A DNA stretch of 64,000 nucleotides, taken from assembly GCF_026676115.1 (NCBI RefSeq), contig NZ_JAPONB010000003.1, positions 248,001 through 312,000 on the forward strand. Direction: 5' to 3'. Below are positions 1 through 64,000 of this stretch, in pieces; the stretch's first letter is position 1, and every line of letters begins with the position of its first letter. The notes under the pieces were generated by a model. It saw only the letters and a program-made list of their open reading frames with translations, ran no database searches and was not told where the DNA came from. The translations under genes were made by a program, and so were the position numbers. Origin of the DNA: Salinimicrobium sp. TH3. Lineage in GTDB: Bacteria; Bacteroidota; Bacteroidia; Flavobacteriales; Flavobacteriaceae.

Positions 1-2359
1 CAATATCTTTTTTCCAAATCTGGATCATGTTACCAACTCCTCCACTAATTTCTCCCTGCGGAATAAAGAAGTTTGGATCTTCTCCCAATGATAATTTGGT
101 GATTTCAAGATCCTGAAAAGTGATATTGTAATTAAGGCTCCAGCTTATCTTATCTGTGCGGATCACATCTCCATTCAATCCAATTTCAAGACCTTTACTT
201 ACTGTTTCTCCCACATTGGTTATCAATCTGTCCGAAAGGTTAGCTCCGGCAGGAACCGGCACTTCAGCAAGAAGGTTCTCGGTGGTTCTGTGATAGGCAT
301 CTACGCTACCTGTTAAGCGGTCACTGAAAAAGCCAAAATCAATACCTACGTTGTAAGTCTGCAGTTCTTCCCATTGAAGATCCTTGTCATATTCTTCGGG
401 ACGAAGGGTTTGATAAAAGCGGTTTCCAAACTGGTAGCTGGCACCTCTTTCACTAGGAGTATATACTCCAATGTATCCATAGTTGCTTCCAATCTCCTGG
501 TTACCTGTTACTCCATATCCAGCTCTTAATTTAAGTTCGGTTAAAACCCCCGAGTCCTTTAGGAAATCTTCATTATTGATCTTCCAACCTACAGAAACAG
601 CAGGGAAGGAGCTCCAGCGGTTGTCTTCACTAAACCTGGAAGAACCATCCATCCTGTAACTACCAGAAACAAGGAACTTATCGTCTATATCAAAACTTGC
701 TCTTGCAAAATAAGATTCAAGGGCATTTCTGTCTATAGTGATTGGATTTAAAACCCAGCCTCCTTCTACTGCAGCATCGGTATACCTCTGTTGACTTGAG
801 ATGAAAAACTCCTGATAAGAATGCCCCGCAGTAAGATCAACAGCAGTGTTTATCGATTCGATATAGGGTTTATAGTTGAAATAGAAATCCAAAAGCTGGT
901 TACGGTTCATTCCCCAGTAAATCTCTTCATCTGCTATGCTTTGAAGAACAACTGCAGATGAGGTAGGGCGAAAGTTAAATCCATCATTTTCTGCATAATC
1001 CAGCCCCGCGTTTAAGTTAAAACGAAGATCCTCTACAAATGGAATTCTGTAATCTACGTTAAAATTGGTGATTACACGTTTAGTTTCTCCTTCGTCGTTA
1101 TATTGTTTTAAAAGAGCAAGTGGATTACGGGTTGCTTGTTGCAGTGCAACACCATCAGCATTGGTCCATTCATAAAAACCACCATAGCGGCTGTTCTCAT
1201 CATATACCGGCTTAGTAGGATCGAAATTTACAGCGGCACCAATTGCTCCTTCGTCTGCAAAGTCATTACGAGCAATACTTCCTTTAGCAGTTAACGTAAG
1301 TTTTAGGTCATTGTCCAAAAGATCATAGTTCAAGGCTGTGTTCAAAGCATTCCTTTGATAAAGATCTGTCTTTAAAACCCCTGTTTGAGAGGTGTGGTTA
1401 TAATTTACTCTATAATAGAATTTATCAAGACCCTGGGATACTGTGAAGTTGTGAATAGCACCTACTGAAGTTTGGTAGATCTCATCCTGCCAATCTGTAT
1501 TCGCATCTCCTAAGAGGCTTACATCGGTACCCGGAGTGGTTTCAATAAGATTTCTAAACTGGTCGGCGTCAAGGACATCAACTGTCTCTACGATCTCTCC
1601 AACAGAAGCTTTAAGATCATATTCAAATTTTAGGTCAGAATTCTTTTTCCCTTTTTTAGTAGTGATAAGAATTACCCCGTTCGAAGCCCTCGAACCGTAG
1701 ATAGCAGTAGCTGATGCATCTTTTAATACCACAAAATCGGCGATTTCGTTTGGATTAATGGCATTCAATTGGTTTCTCACCCCTTGTACTCCTCTTTGAT
1801 CTAAGGGAATTCCGTCAACAACAATAAGTGGAGAGTTATTGGCAGAGAGAGAGGAACCACCACGAATCCTTATTTCAGTTTCACCACCTGGTGCTCCACT
1901 ACTGGATGTAATGCGCACCCCGGCAGATTTTCCCTGGATCAACTGTTCAGGTGAAACTATAGAGCCCTGATTAAAATCTTCGGTGGAGATTTGTTGAACG
2001 GCACCGGTAGCATCCTGCCTTCTGGTCGAACCATACCCAATTAGCACTACCTCTTCAAGTATGGCAGTATCGGGGGCTAGTTGTACATTAATAGTTTCCT
2101 GGCCTGTATAGGGAATCTCCTGGGGAGCAAATCCAACATATGATATGACAATCACATCATCAAGATTAACTCCTTCAAGGGTGTATTCCCCATCGAAATT
2201 TGTTGTGGTACCTGTTGTGGTACCTCTAATTACTATGTTAGCACCTGGAATAGGCATTCCGGTATCCCTTTCGGTAATAATACCGCTAACAGTAGATTGA
2301 GCAAAAAAGCTCATTGGCATCAATAACATGAGCAATGTGCTTTTAATAAATGTTCTCAT
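1..2359 (-). CDS. susC: SusC-family TonB-dependent outer-membrane porin (3' end beyond window)
   Basis: This would be the outer-membrane channel that takes up maltooligosaccharides with a SusD lipoprotein, which would lie off the left edge. The frame is open from ATG at 2357-2359 down to base 1, giving 786 codons of a usual length near 1000. Residues 1-21 are a signal peptide ending in FFAQ. Residues about 22-100 are a carboxypeptidase-D-like beta domain (TTTGTTTNFDGEYTLEG). The plug domain begins near 105 with IGYGSTRR and contains IQGKSAGVRI, IRIRGGSS and VVDGIPLD, all SusC hallmarks. The last visible residues, GNMIQIWKKDI, still belong to the barrel. It is divergent from the LacI-type gene, with an operator-like palindrome between them. 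The family call is secure; alpha-glucan specificity is inferred from the neighbours. Confidence 0.95.
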   Translation of the reverse strand, partial: MRTFIKSTLLMLLMPMSFFAQSTVSGIITERDTGMPIPGANIVIRGTTTGTTTNFDGEYTLEGVNLDDVIVISYVGFAPQEIPYTGQETINVQLAPDTAILEEVVLIGYGSTRRQDATGAVQQISTEDFNQGSIVSPEQLIQGKSAGVRITSSSGAPGGETEIRIRGGSSLSANNSPLIVVDGIPLDQRGVQGVRNQLNAINPNEIADFVVLKDASATAIYGSRASNGVILITTKKGKKNSDLKFEYDLKASVGEIVETVDVLDADQFRNLIETTPGTDVSLLGDANTDWQDEIYQTSVGAIHNFTVSQGLDKFYYRVNYNHTSQTGVLKTDLYQRNALNTALNYDLLDNDLKLTLTAKGSIARNDFADEGAIGAAVNFDPTKPVYDENSRYGGFYEWTNADGVALQQATRNPLALLKQYNDEGETKRVITNFNVDYRIPFVEDLRFNLNAGLDYAENDGFNFRPTSSAVVLQSIADEEIYWGMNRNQLLDFYFNYKPYIESINTAVDLTAGHSYQEFFISSQQRYTDAAVEGGWVLNPITIDRNALESYFARASFDIDDKFLVSGSYRMDGSSRFSEDNRWSSFPAVSVGWKINNEDFLKDSGVLTELKLRAGYGVTGNQEIGSNYGYIGVYTPSERGASYQFGNRFYQTLRPEEYDKDLQWEELQTYNVGIDFGFFSDRLTGSVDAYHRTTENLLAEVPVPAGANLSDRLITNVGETVSKGLEIGLNGDVIRTDKISWSLNYNITFQDLEITKLSLGEDPNFFIPQGEISGGVGNMIQIWKKDI

Positions 2360-2471
2360 AAAATTTGCTTTGTTAGGTTTTACTTATTTTAACCTTATAT
2401 TTCTACTTTCCCGGAATAAAAGTAGGCATTCTAAAAAGATAAAGGAGTATTAAATAAAGCAGGGAGGGGCC

Positions 2472-2485
2472 CGAAAACGTTTTCG
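2472..2485. promoter_or_regulatory. LacI-type operator palindrome
   Basis: CGAAAACGTTTTCG is a perfect 14-bp palindrome with a central CG, the usual form of a LacI/GalR-family operator. It lies between divergent susC and the LacI-type regulator gene, 113 bp from the susC start and about 90 bp from the regulator start. A close match, CGAAAACGTTTG, occurs upstream of pfkA. That the neighbouring regulator binds it is inferred. Confidence 0.6.
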
Positions 2486-2574
2486 TGTTGAAAACTTTAT
2501 CATAATCTTTATTTAACAGTAAATTATAATAGATTTACCATTTTTAACCGGTCTTGAATTTTGATCCTTTAATA

Positions 2575-3612
2575 ATGAAACCAAAACTAACTTTAAAACA
2601 AATTGCAAGGGAACTAGATGTGTCTGTCTCAACAGTTTCAAAAGCCTTACGCGACAGTCCTGAAATAAGTGATGAAACCAGGCAAAAAATTCAGGCCTTT
2701 GCCAAGCTGTATAATTACAAACCCAACAATATTGCTTTAAGCCTTAAGAACAGGAGAACAAGAACAATAGGGTTGGTACTTCCCGAGATCGTTCACGACT
2801 TTTTTGCTACTGTTATTACAGGGGTGGAGGAAGTGGCAAATAAACGGGGATATAACGTTCTCATTTGTTTATCGAACAATTCTTTTGACAGGGAGGTAAT
2901 GAACTTGGAAATGCTGGCTAATGGAAGCACCGATGGATTTATCCTTTCTGTAGCCAAGGAAACTCAGCAAAAAGGGGATTACCACCACCTGCAGGAGGTG
3001 ATAAGTCAGGGGATGCCTGTAGTAATGGTGGACAGGGTGGTTAATGAAATCATATGTGACAAGGTTATTATTGATGATAGCGACGGCGCCCGGGATGCAG
3101 TACAACATCTTATTGATAATGGCTGCCGCAGGATAGCAATTATTACCACTGTAGACTATATTAGTGTAGGAAAATTGAGAACAGAAGGATATTTAAGAGC
3201 CTTAAGAGGTAATGATGTTGAATTAGATGAAGATCTTATCCTAAAAATAGAAGACGTAGACAACAGCCATGAAGCTATCTCTCAATTCCTTGGAGCAAGG
3301 GAGATCGACGGGGTTTTTGCTGTGAATGAACAGTTTGCTACAAGTGCAGTAAAAGCTTTATTGAACAAAGGTTTATCTGTACCCGAAGATGTGCTTGTTT
3401 TTAGTTTTTCTGACGGGGAACTTTCCCGAAGGTTCATTCCCAGCTTAAGTACCGTGAACCAGCACGGGGCCGATATGGGAGCTAAGGCTGCCGAATTACT
3501 CATAGACCGAATCGAAAAGACAGTTACAGATGAGGAGTACCAGACAGCTATCGTGAAAACAAGTTTGGTGGAGCGGGAATCTACACAGAAGAGAAAAAAA
3601 GCTACAGTGTAA
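2575..3612 (+). CDS. LacI/GalR-family transcriptional regulator
   Basis: This is probably the local regulator of the maltodextrin locus. The 345-residue protein begins with a classic LacI helix-turn-helix at residues about 5-24 (LKQIARELDVSVSTVSKAL), then the hinge region. The remainder is a periplasmic-binding-protein-like effector domain (RTIGLVLPEIVHDFFATVI; VFAVNEQFATSAVKALL). The frame could extend to a TTG at 2554, but the ATG at 2575 puts the HTH at the usual distance from the N-terminus. It is divergent from susC and upstream of the MFS-phosphorylase operon. The effector is unknown; maltose or a phosphorylated glucose would be natural candidates. Confidence 0.93.
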   Translation: MKPKLTLKQIARELDVSVSTVSKALRDSPEISDETRQKIQAFAKLYNYKPNNIALSLKNRRTRTIGLVLPEIVHDFFATVITGVEEVANKRGYNVLICLSNNSFDREVMNLEMLANGSTDGFILSVAKETQQKGDYHHLQEVISQGMPVVMVDRVVNEIICDKVIIDDSDGARDAVQHLIDNGCRRIAIITTVDYISVGKLRTEGYLRALRGNDVELDEDLILKIEDVDNSHEAISQFLGAREIDGVFAVNEQFATSAVKALLNKGLSVPEDVLVFSFSDGELSRRFIPSLSTVNQHGADMGAKAAELLIDRIEKTVTDEEYQTAIVKTSLVERESTQKRKKATV

Positions 3613-3622
3613 ATTTATTTCC

Positions 3623-3630
3623 TATCTTTG
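3623..3630 (+). promoter_or_regulatory. Bacteroidota -7 box for the MFS-phosphorylase operon
   Basis: TATCTTTG matches the Bacteroidota sigma-A -7 consensus TAnnTTTG and lies 11 bp past the regulator stop codon. Transcription from it would leave a 5' leader of about 80 nt before the permease start. I see no clear -33 TTG partner, so the call rests on the -7 box and position. Confidence 0.45.
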
Positions 3631-3640
3631 ACAGGATTTT

Positions 3641-3719
3641 TATCAAAACTTATATTTCTACTTCCCCTTTAAAAGTTTTGATAAGTCTAAAAGCTTATCG
3701 TAATCAAATAATACGATAA
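3641..3719 (+). promoter_or_regulatory. Structured leader with two inverted repeats before the permease
   Basis: Two perfect inverted repeats lie between the predicted promoter and the permease. The first pairs TATCAAAACTT (3641-3651) with AAGTTTTGATA (3673-3683). The second pairs TTATCGTA (3695-3702) with TACGATAA (3712-3719), and its last base is the A of the start codon. A third pairing, ATAAG (3681-3685) with CTTAT (3694-3698), would compete with both. The loop of the first contains a 15-nt sequence (3649-3663) also present at 2394-2408 in the susC leader region. They could be regulator sites or an RNA switch; the sequence alone does not decide. Confidence 0.5.
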
Positions 3720-5233
3720 TGCAAAAACGCACTTTGAGTTTTTGGGAGATCTGGAATATGAGTTTCGGATTTCTAGGAATACAGTTTGGTTTTGCTCTGC
3801 AAAACGCCAATACTTCCCGAATTTTTGAAACCCTTGGAGCAGATGTGGATCAAATTCCTATTCTGTGGATCGCTGCGCCTGTTACCGGGCTTGTGGTACA
3901 GCCAATAATAGGATATTTTAGTGACCGCACCTGGACGAGACTGGGGCGCCGCAGACCTTATTTCCTGGCTGGAGCCATTCTTTCTTCAATTGCCTTATTC
4001 ATAATGCCCAATTCGCCTACTTTGTGGATCGCAGCCGGTACCTTATGGATCATGGATGCTTCCATAAATATTTCAATGGAACCCTTCCGCGCATTTGTTG
4101 GGGATAACTTACCTGCCAAACAAAGAACCCTTGGCTTTGCCATGCAAAGTTTTTTTATTGGAATTGGAGCTGTAGTGGGATCTCTTTTGCCTTACGTTTT
4201 TTCCAGCTGGTTGGGAATAAGTAATACTGCTCCCGAAGGTGTAATCCCAGATTCGGTTAAGTGGTCGTTCTATGTAGGAGGTATTGTTTTCCTTTTTGCC
4301 GTTATCTGGACAGTAGTAAAATCGAAGGAATATTCTCCCGAAGAATTGGCGGCCTTTGAAAAGGCCGATAAAAAAATTGCACCTGTACAGGAAACTGCTG
4401 AACAACGACAATTGAATATTAAGAAGCAGTTGTATTATGGACTGGGAATGCTTGTTTTTGGGACTGCAGTAAGCTGGTACATATTTAGCAATGACCTGAC
4501 CAAGGAATTGTACATTCTTTTTGTGGGATTAATTGTGGTGGGTGTTCTCTTTATGATCACTTCAATGCTTAGAAAGCAAAAAATAAGGAATGGATTTACT
4601 GTGATCGTTACCGATATGCTCAACATGCCCGACACGATGAAGCAACTGGCGTGGGTGCAGTTCTTTTCCTGGTTCGCACTTTTTTCCCTTTGGATATATA
4701 CTACAGCAGCCGTAACAGGACACGTTTTTGGAACTTCAGATCCTACTTCGGAGCTTTATAACGATGCAGCCGACTGGGTGCCGGTTATGTTTACAGTTTA
4801 TAATGGTGTTGCTGCTGCAGTAGCTTTTCTTTTGCCGGTACTGGCCAAGCGAACCAGCAACAAATTCACCCACCTTCTTGCACTCACTATTGGGGGAATT
4901 AGTCTTATTTCAATCTTCTTTCTGTCGAGTAAAGCAGGACTTCTGTTATCGATGGTGGGAGTGGGAGTCGCATGGGCAAGTATTCTTTCACTGCCTTATG
5001 CAATGTTGTCAGGGTCTTTGCCTTCGGCAAAAATGGGTTATTACATGGGGGTATTCAATTTCTTCATCGTGATCCCGCAAATAGTAGCTGCAACAATATT
5101 AGGTTATATAGTAAAGGAATTTTTTTCAAATCAACCGGTATATGCACTTATAGTAGGAGGCTTTTCCATGATACTGGCAGGGCTATTGACGTTGAGAGTG
5201 CGCACAAATAAGAGATTAGATATACATGAATAA
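3719..5233 (+). CDS. MFS sugar permease, SLC45/GPH-like (maltose import)
   Basis: A 504-residue inner-membrane permease with about 12 hydrophobic segments. The loop after the second segment reads [18 protein letters not shown], the D-x-x-x-x-R-x-G-R-R-R-P signature of sucrose/maltose-type SLC45 and GPH-related carriers. It probably brings maltose or short maltooligosaccharides from the periplasm to the phosphorylase. It is the first gene of the operon, and its end overlaps the beta-phosphoglucomutase start by 8 nt, which suggests translational coupling. The start codon lies in the arm of an inverted repeat. Substrate is inferred from the genes that follow. Confidence 0.9.
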
Positions 5234-5885
5234 TACAAAAGGAATAATATTCGACCTGGATGGGGTAATAGTCGACACAGCCAAATTTCATTATCTGGCG
5301 TGGAGAAAAATGGCCAACGACCTTGGATTTGATATTACACTTGAACAAAATGAACAATTAAAAGGTGTGAGCAGGGTGCATTCCCTGCAGCAAATATTGG
5401 GCTGGGGGAATAAAACAGTGACCGAAGAAGAATTTCAGCAGCTCATGAGCTCCAAGAATGAAGATTACCTGGCAAAAATAGCCCATATGGATGAGGGAGA
5501 CCTTCTCCCAGGAGTTAAAAAAGTGCTGGATTATTTGACAGAAAACAACATTCCTTTTGCCCTGGGTTCTGCCAGCAAAAATGCGAGACCTATTTTAAAA
5601 GGTCTCAAAATTGAGCACCGGTTCAAGGGTATAGTCGATGGTAATGATGTGACCAAGGCTAAACCTAATCCTGAAGTTTTTTTAATTGCTGCTGAAAAAC
5701 TGGGAATGGCTCCGGAAGAATGTATAGTTATGGAAGATTCTGTAGCTGGGGTTGAAGCGGCAAACCTGGCGGGAATGACAAGCATAGGAATAGGAGATAG
5801 GGAGATCCTGAAAGAAGCGGATCATATCTTCTCCGATTTCACAGGAGTAGACATAGAATTTATAGAGAAAATCGTTAGAAAATAA
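5226..5885 (+). CDS. pgmB: beta-phosphoglucomutase
   Basis: Converts beta-glucose-1-phosphate, the product of maltose phosphorylase, to glucose-6-phosphate in the cytoplasm. The 219-residue HAD-superfamily protein has motif I FDLDGVIVD with nucleophile D10 and acid/base D12, a cap domain, motif II around LGSASKNA, motif III lysine in AKPNPEVF, and motif IV in MEDSVAGVEAA. Length and motifs match beta-PGM. It overlaps the permease by 8 nt and is 4 nt from the GH65 gene, the usual arrangement for inverting maltose phosphorylase systems. Confidence 0.95.
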   Translation: MNNTKGIIFDLDGVIVDTAKFHYLAWRKMANDLGFDITLEQNEQLKGVSRVHSLQQILGWGNKTVTEEEFQQLMSSKNEDYLAKIAHMDEGDLLPGVKKVLDYLTENNIPFALGSASKNARPILKGLKIEHRFKGIVDGNDVTKAKPNPEVFLIAAEKLGMAPEECIVMEDSVAGVEAANLAGMTSIGIGDREILKEADHIFSDFTGVDIEFIEKIVRK

Positions 5886-5889
5886 ACAA

Positions 5890-8196
5890 ATGAATCAGGA
5901 TTATATAAAACCGAATAACTGGTCAATTCTGGAAGAAGGATTTGATGCAGAGAGAGTAGAAGCTTCCGAAAGTCTTTTTAGCCTCGGAAACGGAGCGATG
6001 GGACAACGAGCAAATTTTGAAGAGTATTACTCCGGTGATACTTTTCAGGGAAGCTACATAGCGGGAGTTTACTACCCCGATAAAACAAAAGTGGGCTGGT
6101 GGAAGAATGGTTATCCCGAATATTTTGCAAAAGTGCTCAATGCACCAAACTGGATTGGGATCAATGTATTCATTAATGGGGAAGCGCTAGATCTCGCTAC
6201 CTGTAAGGAAATCATGGATTTTCGAAGAGAACTCAATATGAAAGAGGGCTGGTATGAACGTAGTTTCACTGCGGTTATGCCAAATGACCTGTTGGTTGCA
6301 GTGAAAGTAACAAGGTTTCTTTCCTTAAAAAGAAATGAGCTCGGTGTGATCAACTATGAAGTTGAAGTGAAAAATGGAGATGCAACTGTCATTTTTGAGC
6401 CCTATCTGGATAGTGGAATTACTAATGAAGATGCCAACTGGGAAGAGAAGTTCTGGGAAACGCTGGAAGTCAAGACAGATGGGGAGCGAGGTTTCATTAC
6501 AGCTAAAACCTTAAAAACAGAATTTCATGCTACCGCTTATATGCAGTCAAGGCTGTTTAAAAATGGAAAAGGTCTGAGCCTGGAGCCTACAGAAGTCAGT
6601 TTTGATGAAAAGATTATCTTCAGGTACTCCACAGATGTCAAAAAAGGTGAAAAAGTGGCCCTTCATAAGTTCGGCGGGTATGTTACAGACATGAATCACA
6701 AGCGCCCGAATCTTTTAAATGCGGCCAGTTCTGTTCTTGATGCCTCAGTTTCAGCCGGATTTGAAAAACTTCTTCAGGAGCAAAAAGAAGCCTGGGCATC
6801 TGTTTGGGAAATGGCCGATATTTCCATTGAAGGTGATGTAAAAGCTCAGCAGGGGATCAGGTTTAATATTTTTCAGCTAAACCAGACTTACCTTGGGGAA
6901 GATGCACGTTTAAATATTGGTCCCAAAGGCTTTACAGGAGAAAAATATGGCGGTAGTACCTATTGGGATACTGAAGCCTACTGTATTCCTTTTTATATGG
7001 CTACCAAAGATCAACATGTGGCAAGGAACCTGCTTACCTATAGATATAACCATCTGGACAAGGCCATTGAAAATGCCAAAAAATTAGGCTTTTCCAATGG
7101 AGCAGCCCTGTATCCAATGGTGACTATGAATGGCGAGGAAAGTCATAATGAATGGGAGATCACATTTGAAGAAATCCACCGCAACGGGGCAATGGTTGTT
7201 GCTATTAAAAGATACGTTGACTACACCGGAGATTTTAGTTATATCCCTGAAAAAGGGCTGGAAGTAATGATCGCTATTGCACGTTTTTGGCAACAGCGAG
7301 CTAATTACAGCACAAAGAAAGATAAGTTCGTTATCCTGGGAGTAACCGGCCCAAATGAGTATGAGAACAATGTGAACAATAACTGGTATACCAATTATAT
7401 TGCTAAATGGTGTATAGATTATTGTATGGCCTCTTTGGAAAAAGTGGAAAAAGAATATACTTCAGATCATAAGCGGATACTGGATAAGACAGGACTGAGT
7501 GATACTGAAATTGGAGGGTGGAAAGAAATTTCTGAAAAGATGTATTTCCCTTATTCCGAAGAATATAAGGTGTTCATGCAGCAGGATAGTTTTCTGGATA
7601 AGGAGATCATTCCGGTTTCCGAATTATCTGCTTCCCAGCGCCCCATCAACCAGAAGTGGAGCTGGGACCGTATTTTGCGTTCGTGTTACATCAAACAGGC
7701 AGATGTATTGCAGGGATTCTATTTCTTTGAAGATCATTTCTCCAAAGAAGACCTGGAAAAACATTTCGATTTCTATGAACCATTGACCGTGCATGAATCC
7801 TCACTGTCTCCATGTGTTCACAGTATCCAGGCAGCGGCTTTGGGCCGAATGGAACAAGCTTACAAATTTTATTTAAGAACTTCAAGATTGGATCTTGATG
7901 ATTACAACAACGAGGTGAAGGAAGGTTGTCATATTACAAGTATGGCGGGAACCTGGATGAGCATTGTAGAAGGATTTGGCGGGATGCGCGTGGTAGATGG
8001 AAAGCTTTCCTTCAATCCAAGAATACCCGATGGTTGGGATAGCTACTCCTTCAAACTCAACTTTAGGAACCAGATTCTAAAAATAAATGTGGCGCCGCAA
8101 AAAACCAGTTTCACCCTGGAAGGCAATGAAACCCTGGAAATCCTTGTAAAAGGAAATCCTGTAAAGGTAGAGCCAAGTGTGCCGGTAACTGTCTAA
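5890..8196 (+). CDS. GH65 maltose phosphorylase
   Basis: Cytoplasmic phosphorolysis of maltose to glucose and beta-glucose-1-phosphate. The 768-residue protein has the GH65 layout: an N-terminal beta-sandwich, an (alpha/alpha)6 barrel and a small C-terminal domain. The general-acid glutamate is E490 in TGPNEYENNVNNNWYTNY. Phosphate-contacting stretches VHESSLSPCVHS and NEVKEGCHITSMAGTW are present. No signal peptide is seen. Adjacency to pgmB supports a phosphorylase rather than a hydrolase. Kojibiose- or trehalose-type specificity cannot be excluded, but the alpha-amylase and alpha-glucosidase neighbours favour maltose. Confidence 0.93.
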   Translation: MNQDYIKPNNWSILEEGFDAERVEASESLFSLGNGAMGQRANFEEYYSGDTFQGSYIAGVYYPDKTKVGWWKNGYPEYFAKVLNAPNWIGINVFINGEALDLATCKEIMDFRRELNMKEGWYERSFTAVMPNDLLVAVKVTRFLSLKRNELGVINYEVEVKNGDATVIFEPYLDSGITNEDANWEEKFWETLEVKTDGERGFITAKTLKTEFHATAYMQSRLFKNGKGLSLEPTEVSFDEKIIFRYSTDVKKGEKVALHKFGGYVTDMNHKRPNLLNAASSVLDASVSAGFEKLLQEQKEAWASVWEMADISIEGDVKAQQGIRFNIFQLNQTYLGEDARLNIGPKGFTGEKYGGSTYWDTEAYCIPFYMATKDQHVARNLLTYRYNHLDKAIENAKKLGFSNGAALYPMVTMNGEESHNEWEITFEEIHRNGAMVVAIKRYVDYTGDFSYIPEKGLEVMIAIARFWQQRANYSTKKDKFVILGVTGPNEYENNVNNNWYTNYIAKWCIDYCMASLEKVEKEYTSDHKRILDKTGLSDTEIGGWKEISEKMYFPYSEEYKVFMQQDSFLDKEIIPVSELSASQRPINQKWSWDRILRSCYIKQADVLQGFYFFEDHFSKEDLEKHFDFYEPLTVHESSLSPCVHSIQAAALGRMEQAYKFYLRTSRLDLDDYNNEVKEGCHITSMAGTWMSIVEGFGGMRVVDGKLSFNPRIPDGWDSYSFKLNFRNQILKINVAPQKTSFTLEGNETLEILVKGNPVKVEPSVPVTV

Positions 8197-8206
8197 AATA
8201 TCAAAT

Positions 8207-10048
8207 ATGAAGAAGCTTATTTTTTCCTTTTTGTTCCTCATAAGTCTTTCCTTAACCGCACAAATAGAAAAGGTGGAACCTCCTTTTTGGTGGAGCGACA
8301 TGAACCTTTCTGAAGTGCAGTTAATGTTCTACGGAAAAAATATTGCTGAATATACTGTTTCGGCACCTAAGGAAATGGTGATTAGCAATGTGAATAAGAC
8401 CGAAAATCCGAATTACGTGTTTGTTACGGTGCAAACTGAAGGTTTGCCGCCAGGAAGCTATGACATCAGGTTCTCCAAAAAAGGGAAAAAAGGCTTCTCT
8501 TACAGTTATGAACTCAAAGAGCGCGATCCGAATTCTGCGCTTCGCGAAGGATTTGATGCTTCAGATGCCATCTACCTTATAATGCCCGATAGGTTTGCAA
8601 ATGCAAATCCTTCAAATGATTCCCATCCCGATCTTCAGGAAAAAGCAGATCGCAGTAATCCGGGAGGCCGCCACGGTGGGGATATTGAAGGAATAATTGA
8701 AAACCTCGATTATCTTGAAGATCTTGGAATAACTGCCATCTGGACCACGCCATTACTTGAGGATGACGATCCTGCATATTCCTATCATACTTACGCGCAA
8801 AGTGATGTGTACAAAGTTGATCCCCGTTTTGGGACCAACGAAGATTATCGGCGCCTTGCTATAGAAATGGAGAAGCGGGATATGGACCTTATCATGGATT
8901 ATGTTACTAATCACTGGGGCGCAGAGCACTGGATGATCAAGGATCTACCAACTTATGACTGGATTCACCAGTTTCCCGGTTATAAGAATTCCAACTATCG
9001 TATGACTACCCAATTTGATCCTCACAGATCTGGAATTGATACAGAATTGAATGAAGACGGTTGGTTTACTTCGACAATGCCCGATCTTAATCAAAGTAAT
9101 CCATTGGTGTTGAACTATTTGACGCAGAATGCCATTTGGTGGATTGAATACGCAGGCCTGGATGGGTTTAGAGTAGATACCTACTCATATAATGATAAGG
9201 ACGGGATCTCAAAGTGGACAAAAGCTGTGATGGATGAATATCCTAATTTCAATATTGTAGGAGAGGTATGGATGCATGATCAAGCGCAGATATCTTACTG
9301 GCAAAAAGATTCTCCCGTAGGAGCTATCCAGAGTTTTAATTCTCATTTACCTTCGGTAATGGATTTTACGCTGCACGATGCCATAATGAGCATGTTCAAT
9401 GAAGATGATATGGGCTGGGACCGCGGGATGGTTAGGGCATATGACAATTTCGCCAATGATTTCCTTTATGAGGACATCTACAATCTGCTGGTTTTTTCGG
9501 GAAATCATGACACAAATCGTATCAATGAACAATATGACGGAGACGTTGACAAATATAAACTCGCTATGACACTGGTTTTGACCACCCGTGGAATTCCGCA
9601 GTTGTACTATGGAGATGAAATTGGAATGCGTGGAGACAAACCTGCAAAAGGTGATGGCGACATTCGCAGAGATTTCCCGGGAGGTTGGGAAGGGGATTCT
9701 CAAAATGCCTTTAATGAAGCCGGGAGGACTCAGCAGCAGAATGAATACCATTCTTTCACTAAAAAACTGCTGAATTACCGCAAAAACAACGAAGTATTAC
9801 ATACCGGGAAATTGTTGCAGTACATTCCCGAGAACAATGTCTATGTCTATTTTAGATATAATGCAAACGACAGGGTAATGGTGGTTATCAACAACAATCC
9901 TGAAGATCAAAACCTCGATCTTGAACGTTTTGCTGAAGGTTTAGCAGAATCGACCTCGGGGAAAGACGTTATCTCAGGTGAGCAGGTTTCTTTAAGTGAT
10001 AGTCTGGAAGTTTCAGGAAAATCATCTATGGTACTTGAACTAAACTAA
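8207..10048 (+). CDS. Exported GH13 alpha-amylase/neopullulanase (SusA-like)
   Basis: Endo-acting alpha-glucan hydrolase of the cyclomaltodextrinase/neopullulanase group, probably periplasmic. Residues 1-18 are a signal peptide (MKKLIFSFLFLISLSLTAQ, no lipobox cysteine), followed by an N-terminal beta-sandwich to about residue 105. The GH13 barrel shows region I DYVTNH (D231), region II GFRVD with nucleophile D324, region III GEVW with acid/base E353, and region IV NHD with D435. A C-terminal beta domain follows. It lies 10 nt after the GH65 gene and its stop overlaps the GH31 start by one base. Confidence 0.94.
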   Translation: MKKLIFSFLFLISLSLTAQIEKVEPPFWWSDMNLSEVQLMFYGKNIAEYTVSAPKEMVISNVNKTENPNYVFVTVQTEGLPPGSYDIRFSKKGKKGFSYSYELKERDPNSALREGFDASDAIYLIMPDRFANANPSNDSHPDLQEKADRSNPGGRHGGDIEGIIENLDYLEDLGITAIWTTPLLEDDDPAYSYHTYAQSDVYKVDPRFGTNEDYRRLAIEMEKRDMDLIMDYVTNHWGAEHWMIKDLPTYDWIHQFPGYKNSNYRMTTQFDPHRSGIDTELNEDGWFTSTMPDLNQSNPLVLNYLTQNAIWWIEYAGLDGFRVDTYSYNDKDGISKWTKAVMDEYPNFNIVGEVWMHDQAQISYWQKDSPVGAIQSFNSHLPSVMDFTLHDAIMSMFNEDDMGWDRGMVRAYDNFANDFLYEDIYNLLVFSGNHDTNRINEQYDGDVDKYKLAMTLVLTTRGIPQLYYGDEIGMRGDKPAKGDGDIRRDFPGGWEGDSQNAFNEAGRTQQQNEYHSFTKKLLNYRKNNEVLHTGKLLQYIPENNVYVYFRYNANDRVMVVINNNPEDQNLDLERFAEGLAESTSGKDVISGEQVSLSDSLEVSGKSSMVLELN

Positions 10049-12459
10049 TGGCTATGAACCTGCTTCGGAAAGACCTCCCAAAAATGCCATTTTTGACGGC
10101 CTGTCTTTTGTTGTCTTTCTCTTTTTATGCTCAAAATCCAAATAGAAATTATTTGGGGCATGAAAATACAGCCGCGGGTGTAGAGATCACAACCAGTGAT
10201 GGGAAGTACCTCTTCAGGTATATTACTCCGGAAATTGTCGAGACCACTTTTGTTCCCTCGGGGCAGGATTATAAAGAGGAATCTCACGCCGTGGTGCTGG
10301 AACCGCAAATAGTAAATTTTACTGTTTCTGAAGGAGAAGAAAAAGTTCTTATTGATTCTGAAGGATTGGATATTGAGGTGTCAAAAATGCCATTTCAGGT
10401 CACTTATTTTTTCGATGGAGAAAAAGTAATTTCAGAAAAGACAGGTTATTTGAAGGGAGAGGAACATGAGAAACTAAATTTTAATCTCACCGAATCTGAA
10501 GTTCTTATGGGCGGCGGCGCTCGCGCTCTCGGGATGAACAGGAGGGGAAACCGGCTTCAGCTTTATAACAAAGCCCATTACGGCTATGAAACCAAAAGCG
10601 AACTTCTCAATTTCACGTTACCTATAGTCCTTTCTTCAGAAAAATATTTACTTCATTTTGATAATGCGCCTATTGGATATCTTGACCTGGACAGCAATTT
10701 TAGCAATACGCTTACCTATGAAACCATAGGTGGGCGTAAAACCTATCAACTTGTGGTAGGAGACACCTGGGAAAATATTGTTGGGAATTACACACTCTTG
10801 ACAGGACGGCAACCCTTACCACCACGCTGGACTTTTGGAAATTTCTCCAGCCGTTTTGGATATCACTCCCAAAATGAGGTAGAGGAAACTATAGAAAAAT
10901 TTAGAGAAGAAGAAATTCCCGTAGATGCTGTAATTATTGACCTTTTTTGGTTTGGTCATGAAATAAAAGGTACAATGGGAAATCTATCATTTGTCACAGA
11001 CTCATTTCCGCAACCTAAGGAAATGATGCAGGATCTTGCAGACGACGGGGTGAAGACCATCCTGGTGACGGAACCTTTTGTTCTTACCACCTCCAACAGG
11101 TGGGAGGAAGCGGTGCAAGAAAATGTATTGGCTAAGGATTCTCTTGGTAATCCATTTACCTACGATTTTTACTTTGGGAACACCGGTTTAATTGACATTT
11201 TTGACCCGCAGGCGCAGGGTTGGTTCTGGAACATTTATGAGGAGCTAACAGAAATGGGCGTTGGCGGCTGGTGGGGTGATCTGGGAGAACCCGAGGTGCA
11301 TCCTGAAAGCCTTATCCACAGGACCGGAACAGCCAATGAGGTTCATAACATTTATGGCCATTACTGGGCGAAGTTGATCCATGAAGGTTACCAACAATCA
11401 TTTTCTGATCAAAGACCCTTTATCCTTATGCGTGCCGGGGCTGCTGGTTCTCAAAGGTTCGGATTGATGCCATGGTCCGGGGATGTGAACAGGAGCTGGG
11501 GCGGATTAAAACCACAACCGGAAATTTCTCTGCAAATGGGACTTCAGGGATTGGCCTATATGCATTCAGATCTGGGTGGCTTTGCCGGTGATAATCTTAA
11601 TGATGAGCTATACGTAAGATGGCTGCAGTACGGAGTATTCCAACCAATTTTTCGCCCGCATGCCCAGGAAGCAGTACCGTCTGAACCTGTTTTTAGGGAG
11701 CCAAAGACCAAAGCCCTTTCAAAAAAAGCAATTGAACTGCGGTATCAACTCCTGCCTTATAACTACACTTTAGCCTTTAGAAACACAACAGAAGGTTTGC
11801 CTCTCATGCGACCACTTTTCTTTGAAGAGCCAGAGAATTTTAGACTTTATTCGGTCGCAGGGACTTATTTATGGGGCGAAAACTTCCTTATTTCGCCGGT
11901 GCTTCAGGAAAATGTTGATCAACAGGAGGTATATTTTCCGAAGGGATCAAACTGGTTTGACTTTTATACAGGAGAGAAATATCCAGGAGGCTCAACAGCG
12001 ACAATTCCATTGAAAGAAGAATATATACCAACCTTTGTACGGGGCGGAGCTTTCATACCTATGGCAAAACCAATGCAAACCACTCAGAATTTTTCAGCAG
12101 AAGATGTTGTGCTACATTACTTTTTTGACAGGGAAGCGGGCAAGACAGAAGATATTCTGTATCACGATGACGGGAAGACCTCCAATTCTTATGTTAACGG
12201 AGACTATGAAGTACTTTCTTTCAAGAGCAGCACCACAGAGAAAAAACTGTCTATCGATATCCTGAAAAAAACAGGAAGCACGCGGGGAGCTTCAGAATTT
12301 AAAGAGGTAAACCTGGTTATCCATAACCTGGACAGGAGACCCGGGGAAATTCAATTAGAGAATAAAAAAGTCAATTTTGAATTTGATCAAAAAGAGCATA
12401 AACTTTTAATTCCTGTTAGTTTAAACGACGACAAAACAAGTCTTACCATTATTAACTAA
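10048..12459 (+). CDS. Exported GH31 alpha-glucosidase
   Basis: Exo-acting alpha-glucosidase releasing glucose from maltooligosaccharides, probably periplasmic. The 803-residue protein has a hydrophobic N-terminal segment (FLTACLLLSFSFYAQ) with no lipobox, a GH31 N-terminal beta-sandwich, and the catalytic barrel. The nucleophile is D411 in WWGDLGEPE and the acid/base is D479 in PWSGDVNRSW. The ARALGMNRRG segment and the C-terminal YHDDGKTSNSY domain also fit GH31. The ATG shares its A with the preceding stop codon (TAATG), so translation is coupled. GH31 also includes alpha-xylosidases and transglucosylases, but the context favours alpha-glucosidase. Confidence 0.93.
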   Translation: MAMNLLRKDLPKMPFLTACLLLSFSFYAQNPNRNYLGHENTAAGVEITTSDGKYLFRYITPEIVETTFVPSGQDYKEESHAVVLEPQIVNFTVSEGEEKVLIDSEGLDIEVSKMPFQVTYFFDGEKVISEKTGYLKGEEHEKLNFNLTESEVLMGGGARALGMNRRGNRLQLYNKAHYGYETKSELLNFTLPIVLSSEKYLLHFDNAPIGYLDLDSNFSNTLTYETIGGRKTYQLVVGDTWENIVGNYTLLTGRQPLPPRWTFGNFSSRFGYHSQNEVEETIEKFREEEIPVDAVIIDLFWFGHEIKGTMGNLSFVTDSFPQPKEMMQDLADDGVKTILVTEPFVLTTSNRWEEAVQENVLAKDSLGNPFTYDFYFGNTGLIDIFDPQAQGWFWNIYEELTEMGVGGWWGDLGEPEVHPESLIHRTGTANEVHNIYGHYWAKLIHEGYQQSFSDQRPFILMRAGAAGSQRFGLMPWSGDVNRSWGGLKPQPEISLQMGLQGLAYMHSDLGGFAGDNLNDELYVRWLQYGVFQPIFRPHAQEAVPSEPVFREPKTKALSKKAIELRYQLLPYNYTLAFRNTTEGLPLMRPLFFEEPENFRLYSVAGTYLWGENFLISPVLQENVDQQEVYFPKGSNWFDFYTGEKYPGGSTATIPLKEEYIPTFVRGGAFIPMAKPMQTTQNFSAEDVVLHYFFDREAGKTEDILYHDDGKTSNSYVNGDYEVLSFKSSTTEKKLSIDILKKTGSTRGASEFKEVNLVIHNLDRRPGEIQLENKKVNFEFDQKEHKLLIPVSLNDDKTSLTIIN

Positions 12460-12470
12460 ATTTATTTCAT

Positions 12471-13907
12471 ATGAAGAAAATATCAATTTTATTACTTGGT
12501 TTACTAACCCTGGCCTCATGTAAAAATGAGCCCAAAGAAACTGTAGCGGTAGTTGAGGAAGAGCAAACTATTGAGCCGGTTACCAACGAAGCCATGGAGT
12601 CGGCGGTTATTTATGAAGCCAATATAAGGCAGTATTCTCCCGAAGGAACCTTTGATGCCTTCACGAAAGATATTCCGCAGTTGAAAGACCTGGGGGTAAA
12701 AGTGATCTGGTTGATGCCAATTTATCCAATTTCTGAAGCGCGTAGAAAAGCTACTAACGATCTAAGTATTGAGGATATTGAAGATCCTGAAGAAAGGAAG
12801 AAGTATCTTGGCAGTTACTATGCTATTGCTGATTATACTGCGGTAAATCCTGAATTTGGCACCAAGGAAGATCTTGATGAATTGGTTGAAACTGCTCATG
12901 AAAACGGCATGTATGTGATCCTTGACTGGGTTGCCAACCACACCGGCTGGGACCACCCATGGCTGGAAGAAAACCCCGATTTTTATACTCAGAATGAACA
13001 AGGGGAGCCTGTAGATCCACTAAACCCCGATACTGGAGAATCATGGGGATGGACAGATGTTGCCGACCTTAATTATGATAATAAAGAACTGTGGGAAGCA
13101 ATGACCTCCGAAATGAAGTACTGGATCGAAGAGCACGATATCGACGGATTTAGAGCCGATGTTGCCGGAGAAGTGCCTACAGAATTCTGGGACCAGGCAG
13201 TGCCACAACTTCAGGAAACCAAACCCGTGTTCATGCTGGCCGAGTCTGAAGATAAGGATCTCTTCCACAATGCCTTTGACATGGGTTACAATTGGGAAGG
13301 TCATCACTTAAAGAACCAGATCGCGCAGGGAAAAGCCACTGTGGAGGCCTGGGATGAATACATGAAAAAGATAGATACTACTTACCAGGAGGATGATTAT
13401 CTTATGAACTTTGTGACAAATCACGATGAGAATTCTTGGAATGGCACAGTTCGCGAGAGAATGGGAGATGCCGCCGAAGCTATGGTAGCTCTTACATACA
13501 GCATTCCCGGTATGCCCTTAATTTATAGCGGGCAGGAGTATGACATGGATAAAAGACTCAGGTTCTTTGAAAAAGATACCATCTCTAAAACTAAAGGAGT
13601 AATGTGGCCCCTATTGGAAAAACTGGGTCAACTTAAAAACCAGAACAAAGCATTGCATGGAGGCAAGGAAGCAGCAGCTTATAACAGGCTGCAAACTTCA
13701 CTGGATAAGCAAATTCTTGCTTTTGAAAGATCAAAAGGAGGAGAAAAGCTAATCTACATTGCCAATCTTTCAGAAAAACCAGCCGATTTCACCCTTAAGT
13801 TGGAAAATGAACTGCAACCTTATCTTGGAAAAAAAGATTTTAAAAAGCAAAAAAATGACCAATATCATTTCGGCCCTTGGGAATATGTAATATTAGCAGA
13901 TAATTAA
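12471..13907 (+). CDS. GH13 alpha-amylase-family lipoprotein
   Basis: A second alpha-glucan hydrolase, membrane-anchored. MKKISILLLGLLTLASCKNE is a lipoprotein signal with lipobox LASC. The GH13 catalytic set is complete: region I DWVANH (D152), region II GFRAD with nucleophile D230, region III LAESED with E258, and region IV NHDENSWNG with D319. At 478 residues it is short for the family, with a compact barrel and a small C-terminal sheet. It lies 11 nt after the GH31 gene and is the last gene of the operon, followed by a hairpin terminator. Surface or periplasmic location is not certain. Confidence 0.93.
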   Translation: MKKISILLLGLLTLASCKNEPKETVAVVEEEQTIEPVTNEAMESAVIYEANIRQYSPEGTFDAFTKDIPQLKDLGVKVIWLMPIYPISEARRKATNDLSIEDIEDPEERKKYLGSYYAIADYTAVNPEFGTKEDLDELVETAHENGMYVILDWVANHTGWDHPWLEENPDFYTQNEQGEPVDPLNPDTGESWGWTDVADLNYDNKELWEAMTSEMKYWIEEHDIDGFRADVAGEVPTEFWDQAVPQLQETKPVFMLAESEDKDLFHNAFDMGYNWEGHHLKNQIAQGKATVEAWDEYMKKIDTTYQEDDYLMNFVTNHDENSWNGTVRERMGDAAEAMVALTYSIPGMPLIYSGQEYDMDKRLRFFEKDTISKTKGVMWPLLEKLGQLKNQNKALHGGKEAAAYNRLQTSLDKQILAFERSKGGEKLIYIANLSEKPADFTLKLENELQPYLGKKDFKKQKNDQYHFGPWEYVILADN

Positions 13908-13927
13908 TAAATTGCCCAAAAAAATAT

Positions 13928-13956
13928 AAAAAAGCCTCAAAAATGGGGCTTTTTTC
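13928..13956 (+). terminator. Intrinsic terminator after the alpha-glucan operon
   Basis: AAAAAGCCTC and a matching GGGGCTTTTTT flank a five-base loop and run into a T tract, about 20 bases past the GH13 stop. Confidence 0.8.
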
Positions 13957-13968
13957 TTTTTTATTAAC

Positions 13969-13980
13969 CGAAAACGTTTG
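13969..13980. promoter_or_regulatory. Operator-like site upstream of pfkA
   Basis: CGAAAACGTTTG has the same core as the 14-bp palindrome between susC and the LacI-type gene, differing at its right end. It lies 51 bp before the pfkA start. A TAGCTTTA sequence nearer the gene may be a weak -7 box. Shared control by the local LacI-type protein is inferred. Confidence 0.5.
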
Positions 13981-14031
13981 AGAAATTTAATTGATTAGGT
14001 TATCTTATGTAATTGAAATAGCTTTACGCTG

Positions 14032-15018
14032 ATGTTAGAGAAAATAAAAAAAATCGGGGTATTAACTTCTGGAGGAGACGCTCCCGGAATGAATGCAGCA
14101 ATTCGAGCTGTGACCCGAAGTTGTGCTTTTTACAATATAGAATGTATAGGAATTTACAGAGGATACCAAGGCCTTATTGAAGGGGATTTTGAATTACTCA
14201 CTGCCCGCTCTGTAAGAAATATTATCAACAAAGGTGGGACTTTCCTTAAATCTGCCCGCTCACAGGAATTCCGAACAGTAGAAGGTCGTGCAAAGGCCTT
14301 TAAAAATTTAAAGGACGCAGAGATTGATGCTCTTGTGGTAATAGGTGGTGACGGTACTTTTACCGGAGCTATTTACCTGGAGAAGGAACACGGTATGCCG
14401 GTAGTTGGAATTCCCGGTACCATTGATAATGATATCAACGGGACAGATTATACTATAGGGTATGATACTGCTTTGAATACTGTGGTTGATGCCATTGACA
14501 AAATCAGGGATACTGCCAGTTCCCATGACCGTCTTTTCCTTGTGGAAGTAATGGGTCGGGATGCCGGTGATATTGCTTTAAATGCAGGAATTGGAGCCGG
14601 AGCCGAAGAGATCCTTATTCCCGAAGAGGATAAAGGGATAGAAAGGATGCTGGATTCTCTTACCAAAAGCCGGAAATCGGGAAAAACCTCCAGTATTATT
14701 GTAGTAGCCGAAGGTGAAAAAAGCGGTAAGAACATCTTCGAACTTGCCGATTTCATTGGAGAGAACCTTACAGATTATGATATTAGAGTGTCGGTACTGG
14801 GGCACATCCAGCGGGGTGGTGCGCCAAGCTGCTATGACAGGGTGCTTGCCAGCAAACTTGGAGTAGGTGCTGTTGAGACATTACTGCGGGGAGAAACCGG
14901 GGTAATGGTAGGGATCACACACAAATTAGTAACATCGGTGGATTTTGAAGTTGCTATAAAAGGCTCTAAGCCATTAGATAAAGAATTGAGACGGGTGTTG
15001 AACATCACCACCATATAA
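14032..15018 (+). CDS. pfkA: 6-phosphofructokinase, ATP-dependent
   Basis: Phosphorylates fructose-6-phosphate to fructose-1,6-bisphosphate in the cytoplasm. The 328-residue length matches PfkA. GVLTSGGDAPGMNAAIRAV forms the ATP site. GGDGT carries glycine where PPi-dependent enzymes have aspartate (G108), which indicates ATP as donor. The catalytic segment GTIDNDI gives base D132, and MGRDAGDIAL contacts substrate. It is 22 nt upstream of gapA, so the two are likely one operon. An operator-like site in front ties it to the sugar locus. Confidence 0.97.
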   Translation: MLEKIKKIGVLTSGGDAPGMNAAIRAVTRSCAFYNIECIGIYRGYQGLIEGDFELLTARSVRNIINKGGTFLKSARSQEFRTVEGRAKAFKNLKDAEIDALVVIGGDGTFTGAIYLEKEHGMPVVGIPGTIDNDINGTDYTIGYDTALNTVVDAIDKIRDTASSHDRLFLVEVMGRDAGDIALNAGIGAGAEEILIPEEDKGIERMLDSLTKSRKSGKTSSIIVVAEGEKSGKNIFELADFIGENLTDYDIRVSVLGHIQRGGAPSCYDRVLASKLGVGAVETLLRGETGVMVGITHKLVTSVDFEVAIKGSKPLDKELRRVLNITTI

Positions 15019-15028
15019 TTTAAATTAA

Positions 15029-16042
<1,014 letters not shown>

Positions 16043-16047
16043 TTAAT

Positions 16048-16078
16048 AAAAAAGCCCTGCCTTTGGTCAGGGCTTTTT
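16048..16078 (+). terminator. Intrinsic terminator after gapA
   Basis: AAAAAGCCCTG and CAGGGCTTTTT form an 11-bp perfect stem with a short loop and end in T residues, directly after the gapA stop. Confidence 0.9.
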
Positions 16079-16091
16079 GATACTTCCTATT

Positions 16092-16949
16092 ATGATTTTA
16101 ATAGCAGACGGAGGCTCCACTAAATGTGACTGGATCTTACTTGATTCGGAAGGTGAGCAAATAATGAAAACACGCACCAAAGGACTTAATCCTGCAGTGT
16201 TCAAAACAGAAGTACTTCAGGAAAGACTGGAGGAAAACCTTGACCTTAAACAGGTAAAAGAAAAGGTAGAAAGAGTCCATTTTTATGGTGCAGGATGCGG
16301 AACGGCAAAACCCACGGCCTTATTAAAGGCCATTCTAAGCACTTATTTTTCGGGTGCCAGTGACGTGAGAGTACAGGAAGATATGGTCGCAGCTGTTTAT
16401 GCAGTTACAGATAAGCCTGGAATTGTATGTATTCTTGGAACAGGTTCCAACAGTTGTTATTACGATGGGAAAACCGTAAGAACAGCAGTAGATTCTCTGG
16501 GATATATCTTGATGGATGAAGCCAGTGGGAATTATTTCGGGAAAAGGCTTATAAGGGATTACTATTACAAGAAAATGCCAAAAAAGCTGGCCGATATCTT
16601 TGAAAAGGAGTACGATCTTTCTTCCGATTCTATTAAGGAAAATATCTACAAGAAGGACAACCCAAATACTTATCTTGCCCATTTTGCTGAATTCATCTTT
16701 AAAAATGAAAGAAATGGATATTTCTACCAGCTTATTGCTGAAGGAATGCAGAACTTTATTGAGCACAGAGTACTTTGTTTTAAAGAAGCCCAGAATGTGC
16801 CTATTCACTTTGTAGGTTCCATAGCTTATTTTTCTCAGGACATAATAAAAGATTCTTTGCAGCCATACCGGCTTGAACCTGGTAACTTCGTGCAACGTCC
16901 TATTGACGGGATCATTGATTACTACAGGAAACACTTCATAGGAAAATAG
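16092..16949 (+). CDS. BadF/N-acetylglucosamine-kinase-type ATPase
   Basis: A 285-residue member of the BadF/BadG/BcrA/BcrD sugar-kinase-like ASKHA family, often annotated as N-acetylglucosamine kinase in Bacteroidota. The phosphate-1 loop is ADGGSTKCDW, the phosphate-2 loop is CILGTGSNSCYYDGK, and a GSIAYF segment fits the adenosine motif. The frame opens earlier at a TTG, but the ATG at 16092 places the ATP motif at residue 5 and clears the gapA terminator. No substrate can be read from the sequence; an amino sugar is the common family substrate. Confidence 0.85.
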   Translation: MILIADGGSTKCDWILLDSEGEQIMKTRTKGLNPAVFKTEVLQERLEENLDLKQVKEKVERVHFYGAGCGTAKPTALLKAILSTYFSGASDVRVQEDMVAAVYAVTDKPGIVCILGTGSNSCYYDGKTVRTAVDSLGYILMDEASGNYFGKRLIRDYYYKKMPKKLADIFEKEYDLSSDSIKENIYKKDNPNTYLAHFAEFIFKNERNGYFYQLIAEGMQNFIEHRVLCFKEAQNVPIHFVGSIAYFSQDIIKDSLQPYRLEPGNFVQRPIDGIIDYYRKHFIGK

Positions 16950-16973
16950 TTTTTTCTTTCACAACTTTTAGAG

Positions 16974-17003
16974 AACGGCTGCCTAGATGGGCAGCCGTTT
17001 TCA
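16974..17003 (+). terminator. Intrinsic terminator after the BadF-type kinase
   Basis: AACGGCTGCC and GGCAGCCGTT form a 10-bp perfect stem with a six-base loop, followed by TTTTC. Confidence 0.85.
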
Positions 17004-17132
17004 TTTATATACGTTTCAAAAATGGCATTTTGGATAGGTTTTCATTTTGAATAAATCATAAATATTTGTTTAAAAAACAGGGCTCCCGCCTTAACCCGAA
17101 ATTTTTACTACATTTAGTCAAAGATTTTTTTA

Positions 17133-18671
17133 ATGCTGGTTAAAGTTTACGGAAGTGCAGTTTTTGGCGTAGAAGCCACCACCATTACGGTGGAAGTAAA
17201 CGTAGACACCGGCATAGGGTATCATCTCGTTGGGCTTCCAGACATTGCTGTGAAGGAAAGCAGCTTCAGGATTGCTGCGGCACTCAAAAATGTTGGTTAC
17301 CATCTCCCCGGAAAGAAAATTACAGTAAATATGGCGCCGGCCGATCTTCGGAAGGAAGGTTCAGCATATGACCTCACTTTCGCCATGGGAATTCTCATGG
17401 CTTCAGGCCAAATTAAAGCCACAAACATTGGCGACTATATCATCATGGGCGAACTTTCCCTTGACGGAAGTCTGCAGCCTATAAAAGGAGCTTTACCCAT
17501 AGCAATAAAAGCTAAAGAGGAAGGTTTTAAAGGTTTTATACTTCCGAAGCAGAATGTAAAAGAAGCTGCAATTGTTGGTGGGCTGGAGGTCTATGGAATT
17601 GAAAATATTGATGAAATAATCCGCTTTTTTGACCGCGGGGAGCAGCTGGAAAGAACTATGATAGACACCCGGAAGGAATTTTATCAGGAGCTGGAAAATC
17701 CTGAACACGACTTTGCCGATGTTAAAGGTCAGGAATCTATTAAACGCTGTATGGAAATCGCTGCCGCAGGCGGGCATAATATCATATTAATTGGTCCTCC
17801 CGGGGCAGGAAAAACTATGCTGGCAAAACGATTGCCCAGTATTTTGCCGCCCATGACCTTACATGAAGCTTTGGAAACCACCAAAATTCATAGCGTAGTG
17901 GGGCGGGTAAAAGAAAGTGTGGGCTTAATGGCACACAGGCCTTTTAGAAGTCCCCATCATACAATTAGCGACGTCGCGCTTGTGGGCGGCGGAGCTTATC
18001 CACAGCCGGGGGAGATTTCGCTATCGCACAACGGAGTCTTGTTTTTAGATGAACTTCCTGAGTTTAAAAGGAGTGTGCTTGAAGTAATGCGACAACCTTT
18101 GGAAGACAGGGAGGTAACAATTTCAAGAGCAAAATTCACGGTGACTTATCCATCAAGTTTTATGCTGGTCGCCAGTATGAATCCCAGCCCCAGTGGATAT
18201 TTTAATGATCCGGGTTCACCGGTAACGTCCTCTCCTTCAGAAATGCACAGGTACATGAGCAAAATAAGCGGGCCTTTGCTGGATAGAATAGATATTCATA
18301 TCGAAGTGACTCCGGTTCCATTTGAAAAGTTAAGTGAGGACAGGCGGGGGGAAAGTAGCCTTGACATAAGAAAAAGAGTGACAGCCGCAAGGCAAAAGCA
18401 AACCGACAGGTTTGCGGATAATGAAAAAGTACATTATAACGCGCAGATGAGCGTGAAGCAGATAAGAGCACATTGCAGCCTTGACCCAGATTCAACGAAC
18501 CTGCTAAAGGTGGCGATGGAACGGCTTAATTTATCGGCGAGGGCTTACGATCGTATTCTTAAAGTTGCCCGTACAATCGCAGATTTAGAAGATTCAGAAC
18601 AAATTAAAGGAGCTCATATAAGTGAAGCCATTCAATACCGTAGTCTAGACAGGGAAGGTTGGCTGGGATAA
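17133..18671 (+). CDS. comM: YifB/ComM-family AAA+ ATPase
   Basis: A 512-residue Mg-chelatase-like ATPase. ComM of this family is a branch-migration helicase that promotes integration of DNA in natural transformation; the role here is inferred from family membership. The N-terminal domain begins [11 protein letters not shown]. Walker A is GPPGAGKT at residues 221-228 and Walker B is [10 protein letters not shown] with D306. The C-terminal Mg-chelatase domain ends [10 protein letters not shown], the usual YifB ending. The next gene starts 8 nt downstream, so it heads a long, tightly packed run of genes. Confidence 0.95.
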
Positions 18672-18679
18672 AATTATCT

Positions 18680-19837
18680 ATGAAAAGAACGATATTATTA
18701 CTGTGGATTGTCGCATTTGCGGCCGTAAGTTGTAAAGGAAATGATGAATCACAAATGGCAGAGGAACCTGAACAGGACTCTACTCTTGTGGATGAAGCTG
18801 TAGCCATGCTTGAACCCTCAAAAGCCATAGCACTTACTGTAGACGAAGCCAATAAGTTGGCGCAGCTACCATTGGACTGCATCAATGTGGAATATCCAAA
18901 TAAACTCAACCAGACCCTTTCCGGGGCGGGGGATATAGGAGAACCTAAAGAACTGCATCCTGCTTTTTACGGTTGTTTTGACTGGCACTCATCGGTACAC
19001 GCCCACTGGACGCTTGTAAGTCTTCTAAAGAAATTCCCGGAGATGAAGAGGGCAGAGGAGATACGGGAGAAACTGAAATCTTCTTTGACGGCCGAAAACA
19101 TTAGAGAAGAAGTAAAATACTTCAGCCGCAAGGAGGAGAGTACTTTTGAACGCACTTATGGCTGGGCGTGGGTATTAAAACTGTCTGAAGAACTTGGAAG
19201 ATGGGAAGATCCCATGGCCAAAGAACTTCACCAAAACCTGCAACCGCTTACCGATCTTATGGTTCAGAAATTTAAAGAATTCCTTCCAAAGCTCAATTAC
19301 CCAATTAGAGTAGGGGAACATACAAATACTGCTTTTGCACTGGCTCTGGCCCATGATTATGCAGTCTCGGCTGAGAAGGAAGAGTTGCGGATGTTGATCG
19401 AGAAAAGAGCTAAAGATTACTATTTAAATGATGATGATTGCCCTATTGAATGGGAGCCAAGCGGATTCGATTTTCTCTCGCCCTGCCTGGCCGAGGTTGA
19501 TATCATGCGGCGTGTGCTTCCCAAAAAGACCTTTGACCTGTGGATGAAAGATTTTCTTCCGCAGTTGCGCAACAAAGATTTTGATATGGAACCTGCTGAG
19601 GTTACCGACAGGACCGATGGGAAACTGGTTCACCTGGATGGCCTTAACTTTAGCCGTGCCTGGGTTCTTTATGGTCTGTCCCAACAATATCCCGAAAATT
19701 ACGGGCACTTGCGAGCTTTGGCGAATGATCACGTGATGTATTCGTTCCCCAACCTGGTAGGCGACAGCTATGAAGGAGGACACTGGTTGGGAACCTTTGC
19801 ATTATATGCTATACAGGAAAGTAATAAGGAAATTTGA
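18680..19837 (+). CDS. DUF2891-family lipoprotein
   Basis: A 385-residue protein with a lipoprotein signal (MKRTILLLWIVAFAAVSCK) and an alpha-helical, alpha/alpha-barrel-like body. The segments YGCFDWHSSVHAHW, ERTYGWAWVLKL and RVGEHTNTAFALALAHDY match the DUF2891 family as I know it. Function is unknown. The clustered His, Trp and Asp residues suggest a sugar-like ligand, but that is a guess. The frame extends to a TTG at 18659, but the ATG at 18680 gives a proper signal peptide. Its stop overlaps the TTG start of the Nramp-like gene (TTGA), so it is coupled to the 5-oxoprolinase genes. Confidence 0.8.
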   Translation: MKRTILLLWIVAFAAVSCKGNDESQMAEEPEQDSTLVDEAVAMLEPSKAIALTVDEANKLAQLPLDCINVEYPNKLNQTLSGAGDIGEPKELHPAFYGCFDWHSSVHAHWTLVSLLKKFPEMKRAEEIREKLKSSLTAENIREEVKYFSRKEESTFERTYGWAWVLKLSEELGRWEDPMAKELHQNLQPLTDLMVQKFKEFLPKLNYPIRVGEHTNTAFALALAHDYAVSAEKEELRMLIEKRAKDYYLNDDDCPIEWEPSGFDFLSPCLAEVDIMRRVLPKKTFDLWMKDFLPQLRNKDFDMEPAEVTDRTDGKLVHLDGLNFSRAWVLYGLSQQYPENYGHLRALANDHVMYSFPNLVGDSYEGGHWLGTFALYAIQESNKEI

Positions 19838-21063
19838 TACAATGGTTTAAAAACCTGGGGCCGGGAGTGCTGGTCTCGGCAGCTTTTATTGGTCCCGGTA
19901 CTGTAACTGTTTGCACCCTTGCCGGGGTGGAATTTGGTTTCTCCCTGCTGTGGGCATTACTGCTTTCAATTGTTGCCTGTTTAATATTACAGGAAATGGC
20001 GGCCCGGGTTGGTCTCGTCACCCAAAAGGGTTTAAGTGAAGTCATAAGAGAGGAAATAGGGAATCCATTTTTCCGAAGCCTGTCGATCCTGCTCATCTTT
20101 GCCGCTATTGTGATTGGAAACGCCGCTTACGAGGCCGGAAACATTTCTGGAGCTGTACTAGGGGTCTCTGCAGTTATTCCTGTGCAGGTTCTGGATTTGG
20201 GAATATTTTCAATCAATATATGGAGCCTTACTATTGGACTTATAGCTTTCTCATTGCTGGCCATTGGCAATTATAAAGTTCTGGAGAAATTATTTATTGG
20301 ACTGGTGGCAATTATGAGCATTTCCTTTTTGGTCACCGCTGTCATTACAAAACCCAATCTTTCTGAAGTTTTGCAGGGTTTATTCATTCCCCGAAACGGA
20401 GGTGCAGGAATTCTCACGGTAATGGCACTCATAGGAACAACTGTGGTCCCTTATAATCTTTTTTTGCACGCGTCGCTGGTGAGTGAAAAGTGGAAAGATA
20501 AAAGTTCCCTAAAAACAGCTCAAAAAGAGCTTTTTTGGAGCATTAGTCTCGGCGGACTCGTATCTCTCGCAATCGTCATTACAGCAGCAGCTTCGGGAGT
20601 TGTCAACGTGAACACTGCTGTCGATCTTGCTGCAGGCCTCGAACCTGTCTTTGGAAGCTACGCCACATGGTTCATAGCCTTAGGCCTTTTTGCTGCAGGA
20701 ATAACCTCTTCCATTACTGCTCCTTTAGCTGCGGCTTACGTGGTAAGCGGTTGCATGGGATGGAAAAAAAGTTTAACTTCTAGAAGGTTCAAAATGGTTT
20801 GGGCAGGGATCCTTTTATTGGGAATGGTCTTTTCTTCATTGGGTTTTCAGCCGGTTGAGATCATCAAATTTGCACAGGTAGCCAACGGGATATTACTTCC
20901 GGTGATTGCAATCTTTTTACTTTGGGTGGTGAACAGGCGTGAATTAATGGGCAGCGCTAGAAATTCACTTAAGCTAAATATTTTGGGCTTCGCAATAATT
21001 GCCGTTACCATTTTCCTCGGGGCACGGTCCATTATTACTGTTCTTGAAAGTTTATACTCATGA
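19834..21063 (+). CDS. Divergent Nramp-family transporter with altered metal site
   Basis: A 409-residue, about 11-segment inner-membrane protein with the Nramp fold signature LGPGVLVSAAFIGPGT in helix 1. Canonical Nramp proteins have DPGN there; here the sequence is GPGT, so both helix-1 metal ligands are replaced. In helix 6 the canonical MPHN is replaced by VPYN, losing the metal-binding methionine. It is therefore unlikely to be an ordinary manganese/iron transporter. The start is TTG, the only candidate before an in-frame stop at 19822. It overlaps the DUF2891 stop by 4 nt and pxpA by 4 nt (ATGA). Location suggests a role in 5-oxoproline use, possibly uptake. Confidence 0.85.
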   Translation: MIQWFKNLGPGVLVSAAFIGPGTVTVCTLAGVEFGFSLLWALLLSIVACLILQEMAARVGLVTQKGLSEVIREEIGNPFFRSLSILLIFAAIVIGNAAYEAGNISGAVLGVSAVIPVQVLDLGIFSINIWSLTIGLIAFSLLAIGNYKVLEKLFIGLVAIMSISFLVTAVITKPNLSEVLQGLFIPRNGGAGILTVMALIGTTVVPYNLFLHASLVSEKWKDKSSLKTAQKELFWSISLGGLVSLAIVITAAASGVVNVNTAVDLAAGLEPVFGSYATWFIALGLFAAGITSSITAPLAAAYVVSGCMGWKKSLTSRRFKMVWAGILLLGMVFSSLGFQPVEIIKFAQVANGILLPVIAIFLLWVVNRRELMGSARNSLKLNILGFAIIAVTIFLGARSIITVLESLYS

Positions 21064-21797
21064 AAAAAATACATATCAATTGCGATCTGGGAGAAGGAGG
21101 GGAGTATGATAAAAAGCTCATGCCGCTCATTTCTGCCTGTAATATTGCCTGTGGCGGTCATGCGGGCACTTTGGAAACCATGCATCACACTGTGGATCTT
21201 GCTATGGAGCATCGCGTAGAAATAGGAGCGCACCCTTCTTATCCCGATAAAGAGAACTTCGGAAGGAAATCAATTCCCATGGAAAAGGATGAGCTAAAAC
21301 GATCCCTGGTGGCCCAGATTATGAGCCTCAAGCAAATCACAGAGGCCGAAGGAGCATTGCTTACTCATGTGAAACCGCATGGAGCACTTTACAATGATGC
21401 TTTCGACAATGCTGAAGTAGCCGAGGTTATTTTAGAATCAATTCTTGAATTTGGGAATGAACTCGTACTTTATGCAGCCGAAGGTTCTGTGATAAGCCAA
21501 CTGGTGAATGGCAGGTTAAAGGTGAGATTTGAAGCCTTCGCCGACAGGAATTATAATCCAGATGGTAGCCTGGTAAACCGACAGGAACCGGGTGCTCTCA
21601 TCACCCGAAAAGAGCAGGTTTTGGAGCACCTGATTTCTATGGTTTCCAATGGAAAAATCATCTCTCAAAAAGGCCAAAAAATTGATACTTCGGCCTCTAC
21701 TTTTTGCCTTCACAGTGACACCCCAAATTCAATTGAAATTCTCGAATATTTGCACCGGGAATTATCTTTACGAAATCTTGAAATATACAAAGCCTAA
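21060..21797 (+). CDS. pxpA: 5-oxoprolinase subunit A (LamB/YcsF)
   Basis: With PxpB and PxpC forms the ATP-dependent prokaryotic 5-oxoprolinase that opens pyroglutamate to glutamate. The 245-residue protein shows the family signature INCDLGEGGEYD, followed by ISACNIACGGHAGT, VEIGAHPSYPD, VKPHGALYND and EAFADRNYNPDGSLVNR. It begins inside the stop of the Nramp-like gene (ATGA) and ends overlapping pxpB by one base, so the subunits are translationally coupled. Confidence 0.96.
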   Translation: MKKIHINCDLGEGGEYDKKLMPLISACNIACGGHAGTLETMHHTVDLAMEHRVEIGAHPSYPDKENFGRKSIPMEKDELKRSLVAQIMSLKQITEAEGALLTHVKPHGALYNDAFDNAEVAEVILESILEFGNELVLYAAEGSVISQLVNGRLKVRFEAFADRNYNPDGSLVNRQEPGALITRKEQVLEHLISMVSNGKIISQKGQKIDTSASTFCLHSDTPNSIEILEYLHRELSLRNLEIYKA

Positions 21798-22525
21798 TGC
21801 GGGAATATCCAAAAATAATTAGGCTGGGGGAGCGGGCAATTCTCCTGGAATTTGAACCGGAAATTTCTTTAGAAATATTAAAAAAGCTCCTCAGTTTAAA
21901 AAGATATCTCCAGGAAAAATTACTTAAACAAGATGTTGAAGTAACAAACACATATAATTCATTATTAATTAGTTACGTATCACCTATAGAGGATGCTTAT
22001 GGTGAGGTTTTTAGGCTTTTTGAGGAGTTTAAGGCAGCGAAGATAAGCTTTAAATATCAAATTAGATTATTTCACATACCTGTATGTTATGATGAAAATT
22101 TTGCTTTAGATCTTGAAGAAATTTCCCGGGCAAAAAAGCTTTCAAAAGAGGAAATAATTGGCCTGCATTCCTCGGTAGATTATCTTGTCTATTTTACCGG
22201 TTTTTTACCCGGATTTTTATACCTGGGAGGCCTGCCCGAAACTCTTCATTTTTCCCGAAAAATTCACCCCCGGCAAAGTGTTCCAAAAGGGGCTGTTGGC
22301 ATAGGGGAAAAACAAACAGGAATTTATCCTCAAGCCAGTCCCGGTGGATGGAATATTATCGGGAATTCTCCTGTACCTCTATTTGATCCAACCGCAAATC
22401 CACCTTGCGAAATTCGATCGGGTGACATGATCAGGTTTTATCCTGTAAGTTTAGAGGAGCATGAGAAGATAAAGGAAGAAGTACAAAGAGGTAAGTTCCA
22501 TTTTAAAATAGAACAAAATGGCTGA
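21797..22525 (+). CDS. pxpB: 5-oxoprolinase subunit B (KipI-like)
   Basis: A 242-residue allophanate-hydrolase-subunit-1-type protein. The conserved block FTGFLPGFLYLGGLP followed by PRQSVPKGAVGIGEKQTGIY and SPGGWNIIGNSP is diagnostic of KipI/PxpB. The start codon shares a base with the pxpA stop, and the end overlaps pxpC by 8 nt. The N-terminal 90 residues are more divergent and A/T-rich than the neighbours. Confidence 0.95.
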   Translation: MREYPKIIRLGERAILLEFEPEISLEILKKLLSLKRYLQEKLLKQDVEVTNTYNSLLISYVSPIEDAYGEVFRLFEEFKAAKISFKYQIRLFHIPVCYDENFALDLEEISRAKKLSKEEIIGLHSSVDYLVYFTGFLPGFLYLGGLPETLHFSRKIHPRQSVPKGAVGIGEKQTGIYPQASPGGWNIIGNSPVPLFDPTANPPCEIRSGDMIRFYPVSLEEHEKIKEEVQRGKFHFKIEQNG

Positions 22526-23375
22526 AGCAGAAATTTTACACCCGGGGCTCTTTAGCAGCATTCAGGACCTGGGTAGATTTGGTCTTAGGGAGTTTGGTGT
22601 ACCTGTAAGTGGTGCCATGGATCAACAGGCGGCAGGTATGGCCAATCTCATGAATGGGAATGAACCTGATACTGCAGTGTTGGAAATTACTTTACAGGGG
22701 CCAAAAATGAAATTTACAGGACCAACTCAAATAGCTATTTCAGGAGCAGATCTTTCTCCGGAACTTGACGGAGTAAAGCTGGAAAATTATAAAATTTACA
22801 GTGTATTACCAGGACAGGTACTTTCCTTTGGAAGGAGAAATACTGGTTACAGGGCTTACCTGGCTGTGAAAAATGGATTTAAAACAGAGAAGCTGCTAAA
22901 AAGCAGAAGCTGGAGTCCCGGCATCACTCCTCATAACCGACTGGAAAAAGGGATGAAATTACCCTTTTTGGGGAGTGAGGCCAGGGGTAGTGAAAAGAAT
23001 GCTGCAGTAAATCCCGATGCCTATATAACTTCAGCGGTTATTGAAGCTTTTCGGGGACCGGAATTTGAGTTACTGTCAGCTTCAGAAAAGGAAACTCTTG
23101 AAAAAGGGAATTTTTCAGCAGCAAAGGAAAGCAATCGCATGGGAATTCAATTTCAGGAGAAATTGGAAAACTCCCTGCAGCCTATTTTAACAAGTCCTGT
23201 GCTTCCGGGAACGGTGCAATTAACCCCTTCAGGAACATTGATTGTATTGATGAGAGATGGGCAAACTACGGGTGGATATCCAAGGATCCTTCAGTTAAGC
23301 GAGGCAGGGATAAATACACTGGCACAAAAATTACCGGGAGAAAAACTTCAGCTAAAGTTGATTAAGTACAAGTAG
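22518..23375 (+). CDS. pxpC: 5-oxoprolinase subunit C (KipA-like)
   Basis: A 285-residue allophanate-hydrolase-subunit-2-type (biotin-independent) protein. SIQDLGRFGLREFGVPVSGA near the N-terminus, ESNRMGIQF and VLMRDGQTTGGYPRIL are family marks. It overlaps pxpB by 8 nt and is the last gene of the run that starts at yifB. Confidence 0.95.
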   Translation: MAEAEILHPGLFSSIQDLGRFGLREFGVPVSGAMDQQAAGMANLMNGNEPDTAVLEITLQGPKMKFTGPTQIAISGADLSPELDGVKLENYKIYSVLPGQVLSFGRRNTGYRAYLAVKNGFKTEKLLKSRSWSPGITPHNRLEKGMKLPFLGSEARGSEKNAAVNPDAYITSAVIEAFRGPEFELLSASEKETLEKGNFSAAKESNRMGIQFQEKLENSLQPILTSPVLPGTVQLTPSGTLIVLMRDGQTTGGYPRILQLSEAGINTLAQKLPGEKLQLKLIKYK

Positions 23376-23391
23376 ATCAAATCAATAAAAA

Positions 23392-23451
23392 GGTGTCATT
23401 TTACCTGTCACTTAATTACCCTACATTCTTTAAGTTGTCGGGAATGACACC
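23392..23451. other. Long-loop inverted repeat after pxpC
   Basis: GGTGTCATT (23392-23400) and AATGACACC (23443-23451) are a perfect 9-bp inverted repeat with a 42-nt loop, 17 bp past the pxpC stop. No T tract follows, so it is not a standard terminator. The rest of the 275-bp gap to the next gene holds nothing I can identify. Confidence 0.4.
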
Positions 23452-23650
23452 CTTCTGTAAGTGGAAATTGTTGTGTAAACATAATTAAAACCGCGTTGTA
23501 AAAAGCCTGAACATTAAATATTTCCCGTTTTGGATCAAGATTAATATCAATACCGTTAATAACTTAATCAATTAAAAACCAAATGATTTCAGCCTGCTAT
23601 AGATTATTTTCAAAGCAGCAGGGAAAGGAATATCTTTGTAAAAAAAAGAA

Positions 23651-25174
23651 GTGATAGATTCTGCAAAAATTGAATTAAGAAACCTGAGCGTTAAAGATTA
23701 CAAGGAGCTTAAAATTTCCATGATCGAGAGCTATGATGCGATGCCGAACGAATATTGGAGCGAGAAGGAGATCAAGAACCTTATTAAGAAATTTCCCGAC
23801 GGGCAGTTTTGTATAGTGATTGACGAGAAGATCGCGGGTTGTGCTCTTTCAATTATTGTTGATTATAACAAATTCGACGACAACCACACCTACGAGCAGA
23901 TAACAGGAGGTGAGAACTTTTCCACCCATACAAAGACCGGAGATGTGTTATATGGTATTGATGTGTTCATTCACCCCGAGTATCGTGGCATGCGGCTGGG
24001 AAGGCGCTTATATGAAGCGAGAAAGGAACTTTGTGAACAATTGAATCTTAAAGCTATCATCTTTGGAGGTCGTATTCCTAACTACGCCGAGTTTGCCGAA
24101 GAGCTTACTCCCAAGCAATATATTGAAAAAGTAAAGGTAAAGGAGATTCACGACCCGGTGCTTTCCTTTCAGCTTTCCAATGATTTTCACGTAAAAAAGG
24201 TAATAAAGGGCTACTTGCCGGGAGATTACGAGAGCAAGGAGTTTGCTACCCTTATGGAGTGGAATAATATTTACTACACAAAACCCGATAAGCTAATCAA
24301 TACTGCCAAAACGGTAGTGCGCCTCGGCCTGGTGCAATGGCAAATGAGATTGTTCAAGGATTTTGACGCCCTGGTGTCACAAATAGAATTCTTTGTGGAT
24401 GCAGTAAGTGATTATCAAAGTGACTTTATCCTATTTCCCGAGCTGTTCAATGCTCCTCTAATGGCCGAATATAACCATCTAAATGAAGCTGAAGCCATTC
24501 GCTCCCTGGCCTCCTATACAGATAAACTTCTGGAAACCTTTGTCGACTTTGCCATTACTTATAACATTAATATTATTACCGGCAGTATGCCGCAGATCAT
24601 TGGCGAGCATATGTATAATGTTGGTTATTTATGCCGTCGCGACGGGAGTTATGAGCGTTATGAAAAACTGCATATCACCCCGGCCGAAGGTTCTGCCTGG
24701 GGAATGAAAGGCGGAAGTATGGTGAAGACGATGGATACTGACTGCGGAAAGATTGGTGTCCTTATTTGTTACGACGTTGAGTTCCCGGAATTGGGGCGTT
24801 TATTGGCAGAGCAGGGGATGAACATTTTATTCGTTCCTTTCATGACCGATACCCAGAACGGCTATTCCCGAGTTCGACTATGCGCGATGAGCCGGGCCAT
24901 TGAGAATGAATGTTATGTTGCTATTGCAGGCTCTGTGGGCAATTTGCCAAAGGTGAACAACATGGATATCCAGTATGCACAGAGTGCAGTGTTTACGCCA
25001 TCAGATTTTTCATTTCCTGTGAACGGGATCAAAGCTGAAGCGACTCCTAATACTGAAAGTACTTTGCTGGTAGACGTGGATCTTGACCTTCTTAAAGAAT
25101 TGCACAACTTTGGTAGTGTACGAAACCTTAAAGATCGCAGAAAGGACTTATATTCTTTAAAGCTCAAGAAATAA
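23651..25174 (+). CDS. GNAT acetyltransferase fused to carbon-nitrogen hydrolase
   Basis: A 507-residue two-domain cytoplasmic protein. Residues about 5-190 are a GNAT domain (GIDVFIHPEYRGMRLGRRLY is the acetyl-CoA loop). Residues about 215-500 are a nitrilase-superfamily domain with a complete triad: E264 in LFPELF, K339 in YEKLHI and C373 in LICYDVEFPE. The start is GTG at 23651, preceded by a purine-rich stretch. This bifunctional architecture recurs in Bacteroidota. The substrate is not known; an amide plus an amine acetylation step is implied by the domains. Confidence 0.92.
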   Translation: MIDSAKIELRNLSVKDYKELKISMIESYDAMPNEYWSEKEIKNLIKKFPDGQFCIVIDEKIAGCALSIIVDYNKFDDNHTYEQITGGENFSTHTKTGDVLYGIDVFIHPEYRGMRLGRRLYEARKELCEQLNLKAIIFGGRIPNYAEFAEELTPKQYIEKVKVKEIHDPVLSFQLSNDFHVKKVIKGYLPGDYESKEFATLMEWNNIYYTKPDKLINTAKTVVRLGLVQWQMRLFKDFDALVSQIEFFVDAVSDYQSDFILFPELFNAPLMAEYNHLNEAEAIRSLASYTDKLLETFVDFAITYNINIITGSMPQIIGEHMYNVGYLCRRDGSYERYEKLHITPAEGSAWGMKGGSMVKTMDTDCGKIGVLICYDVEFPELGRLLAEQGMNILFVPFMTDTQNGYSRVRLCAMSRAIENECYVAIAGSVGNLPKVNNMDIQYAQSAVFTPSDFSFPVNGIKAEATPNTESTLLVDVDLDLLKELHNFGSVRNLKDRRKDLYSLKLKK

Positions 25175-25213
25175 CGATTGTGTACTTCCGGAAGGCGTAT
25201 TCTTTTGGTTTAC

Positions 25214-26617
25214 TTACAGTCTCTTGATCACTTTTTTAACAAGAGTTAATTTTCCTTCGTAGGGAGCATATCGCAGCGGGATGTCAATCCACGTCCCGCG
25301 TTTGCTAATGCTCTTTTTGTGTGTAAAAGTGTCAAAAGAGAATTTCCCATGGTATGCACCGTAACCGCTATCACCTACGCCTCCAAAAGGAAGTTTCTTG
25401 TTGGCGATGTGCACCAGTACATCATTTACGGCTCCTCCGCCAAAGTTGTAGTTCTTAATGATATTTTCTGAAAAATCCTTGTCTTCAGAAAAAACGTAAA
25501 GGGCCAGTGGCTTCGGAAAATTTACAATGACCTTATTCATTTCTGCTCGCGAAGAATAGGAGATAACCGGAAGGATGGGGCCAAAAATCTCATCCTGCAT
25601 TACTTCCGATTCCAGTGAAGGTTCATCAATGACCGTGGGAGAGATGTAAAGGGAATCTGCGTCTGTTTCTCCTCCTGCCACACAATTCTGGTCCTTTAGT
25701 AGGTATTCAAGGCGATCAAAGTTCTTTTCGTTGACGATACGGGCAAAATCGGGTGAAAGTTGGGGGCTTTCTCCAAAAGCCGATTTTATTTCTTTTTTTA
25801 CAGCAGTATAAAATTCTTCTTTTACAGAGGAATCAATCATGACATAGTCTGGGGCAATACAGGTTTGTCCGGCGTTAATAAACTTTCCCCACACAATTCG
25901 TTTGGCAGCAAGACCGATCTTGGCCGACTTATGAATGATACACGGGCTTTTACCTCCCAGCTCTAAAGTGGCAGGAGTTAAATTTGGGGCAATAGCTTTT
26001 GCCACTTCCCGGCCCACAGGCACACTTCCTGTAAAAAAGACGTAATCCCATTTTTGCTCCAGTAGCTTTTTTGAGGCTGCAACTTCTCCCTGTACTACGC
26101 TCACCCACTCCGGTTCAAAGACTTCCGAAAATATTTCCTCCACAATTTTCGCCGTATATGGGGAGTATTCGCTGGGCTTTAAAACCACAGTATTTCCCGC
26201 AGCTATAGCTCCAATAGCAGGAGAAACTTTTAATTGAAAAGGATAATTCCAGGGGGCCAGGATAAGCACATTTCCATAAGGATTGGAATAAATGAAATCT
26301 GAAGATGGAAAATTAAGCCAGCTGCTTTTTACCTTTTTTGGCTTCATCCATTGCTTCAAATTTTTTATGATGAACTTGAGTTCGCTTATAATAAAAGAGG
26401 TTTCGGTGACAACAGTCTCGAATTCAGGCTTCTGAAAATCTTTGCAAAGTGCTTCACAAATTTCAGCTTCCCGTTCTTCAATTACATCTTTTAACTTCTT
26501 AAGTTTTTCTAATCTTTTTGGAAGCTCAAGTGTATTACCGGCCTCAAAAAAGGTTTTTTGGGAGGAGAGTATCTTGGGTATGTCAGCTATTGCTGTGTTT
26601 TCTATTTCTTCGGCCAT
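25214..26617 (-). CDS. Class 3-type aldehyde dehydrogenase
   Basis: NAD(P)-dependent oxidation of an aldehyde to an acid. The 467-residue length and lack of an N-terminal extension fit class 3 (fatty/aromatic aldehyde) enzymes. Catalytic residues are E219 in LELGGKSP and C253 in NAGQTCIAPDY. PWNYPFQL and FGGVGDSGYGAYHG are class 3 marks. It is convergent with the GNAT-nitrilase gene, 39 bp away, and alone in its transcription unit as far as can be seen. Confidence 0.94.
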   Translation of the reverse strand: MAEEIENTAIADIPKILSSQKTFFEAGNTLELPKRLEKLKKLKDVIEEREAEICEALCKDFQKPEFETVVTETSFIISELKFIIKNLKQWMKPKKVKSSWLNFPSSDFIYSNPYGNVLILAPWNYPFQLKVSPAIGAIAAGNTVVLKPSEYSPYTAKIVEEIFSEVFEPEWVSVVQGEVAASKKLLEQKWDYVFFTGSVPVGREVAKAIAPNLTPATLELGGKSPCIIHKSAKIGLAAKRIVWGKFINAGQTCIAPDYVMIDSSVKEEFYTAVKKEIKSAFGESPQLSPDFARIVNEKNFDRLEYLLKDQNCVAGGETDADSLYISPTVIDEPSLESEVMQDEIFGPILPVISYSSRAEMNKVIVNFPKPLALYVFSEDKDFSENIIKNYNFGGGAVNDVLVHIANKKLPFGGVGDSGYGAYHGKFSFDTFTHKKSISKRGTWIDIPLRYAPYEGKLTLVKKVIKRL

Positions 26618-26666
26618 TAGTTTTCCTTTTAAATTACAACATTTTGACGGAAGCTGAAATTCAAAA

Positions 26667-27392
26667 TTATTTCACGAAGCTAATAGGCAAACCAAAGCTA
26701 GTAGATTGGGGGTCTCCAAAAAACCGTGCAGGTTCCCATCTGGGCATATTGGAAAGTACCTGGACAGCTACGGCATTGTACCAGCGCGGGGCACCGTCTA
26801 TTACCTGAACTTCTTTTATGATCCCTTCTTCATTAATAGTAAAAATCACTGCCACTTTTACTGTTGTTCCTCGTTTCTGTTTCTCGGGAATTGGAAGATT
26901 ATTTTTTAAATAGGTTTGTAATTCTGCATTTCCCCCGGGAAAGGAAGCGGGGATCCAGTAAGGGAAATGTTCTATTTCCTCACCTTTTTCATTCCAAACA
27001 GTTCCTTTTTTAAACCTGTCTTTTTTAAAGAAGTCATGGCGTCTTTTTGTTCCATCTTTCCACCAGGCTATTAGTTCTCCATGTCTTTTTCCGTTTTTAT
27101 ATTCTATTTCATAAAAAAGTTCACCTGTTTTATACCAGAATTTATGGCGGCCTTCGTTAACTGCTTTTCCATCTTTTACAGCTAAATATTGTTCTGCGGA
27201 AATCTGATCATTCATCCTATAGGTTCTTCTTATAATATCTGCATCTTCGAAGTCGGTTTTCTCTTCAATTTTGTAATAGGAAGCAAGAGAAGGAGCTTTC
27301 ACGACCTCGTATTTCTCATTCATGAAAATTTTTTCCTGGGCAGAGAGAAGAGTGAAGCTAAGTAAAAGAGCGAAGATTAAAACTTTTTTCAT
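26667..27392 (-). CDS. TonB C-terminal domain protein with YwqK/MORN-like repeats
   Basis: A 241-residue exported protein. MKKVLIFALLLSFTLLSAQ is a signal peptide; the ATG at 27392 is preferred over an upstream frame opening that would bury it. Residues about 80-150 contain toxin-antitoxin YwqK/MORN-like strands (GELFYEIEYKNGKRHGELIAWW). The last about 90 residues are a TonB C-terminal domain (VAVIFTINEEGIIKEVQVIDG). With a cleavable signal and no N-terminal anchor it is not a classical energy-transducing TonB. It may be a periplasmic partner of another TonB-related protein. Confidence 0.8.
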   Translation of the reverse strand: MKKVLIFALLLSFTLLSAQEKIFMNEKYEVVKAPSLASYYKIEEKTDFEDADIIRRTYRMNDQISAEQYLAVKDGKAVNEGRHKFWYKTGELFYEIEYKNGKRHGELIAWWKDGTKRRHDFFKKDRFKKGTVWNEKGEEIEHFPYWIPASFPGGNAELQTYLKNNLPIPEKQKRGTTVKVAVIFTINEEGIIKEVQVIDGAPRWYNAVAVQVLSNMPRWEPARFFGDPQSTSFGLPISFVK

Positions 27393-27426
27393 CTGAATGC
27401 TTATGTTTTTATATGCTGAATTTTTT

Positions 27427-28125
27427 TTAGGAACACGCATTCCAAAGCGAGTCGTTTGGCGGGGGTGCAATAATAACAACTTTTTCTTTTTTCACCGGGT
27501 GATCAAAAACAAGTTTTCGGGCATGCAGATGTATACTCCCATCCTTGTTGCTTCGGTCAAAACCATATTTTAGATCGCCTTTTATGGGACATCCAATTGC
27601 AGACAGCTGGCTCCTTATCTGGTGATGCCTACCGGTTTGCAGATCGATCTCCAGCAGAAAGTAATTGTTAAGGTTCTTTAGCACACGATACTCTAAAATG
27701 GCCTTTTTGGAATCGGGTACTTTGTTGATGTGGGCGTAGGATTTGTTTTGTTTCGGATTTCTTTTCATGAAATGAACAAGCGTATCCTCCTGTTTAGGCG
27801 GGGCATTTTTGACGATCGCCCAATAAGTCTTTTTTGCATCTTTTTCTTTAAAGAGCTTGTTGAGGCGGGGAAGTGCTTTTGAAGTTTTAGCAAAAAGAAC
27901 GATTCCGCTGGTGGGGCGATCGAGCCGGTGTACAACCCCCAGATAAACGTTGCCGGGTTTGTCGTATTTGATCTTGATGTATTCCTTAACCACGTCACTT
28001 AAAGGAGTATCTCCTGTTTTGTCACCCTGGACAATGTCTCCAGGTCGTTTATTGACAATGATAAGGTGATTGTCTTCATACAATACCTGCAGGTTCTGGG
28101 GAGTGGAAATTATTTTGTGTTCCAA
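27427..28125 (-). CDS. RluA-family pseudouridine synthase
   Basis: Isomerises uridine to pseudouridine in RNA. The 232-residue protein has catalytic D69 in VHRLDRPTSGIVLFAKT, TGRHHQIRSQLSAIGCPI and HLHARKL, all RluA-family motifs. It lacks an S4 domain, so it resembles the short RluA/TruC group; the exact rRNA or tRNA target cannot be told. The start is a TTG at 28123-28125, with no ATG before an upstream in-frame stop. Confidence 0.9.
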   Translation of the reverse strand: MEHKIISTPQNLQVLYEDNHLIIVNKRPGDIVQGDKTGDTPLSDVVKEYIKIKYDKPGNVYLGVVHRLDRPTSGIVLFAKTSKALPRLNKLFKEKDAKKTYWAIVKNAPPKQEDTLVHFMKRNPKQNKSYAHINKVPDSKKAILEYRVLKNLNNYFLLEIDLQTGRHHQIRSQLSAIGCPIKGDLKYGFDRSNKDGSIHLHARKLVFDHPVKKEKVVIIAPPPNDSLWNACS

Positions 28126-28197
28126 AAATGTGAATTTAAATAGTCTTTACAATTTCCTTTTTAAAAGGATTTCTTTCCGGTTCCAGATTCAGGGAAG

Positions 28198-28563
28198 CTA
28201 AAATAGATCATGGAAAGCAGGCAAGTCTTTCCTGGCTACCAATTTAGTGCTGATCTTTAGCTTTTTATGAGGTGTTAAAAATATGATTTTATCAGTAAAC
28301 TTTTTGATGCGTGTAACTTGAGAAAGATCAATTTTCTTTTGCTGAAAAAACAAATTTAGAATAAGAATATTTCTCTCGATCTTTAAGTATGAATACTTCA
28401 ATTTATAGAAATATTGAAAAAGATATAAAAGTCCAATCCCCGTGAGACCGTACCTTATAAAACCGTTGGATCCATAAAAATAACCGGACAACCCAAGCAC
28501 TAAATATGAGACTCCCAAAATGAGATCTGCTCTAAGATATTTTTTTCTGTAATTAATTATCAT
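28198..28563 (-). CDS. Small two-TM membrane protein with PH-like tail
   Basis: I do not recognise this 121-residue protein by name. Two hydrophobic segments (about 13-31 and 35-53) are followed by a beta-rich cytoplasmic tail (LILNLFFQQKKIDLSQVTRIKKF). The layout resembles bacterial PH-domain membrane proteins and the 140-residue protein two genes upstream, so the two look paralogous. Its ATG overlaps the stop of the preceding small gene (ATGA). Confidence 0.65.
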   Translation of the reverse strand: MIINYRKKYLRADLILGVSYLVLGLSGYFYGSNGFIRYGLTGIGLLYLFQYFYKLKYSYLKIERNILILNLFFQQKKIDLSQVTRIKKFTDKIIFLTPHKKLKISTKLVARKDLPAFHDLF

Positions 28564-28721
28564 ACTTCAGGAGTAATAGAGACTGCTCTGGGGATCAACC
28601 ACAACGCTAATAAAGTTATTAAAATTCCGAAGGCAAATAAGGTCCGGTATAGAATTCCGAAGTTTAGCCAGTTCAATTGGAGATACAGGAGGGGAAGTAA
28701 TAAAGCTTTTCCTATTCCCAT
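28560..28721 (-). CDS. 53-residue two-TM hypothetical protein
   Basis: A very small hydrophobic protein, mostly two membrane segments (ALLLPLLYLQLNWLNFGILY and LFAFGILITLLALWLIP). The ATG at 28721 begins 5 nt after the stop of the upstream gene; a TTG at 28748 would give 62 residues. It is coupled to the downstream gene by ATGA. No family recognised. Its position between two similar proteins suggests a shared complex. Confidence 0.55.
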   Translation of the reverse strand: MGIGKALLLPLLYLQLNWLNFGILYRTLFAFGILITLLALWLIPRAVSITPEV

Positions 28722-28726
28722 ACCTA

Positions 28727-29149
28727 TCAGGAATTGGCCGCGGACCAACCGGTAAACGGGTTTTTTTGAGATTCAAGTTGAAGGGAACCTAAGACCCGGT
28801 ATAAGTTCTTGATCGAATCTTTATCGATAACTGAAGGATTGATGCTGAGATTTTTTTTGGAAGTAATTAGTTTTATTCTCCCCGGACGGGATTGTATATT
28901 TGTAATCTTGTCTAGGTCAATAGTTGTACAACTAAAAGAATATTTTGTCAACATTCCATCTTCTATGCTGAGATATCCAAATTTGCGCTCGATAAAGAAG
29001 CTAATTACCATTAATACTCCCAGTATTATTTGAATATAATGAACAAAGTCAGCTGTTCCTTCATAAGCTTTTAAGGTCCCAAAAATGACAAAAGGAACAC
29101 CTAAAAAAAGATTAAAACTGGATCGTTTTTTTGAACATTTGATTTTCAT
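28727..29149 (-). CDS. Small two-TM membrane protein with PH-like tail
   Basis: A 140-residue protein with a basic N-terminus, two hydrophobic segments (NLFLGVPFVIFGTL and YIQIILGVLMVISFF) and a beta-strand tail (LSIEDGMLTKYSFSCTTIDL, then ITNIQSRPGRIKLITSKKNL). It shares layout and local pattern with the 121-residue protein two genes downstream. Function unknown. It is 30 nt downstream of the panB stop, so the cluster may be co-transcribed with panB. Confidence 0.65.
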   Translation of the reverse strand: MKIKCSKKRSSFNLFLGVPFVIFGTLKAYEGTADFVHYIQIILGVLMVISFFIERKFGYLSIEDGMLTKYSFSCTTIDLDKITNIQSRPGRIKLITSKKNLSINPSVIDKDSIKNLYRVLGSLQLESQKNPFTGWSAANS

Positions 29150-29179
29150 GGAAAAAAACTAACTTCTAAAATCTGCCTT

Positions 29180-29998
29180 CTAATACTGTTCCTCATCTGA
29201 AGGAAAGTCCTTATTCTTCACGTCGTCCCTGTACTGCTCAAAGGCTTTGGTCATTTCAGAATACAGGTCCAGATATCTTCTTAAAAACCGCGGATTAAAT
29301 TCATGGGTCATTCCAATCATATCGTGAACAACCAGCACCTGGCCGTCGACTCCGTTTCCTGCACCAATTCCAATGACAGGAATCGTAAGACTTTCTGCTA
29401 CCTCTTTAGCCAGTTTGGCAGGCACTTTTTCAAGAACAAGAGCAAAACATCCCGCTTTTTCAAGCATAAGAGCATCATTCTTTAATTTTTCAGCTTCGGC
29501 ATCCTCCTTTGCGCGAACGGTATATGTTCCAAACTTGTAAATGGACTGCGGAGTCAGCCCCAGGTGACCCATTACCGGGATACCGGCGTTGAGGATACGT
29601 TTAACTGAATCTTTAATTTCTTTTCCACCTTCCAGTTTTACTGCATGTCCACCGCTTTCTTTCATGATCCTGATCGCCGATCGCAAAGCTTCTTTTGGAT
29701 CGCTTTGGTAACTTCCGAAGGGAAGGTCTACAACCACCAAAGCGCGCTCAACAGCTCTAACAACACTCGCCGCATGATAGATCATTTGATCCAGGGTAAT
29801 TGGCAAAGTCGTTTCATGTCCCGCCATTACATTACTGGCCGAATCTCCAACCAAAATTACGTCTATGCCTGCACCGTCAACGATCTTAGCCATAGAAAAA
29901 TCATAGGAAGTAAGCATAGAGATCTTTTCTCCCTGAGACTTCATTTCGACCAGTGATTTGGTGGTTATTCGTTTGAACTGTTTTTTAGCGACTGACAT
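29180..29998 (-). CDS. panB: 3-methyl-2-oxobutanoate hydroxymethyltransferase
   Basis: First committed step of pantothenate synthesis: adds a hydroxymethyl group from methylene-THF to 2-oxoisovalerate to give ketopantoate. The 272-residue TIM-barrel protein shows [48 protein letters not shown] and [15 protein letters not shown], all PanB signatures including the metal- and substrate-binding residues. Divergent from the NTF2-like gene. Confidence 0.97.
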
Positions 29999-30051
29999 AG
30001 GGTTGGTTTTAAATTCAGGTAAAAGTACTAAATTACCCTAAAACTCAGCAC

Positions 30052-30528
30052 ATGAAGAAACTTGTATCCACAACCATTTTTCTGCTAATAGCAACAGTTA
30101 TTATCGCTCAGGATTCTTTAGAAGAAGATAAAGTCCAAAAAGTTGTGGAAACCTTTTTTGAGGGATTCCATGCGCGGGATTCTACTTTGATGAAATCGGT
30201 TTTTCATGAGGATCCTGTTATTCAGACTATTGGAAGGTCAAAAAACGGGCAAACAGTGTTGGTAAAGGAAGAACTACAGCAGGTGCTAAAAGGAATAGTT
30301 AGTATTCCATTAGAGACCGACTTTAAAGAAGTTCTGCATGATTATGTAATAAAAATAGACGGGGAGATGGCTAACGCCTGGACGTCCTATTCTTTTTATA
30401 TGGATGACACTTTTAGCCACTGTGGAGTAAACAGTTTTCAGTTGCTGAAGGTGGAGGGAGAATGGAAAATTATTTATCTAATTGATACCAGGAGGAAAGA
30501 AGGTTGTAAGGAGAAGAAGGTGAAGTAA
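30052..30528 (+). CDS. Exported NTF2/SnoaL-like protein
   Basis: A 158-residue secreted protein. MKKLVSTTIFLLIATVIIAQ is a signal peptide, followed by an NTF2-like cone fold (VVETFFEGFHARDSTLMKSV; MANAWTSYSFYMDDTFSHCG; WKIIYLIDTRRKEGC). Bacteroidota carry many such proteins of unknown function. Nothing in the neighbours points to a role. Confidence 0.8.
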   Translation: MKKLVSTTIFLLIATVIIAQDSLEEDKVQKVVETFFEGFHARDSTLMKSVFHEDPVIQTIGRSKNGQTVLVKEELQQVLKGIVSIPLETDFKEVLHDYVIKIDGEMANAWTSYSFYMDDTFSHCGVNSFQLLKVEGEWKIIYLIDTRRKEGCKEKKVK

Positions 30529-30649
30529 ATTTCAAGCATCAAATTCCAAATCCTAATTATTCTGTAGAAAAGAAGCTGAAGTGTGGGTGGTTACCTGTTG
30601 CCGGTTGCTTGTAGTTGCAGGTTCCATATGAAATAAATTTTACAAAATT

Positions 30650-30818
30650 CCGCTGCGCGGGTGTAGCGCCTGACCACCCCGTCAGACTATCGTCTGCCAC
30701 CCCTCCTTGAAAAAAGGAGGGGAGCTGTGCGTGACATTTCGCTGCGCGAAACCTCCACAAGTGGAGGAGTTTCTTTCAAATTGTTTCGCCTCGCGTTAAT
30801 CTGCCTGTCGGCAGGAAT
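30650..30818. repeat. Dispersed repeat, copy A
   Basis: A G+C-rich block between the NTF2-like gene and the alcohol dehydrogenase. It contains the palindrome CCCCTCC-TTGAAAAAA-GGAGGGG, a CTGCGCG motif, CCTCCAC-AAG-TGGAGG, and CTGCC...GGCAG. Copies B and C at 32074-32406 have the same modules in the same order and orientation. Weaker similarity extends about 100 bp to the left of copies A and B. The block shows no coding signal. Confidence 0.85.
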
Positions 30819-30842
30819 GAGAATTACAGCCGACTCTTATTT

Positions 30843-31847
30843 TTACATTTTGAGGACTACTCTAAAACGTGCTTTGTTGTTGATCATTTGGGCATAAGCT
30901 TCGTTAACCTTATCTAATGGATATTCCTCGATCATTGGCACTGTACCTGTAAGGGCACTGAAATTCAAAGTGTCTTCGGAATCTTTTGCTGTACCGCTTG
31001 GCCAGCCGGAAAGACCTTTACGTCCCATTAATAACTGCATAGGCGAGACCTGTACAGGTTCTCCTGTTGCTGCAACCATGAGTACCCTTCCATCTATCGC
31101 CAAACCACCTATCACTGCCGTAATGGCTTCGCTAACAGGTGCAGTGGCTAAAATTAATCTGGCACCTCCTAATTTTTGAAGGGCTTCGGCAGGATCTTCA
31201 TTGGCGGTATTAATAAAATGTTTGGCTCCCAGTTCTTTGGCTAATCGTTTTTTACTATCGCTGTGGGATATTGCAACTGTTCGCATCCCCATTTTTACCG
31301 CATATTGAACAGCAAGATGACCGAGACCTCCAATTCCCTGGACTGCCACCAGGTCGCCGGGTTTTATTCCGGAATTCCGAAGCGCATTAAACACAGTGAT
31401 TCCTGCACAGAGCAAAGGAGCGGCTTCTTCAGAAGAAAGTTCTTTTGGAACAGCTGCAACAGCTTCCTGAGGTGCAGTCATATATTCGGCATATCCTCCA
31501 TCATAAGAGATTCCGCTTACTTTGGCATTTTCGCAATTGATGAAATCACCACGCCTGCAGGGATCACATTCAAAGCAGTGCCCTCCATGCCAGCCTACTC
31601 CTACCCGCTGGCCTTCTTTCCACATATTCACCTGTTCTCCCACTTTTTCCACAATACCTACTACTTCATGTCCCGGAACTCTGGGGTATTCGATACCGGG
31701 AAAGGTACCGTCTTTTACAAAGGCATCACTGTGACAAATGCCACATGCCTCTACTTTTATGAGTACTTCTTTTTCTTTTGGAATTGGTTTTTCAAGATCA
31801 ACAATTACAAAATCTCCACCTTTCTCCTGGACCTGTGCTGCTTTCAT
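30843..31847 (-). CDS. Zinc-dependent alcohol dehydrogenase (AdhP-like)
   Basis: NAD-dependent oxidation of alcohols or reduction of aldehydes. The 334-residue medium-chain dehydrogenase has catalytic zinc ligands C38, H60 and E61 (CGICHSD, PGHE), structural zinc cysteines C91, C94, C97 and C105, and the Rossmann motif GIGGLGHLAVQYA. It resembles AdhP. It sits alone between dispersed repeats, with no partner gene, so its substrate is unknown. Confidence 0.95.
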   Translation of the reverse strand: MKAAQVQEKGGDFVIVDLEKPIPKEKEVLIKVEACGICHSDAFVKDGTFPGIEYPRVPGHEVVGIVEKVGEQVNMWKEGQRVGVGWHGGHCFECDPCRRGDFINCENAKVSGISYDGGYAEYMTAPQEAVAAVPKELSSEEAAPLLCAGITVFNALRNSGIKPGDLVAVQGIGGLGHLAVQYAVKMGMRTVAISHSDSKKRLAKELGAKHFINTANEDPAEALQKLGGARLILATAPVSEAITAVIGGLAIDGRVLMVAATGEPVQVSPMQLLMGRKGLSGWPSGTAKDSEDTLNFSALTGTVPMIEEYPLDKVNEAYAQMINNKARFRVVLKM

Positions 31848-32073
31848 AACTTCTTATGGTTTAGGTTGTTTAAGTTATTTATAAATAACACGGTAGACCT
31901 ATAAAGGAGAGTTAAAAGCAGGTAGGAAAGGGAGTACTATTAAGGTAAATACCAAATCTCAAATCCCAAATTCCAATCATTCTATAAAAAAAAGCTTAAG
32001 TGTGGTTGGCTGCAACTTGTAGATAGCGGGTCCCAAAGGTGAAAATTTTCAAATAGAAAAGTTTGGACAATTT

Positions 32074-32406
32074 CCGCTGCGCTGGTGTGGCGCCTGACCA
32101 CCCCGTCAGGCTATCGCCTGCCACCCCTCCTTGAAAAAAGGAGGGGAGCTGTTTGAGACATTTTCGCTGTGCGAAAACCTCCACAGGTGGAGGAGTGTGT
32201 TTTCATTTTGTTCCGCTTCGCGTTCACACTGCCTGCGGCAGGAGTAGCACCTGACCACCCCGTTTCCGCCTCCCGGCGGAGCCACCCCTATTTGAAAAAG
32301 GAGAGGAGCTGTTTGAGACATTTTCGCTGCGCGAAACCCTCCACAGGTGGAGGAGTTTGTTTTCACTTTGTTCCGCTTCGCGTCCACACTGCCTGTGGCA
32401 GGAATT
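32074..32406. repeat. Dispersed repeat, copies B and C in tandem
   Basis: Two tandem units (about 32074-32245 and 32246-32406) of the block also seen at 30650-30818. Both carry the CCACCCC-spacer-GGAG palindrome, TTTTCGCTG, CCTCCACAGGTGGAGG and CTGCC...GGCAG in order. Copy C has a CCGCCTCCCGGCGG insert replacing part of the first arm. Translation gives spurious frames such as FFQGGVAGDSLTGWSG. Together with 31848-32073 and 32407-32461, where I see nothing else, this fills the gap between the alcohol dehydrogenase and sdaA. Confidence 0.85.
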
Positions 32407-32463
32407 AAATTTTTATCTAAAATGTGGAGCCGTTAGGTGAAGTCGCTAACGACTTCTTATTGT

Positions 32464-32506
32464 TCCCCTCCTTTTCAAGGAGGGGTGCCCGAAGGGCGGG
32501 GTGGTT
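32464..32506. repeat. Dispersed repeat fragment abutting sdaA
   Basis: CCCCTCCTT-TTC-AAGGAGGGG followed by GCCCGAAGGGCGGGGTGG, the core of the same repeat family. It ends at the sdaA stop codon, so it could act as its 3' hairpin on the minus strand. Confidence 0.75.
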
Positions 32507-33931
32507 CTAGCAGTCACTCAAACTCACTCTCACTGCCAATCCACCTTCTGAAGTTTCTTTGTATTTCGAATTCATGTCTTTCGCTGTCTCCCACATGGTT
32601 TCGATTACCTTATCAAGTGGAACTTTAGCATGAATAGAATCGGCGTCCATGGCCATTTCGGCGGCGTTGATAGCTTTGATGGCGCCCATGGAATTTCTTT
32701 CAATACATGGAATTTGTACTAGTCCGGCGATGGGATCACAGGTGAGGCCGAGGTGGTGTTCCATAGCGATCTCTGCTGCCATCATAACCTGTTCGGGAGT
32801 ACCGCCCATAACTTCAGTAAGTGCTCCGGCGGCCATGGAGGAGGAGACCCCGATCTCTGCCTGGCAACCACCCATTGCAGCAGAAATGGTTGCACCTTTC
32901 TTGAACAGGCTTCCAATTTCTCCTGCTACCAAAAGGAATTGCTTGATCTTTTCAAAACCGGCATCGTGATTTTCTATGGTTAAATAGTACATCAAAACAG
33001 CAGGAATTACTCCGGCACTTCCATTTGTTGGTGCAGTTACCACACGGCCCAAAGAAGCATTGACTTCATTCACTCCCAACGCAAAACAGCTCACCCATTT
33101 TAAAATTGAGCGGAACTTCACTTCAGTTTTTCGAATGGCTTCGATCCATTTTTCGGGGGAATCGTAATTAAGATCTCCTATAAGCTTCTTGTGAGAATCT
33201 GGAGCTCTTCTGCGTACATTCAAACCGCCCGGTAGAGTTCCTTCGGTATGACAACCTAAATACATTGATTCAAGCATCACATTCCATATAGCTTTGAGTC
33301 CGGCATCGATATCTTCTTCAGTCCGAAGAGATTTTTCATTTTCATAAACTATTTCAGAAATCTTTTTATTCTCCTGTTTACAGAAAGCGGCGAGGTCTGT
33401 TCCTTTTACAATAGGAAAAGGAAAGTGCTTAAACTTCTGAAGTTGCTTTTTTGCGTTCTTGCGTTCTTCTTTAACAACAAATCCGCCGCCAATAGAGTAA
33501 AAGGTGGAGGAGGTGGTCTTGCCGGATGAAAGCAGCGCAGTGAATTTCATTCCGTTGGGATGGAAAGGCAGGAATTTTTTATTGAAGACGATATCGTGTT
33601 CGAGATCAAAGTCGATAGTGCGCTCCCCGTTAAGGTTAAGCCGGCCAAATGTTTTAATATTATTGATCTCGGGATCAATGTTTTCTACAGGAACTGTGAC
33701 AGGATCATAGCCTAAAAGCCCCAGGACCGAAGCCAGGTCTGTAGCGTGTCCTTTTCCGGTAAGGGAAAGAGAACCATAAAGATTGATCGTAATTTTTTCA
33801 ACCAGATCAAATCTTCCAGCTTCCTTTAATTCCACGATCCATCTTTCGCCGGCCCTCCAAGGGCCAAGGGTGTGGGAGCTGGAAGGACCAACTCCTATTT
33901 TAAGCATGTCAAAAACGCTGATACTTTCCAT
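32507..33931 (-). CDS. sdaA: L-serine ammonia-lyase (iron-sulfur)
   Basis: Deaminates L-serine to pyruvate. The 474-residue single-chain form has the beta domain first ([20 protein letters not shown]) and the alpha domain second. Candidate [4Fe-4S] cysteines are in [26 protein letters not shown] and the C-terminal [26 protein letters not shown] is also typical. The frame extends two residues to a TTG, but the ATG at 33931 is preferred. It stands alone between a repeat and dnaK. Confidence 0.95.
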
Positions 33932-34031
33932 TCTCAAACTTTAGGCGGCAAAGGTAATAATCCCTTCAGGAAATATAGAATAAATCTAATTGACAAAAAA
34001 GGTAGGTAAATCCATTGTTTAGGTGCCAAAA

Positions 34032-34046
34032 ATGACATCCTGTCAT
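34032..34046. promoter_or_regulatory. Inverted repeat upstream of dnaK
   Basis: ATGACA-TCC-TGTCAT is a perfect 6-bp inverted repeat with a 3-bp spacer, 81 bp before the dnaK start. It differs from the CIRCE element (TTAGCACTC). It could be a binding site for an unknown heat-shock regulator. Confidence 0.4.
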
Positions 34047-34057
34047 ATAATTTCTGC

Positions 34058-34073
34058 TGGCATAAAGATTGAC
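34058..34073 (+). promoter_or_regulatory. Possible sigma-54-type promoter of dnaK
   Basis: TGGCATAAAGATTGAC has the TGGCA and TTG elements of a -24/-12 promoter at the correct spacing, but GA instead of GC at -12. It lies just downstream of the inverted repeat and 53 bp before dnaK. This is a weak match and an alternative sigma-A promoter is not ruled out. Confidence 0.3.
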
Positions 34074-34126
34074 TTTAAGAGGTTGTTGAAAAAATTCAGA
34101 AATAATAAATAACAACCTATAGAATT

Positions 34127-36067
34127 ATGAGTAAAATAATTGGAATCGACTTAGGTACTACCAACTCTTGTGTTGCCGTAATGGAAGGTAACGAGCCAAC
34201 GGTAATTCCTAATGCCGAAGGAAAAAGAACTACTCCTTCTGTTATCGCTTTTGTTGAAGGAGGCGAAATAAAGGTAGGGGATCCTGCAAAGCGGCAGGCT
34301 GTAACAAACCCGCAAAAAACTATTTCCTCTATCAAGAGGTTTATGGGGAACAAATTTTCCGAAGTTTCTAAGGAAGCAGGTAGAGTTCCTTATAAAGTAG
34401 TAAAAGGGGACAACGACACTCCGCGTGTGGAGATCGACGGACGTAAATATACTCCCCAGGAACTTTCTGCGATGGTGCTTCAGAAAATGAAGAAAACAGC
34501 CGAAGATTATCTTGGACAGGATGTGACCGAAGCGGTAATTACCGTACCAGCTTACTTTAATGACTCTCAGCGCCAGGCTACAAAAGAAGCCGGTGAGATC
34601 GCAGGTCTTAAAGTTAGAAGGATCATTAACGAACCAACTGCAGCTGCACTGGCTTACGGACTTGATAAAAAATCACAGGATCAAAAGATCGCTGTATATG
34701 ACCTTGGTGGTGGTACATTCGATATTTCTATCCTTGAATTAGGAGATGGAGTATTTGAGGTACTTTCTACAAATGGTGATACGCACCTTGGAGGTGACGA
34801 TTTTGATGAAGTTATCATCGACTGGCTTGCAGATACTTTCCAAAAAGCTGAAGATATTGACCTTAGAAAAGATCCAATGGCACTTCAGCGTTTGAAGGAA
34901 GCTGCTGAAAAAGCTAAAATTGAGCTTTCCTCTTCTTCTCAAACTGAAATTAACTTACCATATGTAACTGCTACTGCAAGTGGACCAAAACACCTTGTAG
35001 AGACTTTGACAAGATCTAAGTTCGAACAATTAGCCGATACTTTGGTGAAACGTTCCATGGATCCTGTGCAAAAAGCGCTTAGTGATGCCGGACTTTCAAA
35101 AAGTGATATTGACGAGGTAATTCTTGTTGGTGGATCAACCCGTATCCCTAAGATCCAGGAAGAAGTTGAGAAGTTCTTCGGAAAGAAACCATCAAAAGGA
35201 GTAAACCCCGATGAGGTAGTGGCAATTGGTGCTGCCATCCAGGGTGGTGTACTTACAGGAGATGTTAAAGATGTATTGCTTCTTGATGTTACTCCGCTTT
35301 CTCTTGGTATTGAAACTATGGGTGGTGTAATGACCAAGCTTATTGAGTCTAACACAACCATTCCTACCAAGAAATCACAGGTGTTCTCTACTGCGGCCGA
35401 TAATCAGCCTTCTGTTGAGATCCACGTGCTACAGGGAGAGCGTCCAATGGCGAATGACAACAAAACAATTGGTAGATTCCACCTTGACGGAATTCCACCG
35501 GCGCCAAGAGGAACACCTCAAATTGAAGTTACCTTTGATATTGATGCCAACGGTATCATCAAAGTAAGCGCGACAGATAAAGCTACAGGTAAATCTCAGG
35601 ATATTCGAATCGAGGCCTCTTCCGGTCTTACTGAAGAAGAGATCCAAAAGATGAAGCAGGAAGCTGAAGCAAATGCTGAAACCGATAAAAAAGCCAAAGA
35701 AAAAGTAGATAAGCTTAACGAAGCTGATGCTATGATCTTCCAGACTGAAAAACAGCTGAAAGAATTTGGTGATAAACTTTCTGATGATAAGAAAAAGCCA
35801 ATCGAAGACGCTTTGGAAGAATTGAAGAAAGCTTATGAAACAAAAGAAGTTGATACAATTCAGCCTGCATTGGACAAGATCAATGAGGCATGGAAGGTAG
35901 CTTCAGAAGAAATGTACAAAGCACAAGCCGAGCAAGGCGGACAACCAGGTGGGCCACAAGGTGGACCAGGAGCTCAGAACGGTCAGCAGGCCGGAGGGCA
36001 ACAAGCCGGAGGTGACTCCAAGCAAGGTGACGATGTAGAAGACGTTGACTTCGAAGAAGTAAAATAA
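34127..36067 (+). CDS. dnaK: Chaperone DnaK (Hsp70)
   Basis: ATP-dependent protein-folding chaperone. The 646-residue protein opens with [17 protein letters not shown] and has [44 protein letters not shown] and the linker [19 protein letters not shown]. The substrate-binding domain and helical lid follow. The tail is rich in Gly and Gln (about residues 604-632) and ends [11 protein letters not shown]. dnaJ and grpE are not adjacent. A palindrome and a terminator follow. Confidence 0.99.
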
Positions 36068-36079
36068 GACCTCTCCCAA

Positions 36080-36100
36080 CCTCCCCTTAATAAGGGGAGG
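36080..36100. repeat. Palindromic repeat core after dnaK
   Basis: CCTCCCCTTA-A-TAAGGGGAGG is a perfect 10-bp palindrome 12 bp past the dnaK stop, matching the core of the dispersed repeat family. Confidence 0.7.
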
Positions 36101-36116
36101 AGCTGGAAGAAATATA

Positions 36117-36147
36117 AAAGCGTTGCCAAATGGCAGCGCTTTTTTTA
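36117..36147 (+). terminator. Intrinsic terminator after dnaK
   Basis: AAAAGCGTTGCC and GGCAGCGCTTTT pair with one mismatch around a four-base loop and lead into a run of seven T residues. Confidence 0.85.
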
Positions 36148-36209
36148 TTTCTTTTTTTCAGCACGTTAAGCTGTCCCGACACTTCGGGAGTTTCAGCTTC
36201 TTTTTCTTT

Positions 36210-36668
36210 GAATCGTCCCCTCCGTCGGAGGGGTGGCCGCAGGTCGGGGTGGGGAGATCAGAATCCGGCACGGATTGCAAATCCGCGCCAACAGCATTTG
36301 AGAATCCGCTTGAGATCCTGAAATAAATTCAGGAAGACGTTGCATTTTTTTTTAAAGGACATTCTTTTGAATCGTCCCCTCCGGCGGAGGGGTGGCCGCA
36401 GGTCGGGGTGGGGAAGGTAGACCCCGGCACGGATTGCAAATCCGCGCCAACAGCATTTGAGAATCCGCCTGAGATCCTGAAACAGTTCAGGATGACGCTG
36501 CATCTTTTTATAAATGACATTCTCATGAACAGTCCCCTCCTTCGGAGGGGTGGCCGAAGGTCGGGGTGGGGAAGATCAGAATTCTGCACGGATTGCAAAT
36601 CCACGCCAACAGTATTTGAGAATCCCCCTTAGATCCTGAAACAAGGTCAGGATGACCTCTCTTTTAAA
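36210..36668. repeat. Tandem array of three 159-bp repeats
   Basis: Units begin at 36210, 36369 and 36527 (spacing 159 and 158). Each has, in order, the palindrome CCCCTCC-nnCGG-AGGGG, GGTGGCCG(C/A)AGGTCGGGGTGG, GCACGGATTGCAAATCC, GCCAACAG(C/T)ATTTGAGAATCC, and a GATCCTGAAA...TTCAGGA hairpin. The third unit is the most diverged. Frames through it read GWGRSE and LQSV-like peptides and are not genes. It fills the gap between dnaK and the esterase. Confidence 0.9.
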
Positions 36669-36712
36669 AAGTCTTGATTCTTGTCTCTTGACTCTTGAAT
36701 CTGTTCTAAAAA

Positions 36713-37351
36713 TTATTCTCCCGCCAGTTTGATAATGACTTGTTGATTCACTTCATGCCCACCATCAAAAGGAATAAACTTCAGGTTTTTTGGGAATAGC
36801 TCGCGTATCCTCTTTTCTTCCGATTTAAGAAATTCTTTGTTGACAAAAGGATCTTCAGTGCCATAGACAAAAGAGATCTCTGTACTATTCAAAAAAACGA
36901 AATCTTCGGGCTTTAATTCCATCGGAATTCTTCCGGAGTTCAGGATGAGTTGTGATGGGCTGATCTTTCTTCTCGCTATCCACCGGGTTACGACAGAGAC
37001 ACCTTGAGAATATCCAAAAAGCACAAGATTTTTGGCCTTTTTGAGACCTTCATTTTCATAGACCTCATCGAGGTATGCCAGCACATTCTCAATTTCCAGC
37101 TCAGTATTCTCACGAGTAGCCCAGGAAGCTCCGACGTGCTCATATTTGCCGTTGAGGTAATATTTTGATGGCGCCTGTGGCGCAATGATGTAATTCTTTT
37201 CCTGGTTGAGGTGGCGGAAGTATTTTAGAAAATAGCGGCTCAGGTAATCAATCCCATGGAAGACCACCCAGACATTTTCAGTTTTGTCTGTGAGTTCGTT
37301 TAACGTGCTATAGGTATTGGTAGCGCGATAAGAAACCTGCTTTTCATCCAT
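36713..37351 (-). CDS. Alpha/beta-hydrolase, carboxylesterase-like
   Basis: A 212-residue cytoplasmic serine hydrolase of the phospholipase/carboxylesterase group. The triad can be placed: S115 in LFGYSQGVS, D167 in YGTEDPFV and H199 in FDGGHEVN; FHGIDYL near residue 32 fits the oxyanion loop. It is divergent from the thioesterase-menF genes with 47 bp between starts, so they may share a control region. The physiological substrate is unknown. Confidence 0.88.
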   Translation of the reverse strand: MDEKQVSYRATNTYSTLNELTDKTENVWVVFHGIDYLSRYFLKYFRHLNQEKNYIIAPQAPSKYYLNGKYEHVGASWATRENTELEIENVLAYLDEVYENEGLKKAKNLVLFGYSQGVSVVTRWIARRKISPSQLILNSGRIPMELKPEDFVFLNSTEISFVYGTEDPFVNKEFLKSEEKRIRELFPKNLKFIPFDGGHEVNQQVIIKLAGE

Positions 37352-37398
37352 ATTATCTGATGGTTTTGTACTTTTACAAAGAAACCAATCTATTTGCT

Positions 37399-37827
37399 AT
37401 GACCAAAGAGGAAACTCACGCGCTGTTGAAAAAGATATGCAAAAACACCCTCATGGAAACTCTTGATATCGAGGTTTCTGAAGTCGGGGAAGATTATCTC
37501 ATCGCGAAAATGCCCGTGACTCCAAAGGTCCATCAGCCAGATGGAGTGCTGCACGGAGGCGCGACCGTCGCTCTGGCCGAAACTGTAGGTAGCATGGCCA
37601 GCTTTGTGTTTTTAAACACCGATGATTACTACGTGCGCGGAATCGAAATTTCTGCCAATCACATAAAAAGTATTTCTGAAGGTTTTGTTTACGCCAAAGC
37701 CACCTATTTACATAAAGGTCGTACCACTCAACTCTGGAACATCAGGATCACAGATGAAGCTGAAAATCTTATCTCAGTGGTAAAACTGACTACCATTACT
37801 CTTCCGAAAAAGAAAGACAATGCCTGA
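37399..37827 (+). CDS. Hotdog-fold thioesterase, probable DHNA-CoA thioesterase
   Basis: A 142-residue PaaI-type thioesterase. The core HGGATVALAETVGSMAS is the helix-1 hotdog motif with the catalytic acidic residue E. MenI-type enzymes of this family release 1,4-dihydroxy-2-naphthoate from its CoA ester. Its stop overlaps the menF start by 8 nt, which makes that role likely. The frame extends to 37360, but the ATG at 37399 (MTKEETHALL) gives a family-typical N-terminus. Confidence 0.85.
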   Translation: MTKEETHALLKKICKNTLMETLDIEVSEVGEDYLIAKMPVTPKVHQPDGVLHGGATVALAETVGSMASFVFLNTDDYYVRGIEISANHIKSISEGFVYAKATYLHKGRTTQLWNIRITDEAENLISVVKLTTITLPKKKDNA

Positions 37828-38989
37828 AGCTGAATTTTTTGATCGGCTGGAGAGGCAATATGCCTCAGGTTTACCTTTTGTAGCATACCGGAAGCCAATT
37901 CGTAACGGAAAAAGAATTGAAGTCACCGCATTTCTTCAGCAGGATGAACAACTTTATCATTCAAAGGATTTTTCCGAAAGCGGGTTTGTTTTTGCCCCTT
38001 TTGACATCTCTGAAAATTCCATCCTTATTCCTGAAAATGCTTCGGAAAAGCTCATTTTTGAGCAGGTACTTTCTGAAGAAGTTCCAGCTCCCATTACCTC
38101 TCAAAAAGGGCAAATTTCTGAAGAAAAAAAGTCAGTCCATATTGAACTGGTGACGAAAGCAGTTGAGGCTTTAAAAGCCGGAGAAATGGAGAAGGTGGTG
38201 CTTTCCCGAAGGGAAGAAGTAGAACTTAAAGAAAAAGATCCCCTGAAGCTCTTTAAGGATCTGCTTATTACTTATCCTGCAGCCTTTGTTTACTGTTGGT
38301 ATCATCCAAAAGTCGGATGCTGGCTTGGTGCAACACCCGAAACCCTGCTTAAAATTGAAGGCAACCGCTTTAAAACCATGGCCCTCGCGGGAACTCAGAA
38401 ATATCATGGCACCACAGATGTAAAATGGGGCGAAAAGGAAAAACAGGAACAGCAATTTGTTACGGACTCTATTGTGGAAAACCTGAAAGCTTCCGGAGTG
38501 GAAAATCTGGAAATTTCAGAACCTTATACTGCCAGGGCGGGGAATTTACTGCATTTGCGAACCGATATAAATGGGAAAATTCCAAATTCCAGATTCCAAA
38601 TTCCAAAAGATAATCCTGGATCAGCAGAAAAAATAATATCAGCCCTTCATCCAACTCCAGCCGTGTGCGGATTACCAAAGGAAAAAGCGAAAGAATTTAT
38701 ACTTTCAGAAGAAAATTACGACAGAGAATTCTACACCGGATTTCTGGGAGAGCTCAATCTGCAGAAAAATTTACAACGAAGCAGGACCAGGAGAAATGTT
38801 GAGAATCTTGTGTATCGTGCTGTAAAAAAAGAAACTGATCTATATGTAAATTTGCGCTGTATGCAAATTAAAGATGGCACCGCTATTCTTTATATAGGCG
38901 GCGGGATTACCAAAGATTCTGTGCCCGAAGATGAATGGCAGGAAACAGTGAACAAGGCGGAGACGATGAAGAAAGTGTTGTTGAAATAG
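37820..38989 (+). CDS. menF: Isochorismate synthase
   Basis: Converts chorismate to isochorismate for menaquinone synthesis. The 389-residue chorismate-binding enzyme has EKVVLSRREEVEL, WLGATPETLLKI, TMALAGTQ, LHPTPAVCGLPKEKAKEFI and LYIGGGITKDSVPEDEW. It overlaps the thioesterase by 8 nt and precedes menD, which distinguishes it from salicylate or siderophore synthases. Confidence 0.93.
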   Translation: MPEAEFFDRLERQYASGLPFVAYRKPIRNGKRIEVTAFLQQDEQLYHSKDFSESGFVFAPFDISENSILIPENASEKLIFEQVLSEEVPAPITSQKGQISEEKKSVHIELVTKAVEALKAGEMEKVVLSRREEVELKEKDPLKLFKDLLITYPAAFVYCWYHPKVGCWLGATPETLLKIEGNRFKTMALAGTQKYHGTTDVKWGEKEKQEQQFVTDSIVENLKASGVENLEISEPYTARAGNLLHLRTDINGKIPNSRFQIPKDNPGSAEKIISALHPTPAVCGLPKEKAKEFILSEENYDREFYTGFLGELNLQKNLQRSRTRRNVENLVYRAVKKETDLYVNLRCMQIKDGTAILYIGGGITKDSVPEDEWQETVNKAETMKKVLLK

Positions 38990-38996
38990 AATTTTT

Positions 38997-39029
38997 AGAC
39001 CTACAAGGTTTTGGAAACCTTGCAGGTCT
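38997..39029. repeat. Palindromic intergenic repeat between menF and menD
   Basis: AGACCTACAAGGTTT and AAACCTTGCAGGTCT form a 15-bp inverted repeat with one mismatch around a TGG-type loop. This AGACCT-CAAGGTTT palindrome is a recurrent intergenic element in Flavobacteriaceae as I recall it. Within the operon it might tune menD expression or mRNA stability. Confidence 0.7.
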
Positions 39030-39044
39030 GACAAAAAATATAAA

Positions 39045-40775
39045 ATGAAATACCCAAAAATACCTGTTGCAAGATCTATTGTCGCACTCTGCGAAGCCAA
39101 GGAAATTCACCACGTGGTGATCTCTCCCGGTTCCCGGAATGCACCCCTTACCAATGGTTTTGCATATCACCCAAACATAAAAACATTCAGCGTGGTTGAC
39201 GAACGCTGCGCCGCCTTTGTCGCCATAGGAATGGCACAGCAACTTCAAAAACCCGTTGCAGTGGTTTGTACATCAGGATCGGCATTGCTCAATTATTATC
39301 CGGCGGTGGCCGAGGCCTTTTACAGCGACATTCCGCTGGTGGTGATCTCTGCCGACAGGCCCGTAGAGCGCATTGATATAGGCGACGGACAAACAATACG
39401 TCAAAAGAACGTTTTTGAGAACCATATTTTATATTCGGCTAACCTGCATTCAGAATTAGTGCTGGAAAATGAGGCGACAGATAAAAAGCTTCAGCAGAAA
39501 CAATTCGAGTCTCAGAAGCATAATGAGCGGGAGATCAATCTGGCGCTGAATAAAGCCATTGAGGAGAAAGGTCCGGTGCACATCAATGTTCCGTTTTACG
39601 AACCTTTGTACGGGACGGTAGAAGATGTAGAAGTGAATCCTATTCAGATCCTGCCGGAGATCATTGAAAGGACCTATTCGAGAAATCAGCTGCAGGCTTA
39701 TGCAGATCTTTGGAATAAGGCAAAGAGGAAGATGGTGATTGTAGGGGTTTCGGCACCAAATGCTGTGGAGCAGGAGTTCCTCGACCGGTTGGCCAATGAT
39801 CCTTCGGTGATTGTTTTTACCGAAACCACTTCAAATGTGCAGCAGGAGAAGTTTTTCACCCGAATTGACACCATTGTAGGTCCTATCGAAAAAGATGAGA
39901 ATCGTGACCAGCTTTTCGACAACCTGCAGCCGGAGATCCTTCTTACTTTCGGCGGAATGATCGTGTCCAAAAAGATCAAGGCTTTCCTTCGGAATTACCA
40001 GCCAAAGCAGCACTGGCATGTGGATCCAAAAAAGGCATATAACACCTTCTTTTGCCTGAACAAGCATTTTGAGACCTCGGTGAACAGTTTCTTTAGCCAG
40101 TTCTTTCCACTAACTGCAATTTCAGAAAGCAATTACACAGAATACTGGCAGGAGGTGAGAAGCAGGAGGAAAGTGAAGCATGAGGATTATATGGGAAGGA
40201 TCCCTTATTCCGACCTTAAGGCGATGCAGCTCGTTTGTCCCGCAGTGCCCGAAAATAATATTGTGCACTTGGCGAATAGTTCTACTATTCGGTATGCCCA
40301 GCTGTTCAGGTGGAAAGAAAGCCTGAAGATCTATTGTAACCGTGGTACCAGCGGCATTGATGGCAGTATATCGACAGCTGTAGGAGCTGCAATGGTTTCA
40401 GAAGAGCCGGTGTTGATGATCACCGGCGATCTTAGCTTTTTTTATGACAGCAATGGGCTCTGGAACAATTATATTCCGAAGAACTTCAGAATAATTATTC
40501 TGAATAACCGGGGAGGAGGGATCTTCAGGATACTTCCCGGAGACAAGAACACCGAAACTTTTGATAAATATTTCGAGACCGTTCATGATCTCAATGCCAG
40601 GCCTCTTTGCGAGATGTTTGGCTTTGACTATGCAGAGGCTAATACTTCCGAAGAAATAGAACAGGCTCTAAATGGCTTTTTTGATACCTCAGAAAACCCG
40701 AGAGTTCTGGAGATCTTCACTCCGAGAAAAGTGAATGACGAGGTGTTGCTGGAATATTTCAGCTTCGTAAAATAG
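39045..40775 (+). CDS. menD: SEPHCHC synthase (MenD)
   Basis: ThDP-dependent addition of a 2-oxoglutarate-derived succinyl unit to isochorismate in menaquinone synthesis. The 576-residue protein has the N-terminal pyrimidine-binding domain (VVISPGSRNAPLT; DERCAAFVAIGMA) and the ThDP motif beginning ITGDLSFFYDSNGLWNN and ending IIILNNRGGG. It is 55 nt from menF with the palindrome in between. Confidence 0.96.
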   Translation: MKYPKIPVARSIVALCEAKEIHHVVISPGSRNAPLTNGFAYHPNIKTFSVVDERCAAFVAIGMAQQLQKPVAVVCTSGSALLNYYPAVAEAFYSDIPLVVISADRPVERIDIGDGQTIRQKNVFENHILYSANLHSELVLENEATDKKLQQKQFESQKHNEREINLALNKAIEEKGPVHINVPFYEPLYGTVEDVEVNPIQILPEIIERTYSRNQLQAYADLWNKAKRKMVIVGVSAPNAVEQEFLDRLANDPSVIVFTETTSNVQQEKFFTRIDTIVGPIEKDENRDQLFDNLQPEILLTFGGMIVSKKIKAFLRNYQPKQHWHVDPKKAYNTFFCLNKHFETSVNSFFSQFFPLTAISESNYTEYWQEVRSRRKVKHEDYMGRIPYSDLKAMQLVCPAVPENNIVHLANSSTIRYAQLFRWKESLKIYCNRGTSGIDGSISTAVGAAMVSEEPVLMITGDLSFFYDSNGLWNNYIPKNFRIIILNNRGGGIFRILPGDKNTETFDKYFETVHDLNARPLCEMFGFDYAEANTSEEIEQALNGFFDTSENPRVLEIFTPRKVNDEVLLEYFSFVK

Positions 40776-40789
40776 CCGTTTATTATAAG

Positions 40790-40797
40790 TAACTTTG
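40790..40797 (+). promoter_or_regulatory. -7 box upstream of the CvfB-like gene
   Basis: TAACTTTG matches TAnnTTTG and lies 15 bp before the start codon, just after the menD stop, suggesting that the CvfB-like gene has its own promoter with a very short leader. Confidence 0.4.
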
Positions 40798-40811
40798 CCA
40801 AAAATTAGATT

Positions 40812-41642
40812 ATGCTTGCCATTGGAGAATACCACACATTAAAGATCGATCGCGACACAGAACCAGGATTGTTTTTAAAAGACGATGATGGGAATGAAGT
40901 TTTGTTGCCAAATAAATACAAACCGGAAACATTTGAGATAGGGGATGAGCTTAAAGTCTTTGTTTATCTTGACCACGAAGAGCGGCCTGTTGCCACTTCT
41001 CTTAAACCTTTCGTGAAGCTGGATGAATTTGGTTACCTGAAATGTGCAGAGGTGAGCGAGATAGGAGCTTTTATGGACTGGGGGCTGGAAAAACACCTTT
41101 TCGTGCCATTCAAGGAACAGGCAATGAAAATGCGGGAAGGAGAACGTTATCTTATCTTCTGTTATCTTGATGAACTTACCGGCAGGCTAGTGGGTTCTAA
41201 TAAAGTAGACGCATTTTTGGATAATTCTCAGCTAACAGTTGAAGCTTTTGAAGAAGTAGATCTCATAGTAGCTAATCCTACGGAATTGGGATGGAATGTT
41301 ATTGTAAATGAGATTCATAAGGGGTTACTATACAAGGATGATGTATTTCAAAAACTTCATGTTGGTGACAGGTTAAAAGGTTTCGTCAAGAAAACACGAC
41401 CAGACGGAAAGATCGATATTACTCTGCAGCGCCCGGGATTTCGTAGTATAGAACCTAATGCGCAGGAGCTTCTTAGCCTGTTGGAGGTAAAAGGCGGCTT
41501 TCTCGCACTTACCGATAAATCCTCACCTAAAGAGATCGAAAGAGAGGTCCAAATGAGCAAGAAAAGCTTTAAACGTGCCCTTGGAAATCTTTATAAACAA
41601 AGAAAGGTTGATATTAAAGAGGAAGGAATTTACCTTAAATAA
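40812..41642 (+). CDS. CvfB-family S1 RNA-binding protein
   Basis: A 276-residue protein with three S1-like OB folds and a C-terminal winged helix. GAFMDWGLEKHLFVPFKEQ is the typical S1 segment. GFVKKTRPDGKIDITLQRPG and the C-terminal LTDKSSPKEIEREVQMSKKS match CvfB/YitL. Such proteins bind RNA and affect virulence-factor expression in Staphylococcus; the target here is unknown. Its last 13 nt overlap the convergent gene. Confidence 0.9.
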   Translation: MLAIGEYHTLKIDRDTEPGLFLKDDDGNEVLLPNKYKPETFEIGDELKVFVYLDHEERPVATSLKPFVKLDEFGYLKCAEVSEIGAFMDWGLEKHLFVPFKEQAMKMREGERYLIFCYLDELTGRLVGSNKVDAFLDNSQLTVEAFEEVDLIVANPTELGWNVIVNEIHKGLLYKDDVFQKLHVGDRLKGFVKKTRPDGKIDITLQRPGFRSIEPNAQELLSLLEVKGGFLALTDKSSPKEIEREVQMSKKSFKRALGNLYKQRKVDIKEEGIYLK

Positions 41643-42112
41643 GGGTTGTAGTAAACTCCCGGAGAACCATATCTTCTTCTTGAGAAAGGGGTGTAATTCT
41701 GACGGAAAATAGGGGACTGCATTTCTTCATATGCCGGAATTTTTTTCTTACCTGTATAGATATCAAAGTTAGAACTGCGGTCGTGAATTCTTATATCATT
41801 GGTGACTTCAATAAGTGACTTTTCCCCGGTGCTAAGTCCGGGCATGGGTGATTCCATTTCAACTATGCCTTTTTCTTTTTCAAAGCGCTGCTGCTCCATC
41901 ATGGCTATTAGATTCACCTGTCTCTTTTCATCTTTTTTATCAAAGTTGACCTCCATTAGAGTGAATTTTGATTCAGATAATTCTTTTACAGGCTTGGAAA
42001 GACTGGGACGTACTTCCCGGGCGCCAATATATAAACTCTTTGAGGTATCAAATTCCTGTGAATACCCGCAGATTGTCAAAAAAAGTCCTGTCAATAGGAG
42101 GAGTTTTTTCAT
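41630..42112 (-). CDS. Exported hypothetical protein
   Basis: A 160-residue protein with a signal peptide (MKKLLLLTGLFLTICGYSQ) and no recognised domain. The mature part is charged, with a Tyr/Arg-rich C-terminus (YTPFSRRRYGSPGVYYNPY). It is convergent with the CvfB-like gene and shares 13 nt with its 3' end. No function proposed. Confidence 0.65.
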   Translation of the reverse strand: MKKLLLLTGLFLTICGYSQEFDTSKSLYIGAREVRPSLSKPVKELSESKFTLMEVNFDKKDEKRQVNLIAMMEQQRFEKEKGIVEMESPMPGLSTGEKSLIEVTNDIRIHDRSSNFDIYTGKKKIPAYEEMQSPIFRQNYTPFSRRRYGSPGVYYNPYLR

Positions 42113-42239
42113 TTGATTTGCTGTTTGAAACTTAGAATCAAAAACTGTACAATTTTTATTATACTTAAGCTGAAAGATAAGATTTTTATAAGCTTTACAG
42201 CTATTGATCTTTTAGGGGAATAAAGAATTTTAAAAATCC

Positions 42240-42247
42240 TATTTTTG
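42240..42247 (+). promoter_or_regulatory. -7 box of menB
   Basis: TATTTTTG fits TAnnTTTG 18 bp before the menB start, giving a short leader. Confidence 0.45.
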
Positions 42248-42264
42248 AGTAAAATTAGATACTT

Positions 42265-43104
42265 ATGACCAAGCCAGATTATAAAACAGCTAAAGAATAT
42301 GAAGATATCACCTATAAAAAATCGAATGGTGTTGCACGAATTGCATTTAACAGACCCGACGTGAGAAATGCTTTTAGGCCTAAAACTACCAGCGAATTAT
42401 ATGATGCATTTTACGATGCCCAGGAAGATACTTCCATAGGTGTCGTATTACTAACCGCCGAAGGCCCTTCTTCTAAAGATGGGGTGTACAGTTTTTGCAG
42501 CGGCGGAGATCAAAAGGCGCGTGGTCATCAAGGATATGTGGGCGAAGACGGGATGCACCGGCTCAATATTCTGGAAGTGCAAAGATTGATAAGATTTATG
42601 CCTAAGGCTGTTATTGCAGTGGTTCCGGGTTGGGCAGTAGGTGGAGGCCATAGCCTTCATGTAGTCTGCGATCTTACTCTTGCGAGTAAGGAGCATGCAA
42701 TCTTTAAACAGACTGATGCCGATGTCACAAGTTTTGATGGTGGATATGGATCTGCTTACCTGGCAAAAATGGTAGGACAGAAAAAAGCCCGCGAAATTTT
42801 CTTTTTGGGCAGAAATTATTCGGCCCAGGAAGCTTATGAAATGGGAATGGTCAACGCGGTAATTCCTCATGATGAATTGGAAGACACTGCCTATGAATGG
42901 GCGCAGGAGATCCTGGCAAAATCACCAACCTCTATAAAAATGTTGAAATTTGCCATGAATCTTACCGATGACGGTATGGTGGGCCAGCAGGTTTTTGCGG
43001 GAGAAGCAACAAGACTGGCATATATGACCGATGAGGCCAAAGAAGGTCGCAATGCTTTTCTAGAGAAAAGGAAACCTAATTTTGAAAAGAAATGGATCCC
43101 ATAA
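42265..43104 (+). CDS. menB: 1,4-dihydroxy-2-naphthoyl-CoA synthase
   Basis: Ring closure of o-succinylbenzoyl-CoA in menaquinone synthesis. The 279-residue crotonase-fold protein has FCSGGDQKARG, GWAVGGGHSLHVVCDLTLAS, and the MenB-specific TDADVTSFDGGYGSAYLAK, with a C-terminus ending NFEKKWIP. Its 3' end overlaps the first bPH2 gene by 13 nt. Confidence 0.97.
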   Translation: MTKPDYKTAKEYEDITYKKSNGVARIAFNRPDVRNAFRPKTTSELYDAFYDAQEDTSIGVVLLTAEGPSSKDGVYSFCSGGDQKARGHQGYVGEDGMHRLNILEVQRLIRFMPKAVIAVVPGWAVGGGHSLHVVCDLTLASKEHAIFKQTDADVTSFDGGYGSAYLAKMVGQKKAREIFFLGRNYSAQEAYEMGMVNAVIPHDELEDTAYEWAQEILAKSPTSIKMLKFAMNLTDDGMVGQQVFAGEATRLAYMTDEAKEGRNAFLEKRKPNFEKKWIP

Positions 43105-43625
43105 GCACCCCACAATTTTCAAATTTTGAAGTAGATGTAGCGGCGCTTCCCAGGTATGAAGAAGTCGAGCTGCATCCCATTTCGAAAAAATACCTGGTGA
43201 AACTACAGATAGGAACTACAATTTCCTTCCTGATTTTTGCCGTGGGATTAATTGTAGCATATAAATTTTCTTCCCCAGAATTCCACAATTATATCATTTG
43301 GGCAGGAGTGTTCATTTTACTCATTTTTGGATGGACAGTTTTTAATAACCTTATGTATGTGAAAAAAAGTGGTTACGCCTTACGGGAACAGGATATTATT
43401 TTTAAACGCGGATTTCTTTTCGAACGAACTACGGTTGTGCCTTTCAACAGAATTCAGCACGTTTCTGTAGAGCGTTCTTTTCTGGATAAAATGCTGAAGA
43501 TTTCTACGGTAAAGGTTTTCACTGCCGGAGGTTCGGGAAGTGATGTAAGTGTTCCGGGAATTAAACCTCAAACTGCAATTTCTGTAAAAGAGGAAATTTC
43601 TGGACGAATATACCATCATGCCTAA
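43092..43625 (+). CDS. bPH2-domain membrane protein (YdbS-like)
   Basis: A 177-residue inner-membrane protein with two hydrophobic segments (about 45-65 and 72-92) followed by one bPH2 domain (DIIFKRGFLFERTTVVPFNRIQHVSVERSFL). In Bacillus the YdbS/YdbT pair protects against other bacteria's amylocyclicin-type bacteriocins; whether that holds here is not known. It overlaps menB by 13 nt and the next gene by 8 nt, so the pair is translationally coupled. Confidence 0.87.
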   Translation: MDPISTPQFSNFEVDVAALPRYEEVELHPISKKYLVKLQIGTTISFLIFAVGLIVAYKFSSPEFHNYIIWAGVFILLIFGWTVFNNLMYVKKSGYALREQDIIFKRGFLFERTTVVPFNRIQHVSVERSFLDKMLKISTVKVFTAGGSGSDVSVPGIKPQTAISVKEEISGRIYHHA

Positions 43626-45132
43626 TTATAATTTTACTGAGCCACAACGGCAATCGATTGTAGGGCTTGTGCTCATCTTTGCGACGTCTCTTTACCACAT
43701 CGCACGTAACCTGTGGGTCGTAGTTTTCTATTTTGCGTTTAAGGAAGTGGACCAGCGTACTATGTTACTTGCAGGAGCAGGACTTATTTTAGTGCTAATA
43801 CTCAGTTTAGGATATAGTATCAAATATTTTCTGAATTTCAAGTTCCATATCGATGAAAAGAATGAAGAATTTGTGCTTCAAAAAGGGGTTTTTTCGACCG
43901 ATGTTATTAATATTCCGTTTCAGAAGATACAACAGGTGAATTTCCGCAGAAATATTCTGCAGCGCGTTATTGGTGTTTACAGTGTGGTAGTGGAGACAGC
44001 GGGCAGTCAGGATAAGGAGGTTGAAATCAAAGCACTTTCAGAAGAAAGAGCCAATGCATTGGCAGACCTGCTCATGGCTCATGCTGAAGAAGAGAGGGCA
44101 GCAGTACAGGAAGAAGATTTGACCCCGGAAATGGGTGAGGAAAAGACTTCTACTTCTAAAGTGCTACCTGAGTGGGAACATGAAGTAAGCTTATTAACGC
44201 TTATTAAGCTTGGTCTTACTTCTAACTATTTACGGGGAGTAGGCATAATTATAGCATTTTATTTTACCCTGCGGGAGCAATTTATGTTCAATGATGAATT
44301 GTCTGCTCAACTTCAGGAGCCACAAATTTATTGGGCGCAGGGGAAATTCATGCTAATTATTTTCCTGTTGGTCGTTGGGATGTTATTTACAGTAGGAGAG
44401 ACGGTTATCAAATATTTTGGGCTCCACCTGCAAAAATTCAGGGATACATTACAGGTGGAAATGGGCCTTAGAAATAACACCAAAGTAAATCTACGTGCAA
44501 GCCGAATTCAGCTTTTGCAAGTCTTGACCAACCCTATTCAAAAGGCAATGCGGCTTTACCAGGTAAAAATTTCTTTAGCCAGTAGCGAAAATGATCTTGA
44601 GAAGAACCAGATTAAAATTGTAGGCTTACCACCCGAAGTAGTCTCCCAGGTTAAGGAATATTTTTACAAAAACAGGATCCAGGAAGAGTTTACTGTTCTT
44701 CCGAGTAAATATTTGCTTTTAAAGAAAATCTCGCGGGGATTATTTCCATTAATCATAGTAGGTGGATTTCTTCTTTATTACGTAGAAATGGTGACTGTTT
44801 ATTGGTTCCTATTAATTTCTGCTGCTTACTTACTTTTATTGGTTTTTTATAATTTTCTCTATTATCGAAACCTTAAACTGGGCGTTTCTGAAGAGTTTTT
44901 AATTAGGTATTCGGGTGTTTGGATGAAGAAGGAGCAATATCTGGAAATATTCAGATTACAGGCAATTTCTGTATCTCAACCAGTTTGGTACAAAAGAAGG
45001 GGACTTGTCTATCTAACTTTTCATTCGGCCGGAGGGGATATTCAGTTTCCAATGGTAAAGAAGGACAAAATTGAGGCATTAAATAACTACCTGCTTTACA
45101 AAATTGAAAGTACGGAAAAGCACTGGATGTAA
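43618..45132 (+). CDS. bPH2-domain membrane protein (YdbT-like)
   Basis: A 504-residue partner of the preceding protein with several bPH2 domains. The first (about residues 85-155) reads VLQKGVFSTDVINIPFQKIQ; later ones include TLQVEMGLRNNTKVNLRASR and LIRYSGVWMKKEQYLEIFRL. Hydrophobic pairs precede the domains. The two-gene order, small then large, is the standard ydbS-ydbT arrangement. Confidence 0.87.
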   Translation: MPNYNFTEPQRQSIVGLVLIFATSLYHIARNLWVVVFYFAFKEVDQRTMLLAGAGLILVLILSLGYSIKYFLNFKFHIDEKNEEFVLQKGVFSTDVINIPFQKIQQVNFRRNILQRVIGVYSVVVETAGSQDKEVEIKALSEERANALADLLMAHAEEERAAVQEEDLTPEMGEEKTSTSKVLPEWEHEVSLLTLIKLGLTSNYLRGVGIIIAFYFTLREQFMFNDELSAQLQEPQIYWAQGKFMLIIFLLVVGMLFTVGETVIKYFGLHLQKFRDTLQVEMGLRNNTKVNLRASRIQLLQVLTNPIQKAMRLYQVKISLASSENDLEKNQIKIVGLPPEVVSQVKEYFYKNRIQEEFTVLPSKYLLLKKISRGLFPLIIVGGFLLYYVEMVTVYWFLLISAAYLLLLVFYNFLYYRNLKLGVSEEFLIRYSGVWMKKEQYLEIFRLQAISVSQPVWYKRRGLVYLTFHSAGGDIQFPMVKKDKIEALNNYLLYKIESTEKHWM

Positions 45133-45298
45133 TTATTTGTGAATTTTGTTCTGAATTCTTCAATTAATCTTCCAATTTTATTCCTGTTTTAGTTATTATG
45201 AAATATAATTGCAAGTTTGTAAGTACCTGAAATTAAATTAGTTAATCCTGTAATTCTTTTCTGAAGATTGTTTAAATTTAAGTATAAATCTAAAACTT

Positions 45299-45844
45299 AT
45301 GGAGAAGATCTACACCTTATTCTTTCTGCCTTTTTTGCTGTTTATTAGTTCCTGCAGCCTGGATTCTGTAAGGGAAAATATCTTTAAAGAAGGGGAAAAC
45401 GGCTATAATTTCAGGGAGAGCAAAGCCGCCTGGGATGATTTAAAGAAGAAGAACGGTAATTCCTACGAGTACACTTTTTTAGAGGAATCGTGGACGGGAG
45501 TGGGAAGTGAGACAACCATTATCGTGGAAAAGGGTAAAGTAATTGGCAGGTATTACGAGGCCTTTATTATTTCCGATGAAAACGGAATTAAAACTATTAC
45601 TGATACATATGAAGAAACTTCCCGTAAAGAAATTGGAAGCCATACTGCCGGTGCACCACCTCTTTCAATGGATGATCTTTATAAAACCTGTATTTCTCAA
45701 TATTTGACTGTGGATCCAGACACAAATGAGGTCTATTTTGAAACAAATGAAACCGGAGTGATGATACTTTGTGGATTTAGTCCCTATGGTTGCAATGATG
45801 ATTGTTACGTAGGGATAAGAATTTCAAAATTTACCTGGAAATAA
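45299..45844 (+). CDS. Small lipoprotein of unknown function
   Basis: A 181-residue lipoprotein (lipobox FISSC in the first 20 residues). The mature domain is beta-rich and contains DDLKKKNGNSYEYTFLEESW and three late cysteines (ILCGFSPYGCNDDCYVGI). I do not recognise a family, though the pattern resembles small Bacteroidota lipoproteins with a single compact domain. A terminator follows. Confidence 0.75.
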   Translation: MEKIYTLFFLPFLLFISSCSLDSVRENIFKEGENGYNFRESKAAWDDLKKKNGNSYEYTFLEESWTGVGSETTIIVEKGKVIGRYYEAFIISDENGIKTITDTYEETSRKEIGSHTAGAPPLSMDDLYKTCISQYLTVDPDTNEVYFETNETGVMILCGFSPYGCNDDCYVGIRISKFTWK

Positions 45845-45847
45845 AAA

Positions 45848-45881
45848 AAAGGCCACGTCTTGATTTAAAGAGGTGGCCTTT
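45848..45881. terminator. Bidirectional terminator between convergent genes
   Basis: AAAGGCCAC and GTGGCCTTT form a 9-bp perfect stem with a 16-base loop, flanked by an A tract on the left. It serves the small lipoprotein on the plus strand and the E1 dehydrogenase on the minus strand. Confidence 0.8.
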
Positions 45882-45900
45882 AGAATGTAATAATATTGCT

Positions 45901-48315
45901 TTATTTCAATTGGGGAAATTGCGCAGGATTGGACTCGTGCATAATGCCATACACTTTCTCAAAAATATCTTCTACAGAAGGTTTGGAGAAATAATCTCCA
46001 TCTGTCCCGTAGGCAGGTCTGTGATCTTTTGCAGTAAGAGTTTGAGGTTTACTGTCGAGATATTTCCAGGCGTCCTGTTCTTCCATTATCTTTTGTATAA
46101 TATAAGCCGAAGCGCCTCCCGGAACATCCTCGTCTATGACGAGAAGTCGGCTAGTTTTCTCTACGCTTTTTACAATATCCTTATTAAGATCAAAAGGGAG
46201 CAAAGACTGCACATCAATAACTTCGGCGCTTATCCCAACTTCCTGAAGTTCACGTGCAGCTTGTTCAACGAGTCGCAAGGTAGATCCATAGGAAACTAAA
46301 GTAATATCATCACCTTCATTCATAGTTTCCACTACACCAAGTGGAGTTTTAAATTCTCCAAGATTATTTGGCATTTTCTCTTTTAGACGATATCCATTTA
46401 GAGATTCTACAATGAGAGCAGGTTCATCACTTTCCAGCAATGTATTGTAGAAACCTGCCGCTTTGGTCATGTTTCTTGGGACCAGGACGTGTATTCCACG
46501 AATTAAATGAAGGATACCACCCATGGGGGAGCCACTGTGCCAGATTCCTTCCAGGCGATGACCACGTGTTCTTATAATGAGCGGTGCTTTTTGCTTTCCT
46601 CTTGTTCTGTATTGAAGAGTAGCCAGGTCATCACTCATGATCTGCAAGGCATAAAGAAGATAGTCCAGATATTGAATTTCGGCGATTGGGCGCAGACCTC
46701 TCATTGCCATTCCAATTCCCTGTCCCAGGATAGTTGCTTCACGAATTCCTGTATCGGCAATTCGCAATTCCCCGTATTTTTCCTGAAGGCCTTCAAGGCC
46801 CTGATTGACATCTCCAATTTCTCCTGTATCCTCTCCAAAAATGAGAGTTTCAGGATATTTTCCAAAGATCTTATCAAAGTTATCTCTCAAAATAAGCCTT
46901 CCGTCTACTTCTTCAGCATTTTCGTCATAAGAAGGAGCAATTGCTTCGATGTTAAGAGCATTAAACTCTGAAGAACTGTAAAGGTGACTGCTGTATTGTG
47001 GCCGCACCTCTTCAGTATATTTTTCAATAAAGTTCAGTAACTCCTGTCTTGCCGGAGATTCTTCCCCTCTTAAAAATCTAAGTGCTTTTCGACTTGCAAC
47101 AAGAATATCTCTTTTTAGAGGTTCCTTGTTCCCTTGAAGTTCATTTTTTAACTGAAGAATAAAATTTTTGTTCTGGCTGCTCTCAGCAACTCTTTGAAGT
47201 ACAGGTATAACATCCTTCAACTTATTCTTGACAGGAGCTGTATGAGCTTCCCAGGCTGCTTTTTTACCATCCCTTACCTGCTTCTTAATATCTTTTTCAA
47301 TATTCTGAAGCTCCTCATCTGTAGCTATATTGGTTTCTATCATCCACTCCCGCATCTTTTTGTTACAGTCGTGTTCCCGTTCCCATTGCAGTCTTTCTTC
47401 ACTTTTATACCGCTCATGAGAACCCGATGTGGAGTGCCCTTGCGGCTGGGTAAGTTGCTGGACGTGGATCAAAACAGGAATATGCTCTTCACGGGCGATT
47501 TTATTCGCCTTCTCATAAGTGTCTATAAGAGCAGGATAATCCCAACCGTTGACTACAAAAATTTCATAGCCATTATTTTCTCCTTTATCCCGCTGAAAAC
47601 CTTTTAATACTTCGGAAATATTCTGTTTTGTAGTTTGGTGTCTTGCATGTACAGAAATCCCATATTCATCATCCCATACATTCATTACCATTGGAACCTG
47701 AAGTACTCCGGCAGCATTAATTGTTTCCCAAAACAATCCTTCACTGGTACTGGCATTACCAATAGTTCCCCAGGCTATTTCATTTCCATTTTTAGAAAAA
47801 TTTTCTGAATCTATGCCTTCCACATTCCGGTAGATCTTAGATGCTTGTGCAAGCCCCAGTAATCTAGGCATTTGTCCTGCAGTAGGAGAAATATCTGCAC
47901 TGGAATTTTTTTGTTCGGTAAGGTTTTTCCAGGTCCCATCATCTTTTAAACTGTGGGTGGCGAAATGCCCTCCCATCTGTCTTCCGGCCGAACTGGGTTC
48001 CTGGTCAATATCTGTAGTGGCGTATAAGCCGGCAAAAAACTGCTGGATATTAAGAGCGCCAATTGCCATCATAAATGTTTGATCCCTATAATAGCCTGAA
48101 CGGAAATCTCCATTTTCAAAAACTTTTGCCCATGCCAATTGCGGCACTTCCTTGCCATCACCAAAAATTCCAAACTTGGCTTTGCCGGTAAGTACCTCCC
48201 GCCTTCCCAAGAGACTACATTCCCGGCTGGTTACCGCCAGTTTGTAATCACTTAATACCTGCGCCTTAAAATCTTCAAAAGAAATCTCACTTTTTGAGGA
48301 TGTTTCACTCTGCAT
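45901..48315 (-). CDS. Fused alpha/beta E1 of a 2-oxoacid dehydrogenase complex
   Basis: ThDP-dependent decarboxylation of a 2-oxoacid (branched-chain or similar). The 804-residue protein joins the alpha subunit (about 1-430, with GRQMGGHFATHSL and WGTIGNASTSEGLFWETI) to the beta subunit (about 460-804, with FGEDTGEIGDVNQGL, RPIAEIQYLDYLLYALQ and DIQSLLPFD-like VIDVQSLLPFDLNKDIVKS). Separate alpha and beta genes are the rule elsewhere; the fused form is known in Bacteroidota. No E2 or E3 gene is adjacent. A TACATTTG box precedes it. Confidence 0.9.
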   Translation of the reverse strand: MQSETSSKSEISFEDFKAQVLSDYKLAVTSRECSLLGRREVLTGKAKFGIFGDGKEVPQLAWAKVFENGDFRSGYYRDQTFMMAIGALNIQQFFAGLYATTDIDQEPSSAGRQMGGHFATHSLKDDGTWKNLTEQKNSSADISPTAGQMPRLLGLAQASKIYRNVEGIDSENFSKNGNEIAWGTIGNASTSEGLFWETINAAGVLQVPMVMNVWDDEYGISVHARHQTTKQNISEVLKGFQRDKGENNGYEIFVVNGWDYPALIDTYEKANKIAREEHIPVLIHVQQLTQPQGHSTSGSHERYKSEERLQWEREHDCNKKMREWMIETNIATDEELQNIEKDIKKQVRDGKKAAWEAHTAPVKNKLKDVIPVLQRVAESSQNKNFILQLKNELQGNKEPLKRDILVASRKALRFLRGEESPARQELLNFIEKYTEEVRPQYSSHLYSSSEFNALNIEAIAPSYDENAEEVDGRLILRDNFDKIFGKYPETLIFGEDTGEIGDVNQGLEGLQEKYGELRIADTGIREATILGQGIGMAMRGLRPIAEIQYLDYLLYALQIMSDDLATLQYRTRGKQKAPLIIRTRGHRLEGIWHSGSPMGGILHLIRGIHVLVPRNMTKAAGFYNTLLESDEPALIVESLNGYRLKEKMPNNLGEFKTPLGVVETMNEGDDITLVSYGSTLRLVEQAARELQEVGISAEVIDVQSLLPFDLNKDIVKSVEKTSRLLVIDEDVPGGASAYIIQKIMEEQDAWKYLDSKPQTLTAKDHRPAYGTDGDYFSKPSVEDIFEKVYGIMHESNPAQFPQLK

Positions 48316-48336
48316 AACACGTTTTTATAATTAGCA

Positions 48337-48344
48337 CAAATGTA
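48337..48344 (-). promoter_or_regulatory. -7 box of the E1 dehydrogenase gene
   Basis: On the minus strand TACATTTG matches TAnnTTTG, 22 bp before the start codon. A TTG lies 23 bp further upstream at the expected -33 region. Confidence 0.5.
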
Positions 48345-48477
48345 CAGAAAACAATGATTATTTACAATTCAACGATGTGCGTGATTATTTATTTTTTAAT
48401 AATGAAAAGATGTTATTATTGAGATTCTTTTAATAAAAAGAGAAGCAGGGGATAATCTTTAATTAAACCAGAATTTT

Positions 48478-51288
48478 TTAGAACCAGCTGCGGGTAAACA
48501 ATCCTGACAGGGTCTGAATATCCAACGTAGCAATAAACCTTATCTTTTGATCATAGTTGTCTTCTGCAAACTCCCATCCTTCACTGGAGTGGACCGGCAG
48601 GAAGATCTCAAAATAATTCTGAACCAGACTCAGTCTTATACCGGAATCGTAAAGCAGTTTGGCGTACTGGTTCTTATTCTTGATAAGCCCCACATCGCTA
48701 TAGGCATAGATCCATTTCCAAAGGGTGATATTTCCATTTACGGTGGTGATCCATTGATTGGCAAATTTTGGCTCAAGCATAGATTTAAAACCACCTTCTG
48801 CCATAATAATTTGCTGGCTGAATAACCCGGAAGTTTCACTCCTTCCGTAGTAATTGTAGTCAAAAAGGTAATCTGTGGGACGATCGAGTGCAAAACTGAA
48901 ATAATCACTGTTAGGCATGTCATTGTAAAGGAATGCTCCTCCAAAGAACCTAAGGCTAATTTGCCGGTCACTTTTTAGCAGCTTTCTGTATTCCAGGGTC
49001 AAAGAAGATTTGCTGAACTGCTGAGCTACCTGGAAGTCGACAGATCCCGAAAAGTGGGTGACCAAACCAGGGTTGCTGTACAGGTAATTTATATTGAATA
49101 CACTGTAATCTGGCACCTCAATATTTGTCAGTTCATTTTCGTCCCTGTAAACATTAACGTTACGCACCATTATTCTTTCTTTGGGACTTTGCCTCAAATA
49201 GGAATCCCTAAAATATAATGAAAGGTAGGGGGTAAGACGTTGGTACATGAGGTCATAACCAAAAGAAAACCTACTTCCTCCTATACCGTATTTTATAAGA
49301 TATAAGTCTTCATCAAAGAAAATTTGATGTGACATCCCGGCGCTCCCAACAATCGTTTTACTTTTTGATGCATAAAAAGGAGACAGGTTATATTCAAAAT
49401 TTCGATCGAGGACGGTTTTGTTATATAACTTAAGGCCCAACGCCAGGCCGTCATAAAGGTTATACTGGAATTCGGGCATGAAGAATACCTGTTGATAACG
49501 AGGATCTTCAAAATCTTTAAATAGGCGAAACTGCAGCGGCCGGTTCATGATCCCCCCTACAGTTCTGTAATTATTTCTCCTGTTAATTTCGGGAACAATT
49601 CCTTCATGATTAACGGCTACCTGTTCTACACGAGTGGCAGGAATGTATACAGTACGTACGCCGGGAGAATGTTCAACCCAGGTTTTATAAACGATTTCAT
49701 CATCATTAAGGCCGTAAACCTGAATAGGAGCAGTCGTTCCGGTTTTGTTTCTAAGTGTGATACGAAGGGAATCCCCTTCTCTTGAAAGGCTACGAATTTT
49801 AAAATCGATTTTATCTCTGGTCGAAACATAATCATTAAAAAACCAACTCACATCTTTCCCGGCATTAGAGGTAAGAATACTGCGAAAATCTTCGGCTTCG
49901 ACTGGTTCCAATTTGTAACGTTCAAAAAATTCTTTAATGGAATAGGAAATAGTATTATCTTCCAGGTATTGATCAAGATATTTGAATCCCACACCTGCCT
50001 TAAAGGGATTGGCTAAATTTTTATTAAACTTTATTAGGGAGTCCTGAGGAGAGTTTAAAGGTTGATCCAAATGTTTACGAGCAATGAACAAATACATTAA
50101 AGGGTACTGGTCATTAAACTCCAGAGTGGAAGCATGAAACCAGCGAATGCCAAAAACATCACTCAAACTTCCCATCAATTTCAAATCTGGATAGAATTCA
50201 TCAATATACTCCATCATCATATAGATATGGATTCCATCAAAGATCCATTTTTCTTCGCGCGGATTTAACATGAGGGAATTTTCCAGATAATTTTCTGTGA
50301 TGTTTTTAAGTTGTTTTAATTCATAACCAAAACCATCTGGGAAGGGTCTCAAAAATTTTGGCAATTGATTAAGCCCGAATACAGGGTTTGAAGAGTAATC
50401 CTGTTGGGTTGCCAGTATAACGGGATGAGGATATTGGCCTAAATTATTCTGAAGGAAATTTACAATTCGGTTGACGAAGAAAGCTTTCATTCCAAGGTTT
50501 ACTCCGCTATCGCTAATATTCGTTAGTACCTGAAGACCATCCACTTGAATATCATCAAAAATAGCCTCTGTGGTAAGGTGCAATTCTGTGTCAAATCTTT
50601 CTTCCCCAGTCAAGAAAACTGTTTTTTGGTCTCCTTTGGTCTCTATCCCTTTCATCTTTAAAGCAGATATTGCTGAAAGATTGGAAGGGATTGTTAATGC
50701 TATATCCAGATCCAGTTTAGGAAGAAAGAGATCATTCATGTTCTTATGGCTGTAGACCTGCCAGCCATCATTATATACTCCGGGAGCAATGAACCAATAT
50801 CTCAACTGGTAGTTCCCCTTGTTTTGGTAACCATAACGGGTGAATTCATCGCTGGGGATTTTTATACTGTAATTTAAATTAATAGTATATTTTTCCCGCG
50901 GAGCTATAGGTTGTTCGGGAATAATTTTGATCAGATCGGGGTGGCCTATTGGACGCTCCCATTTGAGGAGGTTTAAGGAGTCTCCCATAATTGTATTTAT
51001 GGTAGTTCCTCCCCTTTTATATTCCCGGGCGAAATGGAAATCACGATCATAATCTTCAAAAAACCTACGGGCAAGTGGCGTTCGGGTATCTGAAAAAGCA
51101 TTCATCCAGTCGCTAAGGTAGATCTCCCTTAAGGTGTCGCTACTCGTATTCCTGTACTCCAGTTTTTGTTTGATGTACAGAGATTTTATAGTATCGTTGA
51201 GCTCTGCTTTAATAAAAACATTATGTTGCCCAAAAAGAGGTAATGTGAGGAAGGCAAACAGAGAAAAAACAATGAGTTTTGTGTTCAA
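48478..51288 (-). CDS. M1-peptidase-like pseudoenzyme with C-terminal beta-barrel
   Basis: A 936-residue exported protein. MNTKLIVFSLFAFLTLPLFGQ is a signal peptide; the start is a TTG, with no ATG upstream. Residues about 22-500 follow the M1 aminopeptidase layout: N-terminal sheet domain, then a thermolysin-like helical domain containing KWIFDGIHIYMMM at about 347-359, where active enzymes have W-(L)-x-E-G. No HExxH is present, so zinc binding and catalysis appear lost. From about 610 to the end alternating strands with a terminal Trp-Phe look like an outer-membrane barrel. Function unknown. Confidence 0.75.
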   Translation of the reverse strand: MNTKLIVFSLFAFLTLPLFGQHNVFIKAELNDTIKSLYIKQKLEYRNTSSDTLREIYLSDWMNAFSDTRTPLARRFFEDYDRDFHFAREYKRGGTTINTIMGDSLNLLKWERPIGHPDLIKIIPEQPIAPREKYTINLNYSIKIPSDEFTRYGYQNKGNYQLRYWFIAPGVYNDGWQVYSHKNMNDLFLPKLDLDIALTIPSNLSAISALKMKGIETKGDQKTVFLTGEERFDTELHLTTEAIFDDIQVDGLQVLTNISDSGVNLGMKAFFVNRIVNFLQNNLGQYPHPVILATQQDYSSNPVFGLNQLPKFLRPFPDGFGYELKQLKNITENYLENSLMLNPREEKWIFDGIHIYMMMEYIDEFYPDLKLMGSLSDVFGIRWFHASTLEFNDQYPLMYLFIARKHLDQPLNSPQDSLIKFNKNLANPFKAGVGFKYLDQYLEDNTISYSIKEFFERYKLEPVEAEDFRSILTSNAGKDVSWFFNDYVSTRDKIDFKIRSLSREGDSLRITLRNKTGTTAPIQVYGLNDDEIVYKTWVEHSPGVRTVYIPATRVEQVAVNHEGIVPEINRRNNYRTVGGIMNRPLQFRLFKDFEDPRYQQVFFMPEFQYNLYDGLALGLKLYNKTVLDRNFEYNLSPFYASKSKTIVGSAGMSHQIFFDEDLYLIKYGIGGSRFSFGYDLMYQRLTPYLSLYFRDSYLRQSPKERIMVRNVNVYRDENELTNIEVPDYSVFNINYLYSNPGLVTHFSGSVDFQVAQQFSKSSLTLEYRKLLKSDRQISLRFFGGAFLYNDMPNSDYFSFALDRPTDYLFDYNYYGRSETSGLFSQQIIMAEGGFKSMLEPKFANQWITTVNGNITLWKWIYAYSDVGLIKNKNQYAKLLYDSGIRLSLVQNYFEIFLPVHSSEGWEFAEDNYDQKIRFIATLDIQTLSGLFTRSWF

Positions 51289-51494
51289 ATTTTCTAATGG
51301 AGATAGGAGTTCAGACTAAAACGATAATGTGATGCAAGATATTATTTCAAAGCACAATATGGAACATCTTAAACGAATAATTCTTAAGTTTAAAAAAATA
51401 TTAGCATAGTGACCAAGAGAGCGGAACACCTAAATCAAAAAAATCGACCTTGTCAAAAAGGCCGATTTTAGAAAGAATTTTTCCGAAGGGAATT

Positions 51495-52184
51495 TTAGAA
51501 ATTAGGGCTAAGATTATACTCGTCATAGAACTGGTCCAGAATTTCAATAACCTCATCGGCAGAGTCAACTACCTGGATGATATCAATATCCCCACTGCTA
51601 ATATTTTGAAAATTATCAAGTAAAGTGCTTCGCACCCAATCAATCAAACCACCCCAAAAATCCCTTCCTACAAGGATTATTGGGAATTTATCAATCTTAT
51701 TTGTTTGGATAAGGGTAATGGCCTCAAATAATTCATCCAGAGTACCAAATCCACCCGGCATGACTACAAAGCCCTGAGAGTACTTTACGAACATCACCTT
51801 TCTTACAAAGAAGTAGTCGAAATTGATATTTTTGTCATTATCTATATAAGGATTGTCGTGTTGTTCAAACGGAAGGTGGATATTAAGCCCTACAGAGGTT
51901 CCACCGGCAAGATGAGCACCTTTGTTTCCTGCTTCCATTACTCCCGGACCACCTCCTGTAATTATTCCATAACCGTGCTCCACGATCTTTTTTGCGACCT
52001 CTTCGGTCAATTTATAGAATTTGTGATCGGGTTTGGTGCGGGCAGATCCAAAAATAGATACACAAGGGCCTATCTGGCTTAATTTTTCATATCCATTAAC
52101 AAATTCCCCCATGATCTTGAAGATCGCCCAGGAGTCATTTGTTTTAATTTCATTCCAGCTTTTATTTCTTGTTTCTGTTCTCAT
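51495..52184 (-). CDS. LOG-family protein (TIGR00730 type)
   Basis: A 229-residue Rossmann-fold protein. GGGPGVMEAGNKGAHLAGG and MPGGFGTLDELFEAITLIQ (PGGxGTxxE) are the LOG/lysine-decarboxylase-like signatures. Characterised members release cytokinin-type bases from nucleotide-5'-monophosphates; the bacterial role outside plant associates is a phosphoribohydrolase of uncertain substrate. It lies 18 bp downstream of uvrA on the same strand, so they are likely co-transcribed. Confidence 0.9.
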   Translation of the reverse strand: MRTETRNKSWNEIKTNDSWAIFKIMGEFVNGYEKLSQIGPCVSIFGSARTKPDHKFYKLTEEVAKKIVEHGYGIITGGGPGVMEAGNKGAHLAGGTSVGLNIHLPFEQHDNPYIDNDKNINFDYFFVRKVMFVKYSQGFVVMPGGFGTLDELFEAITLIQTNKIDKFPIILVGRDFWGGLIDWVRSTLLDNFQNISSGDIDIIQVVDSADEVIEILDQFYDEYNLSPNF

Positions 52185-52202
52185 AAAATTTTCAAATTGC
52201 GG

Positions 52203-55034
52203 CTAATTTAACTCTTTTTGAAGAAAACTTGCGGTGTAGCTTTTCTTGTCTTTTGCAACTTCTTCGGGAGTTCCTTTTGCCACTACTTTTCCTCCTTTTT
52301 TTCCTCCTTCATATCCAATATCAATGATATAGTCAGCCATTTTAATTACGTCTAGGTTGTGTTCAATAATAAGGACAGTATTTCCTTTATCCGCAAGCCT
52401 GTTTAAAACTTCCATCAAAACCCTTATATCTTCAAAATGGAGACCTGTTGTGGGTTCATCCAGAATATAAAATGTGTTTCCCGTATCCCTTTTTGAAAGT
52501 TCTGTGGCAAGTTTAATTCGCTGGGCTTCCCCGCCGGAGAGGGTAGTGCTTTGTTGTCCCAAAGTGATATATCCCAGTCCGACGTCCTGGATAGTCTTTA
52601 ATTTTCTAAAGATCTTTGGGATGTTCTCAAAGAAGATCACAGATTCATTGATTGTCATTTCGAGAACGTCTGATATAGACTTGCCCTTATACCTTATTTC
52701 CAGGGTCTCACGATTAAATCTTTTACCCTGGCAGGTTTCACATTCGACATAAACATCGGGCAGGAAATTCATTTCAATAACACGTAATCCACCACCTTTA
52801 CATGTTTCGCACCTCCCACCTTTGACATTAAAACTAAAACGGCCTGGTTTATACCCACGAATCATAGCTTCGGGAGTTTTTGCAAAAAGATTCCTGACTT
52901 CAGAAAAAACTCCTGTATAGGTCGCAGGATTAGAGCGAGGGGTGCGACCAATGGGAGTTTGATTAATGTCTATTACCTTATCAATATGTTCAAGCCCTTT
53001 AATGCTTTTATAAGGCTTGGGTTTTTTTACTCCATTAAAATAATGGGCGTTCATGATAGGGTAAAGGGTCTCATTGATCAAGGTTGATTTCCCGCTTCCG
53101 GATACCCCTGTTACAGCGATCATTTTCCCTAAAGGAAAACTTACAGAAACATTTTGAAGATTATTTCCCGTTGCGCCTGTAAGATCAATCTTTTTACCGT
53201 TGCCTTTTCGTCTCTTTTCCGGAACTTCAATTTTCATGCTCCCGTTGAGATAATTAGCAGTAATTGTATTGTGCTTCTTAATTTCCTGTGGTGTACCCTG
53301 GCTAATAATCTCACCACCATGTCTTCCCGCTTCTGGACCAATATCGATCACATGATCGGCTCTCTCAATCATGTCTTTATCATGCTCTACCACAATTACC
53401 GAATTACCGAGATCTCTTAAAGACACGAGAGAATTTATTAATTTTTCGTTATCCCGCTGATGCAGCCCTATACTGGGTTCATCCAGAATATAAAGAACCC
53501 CCACCAACTGGGAACCAATTTGCGTTGCTAATCTAATTCTTTGCGCTTCTCCTCCAGAAAGGGTTTTGGAACCACGGTTTAGAGAAAGGTAATTTAAACC
53601 TACGTCGACCAGGAATTGCAAACGGGTACTTATTTCCTTAATAACTTCGGAGGCGATCTTCTGTTGTTTTTCTGAAAGTTCTTTTTCCAGATTTTTAAAC
53701 CAGTCAGCAAGATCTACAATGTCTTTTTGTGCGAGTTCTGCAATGTTCTTTCCATTCACTTTAAAGTAAAGAGACTCCTTTCGCAGGCGTGTGCCCTCAC
53801 ATTCGGGGCACTTAATCTTATCCATATATTCCTTTGCCCAACGGCGCAGGGATGTAGATTCATTCTTTTCATAGGTCTCCTCAATAAAAGTAGCGACCCC
53901 TTCAAAATCAATTTTAAATTCTCTGGTTATCCCAAGAGATTTTGAATCTTTAGTAAACTTTTCCTTACCGCCAAACAGAATCATATTCAGGGCTTCTTTA
54001 GGAATTTTCTCTACAGGATCTGAAAGACTGAAGTCATAGCGATCGGCAATCAACTGCAGCTGATTAAAGATCCAATTCTTTTTTTGTGGACCATGAGGGG
54101 CAAGAGCCCCATTTTTTATACTTTTTGAGGGATCTGGAATTAACTTCTTTTCATTGACCTTGTGAAGGGTACCAATCCCGTTACAAACAGGACAGGCTCC
54201 TTTTGGAGAGTTAAATGAAAAATTATTGGGTTCGGGGTTTGGGTAGGAAATACCCGAAGAAGGACACATAAGATTCCGGCTGAAGTATTTGATCTCACCA
54301 CTATCCTGTTCCATCACCATAAGAACATTGTCCCCGTGATACATGGCTGTTTTTATGCTTTCGGAGAGACGTTTTCCAGAGTCTTCATTAGAAGTAACTT
54401 TTATTCGATCAACAACAATTTCAATATCGTGGATCTTGTAGCGATCAAGCTTCATTCCTTTTACAATATCCCGAATTTCCCCATCGACCCTCACTTTAAC
54501 AAACCCCTGCTTCGCAATTTGCTCAAAAAGTTCTCTGTAATGCCCTTTTCGGGACCTTATAATTGGAGCAAGAACGTTTATCCTTTTCTCTCCAAAATTT
54601 CTGAAGATCAAATCCTGTATTTGCTCATCATTATAACTCACCATCTTTTCACCGGTGTTATAGCTGTAAGCATCACTGGCCCTTGCAAAAAGCAGCCGTA
54701 GGAAATCATATATCTCGGTAATTGTTCCTACAGTACTTCTGGGGCTTTTGCTGGTAGTCTTTTGTTCAATAGCGATAACAGGAGAAAGACCGTCGATTTT
54801 ATCCACATCGGGTCTTTCGAGTCCTCCAAGAAACTGGCGGGCATAGGCAGAAAAAGTTTCAATATACCTGCGTTGTCCTTCTGCATAAATGGTATCAAAA
54901 GCAAGGGAAGATTTACCTGAACCTGACAAACCGGTGATTACTACCAGTTTCTCCCTTGGGATCTTTACATCAATATTTTTTAAATTATGTACCCGGGCAC
55001 CGAGTATATCAATAAATTCTTCTGTTACTCCCAT
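52203..55034 (-). CDS. uvrA: Excinuclease ABC subunit A
   Basis: DNA-damage recognition subunit of nucleotide excision repair. The 943-residue protein has two ABC ATPase modules, each with Walker A ([22 protein letters not shown]) and signature LSGGEAQRI, and the UvrA zinc module CETCKGGG to CETCQGKRF. The frame opens at a TTG at 55049, but the ATG at 55034 ([14 protein letters not shown]) is the likely start. A -7 box sits just upstream. Confidence 0.98.
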
Positions 55035-55053
55035 GAAATTTTTTTGCAAGGTG

Positions 55054-55061
55054 CAAAGGTA
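55054..55061 (-). promoter_or_regulatory. -7 box of uvrA
   Basis: On the minus strand TACCTTTG matches TAnnTTTG 19 bp before the ATG start, giving a leader of only about 10-15 nt. Confidence 0.45.
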
Positions 55062-55363
55062 CTGAAACTGCAGTTATTAGGAAAGAAGATAGAATCAGGA
55101 TAATCTTTCCCACAACATCTGTAAAACATAAATTTTTTCCGATTAATTATTTCTTAAAATTAGCTTTTAAAAGTAGAAATTCATGTTAATGATAGCCATA
55201 AATGTAAGAATTATATGGTTTTAACTTACTATAAGTCAGATTATTACTACGCAGTTTTAGGATTTATTTTGAAGTAGCTTCCATATCTTTACTAGTGAAA
55301 ATGTAAAACATTATTTGCTTTAAATAAACTAAAAATACTGTCAAAAGTAGGGGGGATGACAAT
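55062..55363. other. A/T-rich intergenic region before the LuxR-type regulator
   Basis: About 300 bp without a gene. The only notable element is AAAAGTAGGGGGGATGAC at 55343-55360, directly before the regulator start; its G6 tract may act in ribosome binding or as a regulatory site. I see no clear TAnnTTTG box. Confidence 0.4.
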
Positions 55364-56362
55364 ATGGGAAATAAATTACTATTACTAATTACCAAAAATG
55401 GAGATCTAGCCGATAATCTTGAAAAAGAAGTCAACTGCTCCTTTAGTACTTCTCAAGTTAATAGTATTCATGCCGGCTATTCTATAGCTCTTAATATGCT
55501 TCCCGATATTATCCTGGTAGATTATTCTTCTCTGGGGCTTGAAAGTCTTAAAAACCTCAGCAATTTTAAATCATCACATTTTCTTAATAAGAGTTTTCTT
55601 TTTCTTTTAGGTGACCAGGAAAATAAGAGATTTCTAGATCAAAATTTTAAAGATACGGTGGATGAAATTATCTATGACAAAGGTTGTTATCGTTCTATTG
55701 TAAAAGAGATAGAAGAAGCAGTTAAAATAAGGGGTTGCCTTACAAATTACTGGAAAGATTCTTTTATGGGACTTTTTAACCTGCTGGAATATCCGGTAAT
55801 ACTCTTACAGGATGAAAAAGTCGTGGCCATGAATGATACCTTTAGAAAGGATTTTTTTATTACCGGGAAACAAGAAATTAACCTTACAGATCTGGTGGTT
55901 GAAAGAAATAAGAGTAAGGTTAAAGAGACCCTCAGAAAATTTCATAGGGGCAAACACATGAAAGCTACAACTAAAACTTCTCTTATTATGAATGAAAAAA
56001 TAAGGGAAGCTAAAATAACTTTTTCAAAACTTGATAAAAATCTTTGTGGACAAATGATCATGATGATCAATTTCACCGGGAATGATTTTCCTCTTAAAGA
56101 AGAAGTAGGGTCTAATTCTCCCGAGACAGAAAAGTATTTTTCCACCTACTGTAATCAGGAAGAGCAGTATTTTACAAAGAGGGAAAAGGAAATTATTGCT
56201 TTACTATGTAAAGGTTATAAAACCAAAGAAATTTCTGAGGCTTTGTGCATTTCTGCAAAGACGATTGAGAAACACCGGGCCAACATAATACGCCGCACAC
56301 ATTCAGGTACTATATTAGAAAGTATAATTTATGCTCTTAACCATAAAATGATAGAAATTTAA
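55364..56362 (+). CDS. Receiver-PAS-LuxR transcriptional regulator
   Basis: A 332-residue cytoplasmic regulator. Residues about 3-110 resemble a response-regulator receiver with a candidate phospho-acceptor D53 in IILVDYSS, but the usual acidic pair near residue 10 is not evident. Residues about 125-240 look like a PAS-type sensor. The C-terminal LuxR helix-turn-helix starts near 269 (YFTKREKEIIALLCKGYKTK; SAKTIEKHR). No histidine kinase is adjacent, so it is an orphan. It lies directly upstream of the lipoprotein array with G/C-tract motifs on both sides, and could be its regulator. Confidence 0.85.
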   Translation: MGNKLLLLITKNGDLADNLEKEVNCSFSTSQVNSIHAGYSIALNMLPDIILVDYSSLGLESLKNLSNFKSSHFLNKSFLFLLGDQENKRFLDQNFKDTVDEIIYDKGCYRSIVKEIEEAVKIRGCLTNYWKDSFMGLFNLLEYPVILLQDEKVVAMNDTFRKDFFITGKQEINLTDLVVERNKSKVKETLRKFHRGKHMKATTKTSLIMNEKIREAKITFSKLDKNLCGQMIMMINFTGNDFPLKEEVGSNSPETEKYFSTYCNQEEQYFTKREKEIIALLCKGYKTKEISEALCISAKTIEKHRANIIRRTHSGTILESIIYALNHKMIEI

Positions 56363-56432
56363 ATAAAAGTAGGGTTTTCCCCCATTGCTTTAGGTTCAGA
56401 TAAATCCTACATTTAACAGGAATTCTGTTAAC

Positions 56433-56455
56433 ACTCCCCCCCCGTTACTCCCCCC
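56433..56455 (+). promoter_or_regulatory. Tandem ACTCCCCCC motifs before the first array lipoprotein
   Basis: ACTCCCCCCCC at 56433-56443 and GTTACTCCCCCC at 56444-56455 stand 79 bp before the start codon in an otherwise A/T-rich gap. The second is repeated exactly at 63485-63496 before the fourth paralogue, and a reverse-oriented GTAGGGGGG precedes the regulator gene. They may be binding sites for one regulator. Confidence 0.45.
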
Positions 56456-56533
56456 TTTATAATTAAGCAAGTTCATACTTGAGACTATATTTATTAACCA
56501 TTCTAATTTTCATTAATCAAAAACCTTTTAATT

Positions 56534-58207
56534 ATGAAACACATTAAATTATCAATGGCATGGCTGGCTGTGCTGGCATTAATCTTTACTTCGTGTAGTA
56601 AAGAAGAGTCTGATCCTGTTCCAGGAGATCAGGAAAGGATAGAAATAACTTTTGGTTCCCTCCTGAACGATTTTAATAATCAAAATAAACAGGCAGAACC
56701 AGGAGCATGTATTGAAGGAACGCCCGGTTATGTGCTGGTAGGAATTACAGAAGGAGATGATCCTGACAGCGTAGATTATATAGACGATGGAGATCCAGGT
56801 GATGGTGACGATTTAATCCAGGTAGATCTTAAAAATAATGGAGGGAATTGGGAAACCGAATATTCTGATCTATTAGCTTTACCTGCCGGTGATTATCACC
56901 TTCAGCATTTTATAGTTTATTCAGAAGATAATCAGGTTCTGTGGGTTGCGCCCAGAGTGGGAGGAGCATTCGAGGAATATGTAGATAATCCTTTGCCACA
57001 GCTTATTTCACTTGCAGCCGGAACTAAGCCTTACATTTCTGTAGATGTATTGTGCTTTATTCCCAGAAGTGAAGAAGCTTATGGTTATCCTTTCTTTGAT
57101 TTTGATGTTATAGAAGTTGAAAACAGCTACTGTATATTCGTGAATTATTGCTGGGATGAAACTGGTCGTGACTATCCTGCTCATTTCCAGGTAGAAGTTT
57201 GGAGAGATGCTTATGGAGGTAGTGATGAAGTTGTCTTTACTACTTACATGAATACTGTAGATACTTCGGGTGACTGGCCTGCAGCATCTGTTCTATGTTT
57301 ACCATTCCCAGATCTTGGAGATGACACCTATTACGTAAGAGTAACTCTACTTGATTATGAGGGAGCTTACGAATTGGATCCAGAAGAAGATTATATCATC
57401 CAATTCCCTATAACTCAGGCTGACATTGACGCTCAGGAAGGAATGACTCCAGCTTATACCCACATTAGGTATAATTGTGAGCCTGTAGCTGATTGTCCAC
57501 CAAATTACCCAGTAGGAGATACTAATCAAGATTGTAGAGTAACATGTGATGATACTAATACCTGTCCTGATGATCCATGTCCAGGTATAGACCCTGCTAC
57601 AGATCCTGATGGTGATTGTATTCCAGACGATACCGACAATTGCCCAGATGTATATAATCCAGACCAGGCAAACAGAGATGGTGATGCCTTTGGAGATGCA
57701 TGTGACCTATGCCCCGATGTGGCAAGTGAAGAAAATGTGGATTGCCCTCTAATTCCTGGTAATGACTGTGATACAGCATATATGTTTGGTGATGTAATGC
57801 TAAACACTCTTGATTATCCAGGAAATAACTGGGGCTGGGGTCTTTTAGTTGACGGTGAAGGTGTAGATGTAGATCCAGAATATCTAGTAGATGCCGGTGT
57901 TTGGGTAATACCATTCTACGCAGGTGCTGCTCAAAATGATATCACCAAAGGCTGGAGAGCTGGAGATGTGAGAATTGAAGTAATTGGAGATGACATTGAA
58001 ATCACAATTGAACCTTACGATTACGTGACAGTAGAAGAAACTCACTTTTGGTTCAATGATGATGGGGCCTGGCCAGAAAAGCGCTCACCTGGATCTTTTG
58101 ACTTAGGCGACGGTGGATTAAGCTACACCATGGAAAATGTCGATGGTACTCTACCTTACTCTGTAATAGTTCATGCTAAGGTATGTGATTCTCGAAATGA
58201 TGACTAA
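56534..58207 (+). CDS. Array lipoprotein 1, with thrombospondin type 3-like region
   Basis: A 557-residue lipoprotein. The signal ends in IFTSC; SKEE after the cysteine fits the Bacteroidota surface-export signal, so outer-surface exposure is likely. Residues about 28-318 are the module shared with the next two proteins, including YGYPFFDFDVIEVENSYC at 183-200. Residues about 325-395 are Asp/Cys-rich with DPDGDCIPDDTDNCPD and NRDGDAFGDACDLCPD, calcium-binding thrombospondin type 3-like repeats. The last about 150 residues form a beta-rich domain unlike those of its paralogues. Function unknown; cell-surface binding or adhesion would fit the repeats. Confidence 0.85.
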   Translation: MKHIKLSMAWLAVLALIFTSCSKEESDPVPGDQERIEITFGSLLNDFNNQNKQAEPGACIEGTPGYVLVGITEGDDPDSVDYIDDGDPGDGDDLIQVDLKNNGGNWETEYSDLLALPAGDYHLQHFIVYSEDNQVLWVAPRVGGAFEEYVDNPLPQLISLAAGTKPYISVDVLCFIPRSEEAYGYPFFDFDVIEVENSYCIFVNYCWDETGRDYPAHFQVEVWRDAYGGSDEVVFTTYMNTVDTSGDWPAASVLCLPFPDLGDDTYYVRVTLLDYEGAYELDPEEDYIIQFPITQADIDAQEGMTPAYTHIRYNCEPVADCPPNYPVGDTNQDCRVTCDDTNTCPDDPCPGIDPATDPDGDCIPDDTDNCPDVYNPDQANRDGDAFGDACDLCPDVASEENVDCPLIPGNDCDTAYMFGDVMLNTLDYPGNNWGWGLLVDGEGVDVDPEYLVDAGVWVIPFYAGAAQNDITKGWRAGDVRIEVIGDDIEITIEPYDYVTVEETHFWFNDDGAWPEKRSPGSFDLGDGGLSYTMENVDGTLPYSVIVHAKVCDSRNDD

Positions 58208-58213
58208 TAAAAA

Positions 58214-58245
58214 ACCGCCCCGGTGATTTACCGGGGCGGTAATAA
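58214..58245 (+). terminator. Intrinsic terminator after array lipoprotein 1
   Basis: ACCGCCCCGG and CCGGGGCGGT form a 10-bp perfect stem with a 7-base loop just after the stop codon. The following bases are A-rich rather than a T tract, so termination strength is uncertain. Confidence 0.7.
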
Positions 58246-58301
58246 AAAAATAATCAAGTATTTATTAACCATTCTAATTATTAATTAAAATTCAATTTAT
58301 T

Positions 58302-59621
58302 ATGAAAAAATTTAAATTTTCAATTGCCTGGTTGGCAGTTTTTGCGATGATCTTTACCTCGTGTAGTAAAGAGGAAGCTGGAGTAATCTCTGATGATCCT
58401 GAAACAGTACAATTAACTTTTGGTGCACTGTTAAACTCTTTTAATCAACAAAACAAACAGGCAAGTTACGAATGTGATTCAGAGGCGGTACCTGCATATG
58501 TTATGTTAGGATGGTCTACAGAAGAAGATGCTGGAATGGACGATTATGATCTTATTCAGGTTGATCTTGTCAACAACAATGGATCCTGGGAAACAGTTTA
58601 TTCTGAAGATTTAGCCGTTCCCGCAGGCACTTATTATCTACAACATTTTGCAGTCTATGACGCAAGTGATGCTGTTCTTTGGGTAGCTCCACGTGAAGGA
58701 GGGGCTTTTGCCGCTGAGGTAGATGATCCTCTTCCTTTGACAATAGAATTGGCAGCTGGAACAAAACCTTATATTGATGTTGATGTCCTATGTTATTTTG
58801 CCAGAGAAGAAGTAGCCTATGGTTATCCTTTCTTTGATTTTGATGTTATAGAAGTTGAAAATAGCTATTGTGTATTCGTTAATTACTGTGACCTTGTTGG
58901 TGAAGGTGCTACAGGAAGAGAGTATCCAGCTCATTTTAGACTTGATATCTGGTCTGATGGATTTGGAGGTTCTGATCTTATAACTACTGGAATGAATGAA
59001 GTTGATATGACCGGCGACTGGCCAGCTGCTTCAGTACTTTGTGTTGCTTTACCTGAAATTGTAGGAGAAGATCTTTATGCAAGAGTAACCGTTTTAGATG
59101 ATGGACAGGCATATACTCCTGAAGCTGGAGATGTTCATGAATTCAGAATTTCTCAGGCTGATCTGGATGATATTGAAGCTGGAACTCCAGCTTACCAACA
59201 TTTCAGAATTGGTTGTGATGGAGATACTCCTCCTCCAACAGGATGCATCCCTGCACCAGTAGATGGATGTGTGACTTTATCCTTTGCTGAAACCGTTAGT
59301 ATTGAAGGTTTCCCAGTTAATACTGATCCATTCTATCCACTAATGTATAATGGTGAAGAAGTAGGAGTAATAACCTTTGATCTTGAGGCTGCCGGAGCTT
59401 ATAGCATGGATGCTTCTATTGATCTCTATGAAGGTTGGACTGCGACTGATGTTGAAATCTCTTTACCCGATTTTGTTAATACAGATATCTGTGTTCAGAA
59501 TATAGATGAGAACGATTTCCTTGTGACTTATATGGTCGATGAGAATGTGGTTGTTGATGGAATTAACTTCCCCGTGGCTGTAGAGTTTGATGCAAACATC
59601 TGTTTTAATGATTTGGACTAA
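58302..59621 (+). CDS. Array lipoprotein 2
   Basis: A 439-residue lipoprotein with signal IFTSC followed by SKEE. Residues about 28-308 repeat the shared module (WVAPREGGAF; YGYPFFDFDVIEVENSYC at 173-190; WPAASVLC; QADLDDIEAGTPAY). The last about 125 residues, from CIPAPVDGCVTLSF, are a separate beta-rich domain not seen in the other copies. The 5' flank shares TATTTATTAACCATTCTAAT with lipoprotein 1, showing that the duplication included the leader. Its N-terminal 100 residues are very close to the partial fourth copy. Function unknown. Confidence 0.85.
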   Translation: MKKFKFSIAWLAVFAMIFTSCSKEEAGVISDDPETVQLTFGALLNSFNQQNKQASYECDSEAVPAYVMLGWSTEEDAGMDDYDLIQVDLVNNNGSWETVYSEDLAVPAGTYYLQHFAVYDASDAVLWVAPREGGAFAAEVDDPLPLTIELAAGTKPYIDVDVLCYFAREEVAYGYPFFDFDVIEVENSYCVFVNYCDLVGEGATGREYPAHFRLDIWSDGFGGSDLITTGMNEVDMTGDWPAASVLCVALPEIVGEDLYARVTVLDDGQAYTPEAGDVHEFRISQADLDDIEAGTPAYQHFRIGCDGDTPPPTGCIPAPVDGCVTLSFAETVSIEGFPVNTDPFYPLMYNGEEVGVITFDLEAAGAYSMDASIDLYEGWTATDVEISLPDFVNTDICVQNIDENDFLVTYMVDENVVVDGINFPVAVEFDANICFNDLD

Positions 59622-59656
59622 TATTTAAAAGTTCTTATTAAACAGTTTAGAATTAT

Positions 59657-59686
59657 GAAAGCCGTTTGCGTTAGTAGACGGCTTTC
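59657..59686 (+). terminator. Hairpin between array lipoproteins 2 and 3
   Basis: GAAAGCCGT and ACGGCTTTC form a 9-bp perfect stem with a 12-base loop, 35 bp past the stop. No T tract follows, so it may be a weak terminator or a 3' stabiliser. Confidence 0.5.
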
Positions 59687-59762
59687 AATATCAACGTGTA
59701 GTTGAAATGCTATTTTTTAAGCCAAATTCTTATCAACTAACTTATTTTTAAAACAATCTATT

Positions 59763-61115
59763 ATGAAAAAGATTAGATACTTAATATTTTCAATGTTTGC
59801 TCTTACATTGATATTTACTTCTTGTAGTACAGAAGAAACAAAAGTTAATACTGATGATTCTGAAACAGTACAAGTAACATTTGGAGCTTTGCTTAATTCG
59901 TTTAATGAACAGAATAAACAGGCAGATGCTGAATGTAGAGATGGTGTAGAACCAGCTTATGTTATGCTGGGTGGATCTACTAACATGAATGCTCCAATGG
60001 GTTCTTATGACCTTTATAAGGTAGACCTTGTCAATAACAACGGATCATGGGAGACTACTTATTCTGAAGATCTGGCCCTTCCTGCCGGTACTTATTATCT
60101 GCTGCATTTTGCAGTATATGATGCAAGCGACCAGGTGCTATGGGTAGCTCCACGCGAAGGAGGAGCCTTTGAAACAGAAGTAGACGATGCACTTCCACTT
60201 AGAGTTGATCTTGTGGCCGGAACCAAGCCGTACATTAATGTTGATGTTTTATGTTATTATGCCAGGGAAGAAGCAGCTTATGGATATCCTTTCTTTGACT
60301 TTGATGTTATTGAAGTGGAAAACAGCTACTGTATATTCGTTAATTACTGTGATGATGGTACCGGGCGTGAATATCCGGCATACTTTCAGGTTGAAGTTTG
60401 GTCAGATGAGTATGATGGTACACCTGTAGTGTTATCCAATAATACAAACACTATTACTCAAGCAACCACAGGTTGGCCGGCAGCTTCTGTACTTTGCATT
60501 GCACTGCCAGATTTAGGTGACGATACTTACTATGCCAGAGTAACTGTACTCAACCATCCTGACCTTGACTATACTGCTGATCCTTCAGACGTTCATCAGT
60601 TCACATTTACTCAAGCCGATATTGATGGTCAGGAGCTATTTATCCCTGCCTATAACCATATTAGAATCAATTGTGGAGGAGGTCCAGGTGATATTTGTGA
60701 TACAAATGTGAGATGCGAACTTAATCTAGAAAATCCTTTAAGTGAAAATTGTAAGTTTACTTACCTTGAAGATTCTGAAGAAGGTTGGGTAAGAATTGAT
60801 AGCGCGACAGATATCGATCTTTTAGCTTTAATAGGAACAGATGAAGTTGAGTTAGGTGCTGTAGATGCATCTTTGATCAATACTGACGAGATTAGGCTGA
60901 TTTTAGATACTCCTTATGGAGATAGCGATAGAATATCGGCTTACGCAGTAGAGGTAAGGCCAAATTCAGGAGGCGCAATCAATACGACCTGTTGGGAAAC
61001 TCAGTGTGCAAACGTTGTGAATGACTATGGCGAAATTTCCATGACTTTTGATGGCTTCAATTATTCATATCCGTTTTTTATAAAAGTAGAAACGATTAAC
61101 TGTTACGATCTGTAG
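59763..61115 (+). CDS. Array lipoprotein 3
   Basis: A 450-residue lipoprotein (signal ending IFTSC, then STEETK). The shared module spans about 28-315 and retains WVAPREGGAF, YGYPFFDFDVIEVENSYC (173-190), WPAASVLC and QADIDGQ. The last about 130 residues, from CDTNVRCELNLENP, are a distinct Cys-containing domain (TTCWETQCANVVND). It ends with its own terminator. Function unknown. Confidence 0.85.
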   Translation: MKKIRYLIFSMFALTLIFTSCSTEETKVNTDDSETVQVTFGALLNSFNEQNKQADAECRDGVEPAYVMLGGSTNMNAPMGSYDLYKVDLVNNNGSWETTYSEDLALPAGTYYLLHFAVYDASDQVLWVAPREGGAFETEVDDALPLRVDLVAGTKPYINVDVLCYYAREEAAYGYPFFDFDVIEVENSYCIFVNYCDDGTGREYPAYFQVEVWSDEYDGTPVVLSNNTNTITQATTGWPAASVLCIALPDLGDDTYYARVTVLNHPDLDYTADPSDVHQFTFTQADIDGQELFIPAYNHIRINCGGGPGDICDTNVRCELNLENPLSENCKFTYLEDSEEGWVRIDSATDIDLLALIGTDEVELGAVDASLINTDEIRLILDTPYGDSDRISAYAVEVRPNSGGAINTTCWETQCANVVNDYGEISMTFDGFNYSYPFFIKVETINCYDL

Positions 61116-61138
61116 ATTTATTCTATAAAAAAACAGGG

Positions 61139-61168
61139 AAAGGGCAACTTGAAAGTTGCCCTTTTTTT
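61139..61168 (+). terminator. Intrinsic terminator after array lipoprotein 3
   Basis: AAAGGGCAACTT and AAGTTGCCCTTT form a 12-bp perfect stem with a 2-base loop in front of a T tract. Confidence 0.9.
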
Positions 61169-62097
61169 ATTCCTGGAAGACAAATACTCCGAAGCGTGCT
61201 TCTTTAACAAATACTTTAGAATTTGAAAAATGTATTAGAAAAACTTACTAAGGCCGGGGAGAAAAAATGGTATTGTTCGAATTGCAGTATAAAAGGACAG
61301 CTTTATAAATTTATATTATTTGTTAGTGTACAGAATAATTATTGTCTTATTTATAATTACAGTGCTAAATAAGAGTGGTTTAGGAAGAAAGTATCTCTTA
61401 AAAATTCATTTCCAGGGAAAAGGGGCCCGGTAAATTCAACTTTTTTTCCTTTGAAGAATGTCAGTATTTACCATTTACCACAAATAGCAAATACAATAAT
61501 TACAATCATGGTTCTTTACTCTTGCACAAAATAAAATGAACTTTTTCGGGTATCATATGAACCTTAGATTCAATTTTCATTACGTCGAAACTTAATATTG
61601 CTGGCGCAATAAGCCATTAATTTAAAATAGTTGGCTCTACTAATGACTATAGTTTTTTAATTTTTATTGTTAAGGCTTTAAGACCAATAATTTCCAACCA
61701 TACTTCTTTCGTAGGAAATTTCCTATATAATTAAAATTCAGAGTGTTAAAGTTTATTAAACATATCTTAAAAGAATTAAAATTTTTATTTTTACCCATGT
61801 AAGATCTGATCAGGTTCTCAAGTTTTAAAACAAATATTAACGCTAAACAATTTGAAAAAACAATAAAAAAAATCTCTACGCTCTTATTTCGAATTTCCTT
61901 AAATAGTTAAATTACTATTTAACCTTTTTTTGGCATAGTTATTACAAGGTGTAAAAGCATCATATGATATTAAGATTTTATTTTGTTTTTAAAAACATTG
62001 TATTTAACTAAAACCTTACGCTATCAAAACACTAAAAAAAATGAGTAACACTAGAATTCCCAAAGTTCAATTGTTACACAAAACAGAAAACCTACTT
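61169..62097. other. Long A/T-rich region without genes
   Basis: About 930 bp of very A/T-rich sequence with no convincing gene, RNA structure or promoter box. A frame opens at 62041 in front of the astacin gene but would bury its lipoprotein signal. The base composition is lower in G+C than the flanking genes, which may mark foreign or decayed DNA. Confidence 0.5.
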
Positions 62098-63147
62098 ATG
62101 AAAAAATTAAAATTCGCTTATATACTTCCTGCAATTGCTTTATTTGCATCCTGTGCAAAGGATAATCCGAACGACCTGGATGAGCTGAATGGAACCGATT
62201 CTTCCATTGAAACCTCTAGTGAGGAAATGGTAGAAGTTGCCAGTCCAGAGCCAGGTCCGGTAACAGAAGTGTATTACGCTGGACACAAAATACCTGTTGA
62301 AGAATTTAACGGAAATTATGTTTATCAGGGAGATATCATACTCTCTCCTGACATGGTTACCCAGGAAGAAGTAAAAATGGTCTACGAGAAAGATGAAGTG
62401 CCATCTGGTAATAAGAGCGTTGGAAGAACATCAGGAAGATGGCCTGACAATACCGTCTATTATTCTATTGAGAGTGGACTTGATAATAAATCGAGAGTCT
62501 ATGAGGCTATTGACCACTGGGAGGCAAATACCAACCTAAAATTTGTTGAAAGAACCTCTCAATCCAGCTACATCTATTTTGTAACCGGTTCAGGTTGTTC
62601 TTCATATGTAGGCAGAGTAGGGGGAAGGCAGAATATTACCTTATCGTCCTCTTGTTCTACAGGAAATACCATTCATGAAATAGGCCATGCTGTTGGTCTT
62701 TGGCATGAACAAAGTCGTGTGGATAGAGATAACTACATTACTATTCACTACGATAACATTCAGAGTGGAAGAGAATTCAACTTTCACACTTATTCTGCAC
62801 AAGGTATGGATGGAGACGAGTTTACCAGTACACTTGACTTTGGGTCCATCATGATGTATGGAGCCTATTCTTTCTCAAATAACGGTAAGCCTACTATTAC
62901 TACAAAAAATGGGGGTACTTATTCTGTTCAAAGATCCAGGTTATCAACTGGAGACAAAACAGGGATCAATAATATGTATCCTTACCAGGGTGGGGAAACA
63001 ACGACGACCCCTGAAACCTATGTGAATGGAGAGTACTATACTATTGAAGGATTAACAGTGCTAAGGTTTTACAATGGATGGTATTATCTTGGGCCGTATG
63101 GTATGAGAGCAGTTGAGCTTAGAAACGGAATTTGGTATTACAAATAG
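62098..63147 (+). CDS. Astacin-family (M12A) metalloprotease lipoprotein
   Basis: A 349-residue secreted protease with lipobox FASC (C19) followed by AKDNPND, compatible with surface export. After a propeptide-like stretch (about 20-110) comes the catalytic domain with the full zinc motif HEIGHAVGLWHE at 193-204, which gives three His ligands and the catalytic Glu, and a Met-turn in SIMMYG (M253). Residues after about 300 form an extra C-terminal part ending RNGIWYYK. The ATG at 62098 is chosen over 62041. It interrupts the lipoprotein array between copies 3 and 4. Its substrate is unknown; the neighbouring lipoproteins are possible targets. Confidence 0.92.
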   Translation: MKKLKFAYILPAIALFASCAKDNPNDLDELNGTDSSIETSSEEMVEVASPEPGPVTEVYYAGHKIPVEEFNGNYVYQGDIILSPDMVTQEEVKMVYEKDEVPSGNKSVGRTSGRWPDNTVYYSIESGLDNKSRVYEAIDHWEANTNLKFVERTSQSSYIYFVTGSGCSSYVGRVGGRQNITLSSSCSTGNTIHEIGHAVGLWHEQSRVDRDNYITIHYDNIQSGREFNFHTYSAQGMDGDEFTSTLDFGSIMMYGAYSFSNNGKPTITTKNGGTYSVQRSRLSTGDKTGINNMYPYQGGETTTTPETYVNGEYYTIEGLTVLRFYNGWYYLGPYGMRAVELRNGIWYYK

Positions 63148-63163
63148 AGAAAACATTTAGATA

Positions 63164-63198
63164 CAAAAAAAAACCCGGCTAATTAGCCGGGTTTTTTT
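63164..63198 (+). terminator. Intrinsic terminator after the astacin gene
   Basis: AAACCCGGCT-AATT-AGCCGGGTTT forms a 10-bp perfect stem extended by A/T pairs and followed by a T tract. Confidence 0.92.
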
Positions 63199-63672
63199 GT
63201 ATCTGGTTATCTATATCATTAATTTTCTGCTCGTTTTTTCCTCTTTAGAAGGTTTCATTTTAGTAATTAGTGTGAATTAATTCTACATTTTTGAGGGTGC
63301 GGTTGTGGAAATTTTCTACTTTACTCAAAGACTTTTTTGAAATTGAAAAGAGCGGAGGTTATTCTAAATTAATTTTCAGCTGTACTTTTCGATAAGTAGG
63401 GAATTCCCTTATTGTGTTGACTGTCAATTTCATATATATTTACTTTGTTAGTTGCAACAAATATTTTGTAACTACTACTCGCTTGTTACTCCCCCCGGCA
63501 AAGAATTAAATGTTGATTTATTCCATACTATGGTTATGGATTGTCTAGTATCCTATAGAGTTAAATCAAAATTATTCTTTTTCAGACGAAAAATGTGCAT
63601 GATGCCATGCTTCGTCAGTTACCCTTCTATGAAAACCAGAAACATGTATTTATTAACCAAAACCATTAAATT
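63199..63672. other. Intergenic region before array lipoprotein 4
   Basis: About 470 bp without a supported gene. It holds GTTACTCCCCCC at 63485-63496, an exact match to the motif before lipoprotein 1, and TGTATTTATTAACCA shortly before the start codon, which resembles the leader of lipoproteins 1 and 2. A 74-codon frame at 63452-63676 runs through these elements and is not credible. Confidence 0.5.
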
Positions 63673-64000
63673 ATGAAAAATTTAAAAACTTCCATTGCCT
63701 GGCTGGCCATGTTTGCATTGATTTTTACCTCGTGTAGTAAAGAGGAAACAGGAGTGATTTCTAATGACCCCGAAACTGTCCAAATTACTTTTGGCGCACT
63801 GTTAAACTCCTTTAATCAACAAAATAAACAGGCAGTTTATGAATGCGATGCGGAGGCAGTACCTGCTTATGTAATGTTAGGATGGTCTACCGAAGAAGAT
63901 GCTGGAATGGACGATTATGATCTTATTCAGGTAGATCTTGTTAACAACAATGGATCCTGGGAAACAGTTTATTCCGAAGACCTAGCCGCTCCTGCAGGAA
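63673..64000 (+). CDS. Array lipoprotein 4 (3' end beyond window)
   Basis: The first 109 codons are visible. The signal (IAWLAMFALIFTSC) is followed by SKEE, and the sequence continues with VISNDPETVQITFGALLNSF and WSTEEDAGMDDYDLIQVDL, nearly identical to lipoprotein 2. The identity extends to the nucleotide level over long stretches, pointing to a recent duplication or gene conversion. The C-terminal module lies outside the window. Confidence 0.9.
   Translation, partial: MKNLKTSIAWLAMFALIFTSCSKEETGVISNDPETVQITFGALLNSFNQQNKQAVYECDAEAVPAYVMLGWSTEEDAGMDDYDLIQVDLVNNNGSWETVYSEDLAAPAG

Follow-up and report, generated by a model that had tools for sequence, protein, structure and literature searches.

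The lipoprotein array at the end of the window (the whole stretch of 64,000 nucleotides of Salinimicrobium sp. TH3 that was analyzed) probably encodes a lineage-specific surface-display platform, a reading to which we assign a probability of about 0.58. As predicted from sequence, this platform would combine a stalk independent of the type IX secretion system (T9SS) with exchangeable ends that are probably devoted to binding. The same stalk is shared by many different ends, one of which is displayed via another secretion system in relatives, and for this reason the whole looks like a plug-in display platform. In the proposed mechanism, the stalk would be anchored by a lipid on the outer face of the outer membrane and would keep the end domain at a distance from it, with no requirement for a type IX sorting domain. 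Most ends would bind a glycan, a metal, a protein, or the matrix rather than catalyze a reaction, and enzymatic activity is conceivable for the propeller ends.

The Array and Its Genomic Context

All the features of the region are encoded on the forward strand. The first gene (55364..56362) codes for a LuxR-type (GerE) regulator (Pfam GerE, E 2.4e-12), with a PAS-like middle and a receiver-like N-terminus. It is followed by copy 1 of the lipoprotein (56534..58207, 557 amino acids), which consists of the shared module (residues 22-316, 56597..57481, delimited by profile match and model), a thrombospondin type 3 (TSP3)-like linker, and an end holding the CL0 domain (57698..58204), also present in T9SS proteins from other genera. 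Copy 2 (58302..59621) contains the module at 58365-59222 and a CL2 end at 59223-59618, while copy 3 (59763..61115) contains them at 59826-60677 and 60678-61112, in this case with a CL3 end. Copies 1 and 2 are each preceded by an exact match to a leader element, TATTTATTAACCATTCTAA, at 56488..56506 and 58259..58277. Copy 4 (63673..64000) is cut off by the window; its full-length version in the genome (G000:C15:311673-313490) encodes 605 amino acids and has a CL6 (GATase/DUF4350-like) end. As originally predicted, an astacin protease (M12A) lies within the array, at 62041-63147 (Pfam Astacin, E 4.3e-49). The four paralogues in the window also appear as described, although the genome holds two further copies of the module, on contigs C14 and C18. 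Silent-cassette antigenic variation was rejected because the ORF search revealed no ORF of at least 100 amino acids in the gap 61116-62040.

The regulator, three or four module genes, and the astacin are found together in all 10 genomes of the genus that are at least 90% complete, a recurrence which indicates that the arrangement is more than chance. The astacin is located within the array in five of these genomes and after it in the other five. The regulator, which had been regarded as an orphan, is instead a conserved neighbor that lies upstream of the arrays.

The Lipoprotein Signal and the Shared Module

As predicted, the lipoprotein signal, the export motif, and the module recur in all four tandem paralogues. 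The motif reads SCSKEE in copies 1, 2, and 4, and SCSTEE in copy 3. Among 170 members collected from relatives, six were excluded from the motif count due to a truncated module start, and six of the 164 examined have no locatable cysteine; the sequence C-x-(K/R/Q)-(D/E)2 appears in 137 of the remaining 158, with an acidic pair nearby in 15 more. In Capnocytophaga, the optimum export motif has been experimentally defined as C-X-K-(D/E)2-X (PMC5080379). Judging by their sequences, the members carry the lipobox and the C-X-K-(D/E)2 motif (or a close variant) that serve as the criterion for the LES surface lipoproteins of Bacteroidetes.

According to the profile matches in copies 1-3, the module spans residues 22 to 305-316, that is, 284-295 residues. 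It comprises two domains with six conserved cysteines, of which Cys 37, 169, 175, 226, and 284 are invariant and Cys 143 is conserved in at least 90% of 53 modules, and structure models show confident beta domains. The module exceeds no Pfam or NCBIfam cut-off tested, and the best PDB match of its profile has an E-value of 0.013. Among the literature titles listed, none describes this family, which does not exclude that such a paper exists.

Domain 1 has a clear structural match in the N-terminal domain of BT_0210 (PDB 4ecn), an LRR protein from Bacteroides thetaiotaomicron, with Z scores of 10.1 / 9.9 (7.4 / 7.7 for the next rows), an rmsd of 2.4, and 101 / 99 residues aligned. Foldseek recovers 4ecn with the copy-2 model (E 2.6e-7), while it is absent from the top 50 for the copy-1 model. 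The domain-1-like part of 4ecn is presumably the one covered by DUF4458 (PF14660), a family with matches (E <=0.1) in 13 of the 53 modules (best E 2.2e-4). With a gathering cut-off of 22.4 bits, copy 1 (11.8) and copy 3 (19.6) fall below it and copy 2 has no listed match, whereas a distant relative in L170 reaches 22.7 bits. In L177, L178, and L179, LRR or receptor-L repeats follow a stretch whose profile matches a portion of domain 1. Unlike BT_0210 and DUF4458, the module adds a second domain and then diverse ends. Resemblance to a well-described domain of known function, which had been named as an argument against the original prediction, exists in fold and for domain 1 only, and the relative carries no attached function.

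Domain 2 is weakly similar to pilin/transthyretin-like folds, including the CnaB domains of the SpaA pilin (Z 6.7-7.7). Taken as a pair, the two domains are similar to Bacteroides cell-adhesion proteins such as 4h40 (Z 7.0 / 6.7, rmsd 16.8 / 8.3). These similarities, together with the protease in the arrays and the module-only genes also present in several genomes, would fit a pilus-like or fibrous structure, in which the stalk would polymerize or cap a filament, the module-only proteins would form its shaft or base, the ends would act as tip adhesins, and the astacin would process them. However, the Z values for SpaA and 4h40 lie in the range that the tool terms "common". Across the Bacteroides adhesins 4h40, 3liu, 3gf8, and 4qdg, Z is 5.4-7.0 and rmsd 3.2-16.8. 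The NCBIfam fim_Mfa1 match is confined to residues 2-71 (E about 0.02), no fimbrillin family is found among the Pfam matches of the 53 modules, and inspection by eye revealed no usher- or chaperone-like neighbor. We consider this alternative unlikely.

The C-Terminal Ends

Copies 1, 2, and 3 have 241, 132, and 145 residues after the module, respectively. Out of the 170 members, seven without a complete module end or C-terminus were discarded, and 16 of the remaining 163 are module-only proteins, whose existence indicates that the end is not always needed. These 16 and three ends cut to fewer than 60 residues by the ad hoc linker trim were left unclustered; the other 144 ends fall into 24 clusters, in about 15 groups.

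The original prediction took the ends of copies 1-3, which the window contains in full, to be unrelated, and named proof of their homology as a ground for its own refutation. Profiles do join them: in hhalign, whose single-pair E-values are not equivalent to database E-values, the clusters of copies 1 and 2 reach 94.9% and those of copies 2 and 3 reach 96.4%, but just 31.6% is obtained for the direct comparison of copies 1 and 3; 10 of the 276 cluster pairs reach 80%. At the level of sequence profiles, these ends form one divergent superfamily, and that of copy 4 stands apart. As the commonest ends belong to this superfamily, part of the variety must be attributed to divergence.

The TSP3-like repeats predicted in one copy find support in copy 1, where NCBIfam TSP3-bearing families match residues 355-427 and residues 334-385 of the model superimpose on thrombospondin-1 (Z 7.2, rmsd 1.2, 52 aligned). 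Pfam TSP_3 has no listed match in this protein, and it matches the relatives L046 (E 2.2e-49) and L055 (7.7e-8). Such repeats are present in many members, between the module and the end.

Regarding the nature of the ends, that of copy 3 approaches DUF4382 (E 9.1e-5, 23.2 bits, with a cut-off of 25), and the best E-values of end profiles against PDB are 0.38 for CL1, 0.0095 for CL4, and 0.48 for CL0. The copy-2 end is modeled poorly (pLDDT blocks 30-61) and the copy-1 end is barely covered by structure comparison, so we make no claim about the fold of either. The ends are at most putative effectors. The vanadate site of vanadium haloperoxidases is formed by SGH and a later His; when the enzyme-like CL8 end of L050 is aligned to 4cit, SGH becomes VIA and GIHY becomes GLNY, so that the site residues are lost. 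L060 retains PSSH, in alignments that do not reach the later His.

Relation to Other Surface Systems

While the module is rare (4/199 family genomes), the CL0 domain of the copy-1 end is common (42/199), and it precedes the sorting domain TIGR04183 in five of six proteins checked elsewhere, four of them above the cut-off. A search of named genomes kept 80 of 126 relatives. TIGR04183 has no listed match in copies 1-4 or in the C14 and C18 copies; elsewhere in the same genome, 13 of 14 places pass its cut-off, and the genome also has T9SS cargo. T9SS-sorted surface proteins of Flavobacteriaceae share the CL0 domain and use a C-terminal sorting domain, whereas the module proteins use a lipoprotein signal and the module. 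If the platform exists, it would be a second, lipid-anchored display route in this family for a domain that reaches the surface of relatives through type IX secretion, which would make the same end comparable on two routes. Many surface proteins that lack annotation in common marine genera would then follow a common plan, the ligand of each end would become a question of its own, and the platform would offer a natural scaffold for surface display.

SusE-like surface lipoproteins, as described in PMC8211771, are lipid-anchored three-part proteins with a beta-domain stalk and a distal functional end involved in binding. This likeness raises the alternative that the array is a nutrient-capture set of glycan- or metabolite-binding surface lipoproteins that feed a transporter. 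Inspection by eye of the neighboring translations in the Salinimicrobium genome revealed no SusC/SusD-like ORF beside the array, and we regard this alternative as improbable. A further difference from SusE-like proteins is that a single module here bears about 15 end groups. Polymorphic toxin systems also combine a constant N-terminal part with a diverse C-terminal one (PMC3482391). However, the ends here look extracellular. A toxin array was rejected because no immunity-like small genes were seen by eye between the array members and one of the ends is a widespread secretome domain.

Probable Replacement of Ends and Exchange of Modules

Array order is mostly conserved. This conservation, along with the homology of the ends of copies 1-3, would be expected of ordinary tandem paralogues whose C-termini have drifted, with neither a platform nor exchange. 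Against this explanation, which we judge quite improbable, one module bears unrelated ends, and position 4 (the slot between the astacin and an ACP-phosphodiesterase-like gene) has changed its end, holding CL6 in G000 and G005 and the unrelated CL4 in the close species G004, G009, and G010. In addition, DNA borders are sharp in some pairs, and module and end show opposite dS contrasts; at position 4 of G004 and G010, dS is 1.62 in the module and 0.47 in the end. This variety of ends, the change at position 4, and the DNA breaks at some module borders support the original prediction that exchangeable ends follow a constant module directed to the surface.

In some pairs, DNA identity falls off abruptly at the edge of the module, and the sharpness of this border varies. 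Measured in stretches of 90 bases, paralogues of Gillisia mitskevichiae share 94-100% identity across most of the module and 32-61% beyond it. In L072, in L042, and between copies 2 and 4 of the Salinimicrobium genome, identity drops before the border, within the latter half of the module; for L049/L059, the drop comes after the linker. Stretches of at least 40 identical module bases occur in eight of 132 within-locus pairs (6/36 loci), and in five of the 100 pairs whose ends were clustered and differ (4/32 loci). Two control pairs also share at least 40 bases, one of them (L039/L069) being a single gene collected twice and the other (L131/L126) including an end truncated at a contig boundary. 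Recent module exchange is, from these sequence comparisons, apparent in few pairs. On the module tree, a quick tree with long-branch warnings, end class follows descent in part, and duplication with loss could mimic some of the replacements. Diversifying selection on the ends was rejected, since dN is lower than dS in 23 of 23 comparisons, restricted to 12 chosen syntenic pairs; in a module-only gene, dN is 0.072 and dS is 0.868.

In the display platform favored here, paralogues would swap stalk sequence by gene conversion, which would keep the stalks alike while the ends diverge or are replaced. A more elaborate version can be put forward only tentatively. In one marine flavobacterial lineage, extracellular domains from the T9SS pool would have been placed on an N-terminal lipoprotein stalk, with gene conversion keeping paralogue stalks alike as ends turn over, module-only proteins acting as partners or spacers, and a VpsT/CsgD-like matrix regulator operating via the repeated leader element.

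Regulator, Leader Element, and Astacin

The upstream LuxR-type regulator would control the array. Its description as a receiver-PAS-LuxR protein is plausible: Pfam GerE matches 28 of 28 homologues, PAS_8 11, PAS_9 10, and VpsT-like_REC one. Asp53 is invariant. Of the 167 member leaders, 95 contain the 16-base core of the leader element with at most three mismatches. Rfam gave no match at gathering level in L007, and in six leader-element loci a single match (E 0.33) under its gathering score. Where the element lies upstream of an M3-like peptidase, RNA folding yielded nothing but an upstream terminator-like hairpin. As for the astacin, it would act on or with the displayed proteins. It exhibits, by eye, a lipoprotein-type signal if translation starts at 62098, and it shares the strand of the module genes in 33 of their 37 runs.

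Distribution of the module proteins

The module proteins, of which 170 distinct members were collected, are a real, conserved and lineage-restricted modular family. Matches to the module were found in 10 of the 12 genomes of the genus, the other two being 74 and 75% complete. In a sample of the family (199 genomes drawn evenly, from which some genera are absent), the module occurred in four genomes and in three of 198 genera, with one of these matches being weak (E 1e-6), and in a sample of the order in six of 296 genomes, the source genome of Salinimicrobium sp. TH3 (G000) counted. Tandem module sets are also present in another family of the order (loci L168 and L169). A scan of named genomes yielded 126 relatives, of which 80 were kept, in 71 loci; they belong to Salinimicrobium, Gillisia, Salegentibacter and Christiangramia/Gramella, plus a Flavobacteriaceae MAG and a MAG labelled Methanohalobium. 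The contig of the latter (L131) bears a Salegentibacter-like module array, and its label is most likely a binning error.

Organization of the locus

The genome of strain TH3 has a size of 3.69 Mb, and the window lies on its contig C15 (248001-312000). The ORFs named in the original prediction are present, and so are the lipoprotein signal and module common to all four copies (starts 56534, 58302, 59763 and 63673), with the export motif SCSKEE in copies 1, 2 and 4 and SCSTEE in copy 3. The window cuts copy 4, whose full-length gene spans C15:311673-313490 and encodes 605 residues, and two further module copies are located elsewhere, on contigs C14 and C18. The closest genome in the genus is G005, in which copy 2 is 97% identical.

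In 32 of the 37 runs of at least two module genes, the LuxR-type regulator gene (55364-56362 in the window) has the same orientation and lies at most 600 bases upstream; of the remaining five, L109 has it ~1.07 kb upstream, and the other four offer only up to 669 bases of upstream sequence. In L072, the regulator match is divided between two frames. All 28 regulators searched against Pfam match GerE, 10-11 of them match PAS, and one matches a VpsT-like receiver; Asp53 is invariant. VpsT and CsgD are biofilm regulators. The astacin gene (62041-63147) shares the strand of the module genes in 33 of the 37 runs, and in the other four the sequence ends no more than 467 bases past the last module gene. 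The nearest NCBIfam model of the astacin in the window is LegP, whose score of 231 bits is below the cut-off of 300, and therefore it was not called a member. Many runs are flanked by uvrA and a gene for an ACP-phosphodiesterase-like protein (names assigned by eye).

Fold of the module

An alignment of 53 modules shows 26 invariant columns, which include Cys 37, 169, 175, 226 and 284, while Cys 143 is conserved in at least 90%. The module had originally not been recognised, and this holds for sequence models, as no Pfam or NCBIfam model scored above cut-off in copies 1-3; it does not hold for the fold of its first domain. DUF4458 matched 13 of the 53 modules at E ≤0.1 (best 2.2e-4). In the AlphaFold2 models of copy 2 (mean pLDDT of 70.9, with most module blocks at 80-96) and copy 1 (mean pLDDT of 75.6), the module is predicted to fold as two beta domains. 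Structure comparison of the two models matched domain 1 to residues 36-160 of 4ecn (BT_0210), with Z of 10.1 and 9.9. In Foldseek, 4ecn was the first row for the copy 2 model (E 2.6e-7) and was absent from the best 50 for that of copy 1. In three distant proteins, part of domain 1 is also found N-terminal to repeats of the LRR or receptor-L type. Domain 2 resembles the pilin CnaB, hydroxyisourate-hydrolase and transthyretin folds at Z ~7, a likeness that may reflect just a common arrangement.

Diversity of the C-terminal ends

A complete C-terminus is available for 163 members, 16 of which are module-only (fewer than 30 residues past the module). The other 147, minus three that were too short once linkers were trimmed, gave 24 sequence clusters among 144 members. 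Profile comparison joined 10 of the 276 cluster pairs at ≥80%, linking clusters 0, 2, 3, 14, 15, 17, 20, 21 and 22 (77 members) as well as clusters 7 and 9, so that about 15 end groups remain. The ends of copies 1, 2 and 3 fall in clusters 0, 2 and 3. These ends, originally described as unrelated, are thus distant homologues, although clusters 0 and 3 are linked indirectly (31.6% in direct profile comparison).

The end of copy 4 belongs to cluster 6, apart from those of copies 1-3, and resembles ABC_transp_aux (E 7.5e-7) and DUF4350 (E 2e-5), both below cut-off. Cluster 1 (27 members, 22 aligned) holds three invariant His, with weak matches to Cu/Zn-SOD (3/22) and CHRD (1/22). The nine members of cluster 4 conserve an invariant DSSGS motif, which by eye resembles the metal site of a von Willebrand A domain, with no Pfam call. 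Clusters 7 and 9 are propeller ends; that of L052 scores above the Pfam GSDH cut-off, and its nearest PDB entries are hedgehog-interacting protein (E 4.7e-37) and then quinoprotein glucose dehydrogenase (3.3e-19). Cluster 8 is haloperoxidase-like; compared with 4cit, its member L050 (4024-5232) lacks site residues (SGH to VIA, GIHY to GLNY). The haloperoxidase-like end of L060 (4089-5360) retains at least PSSH. Cluster 16 combines TSP3 repeats with three PPC stretches.

The DNA of L063:3327-4349 is 82-97% alike to that of L054:3185-4663 over most of its length, and the L063 frame ends just past the module; a module-only protein can therefore arise via a stop.

Exchange of ends and proposed gene conversion between modules

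At array position 4 (between the astacin and ACP-phosphodiesterase-like genes), the end is of cluster 6 in G000 and G005 and of cluster 4 in three other genomes (G004, G009 and G010). On the module tree (163 rows), the end class, with module-only and unclustered each counted as a class, needs 62 changes, between a minimum of 24 and an average of 114.6 for shuffled labels; by this count, ends are partly inherited and often changed.

DNA was compared in 10 chosen pairs, seven of them with different ends. In stretches of 90 bases, the L073 pair is 94-100% identical across most of the module and then 32-61%, and the between-species pairs copy 4/L040 and L041/L040 also drop at the module border. 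Several borders are less sharp: identity drops past the linker in L049/L059, and it already declines inside the module in L072, L042 and copies 2/4 of G000. No drop was observed in the same-end control pair (copy 2 of G000 and G005).

Between G000 and G005, module dS is 0.17-0.32 for copies 2-4 and 0.68 for copy 1, whose end is 54% identical; between G004 and G010, position 4 shows a dS of 1.62 in the module and 0.47 in the end. Exact module stretches of at least 40 bases are shared by 8 of 132 within-locus pairs (6 of 36 loci), or 5 of 100 pairs (4 of 32 loci) where both ends are clustered and differ, and such stretches appear in the ends of 0 of 106 within-locus pairs. Two of 400 between-locus control pairs reach this length; one is the same gene included twice, and the other has one end cut. 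From the position 4, tree, border, dS and shared-stretch data, we infer that gene conversion would have acted between modules.

Probable display route

A constant anchor with a variable end is a known general idea. None of the Pfam and NCBIfam models searched names the module, the locus or the contrast in route described here, and none of the titles listed in literature searches deals with them. The cluster 0 domain, borne by copy 1, was found in 42 of the 199 family genomes (41 of 198 genera), where the frames reach 3823 residues, and the cluster 4 end in one of 199. Of six cluster 0 proteins read, which come from five other genera, five match TIGR04183, the type A sorting domain of T9SS, four of them above cut-off. 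G000 has 14 matches to this sorting domain (13 above cut-off), none in its module proteins tested. Thus, the same domain is carried on T9SS cargo elsewhere, whereas here it is carried on a lipoprotein module.

The leader element

The element TTATTAACCATTCTAA precedes the start codon exactly in 39 of 167 members and with up to three mismatches in 95, lying at -44 to -38 in 70 of these 95. Its 8-mer AACCATTC occurs in 54% of the 167 member leaders and in 0 of 111 background leaders. The element may be a binding site or a leader RNA. G000 has three exact elements, before copy 1, copy 2 and an M3-like peptidase gene; with two mismatches allowed there are 10 sites against seven for the reversed control, hardly an excess.

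The peptidase site (L180:1501-1516; G000:C1:35529-35544) is flanked by the M3-peptidase-like gene and by a purE-like gene, the latter with a terminator-like hairpin. The element is present there in 11 of the 12 genomes of the genus and in three from other genera of the family (L216, L218 and L225), two of which have no module match in the family sample. Since the family scan gave 17 sites against nine in the control, lone sites in it mean little. In G002, the element (L191:1501-1516) is found 5' of a gene that by eye encodes curlin-type repeats. Tandem elements ~17-20 bases apart are present in L059 (9826-9864, reverse strand), L049 and L040.
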